A stretch of DNA of 64,000 nucleotides. Source: Rhizoclosmatium globosum (taxonomy: Eukaryota > Chytridiomycota > Chytridiomycetes > Chytridiales > Chytriomycetaceae). A program made the translations under genes and the position numbers. Where the stretch lies: assembly GCA_002104985.1 (NCBI GenBank), contig MCGO01000027.1:310001-374000 (forward strand). Direction: 5' to 3'. Position 1 is the first letter of the stretch. Every line of letters starts with the position of its first letter. Positions 1-64,000 of the stretch are shown here, in pieces. Below the pieces are notes generated by a model, which ran no database searches, was not told the DNA's origin, and saw only the letters and a list, made by a program, of their open reading frames with translations.

Positions 1-935
1 GCTTTCAAAACCAAATTGAAGACTTGCTCAATTAATATCATTTCATTTTATTGCTGGACAAACAATGCGCGAAAGCGAATAAATAAGGCGGACCTGCAAC
101 TTCATATTGCTGCCAATTAAAAGCAAGCTTCCAGTCGTATTCATTATTCTTGCACGCATAAATATACTAGTTTTTTCTTCAATTTTATATTGGGAAATAG
201 TGTCTCTAGCCGTTGTGTGGAGTAACAGAGTTTCTTTCACCAGGTACCTTCACTAGTCTTGAGATAGTAATACCTTGTAGTGGGCAGCATGTGAAGTAAT
301 AGTTTCAATAGTTGTTTATTCTAATTTAACAGGCAACAAAAACAAGCAAAGAATGCGAGAGTTATGGCGGGTTTTGTGTTTTTTGGGGTGGGTCAGAATT
401 GCCAGAACTGGGTCGGATTCTCAGACTGTCTCACAGCTGCTTATAGCTTTGGGAGCAAGCTTCTTTGCTCTGGTTCCAGACTCAACCCATGAAAGGCTTC
501 TTGACGTTTGCGGTTTGAAGAAAGCTGGTGCTCATTGTCATAAGGAATTCTGACTCTAAAGCTTCTGTGCATTGTTTGGAGGTGGTGGGTTTCTTGGTTG
601 GTATACTCGCTCACATAGACTTTTGATTTTCTTGTGAAATTTGTTGACAGGAATAAGTTGTGGCGGGTTTTTTCTTGTGCCCATCACAGAGGAAACTTGA
701 GTGAGTCTGTGAATCCAGCAAATTTGCTGATAAAATGGCAACATGTTTCTTAGCTTTCTTTCAGTTGTGAAATCATGCACAATAAACCTCTGCAGCCCTC
801 CACCTCACAATCAAAGGAAAACAATAGTCTACTTCACACAGTTGCCAAAGACCAGGACCGCAACACAATCTTTCTTCTTGCTGATGTGACCAACCTGATC
901 AAGAACAACCAATCAGACTAGTCAATAAGGCTGCA

Positions 936-1950
936 TTGATTGCCAGCCAAACCCACGGAATCCACAAGGATCAAGCTTTATCCTACTACAGAGTGATGGA
1001 AAAGGCTGAAGATTGTGTTCATTGCAATAGAATCTTTGCAGAGGTGGATGAGGAAGCCTTTGTCTCCTTTCTGAAAGCCCAATCCATTGCCCACAGACCC
1101 ATGGCTTGTGTTTACGCAATTGCATTGGCCACTAAATTGCACCTGCAAAAGCATCCGGAGTCAACTTGGACGGCACACAAATGAGGTTTCATGCAGAGAC
1201 ATGAACCTTGTCTCAGAAGGCACACAACAAAAGCAATCAGTGTGGCTCACACATATCTGATAACTAAAGAGCAGATCATTACCTGGGTTGATCAGTTTGA
1301 GCAGTGGATGGCAGCTGGTCAATACAGTTGGCGCAATTTGATCAATGTTGATGAAATGCGTCTGAAACTCTAAAACAGCTAGCTCCTCTTCCTCAAAAGC
1401 AATCATCATCACAACCGTTTCTGGGCCAAATGAGCTTTCTGGAGCTTGAGGAAAGGTTGTAAGTTTCATTCCCTTTGTTACTGCTTTAGGGAAGAGGATT
1501 CTCAATATTCTTGTATTGCCAATCACTTTTGGAAACCTTGAATTACATAGCTTTAATGGCCCTGAGCAACAAGGGAACACTACTCCTTAAAAATTGTCTT
1601 CAGCAAAACTGGTTTCTTGTCAGAAGAGCAGTGGCTACCAGTTTGTACGGAGTTTAAAGTACATTGCAACATTTTGCTCCCGGGCTTGACCCCTGTTCTT
1701 TATTGGACAATCTCAGCGTCCACTGCACTATAGATTCCCTGGATCTCTGCCTCAAGATATGTATCCACGGCTTCTTTCTGCCTCCCAACAGCACCCACTT
1801 CCTCCAGCCATTGGATGACGTTATATTTGCAAATTTGAAGAACAAGATTGTCCAACTGTTTCAGCAGAAACAGAGCTTTTCCAATCTGCCCTTTGCAACT
1901 CTTGGGGCAGAGATGGTCCCATTGCAGCAGCAGTAAGGAATAATACACTC
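936..1950 (+). pseudogene. Decayed pogo/Tigger-like DDE transposase, left arm
   Basis: In interrupted frames this strand encodes a helix-turn-helix-like N-terminal part followed by a DDE_1-type catalytic core. The three acidic landmarks are visible: NVDE near 1345 (first Asp), LDNLSVH near 1703 (second Asp) and LPPNSTHFLQPLD near 1785-1815 (third Asp). This order and spacing match the pogo/Tigger group of Tc1/mariner transposases. The frame is broken by a TGA at 1182-1184, by a stop after the NVDE motif and by a frame change before the LDN motif, so no continuous protein can be made. Some breaks may be introns. It normally would catalyse cut-and-paste DNA transposition. Confidence 0.7.
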
Positions 1951-2262
1951 ACTCCAGAACTACCAACAGTTGTGCCTCAAACTATACAAAATGGATACTT
2001 AGAAACCAAACAGATTCGACTTATTTTTTCTGAAAAAGAGTGCTGTCAAGATGCGGATGATATTTTGATTTGGTCGGAACCGGGCAAGGAAGTTGTTTAT
2101 CACGGATGTAAGGATTGCATCAAATACTGTATCACTGTAGAGCTGTTTTGGAGAAATGTTCAATATGGAGACATTCGGAAGGAATTGGTAAAAGCAGGGA
2201 TCACTGAATCTAATTCAGACTACTCATTTCGCAGATACTTGAAAAGCATTAATTAACCATGT

Positions 2263-3600
2263 TTGTCAAAGTTTGTTGCATTCTGTTCTAAATGTCTGAG
2301 TTGTAGGGACTGTGTTCTGGTGTTGCTTAATGAAATGGAGCCATCAAATGTTCTGGCTAGAACCCAAAACAGGTTGAAGCGCCGAAACTACACTGGAAAA
2401 GGTCCTTTTGAGAAGCTGGCATTTGACCAACATGACAAATTCAGTAGGTTCCTACAGGCTTCATCTCTGTCTGACTCTTTTGTGAAGGAATATACAGACT
2501 TTTTGTGTCAGGTGGAATAGAATGCTGGTCACGGTATGGCATGGTTCAAAGTTTGGAAGTCAAATTGCCAGGGTCCACTCGTTGCATATTGGTACTTAGA
2601 ATCATGTCAACCATTTAACGCCATTCATGATACTACCATTTCCGATCAAGGTGGGGAAAATAACTACTGCTTGGTTGCAAACTACTATGCGAACTGAGTT
2701 GGAGCCAACAGCAACTCCAGAGCAGGTTAATAAGTTCCATCGTGTTGTACTGGATTCCCTTTTAAACCAAAAAATTGAATGTTGGTGGTCACATAATGAT
2801 GCTGTATGAATGGGGAAACAACATCTTGGACTTGTTGGCTTTGGCAAGGGAGCGTCAACTGTACAATTCTACTGATCCTTTGGAAGGGTATACCCTTGCA
2901 CAAAACATTTTGGTCTTTTTCTAACAAACAACTAGGGGTTTTCCAGTTTCTGGCTATTCCATATTATCAGCAGTTTTTTGATGAGAAACGTTGGAAGTAC
3001 AATGCAAGAAGCAAACGTGGACAATGGAAACGCAACCTTCCAAGTGGTTACCTCAGCAGTCCCTCCAACCTGATGAGAAACTCATCTAGGCATTGACCAC
3101 TGTATACGCTGCCCTATTGGCTACTTGGCAAAGAAGATGGCTGAAATTCAAACTGAAAACTCATAGCTGTTTATAGCTGTTTTCATTATTTCCAGAGAAC
3201 GTGTTGAGCTGTCTTTGCCATGCAAGGGCTTTGCTTCCTGGGACCATTTAACAAACAAACGATATTTGGCCAATTCTTCATGGTATGGTCAGATATGTGT
3301 GGAATTGGTGTTGAAGAAAGGTATGCTTAGTACAGCTGTTTTAAAATATTGTATTCAAATCCTTATCAAGAGCATTTAGGTGATTTTGTACGTGGCCAGC
3401 TTTCTGCCCTCTTGGTCACCAGATCAATTCATAGCATCCCCAAACAAAGTGACCAAGAACCCAAAAACTTTCTGCCAGATTTTGCAAATGATCTGTCAAG
3501 ACTTTATGAGGTAAAAGAAACACAGAAGTGCACTTCTAATTTTGTGGCCACAATTGTCACTTATCTTCTTCAATGGATTCAATGTATTTAAAAAGTTGTT
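2263..3600 (+). pseudogene. Degenerate integrase-like / element-encoded coding remnants, left arm
   Basis: Several short open frames follow the DDE core on the same strand. One frame near 2640-2790 contains DQGGEN and then NQKIECWWSH. This pair resembles the integrase-core proteins that carry an N-Q-R-I-E-x-W-W motif. The stretch 2263-2520 encodes an 85-residue piece with a C-x2-C pair that I do not recognise. Stops and frame changes are frequent. I infer that this is the second coding module of the same element; the family assignment is tentative. Confidence 0.4.
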
Positions 3601-4137
3601 TTTAAAGGTCTCAGAGTGTCAAAGGCCATTCCAACACTTTTCATACTTATACTTGTTATCATCAGTTAAATTGTCTAAATCAAAATAGATGCTTGCACGT
3701 TTTGATTACATGAAGTTATTAGGGTTAGAAGCTTGGGTGAGTATCTATTTTTGACCCCAAGGAAATTTTGTGAGGCAAAAGAGAGGGGCGTAGAGCTGCT
3801 TTTGTCAGTAACTCTGTCAACCAATATGTTCAGGAGTTTGCAAAACAATGTCTCGTCTTTGCATCTTGACAACCCAAGAAAGAACGTCCCTAATTACTTT
3901 CAGCGTTTCCACTCCAGAAGTTCCAGGTGCAATACTCACCCAATGGCAAACCCGAGTAGACCCAGTCCCAACCACATTGGCATCAATTGTGAGATTTACA
4001 GTTCAAGTGCGCCAATTAGAGATCAGCAAATGTTAGGGAAGCCGAAATTGTTCACCCAACAAAAAAATACAATCAACCACCACCACCACCACCACCACCC
4101 AACCCAAAGAACTCACAAGATGGGTGGGACAGTACTG

Positions 4138-5149
4138 ATACAAACCTTGAACTTACTCTTGCAACTGGGGCAGTGGCTTTCTTCTTTGGTAGCTTTGGGG
4201 TGTGGTGTGGAAGATGTTTGTGGTAAAAACTGGATGCATTAAGCTCAGCACAGGATTGTTGCCCTTCATGGTTTAGATTTCAGTACTGGCTGTCTCGTGT
4301 TCAACTGTGGCATGCACTTTGTTGATCCGTTCACATTGTGGAGACGTAAGGAATGCCGCCAATTCACGAAAAGTTGTCGTATCAGAAAACTCCATCTTTT
4401 CTTGGATGAGATTCTTGACTTCAGTATAGACAAACCCATTTGTAGACTTAGACTTCACAGCTTTATTTGCCACAATCTTGAAGTTGTGTTGGAGCATTTG
4501 GGACACAGTTGCAGCAGGTACAGACAGCAGAAGAGCGAACACCATTGAAATCACTTAAGGCTTGATTACGGAAGCGTTTTTGCTCGTGAAACCGTTGATC
4601 CATCATAGTTGGAATATTTTGATGTGTGGTTTGAGGTCCATTGGATCCTTGAAATGAGTTAGTTTCAAATGGCTTCAACAAACACAACATACCAACTCCT
4701 GACCTAGCGTGAATAAAGAAACCACAACAGAGACAAGCTTGATCATATGTTTCAGATGCAGGCTGACTGCAGTTCTCACAATTGGCAGCTGGCTTACAAG
4801 CATCACAGTAGCAAAAGGATCCCACAATGGTCAACAGTGCTGGCAGGACATGTTTGTTGCATTCATCGCAACTGAGACGGTTTGCCGTTGGTCCATTGAG
4901 TCTCTGTGTAGCACTTAAAAGGCGGAAGCTGGTAGATGATGACTGTCCAATCTGCAGGGGAGCTTGTGGAGTTGCATAAACACGGCTGTCTGGAATGTAT
5001 TTGCTGCTGCCAGTAGACCGAATTTTCAACGCAGCTATGAGGTTCTGGAGCCCTTTTTGCGAGATGGTGTGTCTCCATCTGCTGTCCTGAAGCATAGTGA
5101 GTTACTTTAAGGAGTTTGAATGCTCAACTTACATTCATTCCGTGCTTGG
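4138..5149 (-). CDS. Palindrome loop with a cysteine-rich ORF (4463-5095)
   Basis: The single-copy loop holds a 210-codon ORF on the minus strand starting with ATG at 5095. Its middle has clustered cysteines: CDEC, CYCDAC, CENC and CLCCGFFIH. This pattern suggests one or two zinc-binding modules. A second minus-strand frame (4554-4273) continues as plausible protein sequence, so an intron or frameshift may join the two. I do not recognise the family. Its position between arms that carry transposase makes it a candidate accessory or captured gene of the element. No function is claimed. Confidence 0.45.
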
Positions 5150-5686
5150 CAGTACTGTCCCACCCATCTTGTGAGTTCTTTGGGTTGGGTGGTGGTGGTG
5201 GTGGTGGTGGTTGATTGTATTTTTTTTGTTGGGTGAACAATTTCGGCTTCCCTAACATTTGCTGATCTCTAATTGGCGCACTTGAACTGTAAATCTCACA
5301 ATTGATGCCAATGTGGTTGGGACTGGGTCTACTCGGGTTTGCCATTGGGTGAGTATTGCACCTGGAACTTCTGGAGTGGAAACGCTGAAAGTAATTAGGG
5401 ACGTTCTTTCTTGGGTTGTCAAGATGCAAGACGAGACATTGTTTTGCAAACTCCTGAACATATTGGTTGACAGAGTTACTGACAAAAGCAGCTCTACGCC
5501 CCTCTCTTTTGCCTCACAAAATTTCCTTGGGGTCAAAAATAGATACTCACCCAAGCTTCTAACCCTAATAACTTCATGTAATCAAAACGTGCAAGCATCT
5601 ATTTTGATTTAGACAATTTAACTGATGATAACAAGTATAAGTATGAAAAGTGTTGGAATGGCCTTTGACACTCTGAGACCTTTAAA

Positions 5687-7024
5687 AACAACTTTTTAAA
5701 TACATTGAATCCATTGAAGAAGATAAGTGACAATTGTGGCCACAAAATTAGAAGTGCACTTCTGTGTTTCTTTTACCTCATAAAGTCTTGACAGATCATT
5801 TGCAAAATCTGGCAGAAAGTTTTTGGGTTCTTGGTCACTTTGTTTGGGGATGCTATGAATTGATCTGGTGACCAAGAGGGCGGAAAGCTGGCCACGTACA
5901 AAATCACCTAAATGCTCTTGATTAGGATTTGAATACAATATTTTAAAACAGCTGTACTAAGCATACCTTTCTTCAACACCAATTCCACACATATCTGACC
6001 ATACCATGAAGAATTGGCCAAATATCGTTTGTTTGTTAAATGGTCCCAGGAAGCAAAGCCCTTGCATGGCAAAGACAGCTCAACACGTTCTCTGGAAATA
6101 ATGAAAACAGCTATAAACAGCTATGAGTTTTCAGTTTGAATTTCAGCCATCTTCTTTGCCAAGTAGCCAATAGGGCAGCGTATACAGTGGTCAATGCCTA
6201 GATGAGTTTCTCATCAGGTTGGAGGGACTGCTGAGGTAACCACTTGGAAGGTTGCGTTTCCATTGTCCACGTTTGCTTCTTGCATTGTACTTCCAACGTT
6301 TCTCATCAAAAAACTGCTGATAATATGGAATAGCCAGAAACTGGAAAACCCCTAGTTGTTTGTTAGAAAAAGACCAAAATGTTTTGTGCAAGGGTATACC
6401 CTTCCAAAGGATCAGTAGAATTGTACAGTTGACGCTCCCTTGCCAAAGCCAACAAGTCCAAGATGTTGTTTCCCCATTCATACAGCATCATTATGTGACC
6501 ACCAACATTCAATTTTTTGGTTTAAAAGGGAATCCAGTACAACACGATGGAACTTATTAACCTGCTCTGGAGTTGCTGTTGGCTCCAACTCAGTTCGCAT
6601 AGTAGTTTGCAACCAAGCAGTAGTTATTTTCCCCACCTTGATCGGAAATGGTAGTATCATGAATGGCGTTAAATGGTTGACATGATTCTAAGTACCAATA
6701 TGCAACGAGTGGACCCTGGCAATTTGACTTCCAAACTTTGAACCATGCCATACCGTGACCAGCATTCTATTCCACCTGACACAAAAAGTCTGTATATTCC
6801 TTCACAAAAGAGTCAGACAGAGATGAAGCCTGTAGGAACCTACTGAATTTGTCATGTTGGTCAAATGCCAGCTTCTCAAAAGGACCTTTTCCAGTGTAGT
6901 TTCGGCGCTTCAACCTGTTTTGGGTTCTAGCCAGAACATTTGATGGCTCCATTTCATTAAGCAACACCAGAACACAGTCCCTACAACTCAGACATTTAGA
7001 ACAGAATGCAACAAACTTTGACAA
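5687..7024 (-). pseudogene. Degenerate integrase-like remnants, right arm
   Basis: This is the mirror copy of the remnants in the left arm and reads on the minus strand. It carries the same DQGGEN and NQKIECWWSH stretches with the same interruptions. The identity of the breaks in both arms shows that the decay predates the inverted duplication, or that the arms are homogenised by gene conversion. Confidence 0.4.
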
Positions 7025-7336
7025 ACATGGTTAATTAATGCTTTTCAAGTATCTGCGAAATGAGTAGTCTGAATTAGATTCAGTGATCCCTGCTTTTACC
7101 AATTCCTTCCGAATGTCTCCATATTGAACATTTCTCCAAAACAGCTCTACAGTGATACAGTATTTGATGCAATCCTTACATCCGTGATAAACAACTTCCT
7201 TGCCCGGTTCCGACCAAATCAAAATATCATCCGCATCTTGACAGCACTCTTTTTCAGAAAAAATAAGTCGAATCTGTTTGGTTTCTAAGTATCCATTTTG
7301 TATAGTTTGAGGCACAACTGTTGGTAGTTCTGGAGT

Positions 7337-8351
7337 GAGTGTATTATTCCTTACTGCTGCTGCAATGGGACCATCTCTGCCCCAAGAGTTGCAAAGGGCA
7401 GATTGGAAAAGCTCTGTTTCTGCTGAAACAGTTGGACAATCTTGTTCTTCAAATTTGCAAATATAACGTCATCCAATGGCTGGAGGAAGTGGGTGCTGTT
7501 GGGAGGCAGAAAGAAGCCGTGGATACATATCTTGAGGCAGAGATCCAGGGAATCTATAGTGCAGTGGACGCTGAGATTGTCCAATAAAGAACAGGGGTCA
7601 AGCCCGGGAGCAAAATGTTGCAATGTACTTTAAACTCCGTACAAACTGGTAGCCACTGCTCTTCTGACAAGAAACCAGTTTTGCTGAAGACAATTTTTAA
7701 GGAGTAGTGTTCCCTTGTTGCTCAGGGCCATTAAAGCTATGTAATTCAAGGTTTCCAAAAGTGATTGGCAATACAAGAATATTGAGAATCCTCTTCCCTA
7801 AAGCAGTAACAAAGGGAATGAAACTTACAACCTTTCCTCAAGCTCCAGAAAGCTCATTTGGCCCAGAAACGGTTGTGATGATGATTGCTTTTGAGGAAGA
7901 GGAGCTAGCTGTTTTAGAGTTTCAGACGCATTTCATCAACATTGATCAAATTGCGCCAACTGTATTGACCAGCTGCCATCCACTGCTCAAACTGATCAAC
8001 CCAGGTAATGATCTGCTCTTTAGTTATCAGATATGTGTGAGCCACACTGATTGCTTTTGTTGTGTGCCTTCTGAGACAAGATTCATGTCTCTGCATGAAA
8101 CCCCATTTGTGTGCCGTCCAAGTTGACTCCGGATGCTTTTGCAGGTGCAATTTAGTGGCCAATGCAATTGCGTAAACACAAGCCATGGGTCTGTGGGCAA
8201 TGGATTGGGCTTTCAGAAAGGAGACAAAGGCTTCCTCATCCACCTCTGCAAAGATTCTATTGCAATGAACACAATCTTCAGCCTTTTCCATCACTCTGTA
8301 GTAGGATAAAGCTTGATCCTTGTGGATTCCGTGGGTTTGGCTGGCAATCAA
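7337..8351 (-). pseudogene. Decayed pogo/Tigger-like DDE transposase, right arm
   Basis: This is the mirror of the left-arm transposase. Here the N-terminal part is open for 145 codons (8351-7914) because the codon that is TGA in the left arm is TGG. The frame runs from the helix-turn-helix-like segment through NVDE. The LDNLSVH and LQPLD landmarks follow in another frame (7623-7351). The copy is therefore slightly less damaged than its partner but is still not a continuous gene. Confidence 0.7.
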
Positions 8352-9286
8352 TGCAGCCTTATTGACTAGTCTGATTGGTTGTTCTTGATCAGGTTGGTCA
8401 CATCAGCAAGAAGAAAGATTGTGTTGCGGTCCTGGTCTTTGGCAACTGTGTGAAGTAGACTATTGTTTTCCTTTGATTGTGAGGTGGAGGGCTGCAGAGG
8501 TTTATTGTGCATGATTTCACAACTGAAAGAAAGCTAAGAAACATGTTGCCATTTTATCAGCAAATTTGCTGGATTCACAGACTCACTCAAGTTTCCTCTG
8601 TGATGGGCACAAGAAAAAACCCGCCACAACTTATTCCTGTCAACAAATTTCACAAGAAAATCAAAAGTCTATGTGAGCGAGTATACCAACCAAGAAACCC
8701 ACCACCTCCAAACAATGCACAGAAGCTTTAGAGTCAGAATTCCTTATGACAATGAGCACCAGCTTTCTTCAAACCGCAAACGTCAAGAAGCCTTTCATGG
8801 GTTGAGTCTGGAACCAGAGCAAAGAAGCTTGCTCCCAAAGCTATAAGCAGCTGTGAGACAGTCTGAGAATCCGAACCAGTTCTGGCAATTCTGACCCACC
8901 CCAAAAAACACAAAACCCGCCATAACTCTCGCATTCTTTGCTTGTTTTTGTTGCCTGTTAAATTAGAATAAACAACTATTGAAACTATTACTTCACATGC
9001 TGCCCACTACAAGGTATTACTATCTCAAGACTAGTGAAGGTACCTGGTGAAAGAAACTCTGTTACTCCACACAACGGCTAGAGACACTATTTCCCAATAT
9101 AAAATTGAAGAAAAAACTAGTATATTTATGCGTGCAAGAATAATGAATACGACTGGAAGCTTGCTTTTAATTGGCAGCAATATGAAGTTGCAGGTCCGCC
9201 TTATTTATTCGCTTTCGCGCATTGTTTGTCCAGCAATAAAATGAAATGATATTAATTGAGCAAGTCTTCAATTTGGTTTTGAAAGC

Positions 9287-11168
9287 GCCCACTTAGAATT
9301 AATTCAACACAGCTAGTACCAATCAAACTGGTTTACATTAAGCAATAAAAGGAGAGAACGTCAAATTCTGAACTTGGGTGGATGATAATTTATGTCAAAT
9401 TTAGTGCACATTTTTGTGAAGTCCACTTCAAAATGATGCTTGCCGCCTTTCAAGGCCAGTCAGCCCTCCCAGCACCCTCCCAGACTGCCAACACAAAGTT
9501 TGCCGACGTCAACAATTTAATATTAAAAGATTGTGCTGGGTGGGATGACGTTGTAACTCTAGAGAAAGTCAATATATGATCGCTAAAAACTGTATTCATT
9601 TGCAGCGTAAAGCTTGTCAGATACGACAAAAGCAGGAGCTAAATAAAAACTGGACATAAAAAAGAGTAGACTGCAATCAAAGACAGCAAGATGGACGCAG
9701 CAGTAATTGGTTAATGCGCCAAATTGGTGGCAAATAGATGCAGAACAAGGGACTATGATGCCCTATGAATCTCTTTTTAACTACAAGTACATCAATTTGT
9801 GTATTGCCCGCCATGAAGGTAATTGCATGGAGATTGGAACATTGAACAAGCGTCAAGCTGCCTTTTCTGTTGCACCCAACTTTGAGATACCACGTCTTCC
9901 CCTTCTGTTGGTTTTATTCATCTCTTTCACATATGATAAATTACAATAAAACACATTGTTTCCTGAACGTTAAAGACTATTGGATAATTTATGGGTCGGT
10001 GAATCAGGATTGAGCGTTTTATTGCCGGACCTGGGTCGGATTCTCAGACTGTCTCTGTTGACACAGCCGCTTTGTTTCTGCCCCTTTTTCATAGTTAGTT
10101 ATTCATATTCACAAGAACTTTTGTCAGGAAGAAATCCCTTTGGCCACCAAGCATTATCTCAAAGATTTCTTTGTCTACTAAATATGGTGGACGCAAGATT
10201 GACTGTGTTTGCAGTATGTTTCCTCCCCAGTCTTCTTTGGATATTGGTTTGATGTCTCTGTTGTTCCCTTCTTCTGGGGTGATCATGTAATCTTTACATA
10301 TTTGCTTGAATGATCTGATGATTTCCCATAAGCATACTTGTTTTCCCTGATTTGTTCTCTCATGTCTTCTATTGCCCAGTCCTTTTCCAAGTTGTCATAC
10401 ATACTGTGTACAATTGTTTTTGTGTGTTTTCCCCCCTCTTTGGTGGAAACTGATCATTCTAGTTTTTCACTTATATATTGGTCTGTTATTGTACTTCACT
10501 CATTATTTTGTCAGTTTAAACTTTGACTTTTCCAGCATCAAAAACAGTTCCAAATTTGTATTTGTTGTTACACTGCGTAACATGTGGGTGGGATCTCTGG
10601 TTCCTTTATTTTGTTTAACAGCTTCTTTCCTTGCAATCTAAGCTGTCAGTTTTTATGTTTGCTTGTAGAATGTTCTTTGTTTGGTGTTTTGCTTCCCACA
10701 GTTTTGTCACTTCACTTGCAGACTTTTCTTAAGATTTCTGTTATTTTGTGTGCAAGTTCTGCTTTATACTTACTTACTTCTGATTCTTGAACATAGTCCC
10801 CAGTTCTCCAAGGTTGCATAGCTTACCTTTCTTGCTAGCCAATGCAGATATCTGACTTGATTGTGTTTGTGAAGAATATCATTTGCATGGAAAACTAACC
10901 ATTTTTTGACCTTGAGATTTTGAAGCATTTCCTCCAATGCTTCTTTGAATTTTTGGCTTGATTTCTTCCCATTCATTTTTTGTTGCACATCTTCTCAATA
11001 CAGTGGTAAAGGTACTGCCTGCAAGGCCATAGATAGTATGTGGTTGGATTCTCTTTCTCTGTACAGATCTATGACGATTATGCAATCTGTCCTTCTCAAG
11101 CATTTTATTGTTTCTAGTTTAAAGAGCCAGATTGTACTGTTAAAACAAAGCTTCTGCAATTTACTGTA
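9287..11168. other. Accessory stretch with degenerate coding remnants
   Basis: No intact gene is visible. Two points stand out. At about 10024-10070 a stretch of roughly 45 bases repeats the sequence at 387-450 in the palindrome arm (and its mirror), so diverged element sequence lies outside the arms. On the minus strand at about 11110-10770, overlapping frames give peptides that read as one protein after a frameshift, with FTTVLRRCATKNEWEEIKPK and KWLVFHANDILHKHNQV. I cannot assign this to a family. It is probably another decayed mobile-element gene. Confidence 0.4.
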
Positions 11169-13325
11169 CAACAAATCACCAGAGCAGAATAGAATTGTAG
11201 CCACAAGGGGATCAGATCACAACTGAATTTGCGCAATCACACCGGCGAGTGCAGAAATTAATGTACACAGCCATCAGTCCGAGGGGCCCTGGTGTGAAAC
11301 ACAAATCAGTTTGACCACAAGACCAGAGCCACACCAGTAGACTTGAAGAACACCAGTAGACTTGAAGACGTATAACCAGTGTAGTACCAGTAGAGAGCCA
11401 GTATAGTGAAGGCTGAAGTACAGAGAGTTACTGCCTTGAATGCGTCCAACAAATCACCAGAGCAGAATAGAATTGTAGCCACAAGGGGATCAGATCCCAA
11501 CTGAATTTGCGCAATCACACCGGCGAGTGCAGAAATTAATGTACACAGCCATCAGTCCGAGGGGCCCTGGTGTGAAACACAAATCAGTTTGACCACAAGA
11601 CCAGAGCCACACCAGTAGACTTGAAGAACACCAGTAGACTTGAAGACGTATAACCAGTGTAGTACCAGTAGAGAGCCAGTATAGTGAAGGCTGAAGTACA
11701 GAGAGTTACTGCCTTGAATGCGTCCAACAAATCACCAGAGCAGAATAGAATTGTAGCCACAAGGGGATCAGATCCCAACTGAATTTGCGCAATCACACCG
11801 GCGAGTGCAGAAATTAATGTACACAGCCATCAGTCCGAGGGGCCCTGGTGTGAAACACAAATCAGTTTGACCACAAGACCAGAGCCACACCAGTAGACTT
11901 GAAGAACACCAGTAGACTTGAAGACGTATAACCAGTGTAGTACCAGTAGAGAGCCAGTATAGTGAAGGCTGAAGTACAGAGAGTTACTGCCTTGAATGCG
12001 TCCAACAAATCACCAGAGCAGAATAGAATTGTAGCCACAAGGGGATCAGATCCCAACTGAATTTGCGCAATCACACCGGCGAGTGCAGAAATTAATGTAC
12101 ACAGCCATCAGTCCGAGGGGCCCTGGTGTGAAACACAAATCAGTTTGACCACAAGACCAGAGCCACACCAGTAGACTTGAAGAACACCAGTAGACTTGAA
12201 GACGTATAACCAGTGTAGTACCAGTAGAGAGCCAGTATAGTGAAGGCTGAAGTACAGAGAGTTACTGCCTTGAATGCGTCCAACAAATCACCAGAGCAGA
12301 ATAGAATTGTAGCCACAAGGGGATCAGATCCCAACTGAATTTGCGCAATCACACCGGCGAGTGCAGAAATTAATGTACACAGCCATCAGTCCGAGGGGCC
12401 CTGGTGTGAAACACAAATCAGTTTGACCACAAGACCAGAGCCACACCAGTAGACTTGAAGAACACCAGTAGACTTGAAGACGTATAACCAGTGTAGTACC
12501 AGTAGAGAGCCAGTATAGTGAAGGCTGAAGTACAGAGAGTTACTGCCTTGAATGCGTCCAACAAATCACCAGAGCAGAATAGAATTGTAGCCACAAGGGG
12601 ATCAGATCCCAACTGAATTTGCGCAATCACACCGGCGAGTGCAGAAATTAATGTACACAGCCATCAGTCCGAGGGGCCCTGGTGTGAAACACAAATCAGT
12701 TTGACCACAAGACCAGAGCCACACCAGTAGACTTGAAGAACACCAGTAGACTTGAAGACGTATAACCAGTGTAGTACCAGTAGAGAGCCAGTATAGTGAA
12801 GGCTGAAGTACAGAGAGTTACTGCCTTGAATGCGTCCAACAAATCACCAGAGCAGAATAGAATTGTAGCCACAAGGGGATCAGATCCCAACTGAATTTGC
12901 GCAATCACACCGGCGAGTGCAGAAATTAATGTACACAGCCATCAGTCCGAGGGGCCCTGGTGTGAAACACAAATCAGTTTGACCACAAGACCAGAGCCAC
13001 ACCAGTAGACTTGAAGAACACCAGTAGACTTGAAGACGTATAACCAGTGTAGTACCAGTAGAGAGCCAGTATAGTGAAGGCTGAAGTACAGAGAGTTACT
13101 GCCTTGAATGCGTCCAACAAATCACCAGAGCAGAATAGAATTGTAGCCACAAGGGGATCAGATCCCAACTGAATTTGCGCAATCACACCGGCGAGTGCAG
13201 AAATTAATGTACACAGCCATCAGTCCGAGGGCCCTGGTGTGAAACACAAATCAGTTTGACCACAAGACCAGAGCCACACCAGTAGACTTGAAGAACACCA
13301 GTAGACTTGAAGACGTACAACCAGA
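11169..13325. repeat. 278-bp satellite array, about 7.8 copies
   Basis: A 278-bp unit repeats head to tail with almost no variation. Recurring landmarks such as GTTTGACCACAAGACCAGAG fall every 278 bases (11306, 11584, 11862, 12140, 12418, 12696, 12974) and then after 277 (13251). The first unit has one substitution (GATCACAAC for GATCCCAAC), and the last lacks one G in the GAGGGGCCC stretch. Each unit contains an internal direct duplication of about 18 bases (ACCAGTAGACTTGAAGA twice). The 70-residue frames within the units are by-products of the repeat. The near identity suggests recent expansion or homogenisation. Confidence 0.97.
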
Positions 13326-13779
13326 TAGGTGGCTGAATTGGAGAGAGAGGCTGTGAATCTGCCCAACAAGTAAATAGAACAGAGAATAAGCATCTATTTG
13401 AGTTGTTAGGTCATGGGTATGTGGTGAGGAACCCTTTACATTGGTCAGTTGGAGAAGGAGGCACAAGGAGAGGAGGGATGTGAGTGACTGGCAGAGGGAT
13501 TTGTGTTTGTGTGGTTGTTTTTCTTTCACTGTGGAGGAAGAATTGTCTTTGTTTGTTTGCTTGGGCGTGAAGTATTGTCAGAAAAATGCCGTGCAATACG
13601 ATTGGTTGAATTACTTTCACTGGATATTTTTAATCTCTCAGATTCAGTTAAAACTTATTTATACAGCTCAAAAGTGCTTATTGCCTTTCAGTTTTGGAGG
13701 TTAGATTTCTAAATTTTTCAAAACTCAATTCCAAACAAGAAAGCACATCCAATTTACTTTTCCTTTAGTTACACCACAT
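13326..13779. other. Intergenic stretch, nothing recognised
   Basis: This separates the satellite from the PAXBP1-derived fragment. It has short open frames without family features and a T-rich segment near 13690-13720. I see no RNA gene or motif I can support. Confidence 0.5.
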
Positions 13780-14345
13780 GCCTGAATTCTGTTTCTCGCA
13801 CTGGTCGGAAAGCAAGGACGCAAGATGTTGTTCTGGATGGGACTTGGCACTTTCAAACATGACGTGCGGGCTGAGTGGAAACAGAAGCAAATGAAGGTTA
13901 ATTTCTTGATTTGGTGCGAATTGGCAAAGGGCGTGTTTGTGGTTGCCGATGTTGTGTGGCAGCTTATTCCTTGAGCAAGACCATCCTTATCAAACATATT
14001 TATTAACACCCCGTACAGATAGCCATGAACAAAACAGAGACACGATGCAACAAATGCCGTTCCCGCTCTCGATCCAAAACGTGCAATGCAAACTCCTTCA
14101 AATGGCGTTCAAACACACGCCCAACAACTGCAACTTCACCTTGATCCAGTCAGATGAAATGCAGTTTGCAACCTGGAATGCACTTTATTATCAACCATAC
14201 TTGTACCGTTTCGCAGCAGCCTCTCTATCTCCTTCAAGTGACGTGAGGCGTGTTGCAGTTTGCGAACAGAGTGTTTCAGTGGATCGAGGGTTGCAAGAGT
14301 GGTTGGGAGATCTAGGTCGAGGGAACGGAGAGGGAAGGTCAAAAA
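13780..14345 (-). pseudogene. Rearranged partial copy of the neighbouring PAXBP1/GCFC2-type gene
   Basis: The stretch 14037-14190 closely matches the last exon of the gene at 16100-18988 (its 16100-16260). Then 14195-14345 matches a central exon of the same gene (its about 17605-17745). The roughly 1.3 kb that separates them in the parent is missing. The junction lies at a short CTTGT/CGTGT similarity. The upstream part, about 13783-14036, also resembles sequence just downstream of the parent (about 15878-16100). So a segment was duplicated and then internally deleted. It cannot encode the protein. Confidence 0.8.
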
Positions 14346-14397
14346 TGCCATTGTTTTCCGTTTTCTTATCAAGTATTTAAAATTTTTCAGAATAAAG

Positions 14398-14440
14398 GGA
14401 AAAAGGGTGAAAGGGGGAAAGGGGAAAAGGGATAAAGGGA
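14398..14440 (+). repeat. Polypurine tract (GGGAAA-rich)
   Basis: An almost pure A/G run on the plus strand lies just upstream of the core promoter of the gene at 14506. It may exclude nucleosomes or form unusual DNA; that role is inference only. Confidence 0.6.
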
Positions 14441-14460
14441 TGCACCCTGGGAACTGGAGC

Positions 14461-14469
14461 TATAAGAAG
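14461..14469 (+). promoter_or_regulatory. TATA-like element TATAAGAAG
   Basis: TATAAGAAG lies 45 bases before the ATG at 14506. The same nonamer stands 65 bases before the ATG of the related genes at 42543 and 48242, and TATAAGAGG stands before the related minus-strand genes. Conservation across paralogues supports a real core promoter. Confidence 0.6.
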
Positions 14470-14505
14470 CGGATGCTTTCCAAACTACTCATGCAATAAT
14501 ACTCC

Positions 14506-15702
14506 ATGACCCAAGCCCACAACACCGTTCGAGTGACTCTTGAGTTCAGTGATGCAGCTGAAGCCAAGCTCCACTCTCTCAACCCGCCAAAGCTTTTCAC
14601 ATGCAACGAGATCCAATACAAGACTCACAGCTGGTACAGTCGCGCGACCATCTACCAAGACTTGACTCCACTTCCACCCCATACCGTCGCTCAACTGTTG
14701 GACAAGATTACCATCACTGATCCACCAAGTCGACTCCATCCCTTTCGCAGCATTGAGGTCGATGTGACAACCTTGTATACAGCCCTGGTAAATATGATTG
14801 CTTTCCTTTCAACAGTTGATTTGATTGCTGACCACGATATTTAGCCGTATTCTTTCCAAGACGAGCCTGATGTCTCCGACGTTCAGCCACCACCCCACGC
14901 AACTGCGAAACTCAGGACTGCTGGCGAAGCACATACGTATCACTTCCGCGACGGCAAGGGTCCAACTGAAGATGAGCACTTCAAGCTGCAGTTCCTTTCC
15001 AATGCTGAGATGGCTACTGGAATCACAAGACTGAACTCACTCCCTGTCCCTCCAAGCGCTGCCGTGTATCAAACCATCCTCAAATATGGATACACCAGCT
15101 CCTGCTACGTGTCAACGAATACACTCCGCAGTGTCGTGTCGGCAATGTATGAGTTTAACGTCGATCTGTGTTACCGCTTCCTTCACATGCGCAGCCACAT
15201 TCTCACGGATGCGGAAATCTTTGAGTATCTCATCGTCTGCTTCATCACGAACTGCAAAGACGGATTCGATCTTGCCGCTGAACGATTGGCGAATGAGATG
15301 ACGACGAATCGCGAGACATCCAGGAATCCGGGTTTCCTCAACATCAATTGCACTATGTTGGCGAAGCTTCCGTTTGATGTGCTTGAGGCAGTCGTCAAAT
15401 CAACCTCGTTTGTTGGTCGTTCTGAACTCCAGTGGCGGCTCGTTGTCGGTCACACCAAAGCATGGCAAGACTTGGATGATGTTTCTTTGAGAGGTCCAAC
15501 CAACCTCAGCTTTTCCAGTGCCAACAAATACCTCCATTCAACACTGACTTTCTTTGTCTCCGACATGGTGTTGACTGTGACCAAAGACGAGTACAACTCC
15601 TGCATCCTGCCATACGTTGACCTTGGAATTGAAGAAACACACACTGAACTTTGTCGCCCAAAAGCCGCAAACTGGGAATTTGGTACAGGGTGGAGTGAAT
15701 AA
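14506..15702 (+). CDS. Unrecognised family protein with C-terminal W-x-F-G-x-x-W signature (member 1)
   Basis: Two exons (14506-14787 and 14845-15702) give 379 residues in phase. The intron is GTAAAT to TTTAG. I do not recognise the family. The protein is clearly homologous to the genes at 41025-41945 and 42543-43726 and their duplicates. Shared landmarks in the C-terminal two thirds are a block F-x-x-x-C-x-D-G-x-x-x-A-A-x-x-L-A, a block around SELQWRLVVGH, and the end ANWEFGTGW. The intron sits after the same short motif (DVTTLYT here, TFELYT in member 2), which shows common descent of the gene structure as well. No signal peptide or membrane segment is evident. The C-terminal part looks mostly helical. 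It lies between the PAXBP1 fragment and the PAXBP1-type gene. Confidence 0.8.
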
Positions 15703-16099
15703 CAGTACTTTCCTTAACTTATCATTATCTCTTATTCTTAACTCTTATTCTTATCGCTTTTTCTTTTCTCTCCTTGCATTCATTGCTGCTTGACGTGAAT
15801 GAAGGAATGAAGGAAATATTTTTTTCCTTATCCATAACTTTTACCCAAAAACCTCTCATTAGTGACGCCATCATGGCTGAATTCTGCTTCTCGCACAGGA
15901 CTAAAGCAATAATGGAGCCTAGATCTGTATTCGTCTATCTTGTCTTTCTTATTATCATTCCTGAAGCTTTCACGGCCATGTTCATGCTTCAACATTTTTG
16001 ACCTTGTCTGCAACTCCAAGCAGCCTTCAGGTTTCAGAGGGCCAGTTCCTTCAGCACGACCATGCTTATCAATAGTATTTATTGAACCCCCGATAAGAT
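15703..16099. other. Convergent intergenic stretch
   Basis: This lies between the stop codons of two convergent genes. It is T-rich near 15720-15770 and contains the sequence that was duplicated into 13783-14036. No gene is visible. Confidence 0.5.
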
Positions 16100-18988
16100 T
16101 TACATTAACAAAACAGAGACACGATCCAATAAATGCCGTTCCCGCTCTCGATCCAAAACCCGCAATGCAAACTCCTTCAAATGGCGTTCAAACACGCCCA
16201 ACAACTGCGAATTCCCCTTGATCCAGTCAGCTGGAACGCAGTTCGCAACCTGGAATACACTTCGTTATCAATACCATACTTGTGGGTAGGGTAGCAGAAG
16301 AAACACTCACCATCTCATATTTCAAGATGTCCGAAGACACAGCAGTTGGTCCACTCAAAAACAACAGCAAGTACTGATTCAAGATCGAGTCAATCAATAG
16401 AGGCTGCAACACTTCTTTGCCCAAGATACTCTTGAAAATGAACAGATTATGAAATAACTGGAGGAAAAAACAACTGAGTTTAAGCTGCACTCATAAAATA
16501 TATCACAATTTGTAAATTCACCTTAAATACGTGCCAGAATACAGCGTCTCTTGCACCTCCAGACGCAACGGGCGGTCCAGAAACTGCTTTTGTCATGTCA
16601 ACAGGATACGCCTTGACAACCTCCGCAAATGTCTTTTCCATGTGAGCTACCAACTCATCCGCCAATCCCTGTTTCAACATTTAGTAATCAACAATCATAG
16701 AATCATCACGGACCTTGAACGCAGCACTCTTGCGACTACTGTACTCTTCCAGCCCATAAAACACAGTGACAGCACGTGAACAAGCTTCTTTGCTGAACAA
16801 GTCAATTGTTGGCACGAGTTTCTTTACATGTGGGAACACGGCTTTCTTGACAACGAGGAAAATGAGAGGGTCCGTTGGTTCGTTGTTTCCTTCAATTTCA
16901 TCAAAGTCAGAAGTTTGTGTCAAGAGGTGATGCCATTCTTGATCGTCGATTCGTTGAGCCTGTTTGTTTATTAGTTATTGTTGGGTTTCTTGTGAATATC
17001 AAAAACTCACGTTTTGGGAAAAGGGATTCCAATCAACAAGCTGCATTTTGACAAATGGAAACACGGCTTGATGAACAGTCAAGCCTGCAAAACTTCGTGT
17101 AAAGTCGGCACGGTATTCGCGCTTCCATTCTCTAAACAGATCCAAGATTGTGGGGACACTCTTGTATTCCTGCGCGACATCCGACAACAGCGTTTCTCTC
17201 TTTTCCTCGACTTGTTCTGGAATTGTGAGGATTCGACTTAGACTTTTGTTACTAGAGTAAAGCATTGACAGTACTCACCAATCTTTTCTCTTGCCTCTCG
17301 CAGAAAGACACTCGAAACCTCCGTCTCCCTTGCCAAATATTCCTTGACATTTTCTGCAGTCTGAATATGTTGTCCTCGGTCCACAACTCTTCCAAACGCA
17401 TCAACCAAGGTAACATCTCCATCATTGTCACCACCACTACCACCACTAAACCATTTGGAAACTTCTTCCGCCCGACTTGCTTCCGCCTCGTTCCTCGCAG
17501 CAACACCTACTCCAACCACGCCTTCTTCCACAAGTGCATCAAACAACGGCATTTTGGCATCCAACAAATCGGCAAAGGAACTCCACTTGACCACAAGTTC
17601 CTGATAATACGTGTACCGTTTCGCGGCAGCCCCTCTATCTCCTTCAAGCGACTTGAGGTGTGTTGAAGCTTGCGCACGGAGTGTTTCAGTAGAGTCGAGG
17701 GTTGCAAGAGTAGTTTTGAGATCAAGGTCGAGAGAGGAGAGGGCAACAGAGAGGGATTTGAGGACGTCTGAGGCTGGTTTGAGGGGAGTTGCAGAGGGCA
17801 TTGCGGACCAGTCCGTTGTTGAATCTGTGAGGTTGGATTGTTGTTGGCGGCGAGGTTTGTGGAGGGGAAGACGGAGGAAGCTGTTCGGATACGGTCTTGT
17901 TCCCATTGTTTTGATTCTTCCGTTTCAGAATTAGATGCATCTTCTTCATCCCTTTGGTTTACGAGAGTGGTCAGAGTGGAATGTCAGAAAACGAAAGAAG
18001 CTTACATATCAATCAAATGCAATTGGATTGCTTTCTTCCTTTCTGCTTTTAATTGGTCTGCTGACTTGTTTCCAAATTGAATACGTGTGCCTTGATGAGC
18101 CTCAAAGGGTTCTGCTTCATCTTCTTCCTGGTCTTCCGTGACCAATCGAGATTCGTGTTTCTTTGATTTCTATGAAGAAAGGTGTTATGATATGTCGCCT
18201 GTTGTAAGTTGGTGGATGGTAGAGGAAGTGTCCAGACAGTACGCGTACGATTCAAAGCCAGCCAATTTTAAATCGATGTTTGGAGAGGTGTTGGATAGAT
18301 TGGTTTGATGGAATGTTGTTGGGCAGTGTCGACTTACACCGTCAAGACCCACAAAGTCATCTTCGTTACCACCATCATCATCATCCTCCTCATCACCACC
18401 ACCACTCTTTGCAGCCCGTTCCAAACGCAGCCGCTTTTCCTCCTTCAGTTTTCGCAGAGCATGTATTTCGGCGGAATCGTAGATGCGGGTATCTGACTGC
18501 GCACGGAGTTGGGAAACATCTTCGAGCGACTGGTCGAGCACCATCGCGTCCTGGTCGTCGGAGATTAATGCAGCGTCTCTTTGGGGCAGCGAGCGCTGGA
18601 GCATCTTAAGTTTGCGCAGGTTTTCAGCTGAGTAGGGATTGTCGTTGTCGGTTGTTGTTGTTGTAGAAGTTGAAGTGGCAGTTGGAGCCGGTGTTGACGA
18701 GGGTGTCGAGGCAAATGCCATCGCCGCCTTTTGCTGCTTCAACTTTCGTCGTTTCGCCTTTGCCTCGAGCAGCTTCAGAGTTGCTGCGTCCGAGTTGTTG
18801 TCGTTGGTGTCCATGTCCGTGTCATTCGTGTTTCCGCCATCGCCGCCGTCGAATGAAAACGACACTTTGGCGGCAGAAACTGAAGAAGGTGCGACTTTGG
18901 CTACTTCGTCTTTTCGGTCTTCCTCCTCACTGTCGCCGCTGCGAACACGTGTCTTGGCTGCAGTCTTCTTGCGACGCACTGCAAACAT
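16100..18988 (-). CDS. PAXBP1: GCFC-domain protein, PAXBP1/GCFC2-like
   Basis: Exons read 18988-18338, 18169-18006, 17951-17279, 17216-17011, 16959-16714, 16668-16522, 16457-16311 and 16249-16100. The family (GC-rich sequence DNA-binding factor; PAXBP1, GCFC2, plant ILP1) acts in the nucleus with the splicing machinery, notably in intron lariat handling and spliceosome disassembly complexes. The N-terminus is charged with acidic and Lys/Arg-rich runs. An exon carries EESKQWEQDRIR, like the family's WEQEQIRKG. The core includes LVDWNPFSQN, typical of the GCFC domain. The third exon changes frame after WEQD. Removing a 68-nt GTATCC...CACAG intron restores the frame; a sequencing or real frameshift is the alternative. 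The last exon ends in RERERHLLDRVSVLLM. Splice phases agree elsewhere. Confidence 0.82.
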
Positions 18989-19016
18989 TGTCGAAATAAA
19001 CTATTTTAATGAATAA

Positions 19017-19269
19017 AAGAGAAGAAAAGAAAAAGACGTTATTTCTTCATATTGCCAAACACAGCGATAGCTTTTAAAATTCCACGTTGGAGACAAAGGA
19101 GCGGACTTGGGGTGGATCCTCCTCCTCCACCCCGAAATGAAAAATAGTGGGGGTGGATTCCTTCATCCTTCAGATACAAAAAGGGGCTAAGAATCCATCC
19201 ATCCAGAAAGCATAGAAGCCTTGTTATCCTCTTTCCTTCCCACGTATGCAAAGTTTGCCCTCAATCAAA
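19017..19269. other. Divergent intergenic stretch with a G/C-rich hairpin
   Basis: This lies between two divergently transcribed genes. At about 19108-19134 the sequence GGGGTGG...CCACCCC forms a short inverted repeat around CCTCC repeats. It may be part of a shared promoter. Confidence 0.4.
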
Positions 19270-20127
19270 ATGTTCCGAGTGCCTGCCAACCACTTTATTG
19301 TGAGTACCCAGTGTGCCTTGATCCCCTTGTCATCAGTCTTGCTATCTGCCGGTTTGGGGTAGTTTCATCTCAAGATTTGGCAGTAAACGTGCCCGCAGTT
19401 GAAATGATGCATAACTTGATCACAAGTCCCAACCAACCCAGCCCCCAACTCTGCCACAAACTTCAAGCGAATCAACCCCCCTTTCTAAGCACATCGGATC
19501 ACTAACCTTGTCAATTGTCAAAACCAGACGGACCTCCAAAACGAAACCTTGACTTTGACGGCCGAGTCCGGGATCCCCTCCAACGCCACCTTGTACTTTA
19601 AGGGGCTCAAGGGATGCACAATCACTGTTCAAACTCCATGCACCAAAGTGTTTATTGAGCGCTGTGTGGACACTAAAGTGACGCTATCTTCAAGGATCGT
19701 CACTCAAATGCTGGAGGTGTGGAAATCGAATGGTGTTGATATTTCGGTGGACACCACGGTATTTACTGTGCAAGCAGATGATGTGCGTGATTCAAGTGTC
19801 GTTTTTGGTAGCAAGGAACAGTTTGGTCAGGTTGTGTGGACCAACTGTGCTGGATTAGCTGTTTCTGTCAAAGAGGAACAGGATTCTAAGCTTGTTGTTG
19901 GATTGGAGGGACAAAGTGCTCCTGAAGGAATTACTTTGGTTGAGAGTGATCAGTTCATTGTGCGATTCGTGGACGGTATCTTGACTAGTGAGCTTGTTGT
20001 TCGGGTTGGCACTGGTGGATTTACCACCACCATCAGAGAGGATGATCGTTTCATTGAGAAGCAGAACGCTAATATGGAAAAGTTGAGCCGTGATATTATG
20101 AACAATGTTAAGGCAGTCCCAAAATAA
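19270..20127 (+). CDS. C-CAP / cofactor C-like beta-helix protein
   Basis: The second exon (19528-20127) is secure; the first (19270-19299, beginning MFRVPANHFI) is inferred from a GTGAGT donor and an AAACCAG acceptor and gives 209 residues. The N-terminal half has the repeating pattern LYFKGLKGCTITV, CTKVFIERCVDTKVTL and GVDISVDTTVFTV. This resembles the parallel beta-helix of adenylyl cyclase-associated protein C-termini and tubulin cofactor C (CARP-type repeats). That fold binds actin or acts as a GTPase activator in different relatives. The C-terminal third is charged and less conserved. It is short for full-length CAP (no N-terminal cyclase-binding or WH2 parts), so it may be a stand-alone C-CAP-like protein. 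The 228-nt intron is long for this locus and might hide another exon. Confidence 0.55.
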
Positions 20128-20173
20128 AACGCCAGATGGATTCTCTTCAATGAGGTTGTTTATCAGCACGCGT

Positions 20174-20217
20174 CTGTGACTCACCGCCGTGGAGTCAAGC
20201 TTGCCTGTGAGTCACAG
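20174..20217. promoter_or_regulatory. Inverted repeat with two TGACTCA bZIP-type sites upstream of PFK
   Basis: CTGTGACTCAC (20174-20184) and GTGAGTCACAG (20207-20217) form a perfect 11-bp inverted repeat. Each arm contains the AP-1/Gcn4-type heptamer TGA(C/G)TCA. It lies about 100 bases before the phosphofructokinase ATG. Binding is inferred from the motif only. Confidence 0.45.
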
Positions 20218-20317
20218 TGCGTAGCTTCTTATCTCTCTATGTCAAAATCAAGCGCATTTTTTCCTGAACACATTCATTTCCACCAAAACACCAACTACAA
20301 CACACTACTTTTCTCCA

Positions 20318-23993
<3,676 letters not shown>

Positions 23994-24136
23994 ATTTCCC
24001 TTCATTTCATTTATAGTTCACATAAAGAAAAGTATAACTGTTTTTATTTCTGAAAAAAATGTAACAATTCAAAAAACTCAATAACAAAGCTAAGAAGATA
24101 AAAGAAAACACAGAAATTCCAGCTCCAATTTTAAAA

Positions 24137-27100
24137 TTATGTGTTATCTGGATAAGCCCGAATGAACCCTTTTTTAGACCCATCATCAGAATTAGATTCA
24201 TCCAAGCTAATCATTCGCTGAAGCAAAATCAATTGTAAAGAATCAATTTCTTTGATGTGTTCAGTTTGCCAGGCATCTGTTATTTGCTCATTATGATTGA
24301 GTGTAATTGTCAAGGCCCGCTTTGGCAATGTTTCTCCATCTTTCAGTCGTAATTTGTCAAATTCCTGAGCTGCATTCAAGAGCTTGTGAAAGCCATGGTT
24401 TGAAATGTCATTATCATCAAGATTAATGCGCCCATAATAGCGTACATTTAGGGCAGTTGTTTGGAGTTTTGCAATAATTGCGTCCACAGTTTTGTCAGTC
24501 AGTCCGCATTTTGCAAATGAAACATTGAAGTCTTCCCACTCTGGGAGTGCATCAAGGAGACTAATAGCCCCTTCATCTTGACATTGTGATCCATTGACTG
24601 AAATATAGACTAATCCTGTGTACTTTTCAGAAGCTTCAAAATCTTCAATGGTTTTTTCCAATTCATTAGTACCATTGTTGGCAGAAACGTACTCATTCCA
24701 ATCATTTTCTTGATCCTTGAGTCTCTGAGCTTTGTAACGCACACCTTGTTCCTTCATGATATGTCCCAATTCCCTGAAGAAGTCAGGCTTCAACATAGGG
24801 TTTCCTTCTAGATCCAGGTGATGTAATTGATTTGCTTCCACTTTAGCACGTATGGTGTCTACCAGAAGCTTTGAACCCACAATATCATTTTCTATGAAGA
24901 ATCACTCAGCAAATAGGAGGAAAGAGGGAATTGGGGAGAAGTTACCTTGTAAATAGATATCAAATTTGAGTTGTTCAGTGAAGGAGTTGAGCAATAACGA
25001 TGCACCAACATCTCCTAGTTTACAATTGCTGGCATCCAAAGTGTTAATGTTGCTGACATCGCTTGTTAGGGCTTCAACAATAGCTTCAAACCCTCCTGGA
25101 CCACATTGCAAGCCATGAAGATTGACATTAAAAAGTGATCCTGCCGATCCTCGGAATGCCTTTCCAATAGCCATCACTCCAGCAGCATTGGCATCATTTT
25201 CAGAAATGTCCAGGGTTTGGAGCCAGACATTTTGGCTTTCCAATATTTTGGCAACTGCTTTGAATCCTCTGTCTCCAGTCATATTTGTTCTCCTGAACCT
25301 GAGCTCAACAAGTTTGGACTTTTCATTGCTTATAATTCCATCACAAATATCTTCAATGGCAGCATCTCCAAGTGGATTCTGTGAAAGATCCAGAAACGTG
25401 AGTTTTGGAATGGTTTTTAACAAAATGCTCAAGTCAGAGGAGCACATTGGTCCAATGTTGTTATCTAATACAAACTTTAATATATTAGTCATTTGGTGCA
25501 ACAACTCACCTCTTATAGTAAACAAAGTAAGTTTTGCATTAGGAGATGTAAATGCTTTGAATACTGCAGATGCACCAGTTGCTGTTGAGTCATTGGAGTC
25601 CAAAAAGAGAGAGTCTAATGTTTCTTGAACTGCAGGACCAGTTGATGCAAGAAGTATATAATCCTCGTCAACAAGCTTAAGATTATTTAGCTGGAGACAA
25701 GTAATTGGCTTGAAACTATTTTTGAATGTTGTGTGCCTCTGAATAAGTGCATCACAGAGAGGTTTCATCCAAGGTGCAGCCTCCTTCTTTTTTGAAACCT
25801 TGTTACTAATTGGCTGAGCTCCTCCCCTAGCATTTGCCTCATCATACTTCTTCTTTTCAGGAGAAGGTTCTGTTGGAAGAGTATTATCAACTGTATCGCT
25901 CCCTTGTCCATCAATGTAAATCAAACTCAATGTGGCATTTGATCTCACACAATCCACAAGAGCACTCATCAAGCTTGAGTTACTTGTAAAGAAGCGAAGT
26001 GATTCTAATCCAACAATCTTAGTCAACATAGTTGCAAACTCTTTGGGAGCATACTGTCCCTTCATTGAGTTCTTTTGATCCCAGAATCCTACATTCTGCA
26101 TGATAGGCTTCCCAATTTCATACAATTCTGTCAAAAGTTTTAAGCCTGGAACGTCACACCCATAGAAGAAAGCAGTTGCAATCTTCTTGCCCCGAAGAAT
26201 TGGCAAGGGATCCCATCCTGCACCAACAAAGACTGTGGTCAAAGTTGGATGGTTTTTAATAGCCATATGAAGCTTGTGCTGGTTGCAAATATTATTTTCA
26301 GCAAGATTAAGAGCTTCAAGATAAGTATTTTGCTCCAGTGCATCAGCCAGTAGTTCCCATGTCACAGGTTCCTTAAAATTGGCAGCTAAAGAATACATTA
26401 TTATTCCGGATGAATTCATATAGCTGCTTACCTTTCAAGGATATATTTGTGAGGAAGGAGAAATTTGTTCTGATGCCGGCACAAAGAACTTTCATTGTGT
26501 CATAATCCATAAATGGAGACTCTGTTAGACTGTGAGTTACTTGAAATAATGTACTTAAAACTACTCAACTGTTAAATTCAAGCTGAAGTGCTTTAAGTTT
26601 TTCTTGATATTGCTGAATCTTTAGGATTCCCTGTGTCTCCTGTTCTTTATCTGACCCAAAAACTTCCTTCAAGTCATAATCATTCAAGAATTTGATTGCA
26701 AACTCCTTGCTTGAGATATCCAACCTTGGGAAGTGGTTGAAGAAAGAATATTCAATGGCACACTGAGTTGCAGCAGCTTTAACTATTTGCGAGTTGTATG
26801 TCTGAAGTGCTCGAATGAGCTCAGGAATACACCAAGATATTTCATTCACATCAAGTTGAATTCCTTGCAAATTCATGGCAGCACTTAAAGTTGTGCTGCA
26901 AGAAACTCGATGGGCACCCTTGTTGAGAGACTGATCTGGACGTGTCTTGGGGCAATTGGTTTGAAACTTGCCATAGAAATCCAGTGCACTAACACTTTCT
27001 TTGGCATTATTTATAAATACTAAATATAAGCAGTGTGAGATTTGTAGAAATAATCAAAGAGTGTTTGTACCTGGCTGTGGAATGCAAATACTTTTCTTTC

Positions 27101-28524
27101 CAGCAAGTATCGCAGTTTCCCATTCAAGAAGAACATTGTCACCCTTTACATCAGACACTTTCATTCGCTCAGCTGCTCCTGGTGACATAATCATCAACAC
27201 ACATCGAGAATTTTTGAGCCCTTGAACAAAACCATCTCGCCAATCTTGACCCTTCTTCAAGCATTCCTTGTCCCAGTAGACTTTGACTTGCCGTGAATGC
27301 CCATATTCATCCAAAATTCTTTGATCCTTTAAACGGAAGTAAAGCTCCATGGCAACCTTTGCATCAGTTGCTACTCGATAAGAGATGAAGAAGTCATATG
27401 TTTCAGAACTTTTGAACCATTCACCACAGGCTTGAAGTGAAGCAGAAGGATCATCAGGCAATCCAGAATATTCAGTGATTTCCTTTGACATTGTTTCAGC
27501 AGTAGAACTAGCCTGGTAAGAGGTGAGGGTTTTAGGAACAGGTGGAGAAAGAACCGTCACAGAATTCTGGTTTTGAGTCACAGGATCTTGGATGTGTGAT
27601 CCAAATACAGATGATGATTTTCGAAATTGACCCAAAATACCAGATACAAGATTGCTTGACTTTGTAAAATCCTGAGTTTTGGCAGGCTGATATGGAGCAA
27701 TAAGTACAACATTGACAAATATCAATTTTACCATCTCAGCTTGATTTGAAAGCAGTAGAATTTGTTCTTTAGCATCACTGAGTTCTTTCTGTGTTGAAGC
27801 TAATTCTGACTTGAGCTTGATAACGTCCTGGTTGTTTGAATTCGCAATTTGCTTTAACATTGCCGCAACTTGGAGTTTGGCTTCCAACAGTTCTTCGTCT
27901 CTTTTAGCAAGAGTGGATTTAAGGTTGCTGATTTCCAATTGGGCATCAAGTAGAGACAGAAACTCTTCCGGATGCAGCGTATTGTGCTTAATGTTTGTGT
28001 CAATTGCTTTCAAGATGGTTTCTGCATGTTTGATGGCCATCAGATGTTTTGGCCAGCCCCGTTCCGCTGCAGTTTGTTCCAATGCGCTTGAATCACCTGC
28101 ACCAACCAACTTGGAGAAGAAGTTCACGACTGCCTGATTGTTCTCTGCCCTGCGAAGATTCCGTTCTTGGGCGATAGCAAGGGCCAAGACCTTCATATCT
28201 TCCCTCAATGAAGCCTGAATATAGAGGGTAACAAATGAGTCTGATATTAGGTTGATGTGTCACAAACCAAGTCTTGTGCGAGCGCCCCAGGCTGTAACTC
28301 CCTCAACCACGCCTCGCTTTGAACATCTAATACGCTGTCGTGTTTCAATGCATCCACAGTCTTGTCTCCAGTGCCGTCGACCCATTGTTCTGGATTACCA
28401 ATCGAGTCCGCACTTTGCAATGGTGCAGTACCAATCCATTTGATTGAGCTGCCTGTGCAATCTTAAGTTCCCGACACAAATAGTATGTATATAGCATACC
28501 GGCATTCATGGGGGAAAGGGACAT
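24137..28524 (-). CDS. TIR-domain leucine-rich-repeat protein with N-terminal coiled coil
   Basis: Exons 28524-28500, 28452-28268, 28214-27071 (with a probable 45-nt internal intron), 26998-26570, 26521-26432, 26385-25510, 25464-24946 and 24891-24137 join in phase to 1325 residues. Residues about 150-225 are a coiled coil. A TIR domain lies at about 325-445: it starts YDFFISYR, has KVYWDKECLKKGQDW and VLMIMSPGA, and ends with LLEWETAILAGKK. The Glu in that last helix matches the position of the catalytic Glu in SARM1-type TIR NADases. From about 560 to the end are RNI-like leucine-rich repeats, for example LTFLDLSQNPLGDAAI and INTLDASNCKLGDVG. No NB-ARC or NACHT motor is visible. TIR domains act by adaptor-type assembly or by NAD+ cleavage; the role here is unknown. 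It is divergent from the BSD gene at 28788. Confidence 0.85.
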
Positions 28525-28636
28525 AGTAAAATCACAGCAAAAAAAATCAAACTGGGAATTACGTGTTACATAAGTATTTAAGGTCGAAAACCTTCAAACA
28601 TGGACCTCAATAATCAAGCAAGTCACATTTTAGGAA

Positions 28637-28669
<33 letters not shown>
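28637..28669 (+). repeat. Homopolymer of 33 G
   Basis: An uninterrupted run of 33 G lies in the 263-bp divergent intergenic region between the TIR-LRR gene and the BSD-domain gene. It could form G-quadruplex DNA and is also prone to length errors in sequencing. Confidence 0.9.
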
Positions 28670-28787
28670 CGGGCTCATGCAACAGAACTGGACGGCGTAC
28701 TTGTTGGTACGACATTCGTTGTCATGCAACCAAAGACTTAAACAATTCTTACCCTTCCATCTTATTCTTTATTCTGTTCATAAAAAA

Positions 28788-29947
28788 ATGTGGAGCACTT
28801 TGAGCACCTTCGCATCAACAGTAGCCTCTACCGCCAAATCAACGCTTTCAACACTGGAAGAGACAGCGCGTCAAGCCGCCAGCGACCTCGAACAACAGCA
28901 CCGCCTGACAGTGGAAGCAAAGCGCAGTGCCGGAGACAAGGAGGTTTGTTTGGGGGTCTCTTGCCTGTCCAAAAGGGTGACTGAATTTCAACAAAACAGG
29001 AAGACCTGATCCCAACGGAAGTCCCTGAAGCCGTCAAGAAGCAACTCTCGCAGCTTCGTGATCTTGTTGCACCTGCTCTTGGTGGGGTTAGTGGTGGCGG
29101 TGGTGGTGTGGTTGCTGCTGCTGCGTCTGAGAAGGAGGGCGGGCAAGCGGAAACGGTGCAGCCTGTAGCGACAATCTTTACGGCTTCGAATGTTGCTGTG
29201 CTTCCGTGGGAGGTTGTGGGTGCGCATGCGGGGGCACGCGATGAATTGAGGGCGCAGGTGTTGGCGTTGGCTCAGGTAGGACTCCAACCCCCCTTTTTTT
29301 GAGTGTGTGTCGTTTTAGGAGAGACTGACTGCTACGTGCGTGCCTCACACAAAATTAGGATAAGCGTAACTTTCTGGTGCCGCCGCCTGAGGGAACTGAC
29401 TTTGTGTTTGATATGGGACGGTATTTGCCGACTGCCTTGGTATGTGTTTTCTTTTGATTCATCAACAGTGACTCACAATAATTACAATATCTTTAAATTA
29501 AAGGCGATTCTGAAAGTGGATTCGGCGCTGGAACAGATGCGATTTGATTTGGTGCCCAAACAAGTGAAGGATGAAGTGTTTTGGCAAAACTACTTTTACC
29601 GGGTGAATATGCTCCAACAGTCATGCATGCTTTCTGTAGGAGTGGATTCGATGGCGATTGCAGCGGCAGCAGGAGATGGAATGGTGAATGAGGAGGCAGT
29701 GGGTGGAGCTGTTGTTGGCGCTGGCCTTGGAGAGGGTGCTGCAGTATTGGCAGCTGGACGTATTTCAGCAGACTTTGTTCCAGTTGGAGTTGTGGAGAAT
29801 GCAGGGGAGGCAGTAACAAGCAGCAAGGAGGAGATTCCTGATTCATTGGAGGATGCCGATGGACTTGCAGGAGAAGAGTATGTGAGCAGTGAATCATTTG
29901 GAGCAGATTGGGAGAAGGAGCTTCAAGACGAATTGGAGGATGTTTAA
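28788..29947 (+). CDS. BSD-domain protein (DOS2/SYAP1-like)
   Basis: Four exons (28788-28943, 29000-29275, 29359-29439, 29504-29947) give 318 residues in phase. The N-terminus is a helical stretch beginning MWSTLSTFASTVASTAK, common in this family. The middle has FLVPPPEGTDFVFDMGRYLP. The BSD domain follows at about residues 165-225, with DLVPKQVKDEVFWQNYFYRV containing the F-W and Y-F-Y-R hallmark. The C-terminus is acidic. BSD domains are small three-helix modules found in TFIIH p62, synapse-associated proteins and yeast Dos2, which is linked to ubiquitin and endosomal functions. A more exact role cannot be read from the sequence. The stop lies only 46 bases before the next ATG. Confidence 0.85.
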
Positions 29948-29993
29948 TGTTTTTAAAATAATAAGTTTTGATTTGAAAGGAAAATAGTCTCGA

Positions 29994-32900
29994 ATGCACA
30001 TATCATTTTGCAGCCCGAATGCGGGCCAGCGACTCGGAAGACATGTTGTCATCTCAGCGGGCGACTCCAAGGGCCCCGTACTAGTTGGGTCTGCGCAGAT
30101 GACAGCGGACCGGCAGTCTCTTGGGGCATCGCTCATGTTCCACGCAGCCTCAGACGCGCACCTGCCACCGACAAGTGGACATAGAAACATATACGGACTA
30201 CTTGGGACTGTTCAAGTCGGCGAAGGTACGTTCGTTCTTCATGTAGTAGTTTGTAATAAGCAAGCAAACCAAACCAAACCAAACCAAACCAAACAGATGT
30301 GTTCATCGGAGTGGTGCTCGATCGACAGGGCGTCGGCGTTCTCGGCGGAGCACCAGTGTACCGCATCACACGCGTTGGGTTCTTTTCGCTGATCGAGTCC
30401 GAGTTCGACGACTACGACTTCACCGACTTTGACAAGGACACCGCCCCAGCCGCAACAACCGCCGCAACAACTGTCTCGTCAATGTTCAATAAAATGATTG
30501 GCGATTCAGCCACCGCGAAACAGGACCAGCAAGACCAGAAAGACGACGATGAAATGGCAAGAGACAGACACCCGTGCTCGTCAATTATGAAGCTGTTCAG
30601 TGCCGGCTCCTTTTACTACTCGCCGGAACATGACCTCACTCGCTCGCTGTGGGCTCGCTCAAAGTCGGCTTCTTCCTCCACAACAACAACAACAACAACA
30701 ACAACCTCCCCCTTCGACTCCGCAAACCCAACCTACTTTTGGAATAACGCCATGCTCGCTCCCGTCCTCGCAATGCGCAAAAACGAACTCTCGCAGCAAC
30801 TCAGAACGGCCCTTGACAACTCAAACATGCTCATTCTCGCTATCCAAGGCTTTATTGGAATCCAACCCCTCCCTTCCTCCTCCTCCTCCTCCCCCGTCAA
30901 ACTCGGTATCCTCTCCCGTCTCTCCTGCAGAAACGCTGGTACCCGCTTCAATGCCCGTGGTATCGACGATGACGGCGCTTGCAGTAACTTTGTCGAAACT
31001 GAAGTCGTTGTCGAAACAAAAGGTTACCTTGCTAGTTTTGTTATGGTCAGAGGCTCCGTCCCCGTCTTTTGGGAACAACAAGGTATCCAAATTGCTGGTC
31101 ATAAAGTCGAATTGTCCCGTGGTTTTGAGATTACGGCTCTTGCCTTTAAAAAGCATTTTGAGGTAAGCCCATGAGTTTTATAGAGTGTTGAGAGTGTGAA
31201 TAAGAGTTGAAGGATTGAAGAAGTGACGTAGCGAAAAGCGAACGAGCGGAGCGAAGTGAGCATAATTAGAGTAAGGCACAAGCGCAGCGAAGTTAGCAAG
31301 TCACGGAGTATCTGCTTGAGCGAACAAGCGCAGCGAAGTGAGCAGGTCACGGAGTGGAGTATCTTCTTGAGCGAACGAGCGCAGCGAAGTGAGCATGTTT
31401 AGAAGAAGGCGCGAACGAGAGGAAAGAGCGTCATGGTTAGAGACTCGGTGCCCCGTCTTTTGGGAACAGCAGGGTATCCAAATTGCTGAGCATGTTTAGA
31501 GGAAGGAGTGAACGAGAGAGTCATGGGTAGAGGTTCCACGATAATTATTACGGATGAGACGACTAAAAATCTGATAGGCACTTCAACAACAATATGGTCA
31601 CATTCACATCGTCAATCTTTTGAGTGGAAAGGAAGGCGCAGAAGGAACTCTTGTGAATGCATTCCAGCAACACCTTGCGCAATACCCCACCAGCGCCAAC
31701 CCAAATGAGAAACTCTACTACACTCACTTCGACTATCACTCAACTGTGAAAGCGGGAGGCCACGAAAAAGCCGCAGTCGTGCTTGAACAGCTTCAACGAC
31801 ACTTGGACAACTGGTCCTACACACTCGTTGAAACAAAACCAGACGCTCTTCAACCCGTTCTCACTCAACAAGGAGTCCTTCGTGTCAATTGCCTTGACTG
31901 TTTGGACCGAACAAACCATGTGGAGTTCTTGGCGAGTAAAGTAATGGTTGAAAAGTGTTTGCGAGAGATGGGGTTGGGTAACGTTCTTGGAACCGACATT
32001 TTTTTGGACGTGTTCCAAAACTTGTGGGCGGATAATGGAGATTGGTTGAGTAAAATCTACACGGGAACCGGTGCTTTGAAGACGAGTATGACTCGACGCG
32101 GGAAGCAAACTGTGATGGGTATGTTTTTGTTCGACTTAATTATGTGTGGTGATGTGACGATTAATCGATTCACACTGTGTAAGGCTTCTTTGACGATGCC
32201 GCCAAGAGTGTCAATCGCTTCTTTATCAATAATTTCCAGGACAAGCATCGGTAAGTAATGTTGTCTTTGTTTGTTTGAAGGGTGGTTGTTAAAATTCTAC
32301 CGCACAAACAGCCAGGAAGCAATTGACATTGTGCTCGGAAAGCAACGAACCCGATCACTTCTGATTCCAAACTCCTTAACTGCGATCGTCGAACATGATC
32401 TGGCCAACAGAAGGGGCGAATTTGTATCCTATGAAAACGTGGATATTTTCATTGGTACTTGGAACGTGAATGGAAAATTGCCATTGGGCGAACCAATTGA
32501 TTATTGGCTCCAATCTCGAGTTGGTGAGTGTATTTCGATACGTCCCTTTATCTTCACGTTTTCGAAATGCTAATATGACATTCTAAGCTCAACAACCACC
32601 ACATCTTGTCATGATTGGAATCCAGGAACTTATTGAATTGACTGCGCAGCAATTTGTTCAAGCTGACTTTGAAAAGCTGAAGACTACTTGGGAACAGCAC
32701 CTTCTCCGTGTCTTGAACCAAATCTCGAGCATCCCTTACGTCTTGCTCCGAAGCATGAATATGATGGCTTTGGGGTTGTTTAGTTATGTTAGACAGGATT
32801 GTTTGGATAAGGTTCGGTTTGTGGAGATGAGTGTCTGTAAGACTGGTTTGGGTGGGTTGGGAGGTAATAAGGGTGGAGTTGGGTTGAGTTGTCAGTACTT

Positions 32901-34092
32901 GGATACAACAATGGTATTTGTCACGGCACATTTGGCGGCTGGTAAGTTTTTTTGTCGTAATGCTTGTAAAATGGGTTACTTATGTGGTTTATATTAGGTG
33001 AGAGTTCTGTGGAAGAACGAAATCGCGATTATCATACTATTTCGGATGGGCTGTCGTTTAAGCGCAAGTCGTTGAAGGATCATGAGTTGAGTTGGGATTT
33101 TGTTGCGTTTATTGGTTGCTGATGATTTCGATACAGCTTGAAAGTTTGGTTTGGAGACTTCAACTACCGAGTATCCTTGCCGAATGAAGAGGTTTGCTTG
33201 TTGCTCTTTTGATTCTTTCGTCTAAGTATGTCATGGCTAGGCTCGTGCTTGGCTAGAAAGGGGCAACATTGGACCACTTCTTTCGCATGACCAGCTCTCT
33301 ATCCAAAGGGCACGTGGATTCGCGTTTGACGGATATGAGGAAGGACACATTAATTTCAACCCAACCTACAAATACGACAACGGAACTATGGTGTATGATA
33401 CAAGTGAAAAGGCAAGATGTCCATCTTGGACAGACCGAGTCTTGTTCCGAGGAAAGAATTTGCAATTGTTGGAGTATACACACAGTTGAGTGTCTGAATT
33501 AGTGTTATGAATGTTTCCTGACGTTTATTTCTTGAAGCTGATAGCTTGCTCATGTCTGACCATCGTCCTGTCCGCGCGTTGTTACGGGTTAAGGTATGGC
33601 CTTTTATTTTGAGTTTTTGAATCGTGGTTATTGACTTCAGAACACTAGGCGGAGCTGATTGATCAGAACGCCCGTTCCATCATCAAAGAAGCGATTTCCA
33701 AAACTGCTACGCCGTTGATTAATTCAGGGCTGCCAAGAAGCTCATCAACAAAGAGTGTTGGATTTATGAACGAGCCCATTATTCACTCTGTGCCCCCACC
33801 ACTACCGGCACGCGCAGATGACAATCAACAGCCCTTGATTGACTTTACGTCAGATGGACAGGTGTGGGATAGTTTGCCAGGTACGTTCTTCATCAAACGT
33901 CTGTGTAGAATTACGTTCTAACGTGTGTCGTTTTCAGTAAAAATCCCAGCAACTCCACAACAAAGCACAATTAAAATTGCGCCTTCGAGTGTTGGGGCTT
34001 CAGTTCAATGGTGGCAGGTCCCCGTGGATGAGACTTGGATAGTGGATGAGGGAGATGCCACGAATCCGTTTTTTGGAAGCAACCGTATTTGA
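29994..34092 (+). CDS. Synaptojanin-like polyphosphoinositide phosphatase (SAC1 plus inositol 5-phosphatase)
   Basis: Twelve exons join in phase to 1033 residues: 29994-30225, 30297-31162, 31578-32118, 32184-32250, 32312-32523, 32588-32941, 32998-33085, 33137-33191, 33241-33484, 33538-33593, 33649-33880, 33938-34092. The N-terminal SAC1 domain contains the CX5R active site CLDCLDR near residue 471. The 5-phosphatase domain (about 610-930) shows TWNVNG, WFGDFNYR, PTYKYD, CPSWTDRVL and SDHRPV. The tail has a proline stretch, LIDF and NPF, as in endocytic proteins. Yeast relatives are INP51-53. It dephosphorylates PI(4,5)P2 and other phosphoinositides at the plasma membrane and endosomes, and so controls vesicle uncoating and traffic. 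The start at 29994 is the least certain part. Two donors are GTTGAG. Confidence 0.93.
31163..31577 (+). repeat. Expanded intron with duplicated exon tail and GCGCAGCGAAGTGAGC repeats
   Basis: This 415-nt intron is far longer than its neighbours. It contains three imperfect copies of a unit with the core AGCGCAGCGAAGTGAGC (about 31216-31400). It also holds a decayed copy of the preceding exon's end: 31431-31494 matches 31044-31107, including CCGTCTTTTGGGAACA, and a shorter third copy lies near 31522-31540. The intron seems to have grown by repeated local duplication. Confidence 0.8.
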
Positions 34093-34196
34093 GTACGATG
34101 TAGACTTGGAAAATAGTATATCTGAATATATTACTTTTATATGATTTGGGGAAGGGAGAGAAAGCGTGGCATTTTTTTGAACCAAAGCAACAGCAA

Positions 34197-35788
34197 ATGC
34201 TCAAGGGATTGAGCAAATACAATGCGTTCCCCAAGATTGATCGCAACATGCAAAAGGCAACAGGCATAGGAGGTGTGTAATTCGCACTGTGGAACCTTCA
34301 AACTCGAAGCATTACTGGAAGGAAGCGGGGAACAGGATCTGCCTCCTAGCGAGTGATGCCTCTACCCACACCCTCAGTCCTTCCATGTCTGCAGCATCTA
34401 ACAAAAGTAAACATACTTAGGCCTGTTGACGCTCCTCGTTGCCATCCTCCTCATCTGTCTGACACTTGCGGAGTTCATCCAATACATCTCAGTCACCCAA
34501 AAATACGAATTCTTAGTGGACAGGACTCCAAGCAGTCTGGGCGCTCAAATCTCAATCAACGCGGATATTACTGTTGCCATGGCGTGCGAGAGTGAGTTTG
34601 ATGAATGGGGGGCTGAGGGACGATGGGGGGAGTATTTACTTACTCATTTTTGGGGCTAGATTTGCGTATTGATGTGTTGGATGTTGCGGGAGCTTCATTG
34701 CATGCGACTGTGAATCAATTCACAAAGACGCCGGTAAGGAAAATGAGTTGGGGATTTGGGGTCGGGGGGGATACGACTGTGAAGGAACCTAACGCTTTTG
34801 GTCTTGTGGCTCATTAGGTTAAGTTCCACACGGAGGGATTAGTCTCACTTGGGTATGTGTTACATATAAGAGTTTCATGCTGGATTGCGACGAGACTGAT
34901 TGGGTTGGGGGGTTTTCCTTTAGAGCGAGGAAGGCAATGTCAAAGCTCGATGTGCACAGGATTGTTGCCGCTGCTCAGAAGAGACACCGCGAATATGTGG
35001 ATACGTGGGGAGGTGAGTGAGACTCGTTTCAAAGAAAGAAGTGGCCTGTTTTTTAAATACTGGTCTGAATTCTATCAGTCAAGGATGCCTGTCGTATCAA
35101 GGGACACATTAGCGTCAACAAAGTCGCTGGAATGTTCCATATTACTGCTTTGGGGCACGGTTACATGGATGGCAGACACGTTGCGCATGAAGGTTGGATG
35201 TCTCCCATAATCTCTGTTCCTAAATAACTGAACCTATTCCGATTAGCCATGAACTTTACCCACCGCGTCGACAAACTCTCTTTTGGAATTGATTATCCTG
35301 GCCTTGTGAACCCATTGGACAGTAGTTTGGAAATCGCCGATGGAAACTTTGAAATGTTCCAGTACTTTATCAGCATTGTACCAACAATCTACGTCGACAA
35401 GCGACGAACTTTCGGAAGCGTTGTGTTGACGAACCAGTATGCCGTCACGGACCACAAAAAGATTGTCGGTCATGAAACTAAGGAGGCTGGTATTCCAGGT
35501 GGGTTTCAACACATTCAAAAGTTCAATTTGATATTCTAACTTTGTAATAATGAAAGGAATCTTCATGAAATACGATGTTGAGCCTATTTCTGTTCGTGTG
35601 ACTGAATCCCGTGCTAGTTTCATGCACTTCTTGACTCGACTTTGCGGAATCACTGGAGGTATGTCGATTATTAAGAAATAGCTCGTTTTATAACATTGTT
35701 TACGCAAGGAATTTATGTTACTGTGGGTCTCTTGAACAACTTGTTGCAATTTGGAATGAAGGTGTATGCCGTCATGGCAAAGAAATGA
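34197..35788 (+). CDS. ERV41: ERV41/ERGIC2-like COPII cargo receptor
   Basis: Nine exons (34197-34272, 34421-34591, 34660-34733, 34818-34852, 34924-35012, 35079-35192, 35247-35498, 35557-35658, 35709-35788) join in phase to 330 residues. The Erv41/Erv46 complex cycles between ER and Golgi in COPII and COPI vesicles and retrieves cargo. Residues 1-25 are the cytosolic start KYNAFPKIDRNMQKATG. The first membrane segment follows (LLTLLVAILLICLTLAEF). The luminal part has CRIKGHISVNKVAGMFHIT and DYPGLVNPLD, both typical of the family. A second membrane segment lies near residue 305, followed by a short tail ending KVYAVMAKK with basic residues. ERGIC2/Erv41 fits better than Erv46 because the Erv46 cysteine-rich signature is absent. 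The ATG is 105 bases after the synaptojanin stop. Confidence 0.9.
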
Positions 35789-35949
35789 ATGAAGATAATG
35801 ACGTAGAAATGTACGCAGTATTGAAAAAAAATAAAACAAATATGAGGCTTATTCCGTCAACGTCGTGTCACACTGTCACATCACACATTGAAAAATACTC
35901 CTCCCTCCCATATTTGTCTTTCCAAAAAAGTATCCCTCAAATCACAAAA

Positions 35950-36282
35950 ATGCTACACAAGCTGTTCAGTATCTTTTCCTCAGTTCGCACCAACAAAAAG
36001 ATTCAGCATGGCCCTCTCATTTCGAAGGCACCAACTCATTCCATTGAAGTCGCCAGTATTCCACATGTTTTCACGACCAATGTCAGTACTAGCACCAGCG
36101 CCAGAACCAGCACCACAGTCAGTCCCTCTGATCGTCGCGTCAAACAACACGTCAAGAAGACAACTGTTGTGCCTGTCGAACAACTCAACCATTCGTCGCT
36201 CACAATCAAGAAGAAGCGCAATTCCAAAACAATCGCCGCCGATGCTATCCGTAAGCTTGCCGAGGAAGAACATGAAGCTTAA
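35950..36282 (+). CDS. Small basic Ser/Thr-rich hypothetical protein
   Basis: A 110-codon frame starts at MLHKLFSIFSSVR and ends just before the convergent cis-prenyltransferase. The same frame stays open upstream to 35785, but that part overlaps the ERV41 stop, so the internal ATG is the more likely start. The protein is rich in Ser, Thr and Lys and ends in an acidic helix-like stretch (AADAIRKLAEEEHEA). The amphipathic basic N-terminus might target mitochondria, which is speculation. No known domain is visible. Confidence 0.45.
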   Translation: MLHKLFSIFSSVRTNKKIQHGPLISKAPTHSIEVASIPHVFTTNVSTSTSARTSTTVSPSDRRVKQHVKKTTVVPVEQLNHSSLTIKKKRNSKTIAADAIRKLAEEEHEA

Positions 36283-36343
36283 ATTCATCATTGACAAAGA
36301 TTAGATACAAATAAATATATGTAAAGCAGTACTTTATTTCAGC

Positions 36344-38029
36344 TCATGCATACGCTACGGCCTCATTCAACCGCTGCTTTCGAACTTCATCCAAAAAGGA
36401 TTTAACCCTCATCACTTTCAACTGCAGCTTTTCATCACAACCATTGGCCGCACCATCTTGGGCCATAAAACCTTGATTCAAAACGAACCCCGCATCTCCT
36501 TGCCTTCTTTTCCTCTCCTTCTTCAAATATGAATAACTTGCTTGATACTGTAATAGTGCAGGTAACATGTGCCAGAATGTGAAATCCGGCCAATAGACTT
36601 TCAAAAAATGGATCTGACATGTGCTTGAGGCCTGAGGTACAAGAAAAGAACAGTTTAACAACCCGGCAGCACCGAAAAACGAGGAGACAAATAAAATAAA
36701 AAGAAATACACGTACCTGCCAAAGCATAAAATCACTAAACCGTACTTCCCCACTTGTCCGAACACAAATGTCCAAAGGTCCTCCCATGACGCCTTCCTCC
36801 TCCTCCTCTTTCCCCCGCGCATTCAACCCACCAGTCCAAAAACACTGCTCAAGAACTTCTTCAGTAATATCATCCACTTCCAACCGTCCATCCTCCACAC
36901 CCCGAACAAGCGTTTTGATGGCATACGCAATTTCTTCTCGCGACGTGTAGGGCATCAATACATTCAATGTTGCGTTTGTGTTGGCGACTGTCATTTTTGT
37001 AGCGAGGCTGGCGGCTTTGAGGACGGGTTGGGAGAGGAGGTTGAGGCGGCCGTGGACTCGGACAGCGATTCCATGTTTCCTCACCAAATCGCTTCATTTT
37101 TTTTTTTTTTGGTGGTTGAATGAGTTAAGGGTTTGGCTTTAAAAGGAGTGGAAGCGGGGGAGGAGGGAGAACATACCTGTTGGCTGCAAACTTTTCAAAC
37201 TTTTCTGTACATAGTTTCATGATGGGGTCGACTTCCTTCTCCTTATTTCGGGCAAAGTTTTCTGTGCTGAAAGCGTATACGGAGACTGTCTTTACTCCTA
37301 GTTTGAGGCACCAGTCCAAGGTCTTGGAACAGGGAATATAGTCAGCAATTGTGGAATCTTTGGATGAATCAAAGGGTGCAGGGAGTGTAGGAGTAATTCG
37401 ATAATGTAATTGAGGTTTGAAGTTCGTGCGACACAGTCCATAAGGATATGATTGTCCCAGTCTGATGACCTTTTGAGTCCGATTCCATCAACAATGAATG
37501 TATCCTGCATTTGAAATCCGACTCGTTCAAGTTTCCGTTCCATGTCAAAAGACCTTGATGATAGAGCCAGATCTGAAGTACACAGCGGTTTCACATTCAT
37601 TCCACGTCAACACATTGCAATCCCAACCAATCCAGACTCACTAGAATCCCTCCAAGTCCCCCCCCCCCCCAGCCCAACTTCCTTCCAATCTCAAACCCGA
37701 CACATTACAGACAATAGAGACAAACAGCGGAGGCGGGGAAGTGTGCGTTGTTGGTACTGGCTCGTTGTTTTACCTCTTCCAACTTATCAGCGCCTTCCGC
37801 ATGACCCCGACTCACTTCCACACCCTTCCGCTTCGCAAACCGTCTATTTCCGTCCATTACAAATGCGACATGTTTGGGCACAGGACCCAGGCTGCAGGTA
37901 AATGTTAGTATGGTACTAGGTTTTTTGGATATAGAAGTGTGTGTACCGAAGGATGTTCAAGAGGAAGGACATTGCAAGGGATAGAAACCATGTGTAGATT
38001 GATTGGAGGAAGGGTGGTGATGAAGGCAT
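36344..38029 (-). CDS. RER2: cis-Prenyltransferase (dehydrodolichyl diphosphate synthase, RER2/SRT1-like)
   Basis: Exons 38029-37947, 37891-37774, 37322-37177, 37091-36716 and 36631-36344 join in phase to 336 residues. The enzyme elongates farnesyl diphosphate with isopentenyl units in cis to make dolichol for N-glycosylation at the ER. Residues 1-28 are a hydrophobic anchor. [17 protein letters not shown] carries the catalytic Asp of the family. [15 protein letters not shown] and [20 protein letters not shown] supply the other conserved regions, and [19 protein letters not shown] is the usual C-terminal block. An in-frame extension to ATG at 38275 exists but has low-complexity sequence. Intron 2 is 451 nt, unusually long here. 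Confidence 0.92.
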
Positions 38030-38396
38030 GATTGGTTGTTGGGGTTTGTGTGTTGTCACTGGGTCTGGTGATTTTTCGAGGAGAGGTTGTTTCAGAGGGG
38101 GCGGCCGCTGGTGAGCATTCAGTAGCGGTGCTATTGATGGTGACTTCCTGGAGGCCTTTCGGTGGGATGCCGTTGTTCTGGTTGGTTCGGTGGTGGTCAG
38201 CGTGGGCATTTTGGCGGTGAAAGGAAACACAAGGGCTGCCTTTCCCTCTCTTTCTTCTTTCTCTTTCAAAGTCACTCATAATTCATTCATTCATTCATTT
38301 CCGGTTGGAAACGCTTAATTCTTTATTCATTCCCATCCTTTCACAAACAAGTTGGTATGTATTGAAGATCATTCTTCAAAAAGCACAGTTGGAAAT

Positions 38397-38604
38397 TTAC
38401 TTGGTTTGAGACTGATAAGAGAGTCGGTTAGTATGGTGCATTCAGAGAGAAGGAAGTTGTGAAACGTACGACAGCAAAGTCCAAGTACTTGTCTCCGTTG
38501 AACTTGTAAGACTCGGAGTCAATGACAACTAAAGTAGGTGAAGGTGAATTCATTAGCATGGCTCTACAATGTGGCGGATAGATGTCAAGGTAAGGGATCC
38601 GCAT
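38397..38604 (-). CDS. Possible small spliced gene
   Basis: Three minus-strand pieces (38604-38568, 38528-38470, 38411-38397) with acceptable splice signals give a short peptide: MRIPYLDIYPPHF, then VIDSESYKFNGDKYLDFAV and SQTK. The sequence is protein-like and in phase, but I cannot find a convincing upstream part or a family. It could be the 3' end of a small gene whose first exons lie within 38610-38900. Confidence 0.25.
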
Positions 38605-38919
38605 TTTGATTTGACAATAGCTGTAGGTTTGCACTTGCTACTGCAATTCATTTGATGGTTCAACTTTGACGTCCACCATCTCCGATGCTTCCTTTCCGAT
38701 ACTAATCCAGTCTCTCTAATGCGATCGAATGTCACGCGAGCAAGGCATTGGACTTCTGGGGAGTTGTTGGTGTGCAGGTCCCTTTGCCAAAAAAAGCGCA
38801 AACCCTCTGTCCCGCACCAACAACACACCAACACGCGATCCCTCCCCCCCAAACACCCGCTAATCGCTTCACATCCAACACTTGATGCTAGGAGAGTACT
38901 GATGTCCCTCCACTGATAC

Positions 38920-39273
38920 TCAACTGCCCAAAGGAGCAGCCTTGGCGGCCTGCTCGCGGTTGTACGCAGCCTCGAAGGCGATCTTGGCCTCCTCGACAAG
39001 GTCAGCGTACGCCTTGAACTCCTTGTCCTCGTTGACCTGACGCACGTGCGATGTGAGGGAGAGCTGGCGGGTGTATCCGTAGAACACTCCGAAGGTGAGG
39101 GCTCCCCAGCGGGCGACCTGGTGGTGGTTCAATGGTTTGTCTGTTAGCAACGATGCCGGACATGGCAGTGGTGGGTAGGGTAGGAGAGTAGAGGGGGGTG
39201 GCTTCGCGCGTAGGAACTAGTTTCGTGGGAGGGCCCTTACGTTGGCAGTGTTGCTGGCGATGATGGAGGCCAT
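38920..39273 (-). CDS. ATP21: Mitochondrial ATP synthase subunit e
   Basis: Two exons (39273-39241 and 39117-38920) give 76 residues, the usual size of the family. Subunit e (Atp21/Tim11 in yeast, ATP5ME in animals) sits in the inner-membrane part of F1Fo-ATP synthase and supports dimerisation and crista shape. The N-terminal MASIIASNTANVARWGALTF leads into one membrane helix with the GVFYG (G-x-x-x-G) motif that mediates subunit e/g contacts. A charged helical tail follows (EDKEFKAYADLVEEAKIAFE). The start at 39273 gives the expected short matrix-side N-terminus. Confidence 0.88.
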
Positions 39274-39355
39274 TTTTTGGTTGTCGAAAAGTGAAAAACG
39301 ACCTTGCCCACCTCTTCTCTTTCTCTTTCGTGTACTTGTATTATATTACAGAGGT

Positions 39356-40228
39356 TTAATCAGAATCATCACTTTCACTGCCATATCCTGATACGAGTCC
39401 AAGAGGGTTTGCTGGCGCCTTTGTCTCCACTTTACCGGGTTGATTCTGACCGTGTTTCTCCTTGGAATCCATAGCCTTCCCTTCGCCCTTCCCTGCTTTC
39501 TCCACAGATTTCGATGATACAGTCGCTTCTCCCGCCGAACCAGGATCCGATTCACCCACAACACCACCCTTCTGCTTCTTGCTCACCACCACCAGACCCT
39601 CCAATCCACCCAAATTCCGCTTCTTCTTTGTCGTTGTCGCCGTCGCCGAGAACGCAAAGGCCTTCGCTGCTGCCGCCCGCCGCTGTTCCTCCTCCTCCTT
39701 TGGATCCACGCTTCCCTCAGCAGCCGCCTGGGCCTGGCTCCGGAATGCACTGAGTTCCGCACGCACCGATTCATCGTTTTCCATCATGCGCGACCGCTTC
39801 TGCTGCTCTGCTGCTTGAAGGAATTCGATTTCATCGGGATCCAGTTTTTTGATCAGGTTTGCTGTTTGAGAGTGAGAGAGTGCGTGTGTGTTAGTATTTG
39901 GTGCTTGCATCCCCCCCGCTCCCAGGACCCAAAGAATGCTTTTAGGAATACATAGTGCATGTCTCTGTTAACTGTTACAGAGAACAAGACAGATGCGCAG
40001 CTTCTTTCGAAAAACCCAACCCAGAACAGAACTAGAAACCTCAAAAAACTCACCCAGCTTTGTCTTCTCTGCAAACTCTTCCTCCTTCTTCAACTTGTTG
40101 ATTTGAAGTCGCTCATATAGGGTTCGGTTGTCTGGTGGTACGTACGGTGCTACTGGGGTATTGTCCTGATTTGGATCTAGCACTTCTTCTTCGCCCACCA
40201 CGCTTCCTTTTGACACAAAACGGTTCAT
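39356..40228 (-). CDS. NIP30/FAM192A (PSME3IP1-like) protein
   Basis: Two exons (40228-40054 and 39861-39356) give 226 residues. The N-terminal NIP30 domain spans about residues 1-120. It shows MNRFVSKGSVVGEEEVL, RTLYERLQINKLKKEEEFAE and LDPDEIEFLQAAEQQK, which match the family well. The C-terminal half has KKKRNLGGLEGLVVVSKKQK followed by a low-complexity region and ends GYGSESDDSD, as in relatives. In animals the protein (PIP30) binds the PA28-gamma proteasome activator in the nucleus and has an acidic CK2-type tail. Whether fungi use it the same way is unknown. Confidence 0.88.
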
Positions 40229-40308
40229 TTTTTGATACTCTTTTCACGCTTTGAAAGATTACGCCTCAGAACAGGAAAGACACAGGAAAGACCTAGGCGT
40301 TTCAGAGA

Positions 40309-40900
40309 CTAATAATTCACATAGTTTGAAAAATGATTGAAGTGCCAACGTCCGTATATTGAAAAAGAGTGTGAGGTCTCAATAATTTGGTTGATTTTAC
40401 GGGCGAGTTGTAGCTTAACGTGACACGTCAAACTTCTTTTGAGTTTTTTGCTCGTTGGGCATGCGTTTAATGTTTGTGATGATGATGGAGGCTCAAATAT
40501 GAAAAGCTTCAAGCCATAAACACATCCATCCTGTCTCATGAATTCATTTCGAAGTTCCTTGGTGCCTCTGAAGCCTAAAACACCATGAACACTGTTGTTG
40601 CCAAAGGCCTGATTCACAATATCACATATTCGATTTCAGTTGCTCAACTTGATCTTCAGTCTCATTAACACGAAGGAATTCCATGACTTTGGATTGCTTT
40701 GCGTCAATCCACTCCCTGGCTTCTTGCAAATGGTGCTAGGATCTCTTCAGCTTCGCGTCTTAAACGTCGTATGAACTAGGAAGTCTCTTGCTTCTGGATT
40801 TGAGAATACAGCTTCCTCTTGCAATTGTTGAAAGTTTGATGGTCGCTGCGCTCACACTCTAATGCCGCCTCCATCTAGTTTCTTTCAACTTTTCGATCTG
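40309..40900 (+). pseudogene. Decayed DOP1-like fragment
   Basis: Bases about 40490-40650 match 59480-59640 (the KYEKLQAINTSIQ and EFISKFLGF coding stretch of the DOP1-like region) with frame-breaking changes. From 40717 the sequence enters the segment duplicated at 46422. No protein can be made from it. Confidence 0.6.
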
Positions 40901-41024
40901 TTCGCTACCCTCCCTTCGAATTCCCGGACACAAACAAACGTTTTTTGGTCAATAATTTTGTATTAAATGACACTATAAGAATAATAACAAAAGAAACAAA
41001 GATTCATATCACTTTTTGATTCCT

Positions 41025-41945
41025 TCAGCCTCTCCAACCGAGTCCAAATTTCCAATCGACGGTCTGTGGGCGACGCATCCACTCCTCCAGACCGTGTTGA
41101 TTGTCCAATAATCCAATGTACGGCACCACAAAGGTTTCATATTGGTGCTGGGTGACGCGTTCAATCATACCAGGGACAAAGTCATAAAAGATTGGGTTGA
41201 GCAAGTTTTGGAGAGATTCGGTAATATGCAAGTCGTCTGATCCTCCTTCCAGCGAGATGTCCAGAATACCTTCCTTTGCCTTGACGTATGCAATGCAGAA
41301 CTCCCATTGAAGCTTGTGTCTGTCAATAAACGCGAAAGAATAAATAATGGCGACGACTTCGTCAGGCGTAAGTTTTGCCAAGGATTCCCAGTTCAAAACA
41401 AGTGGACGCGGGCACTTTGAATTGCTCATACCCTCTGCAAGATGCTTTGCCGCCACTGCAATACCATCTTGGCAGTCAACCAGGAAACAAGAACGGAAGT
41501 ATTCCACAAGGCGGTTGTCTTCCTCCGATTGAAGATCAATTTGCTTGCCAAACCATTCAAGAAAGACGTAGCAAAGTGTGGCGTGCATGGCAAAAAAGAC
41601 TGGAACAAAGTCGTACAAGAGGTTGGTAGGCACATCCGTAGTTCCGGTGTACCCAAACGCTAAGCCAAGGGAGACAAGAGCTGGGTCGGCACCATCAGCG
41701 AGGAGGTCCAGAGATTTTCCTACAACTTCTTGCGTATTAATGACAGGGCGCTTATGGTGGAAACGGTATTCCGGGATTTGATCGAGGTCAGGGATCTTGA
41801 TTTCTGGCACCTCGAGAGCCTTTGGAGCGATGGAAGTCTTGGGAGTCTGGAAAGTCTGGGAAGTCTCGGAAGTCTGGGAAGTCTGGATAGCCTGAACTTG
41901 ACTTGGTGCTTGCTTGCCTTGGAGTGTCTGTTCAAGAGGATTCAT
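41025..41945 (-). CDS. Unrecognised family protein, short form (member 3, copy A)
   Basis: A single-exon frame of 306 residues. It is homologous to the C-terminal two thirds of the genes at 14506 and 42543: FLEWFGK, YFRSCFLVDCQDGIAVAAKHLA, KLQWEFCIAYVKAKEG and the end VDWKFGLGW. The N-terminal 60 residues are a low-complexity Ser/Thr/Gln tract (QTSQTSETSQTFQTPKTS) in place of the N-terminal domain of the other members. It is divergent from the gene at 42543 with about 600 bases between the ATGs. No catalytic motif is recognisable. Confidence 0.8.
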   Translation of the reverse strand: MNPLEQTLQGKQAPSQVQAIQTSQTSETSQTFQTPKTSIAPKALEVPEIKIPDLDQIPEYRFHHKRPVINTQEVVGKSLDLLADGADPALVSLGLAFGYTGTTDVPTNLLYDFVPVFFAMHATLCYVFLEWFGKQIDLQSEEDNRLVEYFRSCFLVDCQDGIAVAAKHLAEGMSNSKCPRPLVLNWESLAKLTPDEVVAIIYSFAFIDRHKLQWEFCIAYVKAKEGILDISLEGGSDDLHITESLQNLLNPIFYDFVPGMIERVTQHQYETFVVPYIGLLDNQHGLEEWMRRPQTVDWKFGLGWRG

Positions 41946-41993
41946 GTTGTTTTTTTGGGCTGTTTGTGGTTTCTGGAGAGGAAACTTACTCCC

Positions 41994-42001
41994 CTCTTAT
42001 A
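41994..42001 (-). promoter_or_regulatory. TATA-like element TATAAGAG
   Basis: On the minus strand TATAAGAGG stands about 50 bases before the ATG at 41945, closely matching the TATAAGAAG before the divergent partner and before the gene at 14506. It is identical in copy B (47693-47700). Confidence 0.55.
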
Positions 42002-42477
42002 CCTCCCGAGTCTCGCGTCCCCTTTTCGGAGTTTGAAATTGTGGAGGGGTTTGCTTCAGTTTGGTTTGCTGAACAGATGAACCCAAGTCCAAGCCATCAA
42101 AAATTAAAGACAAAAACGCGAAAAAGAATGTTCTATATTTATTTGTTTGCATTCCAGCAGCATTGATCCGGAATTAATTCCGTTTTTTTGTGTCTCTTGC
42201 CAAAACTAGAATTATCATTTTTTAACATTTTTGTCTTGCGTTTATTTCTGCGTTTTTGGTTGCGTGAATTCAATAAATCTATCTTTCATTTATGAATACT
42301 TCCTTTATTATATTATACCTGTTCCATCTGGTTTGACCCAAACAGGTTCGTTGGTCAGTTGATCCAAATCATTTTGGAAGCGGTTCATTCACTTTTCTGA
42401 AAGGGAGAATTTGAAATACCGAAACAAAGGGGTTACATGAACTCAATAACCAAGCAACCCCTTGATAATAGAAAGGT

Positions 42478-42486
42478 TATAAGAAG
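42478..42486 (+). promoter_or_regulatory. TATA-like element TATAAGAAG
   Basis: This stands 65 bases before the ATG at 42543 and is identical to the element at 14461-14469 before a paralogue. It is repeated in copy B at 48177-48185. Confidence 0.6.
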
Positions 42487-42542
42487 AGGGGAAGGTCCTC
42501 CCAAAGATACAACAATCAAGCAACAACAAACTACCACCAAGA

Positions 42543-43726
42543 ATGGCTCTTCAAAACTGTGTCCGTGTCAATGTCTGTTTGAAATCGCATACTTTTGCCC
42601 AAGTCTGCCTTGACCTCCACGATATTCCTCTCTTCCGATCCAACACTGGCCAAGCTTTCACTATAATCCGCAAGTCTGTCAACGGGAACAACGTCCACAT
42701 GACGATTCTTCCAGTAGCACCCGCTACAGTTACTACGTTGTTGCAGAGTCTGGAGGCCATCCCGAGAGCAGAACTTCGTGACGAATACAAGTTTCGTGTT
42801 GTCAAAGTCACGTTTGAACTTTACACCAATCCAAATGTACGTTTTCGCCCTAATATGAATGTATGTTTAACTTCTCTAACTCTTGCTTTTATTATCAGAT
42901 TGGACGGACTTCAGATGTTGAATCCGACTTGGAGCGCGAAACTGAGCCTCGTATACTTGAACAGACACCTGGGAAACTCAGACCTTTGCCGAGTAGTCCA
43001 ACTACTATTGATATGGAAGTGGTGGTTGGTGCTGTACTGGTTCTCTCTGACCGACCCGATCTGTTGCTCCTCACCCAAGTTCTCGGCTTTGGATACGCAG
43101 GAAAATGCGACGAAGTTGCCATGAATCAGCTCGTTGATTTTGCGTTGCTTGCCTTTGACCTCAGCCCCTCCCTCAGTCACAACTTCCTTGAGTGGTACGG
43201 GAAAGGAATCCTCTTTGACGAACTGAAGTCAAATCAAATCCTGACGTATTTCAGTGCTTGCTATATGGTGCACTGTCGTGATGGCGTCAAATTGGCTGCA
43301 AAGTTATTGGCTGCAGCCTATGGCTGTTTCAAGAGAAGGCGTGATTTGAACCCTCTTCTTGCAAACTATGAGGCCTTGGCAAGACTCTCTCTTGATGAAG
43401 TTGCTGCCTGTATCAATACTCCAGCATTTCAAGGCCGGTACGAGCTTCAGTGGGCCTTCTGCATTGGGTTTCTCAAGGCCAACCAAGGAATCAAGGATCC
43501 TTCTCTGGAAGGGGGTCTTGCCCGCTTTAATATGCTTTGCATGCATGAAACGCAGTTTCATAAGATTTTGGAAGTATTTGTTCCAGAGATGATTTGTTGC
43601 ATCTCCAAACGTGAATACGTGAAGTTTGTACAACCATACACAGACATTGCATACCCATCAATGATCTCAGTCATTCGTCAGCCACAAAAATCTGGCTGGA
43701 TATTTGGACCAAGCTGGAATATTTGA
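42543..43726 (+). CDS. Unrecognised family protein, long form (member 2, copy A)
   Basis: Two exons (42543-42836 and 42899-43726) give 373 residues. The intron position matches that of the gene at 14506. The N-terminal 98 residues form a beta-rich-looking domain (VRVNVCLKSHTFAQVCLD, FRVVKVTFELYT). The second part contains FLEWYGKG, YFSACYMVHCRDGVKLAAKLLA, YELQWAFCIGFLKANQG and the end SGWIFGPSW. No signal peptide is seen and no known domain is recognised. Its partner at 41025-41945 is transcribed away from it. Confidence 0.82.
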
Positions 43727-44239
43727 ATGAATTTGTATGGATATCTCTGCTTTTTTGCTGATGTTGCATGATCATTTCTTATTATTTCCTTTCAATAAAT
43801 GAGTATTCATATTTGTTTTTCGTTGGTCTTATCATTCCTTTCCTATTTTATTCACAGTGACACTTGCCTGAGGCGGAGAGTAGCTTCTGCAATGGATAGA
43901 TCCATAGTGACAGCATTCAAAGCTTCCATCATTTCTCTACAACAGCTACTTTCGTGCATTGCTTCTTTGAGCTTATCGTTCAAAAACAAGCACTTGTCTT
44001 CACTTTCTCCTGCTAAACGGGTGGGGGAAGACTGAAATCATCGCCGACGAGGGAACCTTGAAGAAACAAATTGCACGGATGAGGGCTGTGGTTGATAAGA
44101 GGTTCAAGTCTGTCTTGCAGAGGTTGTTGGAAATCGCCAACATAATTTTGAGTACTGTGAATGCGATAAAGAATGCCAAGGTAAGTTAGGGGAAAAGTGG
44201 AAACTTGGAAAGCTTATTTATTGATAAAATCAAATAGGG
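43727..44239. other. Intergenic stretch with degenerate coding sequence
   Basis: The plus strand carries broken frames with TGAGGCGGAGAGTAGCTTCTG, which also occurs near 53961 in slightly changed form and in copy B at 49570. I see no intact gene. Confidence 0.4.
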
Positions 44240-45485
44240 TCTTGCGATGAGTTGGAAGGCGCGATTGGACATTCGTAGCTGATTGGGTCGGCGAAAAGAG
44301 AACGGGCCGCGGAGTTTTCTTGTATGCAAGTGGAGCTAGATATGAAGGTGAATAGAAGGATTATCTGAAACATGGTCAAGGAAACTGCATCTATGAAAAC
44401 GGTCGCGCTTTTGTAGGAGAATTGAAGAACGATCGCCCTGCTCGTTTGGAGGCTCCCAAGTTTCAAAATGGTATTACTTTCTTTTACCGCTTCTTTTGCC
44501 TTACATTCTGGAACTCTAGAATATTCGTTCGTTTTCAAACTCAAAGACCTACCCATCAACGCGTCGGATCCAGGAGCTGTCGAAGAAACTCTCAAAGCAA
44601 TCAACAACGTGATTTTGCGACACACGTGACACGAACGATTTACGCAAGATTTATTCGTATTATTGTGGTCTCCGTGTTCCTCGCAGAAACGTGCTCTCAA
44701 ATCGAGCCATCACTCACTCGTATTCAATTATGGAAGTTCTTTTCAGATTGCAAGCTGAAGGAAAATGGTTATTCATTTGGTATGAAACTCATTTGAATTA
44801 CTTTTGGCTGACGTACCCAAAGTGAAGTTAGACATTCATAAAGTACACGATGCTTGCAAAGAAAGAGTTTTGAAAAACGGTCACAATTGGATTATGACTC
44901 CACTTCAATGTAAGAGGCGTTGTTTAAAATTGAACAAACTATTAACATGAGAACAGGATACAAAAATGATTGACACAACGCCACACGGTTCACAAACAAT
45001 CGCGAAACTGATCCGCGTATTTAACACACTCATCCCAGGCGTCATTGGAGACCTCGGATCCTACAACCTCGAGTTTGAGGTAAACAACCCTATACCTTAA
45101 ACCACAAACTATACTCATTGAAGCATACAGCTCGTCCCATACGAAATATTCATAGCATACGAAATGTTCTTACAACATAAAACCCTCGGCCTCCTCAACC
45201 ATCGCACATATGAAGTAGCACGCGAAAGCTGAAGCTGAAGCTGCCGCTGCTGCCGCTCTCGAAGCAGAACGAATCAAAAAAGAGTTGGCGGTTTCAATGG
45301 CTGAGGAAGCGGCGGCCAAGGAAGCCGAGGCTGCTATTCTTGCTTTTGACGCGTTAGCTGCGAAACAGGCGTCGGAGAAGGAAGCGACGGAGAGACCGAT
45401 TGAAGTTGTTACACCTGTTGCGGCTGTTGCTGGTGGGAAGAAGGAGAAGGGGGAAAAGGGAAAGGCCGGGGGGGCTGGGAAGTAG
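44240..45485 (+). pseudogene. RSPH10-like radial spoke protein pseudogene (MORN repeats)
   Basis: A MORN-repeat stretch near 44310-44430 reads LYASGARYEGE, then a TAG where copy B has TGG, then KDYLKHGQGNCIYENGRAF. Downstream frames give KLKDLPINASDPGAVEETLK and NNVILRHT, which resemble the middle of radial spoke head protein 10 homologues. An Ala/Glu/Lys-rich tail follows (about 45226-45485). Stops and frame changes occur throughout. The intact protein would sit in the axonemal radial spoke of motile flagella. The RSPH10 identification is by motif order and is moderately sure; the MORN repeats are clear. Confidence 0.6.
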
Positions 45486-46249
45486 GGCGAAAGAGAACGA
45501 AAGAAGGCGAACGCATAGGCAGCAGCACAAGCACAAAAGTTGGCGCAACCAGCTGTTGATATAGGGAAAGAAGAGGATGGAAAGTGAGTACTCCTGCGAC
45601 GGAGGCAATGAAACGGACTGAAAGAGTCGCAAATGCACTTTTCGCGTTGAGACCAGCAGAGTATAATTATTGAAGTGAAGGTTACTTTGCCTTCTTTGTA
45701 AGAGTTTGTGGATCCAGGTGAATCAATTTCTTAGTCTCTCCATGGATTTGACTAACATCTGGACAGTGGGTTCTACAGAGATTGACTTTCGAACAACACT
45801 TTTAGGACTCTTTGAGACTTACAGCTCTTTCCTTACGCGCAGTATCACTTAATAATGTACCAAGCTACGCGAAGTTGAAACGGGATTTGGAGAGTTGATG
45901 TTGGTGAGGAGTTTGCTTTTTCGTCCAGGTTTACTCAAAATACGACTTCCAGGTCTCTCGTTGCGCCAGGCGTTGTTTATTAATGCACAAACACATTCGC
46001 GAAGTTGGAAAGCGAAGCAGGTGAGTGGTTTGCTTTTTTGTTCACGTTTGCTCAAAATACAATGTACAGGTCTTTCGTTGCGCCAGCGTAAAACCATATT
46101 GAGGAATCAAAATGTTTTCAATGATCTAGCACTTGACAGATTCATGACTTGTAATGTCGGAGGTGTCGATAGAATAACCAGAGTTCTGATGGTTCTTTGC
46201 AAGGAAGCAAATGACGAAATCCAAAAAGGGGAACATGTCAGTATCCATT
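45486..46249. other. Accessory stretch with an imperfect tandem repeat
   Basis: The stretches 45866-45966 and 45996-46092 are imperfect direct repeats (CGCGAAGTTG, GTTTACTCAAAATAC, CTTTCGTTGCGCCAG). Short peptides such as CNVGGVDRITRVLMVLCKEA near 46150 look protein-like, but I cannot assign them. Confidence 0.4.
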
Positions 46250-46480
46250 AATTGCTCTCAAAGATCCATGGAAGAATTTATGAGAAATGCGTGCGTCAAA
46301 GTTTAACCCTCCTTAATCTTCTTTATTTCTTCGTACGGTTAGGGTCTGCTTGTATTGAGCTCTTTGTATTAGAATTAAGAGAAGCTGAGGTTGAGCCATC
46401 CCAATTCAATACAAAATTCCTTGGCTTCTTGCAAATGGTGCTAGGATCTCTTCAGCTTCGCGTCTTAAACGTCGTATGAA
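46250..46480 (+). pseudogene. Second decayed DOP1-like fragment
   Basis: Bases 46350-46450 resemble 59655-59930 of the DOP1-like region (GAGAAGCTGA, TTGAGCCATC and CTTGCAAATGGTGCT in the same order). The frame is interrupted. It abuts the left boundary of segmental copy B. Confidence 0.5.
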
Positions 46481-46723
46481 CTAGGAAGTCTCTTGCTTCT
46501 GGATTTGAGAATACAGCTTCCTCTTGCAATTGTTGAAAGCTTGATGGTCGCTGCGCTCACACTCCAATGCCGACTCCGTCAACCTATTCTTTCAACTTTT
46601 TGGCTACCCTCCCTTCGAATTCCCGGACACAAACAAACGTTTTTTGGTCAATAATTTTGTATTAAATGACACTATAAGAATAATAACAAAAGAAACAAAG
46701 ATTCATATCACTTTTTGATTCCT

Positions 46724-47644
46724 TCAGCCTCTCCAACCGAGTCCAAATTTCCAATCGACGGTCTGTGGGCGACGCATCCACTCCTCCAGACCGTGTTGAT
46801 TGTCCAATAATCCAATGTACGGCACCACAAAGGTTTCATATTGGTGCTGGGTGACGCGTTCAATCATACCAGGGACAAAGTCATAAAAGATTGGGTTGAG
46901 CAAGTTTTGGAGAGATTCGGTAATATGCAAGTCGTCTGATCCTCCTTCCAGCGAGATGTCCAGAATACCTTCCTTTGCCTTGACGTATGCAATGCAGAAC
47001 TCCCATTGAAGCTTGTGTCTGTCAATAAACGCGAAAGAATAAATAATGGCGACAACTTCGTCAGGCGTAAGTTTTGCCAAGGATTCCCAGTTCAAAACAA
47101 GTGGACGCGGGCACTTTGAATTGCTCATACCCTCTGCAAGATGCTTTGCCGCCACTGCAATACCATCTTGGCAGTCAACCAGGAAACAAGAACGGAAGTA
47201 TTCCACAAGGCGGTTGTCTTCCTCCGATTGAAGATCAATTTGCTTGCCAAACCATTCAAGAAAGACGTAGCAAAGTGTGGCGTGCATGGCAAAAAAGACT
47301 GGAACAAAGTCGTACAAGAGGTTGGTAGGCACATCCGTAGTTCCGGTGTACCCAAACGCTAAGCCAAGGGAGACAAGAGCTGGGTCGGCACCATCAGCGA
47401 GGAGGTCCAGAGATTTTCCTACAACTTCTTGCGTATTAATGACAGGGCGCTTATGGTGGAAACGGTATTCCGGGATTTGATCGAGGTCAGGGATCTTGAT
47501 TTCTGGCACCTCGAGAGCCTTTGGAGCGATGGAAGTCTTGGGAGTCTGGAAAGTCTGGGAAGTCTCGGAAGTCTGGGAAGTCTGGATAGCCTGAACTTGA
47601 CTTGGTGCTTGCTTGCCTTGGAGTGTCTGTTCAAGAGGATTCAT
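46724..47644 (-). CDS. Unrecognised family protein, short form (member 3, copy B)
   Basis: This encodes the same 306-residue protein as copy A at 41025-41945. At least one silent change is visible (GCGACAACTTCG against GCGACGACTTCG). It retains the Ser/Thr/Gln-rich N-terminus and the VDWKFGLGW end. Confidence 0.8.
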   Translation of the reverse strand: MNPLEQTLQGKQAPSQVQAIQTSQTSETSQTFQTPKTSIAPKALEVPEIKIPDLDQIPEYRFHHKRPVINTQEVVGKSLDLLADGADPALVSLGLAFGYTGTTDVPTNLLYDFVPVFFAMHATLCYVFLEWFGKQIDLQSEEDNRLVEYFRSCFLVDCQDGIAVAAKHLAEGMSNSKCPRPLVLNWESLAKLTPDEVVAIIYSFAFIDRHKLQWEFCIAYVKAKEGILDISLEGGSDDLHITESLQNLLNPIFYDFVPGMIERVTQHQYETFVVPYIGLLDNQHGLEEWMRRPQTVDWKFGLGWRG

Positions 47645-48241
47645 GTTGTTTTTTTGGGCTGTTTGTGGTTTCTGGAGAGGAAACTTACTCCCCTCTTATA
47701 CCTCCCGAGTCTCGCGTCCCCTTTTCGGAGTTTGAAATTGTGGAGGGGTTTGCTTCAGTTTGGTTTGCTGAACAGATGAACCCAAGTCCAAGCCATCAAA
47801 AATTAAAGACAAAAACGCGAAAAAGAATGTTCTATATTTATTTGTTTGCATTCCAGCAGCATTGATCCGGAATTAATTCCGTTTTTTTGTGTCTCTTGCC
47901 AAAACTAGAATTATCATTTTTTAACATTTTTGTCTTGCGTTTATTTCTGCGTTTTTGGTTGCGTGAATTCAATAAATCTATCTTTCATTTATGAATACTT
48001 CCTTTATTATATTATACCTGTTCCATCTGGTTTGACCCAAACAGGTTCGTTGGTCAGTTGATCCAAATCATTTTGGAAGCGGTTCATTCACTTTTCTGAA
48101 AGGGAGAATTTGAAATACCGAAACAAAGGGGTTACATGAACTCAATAACCAAGCAACCCCTTGATAATAGAAAGGTTATAAGAAGAGGGGAAGGTCCTCC
48201 CAAAGATACAACAATCAAGCAACAACAAACTACCACCAAGA

Positions 48242-49425
48242 ATGGCTCTTCAAAACTGTGTCCGTGTCAATGTCTGTTTGAAATCGCATACTTTTGCCCA
48301 AGTCTGCCTTGACCTCCACGATATTCCTCTCTTCCGATCCAACACTGGCCAAGCTTTCACTATAATCCGCAAGTCTGTCAACGGGAACAACGTCCACATG
48401 ACGATTCTTCCAGTAGCACCCGCTACAGTTACTACGTTGTTGCAGAGTCTGGAGGCCATCCCGAGAGCAGAACTTCGTGACGAATACAAGTTTCGTGTTG
48501 TCAAAGTCACGTTTGAACTTTACACCAATCCAAATGTACGTTTTCGCCCTAATATGAATGTATGTTTAACTTCTCTAACTCTTGCTTTTATTATCAGATT
48601 GGACGGACTTCAGATGTTGAATCCGACTTGGAGCGCGAAACTGAGCCTCGTATACTTGAACAGACACCTGGGAAACTCAGACCTTTGCCGAGTAGTCCAA
48701 CTACTATTGATATGGAAGTGGTGGTTGGTGCTGTACTGGTTCTCTCTGACCGACCCGATCTGTTGCTCCTCACCCAAGTTCTCGGCTTTGGATACGCAGG
48801 AAAATGCGACGAAGTTGCCATGAATCAGCTCGTTGATTTTGCGTTGCTTGCCTTTGACCTCAGCCCCTCCCTCAGTCACAACTTCCTTGAGTGGTACGGG
48901 AAAGGAATCCTCTTTGACGAACTGAAGTCAAATCAAATCCTGACGTATTTCAGTGCTTGCTACATGGTGCACTGTCGTGATGGCGTCAAATTGGCTGCAA
49001 AGTTATTGGCTGCAGCATATTACTGTTTCAAGAGCAGTCATAATTCAAACCCTCTTGTTGCCAACTACGAGGCCTTGGCAAGACTCTCTCTTGATGAAGT
49101 TGCTGCCTGTATCAATACTCCAGCATTTCAAGGCTGGTACGAGCTTCAGTGGGCCTTCTGCATTGGGTTTCTCAAGGCCAACCAAGGAATCAAGGATCCT
49201 TCTCTGGAAGGGGGTCTTGCCCGCTTTAATATGCTTTGCATGCATGAAACGCAGTTTCATAAGATTTTGGAAGTATTTGTTCCAGAGATGATTTGTTGCA
49301 TCTCCAAACGTGAATACGTGAAGTTTGTACAACCATACACAGACATTGCATACCCATCAATGATCTCAGTCATTCGTCAGCCACAAAAATCTGGCTGGAT
49401 ATTTGGACCAAGCTGGAATATTTGA
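48242..49425 (+). CDS. Unrecognised family protein, long form (member 2, copy B)
   Basis: Exons 48242-48535 and 48598-49425 give 373 residues, nearly identical to copy A. The exception is a short block: AAAYYCFKSSHNSNPLVANY here against AAAYGCFKRRRDLNPLLANY in copy A. One further replacement is Trp for Arg in FQGWYELQ. The remaining sequence, intron and promoter are conserved. Confidence 0.82.
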
Positions 49426-49929
49426 ATGAATTTGTATGGATATCTCTGCTTTTTTGCTGATGTTGCATGATCATTTCTTATTATTTCCTTTCAATAAATG
49501 AGTATTTATATTTGTTTTTCGTTGGTCTTATCGTTCCTTTCCTATTTTATTCACAGTGACACTTGCCTGAGGCGGAGAGCAGCTTCTGCAATGGATAGAT
49601 CCATAGTGACAGCATTCAAAGCTTCCATCATTTCTCTACAACAGCTACTTTTGTGCGTTGCTTCTTTGAGCTTATCGTTCAAAAACAAGCACTTGTCTTC
49701 ACTTTCTCCTGCTAAATGGGTGGGGGAAGACTGAAATCATCGCCGACGAGGGAACCTTGAAGAAACGAATTGCACGATGAGGGCTGTGGCTGAGAAGAGG
49801 TCCAAATCTGTCTTGCAGAGGTTGTTGGAAATCGCCAACAATAATTTTGAGCGCTGTGAATGCGATAAAGAATGCCAAAAGGTGAGTTAGGGGAAAAGTG
49901 GAAACTTGGAAAGCTTATTTATTGATAAA

Positions 49930-50277
49930 TCAAATAGGGTCTTGCGATGAGTTGGAAAGCGCGATTGGACATTCGTAGCTGATTGGGTCGGCGAAAAGAG
50001 AACGGGCCGCGGAGTTTTCTTGTATGCAAGTGGAGCTAGATATGAAGGTGAATGGAAGGATTATCTGAAACATGGTCAAGGAAACTGCATCTATGAAAAC
50101 GGTCGCGCTTTTGTAGGAGAATTTAAGAACGATCGCCCTGCTCGTTTGGGGGCTCCCAAGTTTCAAAATGGTATTACTTTCTTTTACCGCTTCTTCTGCC
50201 TTACATTCTGGAATTCTAGAATATTCGTTCGTTTTAGATTTTCCGAAACGAAGAAAGACCTCCTTGTGTCCAAATGA
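49930..50277 (+). pseudogene. Truncated RSPH10-like MORN fragment
   Basis: This copy reads LYASGARYEGEWKDYLKHGQ without the stop of copy A and continues through NGRAFVGEFKNDRP. It is cut off at 50235 by the end of the duplicated block. Confidence 0.65.
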
Positions 50278-50592
50278 CTCTTGTTTGTTTTGACTCTTCG
50301 CCACTCACAGAGGTATAAATATTCGCGTTCTTCTTTTTTCTCCAACCCAGAACTGTCGTAACATTCATCAACGCATTCCCTCTTGGTTCTTGTTCAGGTT
50401 GGCACATCTCAAGTCCTTTCGGACCCATAGCAGTGTTCCATAGCAGTTCACTTGTCAGTTGTGACACGTCATACAGCCGGGTATAGTATCCCCTCACAAG
50501 CAAAATCCAAACTTGGCCGAAGTATCTCATGGCTACTTGGTACAGTGGGATTCTACTTTCAATAATCTTGAAATAAAATCCTCTTTATTTGT
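50278..50592. other. Intergenic stretch downstream of the dioxygenase gene
   Basis: No gene is visible. A GTATAAATATTCG element lies near 50312 on the plus strand, but I cannot link a transcript to it. Confidence 0.4.
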
Positions 50593-52004
50593 CTAACATT
50601 GGCCAAATTCTCTAAAAGCGGATGTATGGCTTGCAAATATATTAACAAATCTTTCTTGCTCTGGCATGAGGAAAAACTCGGAACCATGTTGTAGTGAATC
50701 CGCATAACACAAAGTGATGACTCCGTGGTAAACGCCAAGATACATTCCATACTCAGGCAACCACGCATACGATGGCCAGTTTCCTGTATACATCATGACT
50801 GTGGGGACGAGTTTGTCATTATTTCTGTCTTTGTGTGGGACAACTGGAACATTTAAGCTTAGACAGTGAAGATTGAAACCTTGGTTCAAGTCCTTGATGA
50901 ACAATTTTGCAGCGTCGTTGTCAGGATTTGTGGCCGAACCAAGGCCGTTCGAGATTGCTTTCAATCGTTCACCAGCAATCGGGAAAAAGGTTTCAACAAG
51001 AGTTCTTGCCAAAGCAGCGGATAGTTTAGACGCGACTTGAAATGAAAAGAAGTTATGGAAGACGCCACAGCCACTCAATTGCTGAGAAATGACTTTGAGA
51101 GGCTTTTCAGGATGAGCTTGCTCCTGGATTACAGCGGCATTCCACACCCCTCTGTGTTTGGGAATATCTTCTTTCTTGACAATATCAAATTCGTTCAAGG
51201 GCCGCATGTCGTGACTATTTGTGGATGGGCCAGGTAGAACGCCTTTTCCTTTTTGCCTGTACTTTGCTACGAGTGTTTTGTTGACTTTCAGCTGGTTGTC
51301 CAGTATTTCCGACGTCTGGAATGGTTTGATGAGGACAAAAATCAGGGTTTTCTTGACACTCTCAAAGATACACAGGTATCCAATACTTTGGTCCATCAGG
51401 GCTTCAGAGACTATCAATTGATTTGTTGGATGATCGTTTGGATTCTTGCTGACAAAGACGGACTTGAACTTCAGCCCGGGGTTCTTTGAGCCATTTCCAA
51501 TCAACGTTTTCACAAAGGAATCAACCTCTGCCGGCAATTCAGAAGTCCATTTCGGAGATGCCTTGTAGAGTTCAATAGTCTCATGCACACGTCTTTGAAT
51601 ATCGTTTCGTTCCTTCTTTGAGGGCTTGAAAGCGGAAAATACCGCGAAGGATGTGGCATGGCACAGGAACGAGCAGAAAGGCAGGAGTGTCAAGTCGGGA
51701 GGAGGTTGAGACCTGCCGTCATAATGAAACCAGGATCCGCAGGCATGACAACTGTGTTGAGCTAATGTAAGTGGATGTGATCGAATGGACATAGAACCTA
51801 CATAAACTTGTTGGCATTAGTTAACAGTTCAGGAAGGCGACTGGTATCTGATATCGCGAACATTGTCTCGGGAGTCAAGAGGCAATCCGTCATGAAGAAG
51901 TTGGAGTGTGAGTGTGTCTTGTTTTCGGACACTCTTCTTTTTTTCATTATCATCAAATTTGAGACTTGAGAGCTTTTGCTTTGAAATAGGAGAAAGATAT
52001 TCAT
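50593..52004 (-). CDS. TET/JBP-like 2-oxoglutarate Fe(II) dioxygenase
   Basis: Two exons (52004-51802 and 51751-50593) join in phase to 453 residues with a 50-nt intron (GTAGGT...CACAG). The C-terminal domain shows the iron ligands His374 and Asp376 in PHKDRNND. That H-x-D followed by Asn is typical of TET/JBP enzymes. The strand block LPEYGMYLGVYHGVITL and the distal ligand His423 in SLQHGSEF follow, with Arg435 a candidate 2-oxoglutarate anchor. TET/JBP enzymes oxidise 5-methylcytosine or thymine in DNA, and fungi have many relatives, often near DNA transposons. The N-terminus has a C-x2-C-x4-H...C-x3-C-H cluster (residues 69-100) that could bind zinc. A shorter single-exon model starting at 51792 is possible. 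Substrate is unknown. Confidence 0.72.
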
Positions 52005-52614
52005 GCCTGAGTTCAACAGTTATTCAGTTTAAATATACTATTTGGACAGAATCAAGACAGTCGTGAAACAGGATTGCCTGCAACTTGAAGCTGAGATAAA
52101 GAATACAAAACACTGCATCCTTTGATAAAAACCTTTAGAAACTGGACCTTCCTTGCTTGTGTGTATCGATACTCAGAATAAAACTCAAATCTCCATGTCT
52201 CAGGTGCTGCATTATTCTTTCATTATTGCTTTTGCTTGTTGTCAATTTTGCACAAACGAGTTTTTCCGCTGTCTCGTAACAAACAAAATCTTAACCCCAA
52301 AGCCTGTACGTGCCTTCTCCTCCACACCTTTGTTTCCACTCCCTCTCTGCCTCTCTCTCTCTCTCTCTCTCCGCCACAACCAAACTTCAGTTGAGCTGAG
52401 TAAATGCACAATGAAGGATAAATTGTGTTCCACAGTGCTGTCAAACATTCTTTCCCATCTTTGCCCCACCTCTACGCGTCTTGCACCTTATCCTTGATGA
52501 TTACGTGCTAATATATCTTACAGAAGAAATTCAAAAACACACCAACTACCCCAAGTCCAAAGACTAAGCTAAGTTATTCTATTTGTTGATAACAACAACC
52601 CCAAAACTACAGGA
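52005..52614. other. Divergent intergenic stretch
   Basis: This separates the dioxygenase and NYN genes, which are transcribed away from each other. It includes a CT microsatellite at about 52347-52371. No gene is recognised. Confidence 0.5.
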
Positions 52615-53331
52615 ATGCCACGGTACGTTTACGTATTCTTGGATAGCGAAAACGTGCCACCAGGGAGGCATCAGGTATGACTGTTTGTTGGTAAACCTCC
52701 ACGTATTGGTGTTCTAACTACTCTTTGCTTTCAGAGCAGTAGCTCGTATTTCCAGGCCATCATGGAACCCTTCATGGCACCCCAGACTCCCGGCGAGGAG
52801 GTTGTACCTGGATGCTTTGAAGTGATGACTGGGATTCGGTCGCGCAATGCTGGGACCAACCATCAGATCTCTGGCTACAGAGCGGCTGGCTGTGGATTCC
52901 GCGAGTCTTTGGTTGACGAACCAGAGGCTGCTGACAGCATCCACGGAGCCGGAATCCGCCAGGCTGTGGATTTCCACATGCGATTCCGCGCACAAGAACC
53001 TGCCACGCTGGTCCATGTCAGTTCTGACACTGGATTTTTTGGTCCCATAGCTGCTGCCGTGCACGCAGGGTTCGATGTGGTGGTGGTACACACTGGAAAC
53101 AGGTTCAGCCTCACCAAGTACCACGCCTTGGCACAGGGTCTTGCTGCACCCACTCTTGTGTCAATTTCGAGCCTCAAGAACAAAACCTACACATATACAA
53201 TGCAGCCTCGTGTTCCTCCGACTGCAGAGTACATGGTTCCTCTTCTTCCCAACATACTTCCTCCACAAGTCGCAGCCAACTGGCAAGAGGGAGCTGGTCA
53301 TTTTATGAGACCACAGCTATTGTTTGATTAG
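52615..53331 (+). CDS. NYN-domain (PIN-like) putative ribonuclease
   Basis: Two exons (52615-52674 and 52735-53331) give 218 residues. The N-terminus YVYVFLDSENVPP carries the D-x-x-N motif of NYN domains. RQAVDFHMRF follows, then LVHVSSDTGFFGPI with the second conserved Asp, and GFDVVVVHTG. These elements match the NYN subgroup of PIN-like metal-dependent RNases (relatives of LabA and MARF1). The last 60 residues are proline-rich and not recognised. The usual third and fourth acidic residues cannot be assigned with confidence. It is divergent from the dioxygenase gene. Confidence 0.72.
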
Positions 53332-53399
53332 TTGATGAAGGGAATGAAGGGTTGAAATGGGTTTGTTGCTGTATATGTTGCTGGAACCTGGAGGATGAA

Positions 53400-53690
53400 C
53401 GGTGGAAAGGGCAGCGCAGTTATGGCGTGGTGTCGGGTTGAAGGGAGGGATAATTGGTGTGCTGTATAGAGGTGGAAAGGGCAGCGCAGTTATGGCGTGG
53501 TGTTGGGTTGAAGGGAGGGATAATTGGTGTGCTGTATAGAGGTGGAAAGGGCAGCGCAGTTATGGCGTGGTGTTGGGTTGAAGGGAGGGATAATTGGTGT
53601 GCTGTATAGAGGTGGAAAGGGCAGCGCAGTTATGGCGTGGTGTTGGGTTGAAGGGAGGGATAATTGGTGTGCTGTATAGAGGGTGGTTGA
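53400..53690. repeat. 70-bp minisatellite, about 4.2 copies
   Basis: The unit begins GGTGGAAAGGGCAGCGCAG and recurs at 53401, 53471, 53541 and 53611, then partly at about 53680. The copies differ by very few bases. Confidence 0.93.
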
Positions 53691-55160
53691 AGGGTGGGAT
53701 TTATCCAGGATTCGGGAGTAGAAGTTGGTGTTTCTTTATTCAATCTGTTTTTATCCAAATACAAATATCATTCTATCAGTCACTTTATTCTGATGTGATG
53801 TAGACAATACTTTTGTGGCTAAACACAACGAAATGTTTCGGACATCCTCCTTTTTTTCCATTCTTTCCTGTGCACGACGTCTCCTTCTCCAACCATTCCC
53901 CAACTAACTCTTCACCTGTGATGCTACATTTCTTGTTCATTCACTGTGATGCCTGATGCGCCTCAGGCGGAGAGTGGCTTCTGCGATGCACAGTAACCAA
54001 ATGCGCCTCAGGCGGAACTTGTGTGTGTGTGTTGCAGCTAGCCCAATGGAGTTACAGTGACTGGGAAATAGAGCATTCAAAGGTGGTTTGTTGGATGGTT
54101 TGTTGGTTGGATGGTTTGTTGGATGGTTGGTTGGTTGGATGGTTTGTTGGTTGGTTTGTTGGTTGGTTGGATGGTTGGTTGGTTGGTTGCGTTGGTTGGT
54201 TGGTTGGTTGGTTGGTTGGAGAGATCGTGTTGCTTATCCTGCTGGACACCTCCAAACTCGACCCTTCAGTCGTTTCTCCAGTGCAACCACGCGCAAACAA
54301 TGTCTGATTGGCAATGGGCTCTCTGCATCGCTTGATGGAAAGGTAAGCTTTTGTTGTGCACTTTATGTTTTCTCATACTCATCTTTTGGGCATCTAATAT
54401 ATAGTATCGAATATCATTATTGATACTGGAATGTGCTGCCATGCATATTTTCGCTCGACGAGGACCCTTGCGTTGATCAGACGGCCACACATCAATTCAA
54501 CCAAAGATTGTGCAAGTATACACTCAAGAATATGGTTTCAAGCAAACTTCTGGTGAAGGGACTAGCAGTATGTTCAAATATTGATGGATAAGAAGAGGTA
54601 AGACATCCCCCGTCTCTCAGGTTGGCGCTAAAAACATCATTCTGTCAGTTTCTCTTCACAAACAATCATGCTGTTGAAGGGGGAGCTATCACTCTTCACA
54701 TCTCAGCATCTTCGTCAACTGCTCCGAAACAACCACACACACGTACACTTGCACCATCCAGCCAGATCAAACCAATTCAATGAATGCAGCATTTCTTTGG
54801 GCGTCGTGGGTCCTTGTCCAACACGCCAAGTGCAAATTCCAACAAAGGAAACGTAACAACAGGGGGCTTCGTGGACTCGTCTGCTTCGTCTTTGGCACCA
54901 CTTTTGTCGATGAGGAAGGACCTGGGTCGCCGTCTGGACTGAAGGAGCCTAGCAATAATCCAACACGACTCAAGGTGCTTCCCAGCTCCCTTCCCCTTCT
55001 CACATTCAACAATCTAATCCAACCATCTTCATCCCTGCTTCAGAATCAACTGAATCCGCCCTCAGAGCCGGTACACTGCCTCCAACAATCAAGTGTCCCA
55101 ACACTGACCAACAAACTCAAAGAAACAGTAAACGAATCTCATCAAAAAGGTGACTAACAA
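53691..55160. other. Accessory stretch with TTGG(A/T) simple repeats
   Basis: At 54081-54222 the plus strand is a TTGG/ATGG/TTTG repeat that yields long but meaningless Gly/Trp/Val frames. Short TGCGCCTCAGGCGGA motifs occur at about 53955 and 54003. The frames at 54668-55157 are protein-like in places but not recognised. Confidence 0.5.
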
Positions 55161-55164
55161 CAGA

Positions 55165-57230
55165 AATCAAGAGAGGAGTACTTACTGTTGCTCAACAGGA
55201 GGCTGCTGACGTGAAAATTGCATTAGAATGTGTTGACAAAAATGGTTGCTTCCAAGGCCCGTGCTGACGAAGGAATAGAGTCCTTCAATCACCTGAAAAA
55301 TGAATGCGACGTAACAACAGAAATCAAGAGAGGAGTACTTACTGTTGCTCAACAGGAGGCTGCTGACGTGAAAATTGCATTAGAATGTGTTGACAAAAAT
55401 GGTTGCTTCCAAGGCCCGTGCTGACGAAGGAATAGAGTCCTTCAATCACCTGAAAAATGAATGCGACGCTACAAAGATGTTTTTGGCCTGCTTGACTAAA
55501 GAGGTCGAATGGGCAAAACCGTGTATTGCTCAACTATCGACCCAAATCAATGCGGAAGCTGAAAATGGGTGAACGCATGCAGGCATTGAATGAGGAGTTT
55601 GATGGTGCAAAGTCGTTGATTGATTAGCAATTGTGTCAACTGGAGGAAGTGCAGCTTGATTGTAATGAAGCAAACGTGCCGCTGATGAATTTGACGGAAG
55701 AGTTGGAGACTGTCAAGAAAAAGACTAACTCCAAGGAACAGTCGCAAGAAATGGAGGAAATAAACCAAGAGCTTTCATGTGAACAAGAAAGAATGGAAAG
55801 TGCTGGGCGGGAAATGGAATGCGCAGTTTGTGGAGGTGGAGAATCTGCACGCGAACAAGCTGCTTGATCTGTTGAATTAACCCAAAAAGCACATGGTGAT
55901 GCTGATGTTCGTGTTGCGGAAGCTCAGAAGCACGCACTTCTCGCAAGGGAGGACTTCGAACGTTCCCAAGCAAAGGTTTCCCAAAGAGAATCAGACGTGT
56001 CAGATCTTGAAGTGGCCTTGGCTGTAATGACGAAGGAGAGAGACGAAGTGGTATGTCTAACCGTGCTTTGTTTGTTTGTTTAATGAGTCGTTGCTATAGA
56101 AATGGGAATGGAATGTGACCAGAGATAACTCAGTGGCATACAATCAAACTTGGACGTGAGTGAAGGAAGCCTTTTGGATTTGGAAGCGCCGTTGAGGGAT
56201 TCCAAGGCACCAGAGGTTGTGTTGCAAGCACAAGTCCAAAGGGACGAGTTTGTTGGGTGAGATTCAAGCTGCTCTTCAACAAAGTGTGGTTGATGTTGGC
56301 AAGTGGGAGCAAAGAGCCAGGGAATAGAAGAATAGGTTGTTCTGGCAATGTTGGTTTGGTGAGTTTTTTCAATGCGGGGTTTGTCGGGAGGGTATTAAAA
56401 TCATGCTTTGTAGCAATCGCAAGTTGTTGCTGATGCTCAAGAAGCTCTAAAAGTTGCAGAAAAGCGGGTTGAAAACCTTGTGCGTGAGAAAGATGAACTT
56501 ACAAGCAAATGGCTGTTACTGCTGCCTCTTTGGAAGAGGCGTGAAAGATTTCAAATACAAAGGCTTATGAATTGACGGTGAAGACACAGAAGTTTGAGGC
56601 TCAAACTGTGATTATCCATGAACTGGAGAGTCGATGCTCTGAATTGGTGAGTTGGTGTGTTCTTTGTCTTCAAGATCTAATTCTTTGGGTAGACAAATTC
56701 TGTTGCGGCTGCTGAAACCTGGGTCGAAGGATGCTGAGCCCACAATGTCAGTCATGACACAACAATTCGAAACTTTTGCAAAATGAGGAGTAGTCTCACA
56801 ATATCGTGTCTCTTTCAAGTGGACATTCCAACTTCCGACTGTTTGTTGGATGAAGGTGCTTGAAAGGGCTGATCATCCTCGCACTTCTGCCATCTGGAAG
56901 AGACTTTCCTAAAAATCCACCCCAACAGGTTGTTTTCAGAGAAGGAGGTGGAAGTTATTGTTAGTGCCCCGATGGGAGTGAAGCATGGCTGATAAAAAGG
57001 AGTGTCTTGACCCCACAAACGTTGAGTTGGTAGAACAGATTCGGCGCTTGGAGGCTGAAGCTGTTATGAATGCGGAGGTGTTGAGCAGTGTCCAGAAGCT
57101 GTTGACTGTGGCCACGACTGAAGCCGAAGGAATGGAAATCGAATGGTCCACTTTTCTTCTTCTTGGAGAAATATACCACGCTGTGAGATTCCACATGGAA
57201 GCAAAGTGGAATAAGGTTGTTTGAAACGTC
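55165..57230 (+). pseudogene. Degenerate coiled-coil protein gene
   Basis: Broken frames encode Glu/Lys/Ala-rich, heptad-like sequence, for example QQEAADVKIALECVDK, SDLEVALAVMTKERDEV and VELVEQIRRLEAEAVMNAEV. A 157-bp unit is tandemly duplicated at about 55165-55470. Stops and frame shifts are frequent. Some breaks could be introns, but several interrupt obvious heptads. The family cannot be named beyond coiled coil. It may be continuous with the following DOP1-like sequence or may simply be adjacent. Confidence 0.45.
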
Positions 57231-57319
57231 ATTGTGCCATTCACACATCAACACAGTTCGATCTGGAGCTTGTCAGTGGATATTCACAAACTTACCTGCC
57301 CTTATACAATTATTATTTA

Positions 57320-60300
57320 GCTGGACAAGGACAAAATTGGGTCGGCCATGTTGGATCAAGTTTTATCTTTAAGTCGTTGAAGGAAAAAAGTTTGGTGTTG
57401 GCAAATTACAAGGAGGTGCTTTGTTGCGGTTTCCTTTCACGTATCTTCATTTTGATTCGGTTCTCAGCTCCTACAATCTGCTGAGATGTTGCTTGATTCA
57501 ATCAACCCGTATACAATTTGGAAACATATCTACCATTTGGTCATTGCGAATCCGATTGGACCATGTCAAACCATGCAAGAATACCAGCTCTTTGATTTGA
57601 TGCTGGGGATTGTTTGTGTGGAGGAAGAAGATGTGAAGCGTATTCATCTGCCGATTTTGTTGTGTTGGTTAAGTTACCAGCTTGATGTGAGTTTGACTTC
57701 CTTTCTCCAATGTCAATTTAGAAAACTCAAGAAAAACTTAGATGTTCAAAAAAAAGTTAGACGACTTTACCGAAACCTCGCACAAATTACCACTCTTTCT
57801 CGGAGTATGTTCCAAAGTTCTCTCCAATATACCTCGCGAAAGTATGACAAAGTCATGGATTTTGAAACTGTCAGAATCTAACAGGTCAGAACGAATTCCG
57901 ATGCGGCCAGTGGAATCACGGAAAGCCGGTGTTAAAAAGACGTCTCCTACTTCTGCAACCGGTGCATCCAACATCAGCATCTCATCCTTCTGCTCTCTTC
58001 CATATGGAACCGTTGTGAATGAAGCAGAAGAAACAGCACTTGACGAACCAGCCGTGTTTCAGTCCCGTCCATCTCTGAATTTGTAATTGGTCGCCCTGTT
58101 GTCGAACTCAGCTTCACCAACTTCCAACTGTTTCTGACAAGCTTGTTGGATCAAGTTATTACAGTCTTTGGACCCTGAACTGTAGTTGACAGTGTTGTTT
58201 CGCCCACTGGTGTCAGCGTCAACAACTCGGAGAAATATTCTATTGTCATGTTGATTGAGGAAACGTGCCGAATGATTGAATGATTGAAGTGCTTGCGTCT
58301 GCGTATTTGGAGGTACACTCGAAACCCCAGCAAAGAAGCTTGGTGGCTCTGGAGTATGAGTACTGGGATTGGTTTCTTGCGTTGAGCGAGTGCGTGACAC
58401 AGGTGAGTTCCCATTTTTAGTTTGAACGGTGCGAGGTAAAGCTAACCATTAAACTTTTTAGACGTCTGAGTTTAGTGTCCTGAACGTCTCGCTTTCTTGC
58501 GTCCTCCAAATATTGTTGCAGGCGCGTTCTTCTTCCGTGACACTGAAATTTGATGTTAAGCTGTTTATTCAAGTTTCCGTTAGCAGAGTAAGCATCTATC
58601 ATCCTCTCCAAACAACACAGCATTTACAAAGACATTTTCAAATAGTTATGGCTCTGCTTGGATTCCGAGCCTTTTGGAATCTATCATACCCGAGCCGTAG
58701 ATTTAATTTGGAAACTGAGCAGTGTGACCAAGTTTGGTTCTTACATTGTCGAAGACGTTGTTGCCAACTTTCTCTCGTCGCGCGATTTGGTGGATTTGCT
58801 CTTGCATCAACAGAGATTTGGAATTCTGTGGAGGTTGAGTGAAGGCAGACTGGAATCGCGTTTCCGAAGCCTCTGGTTTTGGTAGTGGACGCGTTGAGGA
58901 GTTAGAATCCGTCGATTAGGCGGATTGGAGAAGCGTGGTTGAAAACGTATGTCAAGTCTTACTCGAGGTGGGGAACAAGTCTATTTTTGAAATCGTAGCT
59001 TACATATTTGTGTTTTGTAGAGTGATTGAGCCTATTTTGGCGACACTCCTCCATCCTGATATATTTGTATTTTCGGAACCAACAATGATTGGTAACCAAG
59101 AAGAAACGGTATTCTACTACAAGCGTGAGTTCAACATGGGTCAAGTTCTGTACTCGATGGAGACACTCTCCTTGTTATTGGCTGGACACCGCCCTCTGCT
59201 TCAAACTTTATGGTCGGAGAGTGTCAAAGAAGCAGATTTTTTGGAATTGAAGGATGTGTCGTGGTTACATAACGGTTTGTTGTAAAAAAAGACGTTGGTG
59301 TTACTGATCCTGATTTGTCCAGAGTTTAATACTTCGCTCGGAGACCTCAAATATGCTGAAATACTGATGTTTATCTGTTTGAGGTAGTTTATTACACTTT
59401 TAGTTTACCGCACAGTCTTACTCCGTGTTTCAGATTTCTTCGTACCGAAGTCTATGATGGAGGCGCGTTTCAACTCAAATATGAGAAGCTTCAAGCCATA
59501 AACACATCCATCCAGTCTCAATCCTGTGAATTCATTTCGAAGTTCCTTGGATTCTCTGAAGTCCAAAGCACCATGAACACAGTAGTTGCCAAAGTCCTGA
59601 TTCACAAAATCGCGTATTCGATTTCAGTTGCTCAGCTTGATCTCCAACCTCGTTTACTGCTTGTGTGGAGCTTGTTGTACGAGAATCAAGAGAAGCTGAT
59701 GTTGAGCCATCACAGTTCCATGCGACAAAATTCCATGACTGTGGGTGACGCGTTGGATAATCTGATTGTATCAAGTCGAGAAGTATTAGAACTTTCAGCG
59801 TCGAATTCCAAATTGGATGAGCAAGTGAATTCATTTGGTTCGTGTTGATTGAATCTGCCCTCACAACTACTGACACTTCCATTTCAGAAACGCTTCCTGG
59901 TTTCTTGCAAATGGTGCTTAGATCTCTGACTCAGAGCTCAAACAGACACGTGCTTCAGCATTGAATAGACTTTATCCTTTTGATTCTTCCTCGTCTCAAT
60001 ATTTCCTTCTGGTCCTTCCTTCAGCCCATTATATCCATCATCTGCGACCAGATTTCTCTTCGTGAGAAAAAAATGAGTGTGTACGTCGAGTGGTGCACAG
60101 AGAACTTCCGGAACAGAGGTGCAATTGGAGCTCCGGACACTGACGTTGTAATATTGGTTGTCGCTTTGAATCGTATTGTTGAATTCTGTTTGGCAAGCAA
60201 AGTGAACTGGAACAAGAGTAAAATCGAAAAGATAAAGGGAGGAACAAATATTTGGGATTTCGGAATTGTTTCAAGTGTGTTTGTTGATAGCTCGTCGCCT

Positions 60301-61640
60301 GATGCCTTGGAGTAAGAACCGCAGAATTCCAGGTGAGCTGCTTCCTGCCGTTTGTTTGTTTTGTTTATAACATTCGTTTGTTCAGGGATGCCATCATTGA
60401 ACTTCTGCCAGGAGTTTTGGGTGTGCTTGAAGTCGTTGTTTTCCCTGTTCAAGAGAGATCCTTTTGCATCTGATAGTCCCAGTTCCAAGTCTCTGACGTC
60501 ATATTAACTCTCAGGTGCCTCTCTGGATTTCTTGTGCGTCTCGGTCAAAAGTAGTATCCGCCATATCTTACAAACAATCTATTCCAAGTTCCCTGCACAT
60601 TTAGTCGAATCAACTCTGGAGGTGTGGTTCTCGGACTGTGATGAGTTGGTTGAAGGGAAGGCTTTCATGTGGGATAACTCTGTCTTGGATATGATTCACT
60701 TGGTTCCTGATTTGACACAGAGGCTCTGATGATGCATGTGCTGGATGGACTGAGGACTCGGTTCGGATTCGCTCAGAACATTGCATCATCGAAAGACAAA
60801 GGAAATCCATTCTACGTGCGATCAAAACAGATGTACGTGTTCGTGTAGTTAGTTGTCGCTTTTCGTTTTTCGCTAACGACTAGAGTTAGATCTGATACTC
60901 ACCTTCTCTTCTTCTTGGAGAAATACATTGTGTTGTTTGCAGATCCAGAAACTGTCTACGAGGTGTGGCCTTCTATTCATACTCACGCAAAGGACTGCGT
61001 ACCATTACCTCTGGTCCTAAACTCGAATTATTTCCTCCCTGTTTTGCTTAAGTGAGAATTTTCTTTCCTTTTTTGTTTCAACTAAACTCGCAAACCAAGG
61101 CTCGTCGCTGTTTGTATTGAAAAGTTGGTTTTGAACAAAACACTTTGATGACAAGCGAAAGAGATTCCACTTGGATGAAATCTTCCAAAAGCTCTTTGAT
61201 CTGACGATTCTGTATTGTGCCAAACCTCCAGAAGTTTCTGCATTGACGCAAGCTCCAGCAATTATTCTGCCATCGTTGAGTTTGAAGTGAGCTGTTGGAG
61301 GCAATGAGGTGAATGTGTTCTTCCATTGATTTATTGGATGTTAACCTTGATTTCAGCGTGACAACGCGTCTTCACTCTGTTCCCGAACTTCGCTTCGCAC
61401 CATGCATACTGTTTTGGACAAGCAACAACTTGCACCCTTCATTTCAACCTTGAGTCACCATACATATTCGTCCACATTCACAGCAGCAAAACCAGATATG
61501 GCGTTTATTGAGGAAGTCTTTGAAGCAGATATAATGGACACGGATAGCAATGGATCGCCCTCTACCTCGTCACCGTCGCCAGAGACACGGGTTCTTACAC
61601 CCAACATGAGTCCCAAACCAGAACCTGCAAAGTTAAAATG
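57320..61640 (+). pseudogene. DOP1 (Dopey)-like pseudogene
   Basis: Ordered segments match the Dopey family. They are SINPYTIWKHIYHLVIAN (57490), EEEDVKRIHLPILLCWL (57620), YHTRAVDLIWKLSS and RFGILWRLSEG (58680-58840), KPLVLVVDALRS then NPSIRRIGEAWLKTYVKSY (58870-58970), VIEPILATLLHPDIFVFSE (59020) and QTIYSKFPAHLVESTLEVW (60570). DOP1 works with Mon2 at the trans-Golgi and endosomes in membrane traffic. Here a one-base deletion precedes KPLVLV and an in-frame TAG splits LRS and NPSIRR, so the copy is broken even allowing for introns. The C-terminal frame 61402-61641 is open. An intact copy may exist elsewhere. A sequencing-error origin of the breaks cannot be excluded. Confidence 0.65.
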
Positions 61641-61641
61641 A

Positions 61642-62613
61642 ATATATTTAATGAAAAAAAAAGAGGGGAGGAAAACTGCAGAAATTCTTTTTCTTTGTGG
61701 ATTTCAAACTCAGAAAAGTCTTCCTGGAAAACTTTATGTGAAAGCACTTGCAGTACTATGACACCTGAGCTAGATGGCGTAGTATTGTGTAAGTATTCTC
61801 TGTGTCTTTATTCTGTTCCTCAACTTGAATACAAATCTAATCTGATGTTGTTTGAAACAGATGTCTGAACTGGCTGTCGGCTGCCCAGTGTTTGATGCAC
61901 GCTGATCCACCAACGATAGATACTATGCAAAGTATCAAGTGACAAGTCTTATTCCAACCATCTGATGCTTTGGTACGCGAATGAAGCTGAGTTGCCAGTG
62001 GAAGGTGTCAAAGTGGGTGTCTCTCTCGTTCCTCTCCTCTCCAACTCTCTCCTTCTCTCTCCTATTTCTCTTATCTCAACCTCAACTTCAAGTCATTAAA
62101 CTCGCTTTCATGGCAGAAACGACTCGCGTCCTTCTCTTTTTGTTGGTGTGGTCAAGTCTGACAATTCTCTCACAAACTTGACCACCTTTCGTCTCCGGCG
62201 CGTTACTTCATACCTTCATGCTGTTCTAATTAATCTTTGCCATCAATATCTTCTTAAGTAAATGGTGAGCGTTTATTGAATCACTTGGTTTAACGCCACA
62301 CCACAGTTTCCTCCAGGTGGTAGAAGCCAATCCAGCCAGAGTCCAGTTCCATCATCCAGTTTTGTACATGCACTGTGGACTTGTGTAGCCTTCTTTCGGG
62401 ATTTCATCATCCCCGTCATCGGTCCATGCTACAGGCTGGCTGTTTGCTTGTTTCCCCATCGACCTCATTGCCACCAGTTGCCACCAGGTTGCAGCCAGTA
62501 ACTCACAGTCATTTGTGCTGTTTTGTTGTTGTTTGTGAGTATACGTGTTGGTTTGTTGTAGGTGAAACAAATTACTAACCTGGTGTTCCTCCCTCTAGAT
62601 TTCTGTCTCTGCA
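61642..62613. other. Accessory stretch, no gene recognised
   Basis: Short frames only. A CT-rich segment lies at about 62015-62085. I see no family features. Confidence 0.4.
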
Positions 62614-64000
62614 GGTCTGGGTATAGTGTGACGGGAGGCTGGATTTGTTGGTTTTTGGTTGGTCGTGTTCTTTAATTTTGGTGGAGTTTTGGGTTTTTGG
62701 GTTTGGCTTCTGTTGTGATTGTTGTTGCTGGAGTGGATGCGGAGGGGTGTATGTTGAGGGGTCCACGCCCAGACTGTTATGGCGTACTGTGTTCAACGGC
62801 GGCCAGACGGGGGGCAGGACTCCAAAAATGCAGCACTTTCTCTGTTGTGCTGTCTGCTTTTGTTCATAGTGGTAAGTGCCTCGTGTATTCAAAGTGACTG
62901 TAACCTAACTTTTCTTTTCTTTAGTGGTGATGCAAATAAACATGACGTATGGATCCATAAATCACGTTTCGACGATGCGCTTGTTGTAATTTGTGTGGAG
63001 CAGGTCTCATTGATGTTCTTTTTGGTGGATCCTTACTGGAGGTTTGAACAGCTGGTGAGTTGTGTTTGTAGTTTGCTTGGTGTGGTTTTTAATCGACTCT
63101 ATATAAACATGTGGAACGTCTCTGCGGCAGTTTCTTCAATACAACAGGGAACAGAATGCGAGAATGCGAGATTGGAGCAAGATAGGAGAGAGTGAGCGTT
63201 TGGAGTAGGATGGATTGGTTTGCTGTGGAGTGCGTTTATTATGGGGAGTAGGTTTTTTCTCTTGGCCTGTTTGATTCTTTGGGTGATGTGTGAGTTTGGG
63301 AGTTGATTTGCAGGTCGGGGTATAGTGTGACGGGAGGCTGGATTTGTTGGTTTTTGGTTGGTCGTGTTCTTTAATTTTGGTGGAGTTTTGGGTTTTTGGG
63401 TTTGGCTTCTGTTGTGATTGTTGTTGCTGGAGTGGATGCGGAGGTGTATGTTGAGGGGTCCACGCCCAGACTGTTATGGCGTACTGTGTTCAACGGCGGC
63501 CAGACGGGGGGCAGGACTCCAAAAATGCAGCACTTTCTCTGTTGTGCTGTCTGCTTTTGTTCATAGTGGTAAGTGCCTCGTGTATTCAAAGTGACTGTAA
63601 CCTAACTTTTCTTTTCTTTAGTGGTGATGCAAATAAACATGACGTATGGATCCATAAATCACGTTTCGACGATGCGCTTGTTGTAATTTGTGTGGAGCAG
63701 GTCTCATTGATGTTCTTTTTGGTGGATCCTTACTGGAGGTTTGAACAGCTGGTGAGTTGTGTTTGTAGTTTGCTTGGTGTGGTTTTTAATCGACTCTATA
63801 TAAACATGTGGAACGTCTCTGTGGCAGTTTCTTCAATACAACAGGGAACAGAATGCGAGAATGCGAGATTGGAGCAAGATAGGAGAGAGTGAGCGTTTGG
63901 AGTAGGATGGATTGGTTTGCTGTGGAGTGCGTTTATTATGGGGAGTAGGTTTTTTCTCTTGGCCTGTTTGATTCTTTGGGTGATGTGTGAGTTTGGGAGT
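62614..64000. repeat. 697-bp tandem repeat, two copies reaching the window edge
   Basis: The unit starting AGGTCTGGGTATAGTGTGAC at about 62614 recurs at about 63312 and continues to the last base. The final bases repeat 63285-63303, so a third unit may follow. Each unit holds a 138-codon frame (62779-63195; 63476-63892). Its segment GDANKHDVWIHKSRFDDALVVICVEQ is protein-like and appears to be preceded by a GTAAGT...TTTAG intron. Copies differ by a few bases and a short indel near 62745. I do not recognise the encoded sequence. Confidence 0.85.

Follow-up and report, generated by a model that had tools for sequence, protein, structure and literature searches.

A conserved chytrid gene encoding TIR and leucine-rich-repeat domains with no detectable nucleotide-binding motor

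What kind of protein carries a TIR domain and leucine-rich repeats (LRRs) in a fungus with no nucleotide-binding (NB) motor in between, and what could it do? Plant and animal immune receptors normally join TIR and LRR by an ATP-driven switch. The question is raised by a gene in a stretch of 64,000 nucleotides of the Rhizoclosmatium globosum genome (contig MCGO01000027.1, positions 310,001 to 374,000), referred to here as the window. A previous sequence-only reading described this gene as a putative NAD+-cleaving receptor. The existence of a chytrid TIR–LRR gene without an NB motor was confirmed and the gene is conserved; the interpretation placed on it was partly supported.

The gene lies on the minus strand, from the ATG at 28524 to the stop codon at 24137. 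Its spliced frame is open throughout and consists of nine exons totaling 3999 nt, which encode 1332 amino acids plus the stop, seven more than the 1325 residues claimed. All eight introns are GT-AG and 45-54 nt long. Exon 1 (28500..28524, on the minus strand as are all parts of the gene) contains the start codon and exon 2 (28268..28452) encodes a conserved N-terminus (SIKWIGTAP...LAQDL). Exon 3 (27732..28214) encodes residues 71-231, a predicted helical region. Exon 4 (27071..27686) covers a linker of low conservation (231-310) together with most of the TIR, and exon 5 (26570..27019) the TIR end and a conserved post-TIR region (residues 437-586) with no Pfam match. The LRR region begins in exon 6 (26432..26521) and continues through exon 7 (25510..26385) to exon 8 (24946..25464), where the repeats are of the ribonuclease-inhibitor type; exon 9 (24137..24891) encodes the C-terminal part, LRR-like by homology, and the stop codon. 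When the exon joins were compared with P0001, a protein from Rhizoclosmatium sp. JEL0117, seven of the eight were gapless in the alignment, the exception being join 3; P0005 and P0003, which are more distant, align with small gaps at some further joins. Intron 3 (27687..27731, 45 nt) is open in frame and could be coding. Because join 3 is not gapless and the intron is open, a product of 1347 amino acids that retains intron 3 is possible. The reading of the paralogue L020, on contig C399, is unbroken across this place. Introns 6 and 7 are at the same places in L020, where they hold in-frame stops; therefore, the matching stretches of the window, including the open-frame 45-nt intron 7, are introns. 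The strand, coordinates and nine exons first proposed stood, with intron 3 as the uncertain part.

Phosphofructokinase frames on the plus strand (22730-23990) end near the 3′ end of the gene. Upstream of its start there is a run of 33 G (28637-28669), located between the start and a BSD-domain frame on the plus strand (29303-29944). No Rfam match was found at gathering scores within 23900–29100. Elsewhere in the window, a tandem duplication has one copy from 40891 to about 43900 and the other from 46590 to about 49600, with a spacing of 5699 bases. The copies are 97-100% identical over about 3 kb; their 323-aa frames are the same and their 290-aa frames differ at 8 positions, all with no match in Pfam.

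The TIR domain was recognized by the Pfam family TIR_2 (PF13676), in agreement with the first description. The match scored 34.1 bits on the exon block and 33.8 on the whole protein (cut-off 28), where it spans residues 330–433; the profile search of the genome placed it at 27093..27392 (C190:337093-337392). A predicted model of a truncated, 125-residue piece (mean pLDDT 78) has the TIR fold. A comparison of the fold with SARM1 and bacterial TIRs had been proposed, and it was favorable in that the model aligned with SARM1 and AbTir, but adaptor TIRs aligned nearly as well and Foldseek returned no match under E 0.001. The TIR part of the full-length model of the homologue P0002 is of low confidence, too poor for use. 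The best PDB sequence matches of the TIR were to SARM1, although weak (E 0.0032). In PADLOC the TIR matched PDC-S66 (E 3.3e-7) and two weaker models, which we take as general TIR similarity. The candidate catalytic glutamate, Glu419 (codon at 27123..27125), is within LLEWETAIL and was aligned with the HKE glutamate of SARM1 (DWVHKEIVTAL); an Asn is found where SARM1 has the Trp before VHKE. All 16 of the TIR pieces aligned have an equivalent residue, in a DNVLLEWE helix at the catalytic register; this set leaves out P0010 (without TIR) and P0017 (WD40-rich, partial). P0015 is absent from this count by a pattern mismatch, yet its helix reads DNVLLEYET. By alignment, the protein has the glutamate of the alpha-C helix that characterizes NADase TIRs (SARM1, AbTir, plant TIR), as had been suggested. 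A glutamate near this place also occurs in some non-enzymatic TLR TIRs.

The repeats had been described as RNI-like, and the PDB matches of the exon 7–8 block agreed with this description: ribonuclease inhibitor (E 1.8e-18), axonemal DRC5 (E 1.2e-11) and NLRP3 (E 6e-11). The Pfam family LRR_6 scored 37 bits on this block (cut-off 23.4) and 18.3, below the cut-off, on the whole spliced protein; exon 9 taken alone had no LRR family match in Pfam. A homologue profile (alignment A3), which contains the TIR piece of the window gene only and none of its LRR, matched ribonuclease inhibitor with E 3.6e-48. The P0002 model (918 aa, with a pLDDT that averages 55 and is mostly above 80 from residue 641 onward) had Foldseek matches to NLRP3, NLRP14 and ribonuclease inhibitor. 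Long helices of low to moderate confidence precede the TIR in this model, and they can be read as the N-terminal region of the window protein being possibly a coiled coil. TIR_2 and LRR_6 were the only Pfam domains of the window protein at E 0.01, with no ARM and no SAM. NACHT and NB-ARC were found neither in it nor in the ten members of alignment A1 at the same E value, and it has no GK[ST] motif. These results bore out the claim that an NB-ARC/NACHT motor is absent; they also rule against a cryptic NB domain. A simple scan showed no clear membrane helix, the highest 19-residue Kyte-Doolittle mean being 1.1, and a transmembrane TLR-like receptor was rejected on this value.

Searches of the protein collection, which were word-limited, addressed whether the same architecture exists in other chytrids. 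The whole-protein search scored 7993 candidates sharing most words and returned ten proteins, nine from chytrids (E 0 to 1e-103) and P0010, an LRR protein without TIR from EukProt (E 1.6e-4) that was kept out of the alignment. The nine belong to six genera, Rhizoclosmatium (2), Siphonaria (2), Podochytrium (2), Obelidium, Entophlyctis and Physocladia, and relatives from several genera carry TIR and LRR on one predicted protein. The N-terminus of P0009 matches UBA/TPR/DnaJ families, and this entry looks like a merged gene model. A search with the TIR region returned 14 proteins, the new ones being P0011 (a second one from Physocladia), three TIR–ankyrin proteins from Phlyctochytrium and P0015 (JGI). 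With the TIR of P0011, 11 proteins were found, adding P0016 from Nowakowskiella, P0017 from R. hyalinum and P0018 from Zopfochytrium, which carries TIR and an NB-type domain. The Phlyctochytrium proteins (P0012-P0014) share the DNVLLEWET helix and have no NACHT or NB-ARC match at E 0.01, but they are 1918-2318 aa long, contain ankyrins and have a Pfam LRR match in P0013 only. They are more distant relatives; P0014 was named 'NAD(+) hydrolase sarm1' by its depositor.

Five family copies were found in the R. globosum genome by tblastn, in a search of limited sensitivity, and a DNA search gave the same places: the window gene and copies on contigs C399, C387, C268 and C86. Likeness by tblastn piece was 55–78% for C399 and 28–47% for the other three, which are 95–97% alike in DNA and may include haplotypes. 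The paralogues keep the same domain order. L020 corresponds to P0001 and P0002, and its branch length to R. hyalinum is 0.000 over 280 compared residues; the window gene is a paralogue separate from L020, with no counterpart in JEL0117 or R. hyalinum among the matches listed by the word-limited searches. Supports were 11–49 on the deeper tree nodes around copies L017–L019. In the comparison of the window gene with L020, in which synonymous sites have reached or almost reached saturation, pN rises from the TIR (0.038) through the post-TIR region (0.107), the LRR (0.195) and the N-terminal region (0.252) to the linker (0.389). Three recent copies differ in the TIR by 10–14 synonymous and 0–1 non-synonymous changes. 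In the part of the LRR compared among them (219 and 74 codons), pN/pS was 0.03-0.12 in five of six comparisons and is undefined in the other, which lacks synonymous changes. The gene is under strong purifying selection, strongest in the TIR, and this selection on codons, like the E values of the nine chytrid matches, places the observation beyond chance. No excess of non-synonymous change indicative of diversifying selection was found in these LRR pieces of the three recent copies, and an arms-race sensor was rejected on this partial comparison. The constraint on the LRR suggests a ligand that is fixed and conserved, not an arms race.

TIR domains had been regarded as uncommon in fungi, which does not hold for this genome: a profile search gave at least 92 TIR_2 matches, 86 of them over the cut-off. 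The actual number of TIR genes is lower, since many matches look like haplotype pairs. Five of the 92 matches listed belong to the family of the window gene, and 28 of the 92, not including the window gene, are followed within 2 kb by NACHT or NB-ARC on the same strand. This chytrid genome has a large TIR-NLR repertoire. LRR_6 gave 10 matches in the genome, none at the window gene, and was thus unusable for counting TIR-LRR genes. Two tandem TIR matches lie within one 522-aa open frame at locus L022 (C335:12000-20000), and the HET domain has 17 matches in the same genome. Earlier studies reported no TIR (PF01582) in fungi (PMC2939053, 2010) and no NLR matches in chytrids (PMC4986451, 2014). 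TIR-containing NLRs of Chytridiomycota are cited in PMC9815663, which reports TIR-like effectors in Pezizomycotina, and a 2026 preprint atlas (PMC13142454), with what it calls a fungi-poor database, found almost no fungal TIRs, those few coming from Rhizoclosmatium globosum. No fungal TIR-LRR protein without an NB domain was found in the parts of the open-access literature searched.

The architecture resembles several known systems in part. SARM1 consists of ARM and SAM domains followed by a C-terminal TIR. The window protein shares with SARM1/TIR-1 the TIR fold, the aligned glutamate, the lack of an NB motor and extra domains able to hold and cluster the TIR; however, it has helices before the TIR and LRRs after it, no ARM or SAM, and only the weak sequence match mentioned above. 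In having LRRs C-terminal to the effector it is like an NLR, but the NB-ARC/NACHT ATPase is missing. The sequence-only reading held the architecture to be unlike that of plant TNLs, and indeed the protein differs from RPP1, Roq1 and RUN1 in having no NB-ARC match, LRRs of the ribonuclease-inhibitor type and additional N-terminal helices. The TIR-NACHT and TIR-NB-ARC genes of the same genome share the TIR effector and differ in their neighboring NACHT or NB-ARC. With Toll-like receptors the protein shares LRR and TIR without an NB motor, but its order is TIR-LRR and it has no strongly hydrophobic stretch, whereas in TLRs the order is LRR, one transmembrane helix, TIR (PMC2939053).

We slightly favor the explanation that the gene encodes a functional protein, an LRR-controlled, probably cytosolic, candidate NAD+-processing TIR enzyme activated by clustering, made of N-terminal helices, an enzyme-type TIR, a conserved connector and ribonuclease-inhibitor-type LRRs. 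The LRR and connector would hold the TIR in an inactive state as long as no ligand is bound to the LRR, and the N-terminal helices would hold or bring copies of the protein together. The clustered TIRs could then form a complete active site with Glu419 at its center, cleaving NAD+ or producing an ADP-ribose signal, the putative outcome being that the cell, or part of the thallus, stops growing or dies. Immunity is one possible role only. An NAD+-processing TIR that acts in development or metabolism instead of pathogen sensing, for example in self-destruction of part of the thallus or zoospore as SARM1 does in axons, overlaps with the favored explanation, which leaves the role open. This alternative has a real but smaller chance of being correct: the presence of the family in six genera, the purifying selection that extends to the LRR pieces compared and the five copies, with no large expansion at the sensitivity used, are consistent with it, but elsewhere the pairing of LRR and TIR is typical of immune sensing and NLR-type TIR-NACHT genes exist in the same genome.

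It is rather unlikely that the TIR is a non-enzymatic scaffold that only recruits partner TIR proteins, like the TIRs of MyD88 and TLRs, with the LRR as a platform for ligand or partner. In the fold comparison adaptor TIRs do about as well as most NADases, and potential partners exist since the genome has so many TIR_2 matches; the invariant glutamate at the catalytic register and SARM1 as the best PDB match argue against it. A structural protein, axonemal or cytoskeletal, to which a TIR was added is improbable. DRC5, LRRC34 and trypanosome LRR proteins are among the LRR matches, but ribonuclease inhibitors top that list and conservation is highest in the TIR. The uncertainty of intron 3 and the predicted nature of the exon joins leave a very slim chance that the gene model fuses two neighboring genes, an artefact disfavored by the single TIR–LRR proteins predicted in several genera, the order kept in L020 and the other paralogues, and joins 4-8, gapless against P0001.

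The favored enzyme could represent a class of fungal receptors in which an LRR sensor directly controls an enzymatic TIR and N-terminal helices replace the NB motor, conserved across related chytrids and with ankyrin-bearing cousins in Phlyctochytrium, a generalization that we advance tentatively, as somewhat short of an even chance. If it is correct, the combination of LRR and TIR would occur in a receptor outside animals and plants. The family raises the question of how an LRR may govern TIR activity when no ATPase switch is present and, standing beside a TIR-NACHT repertoire, offers a place for asking if early fungi use NAD+-cleaving TIRs.
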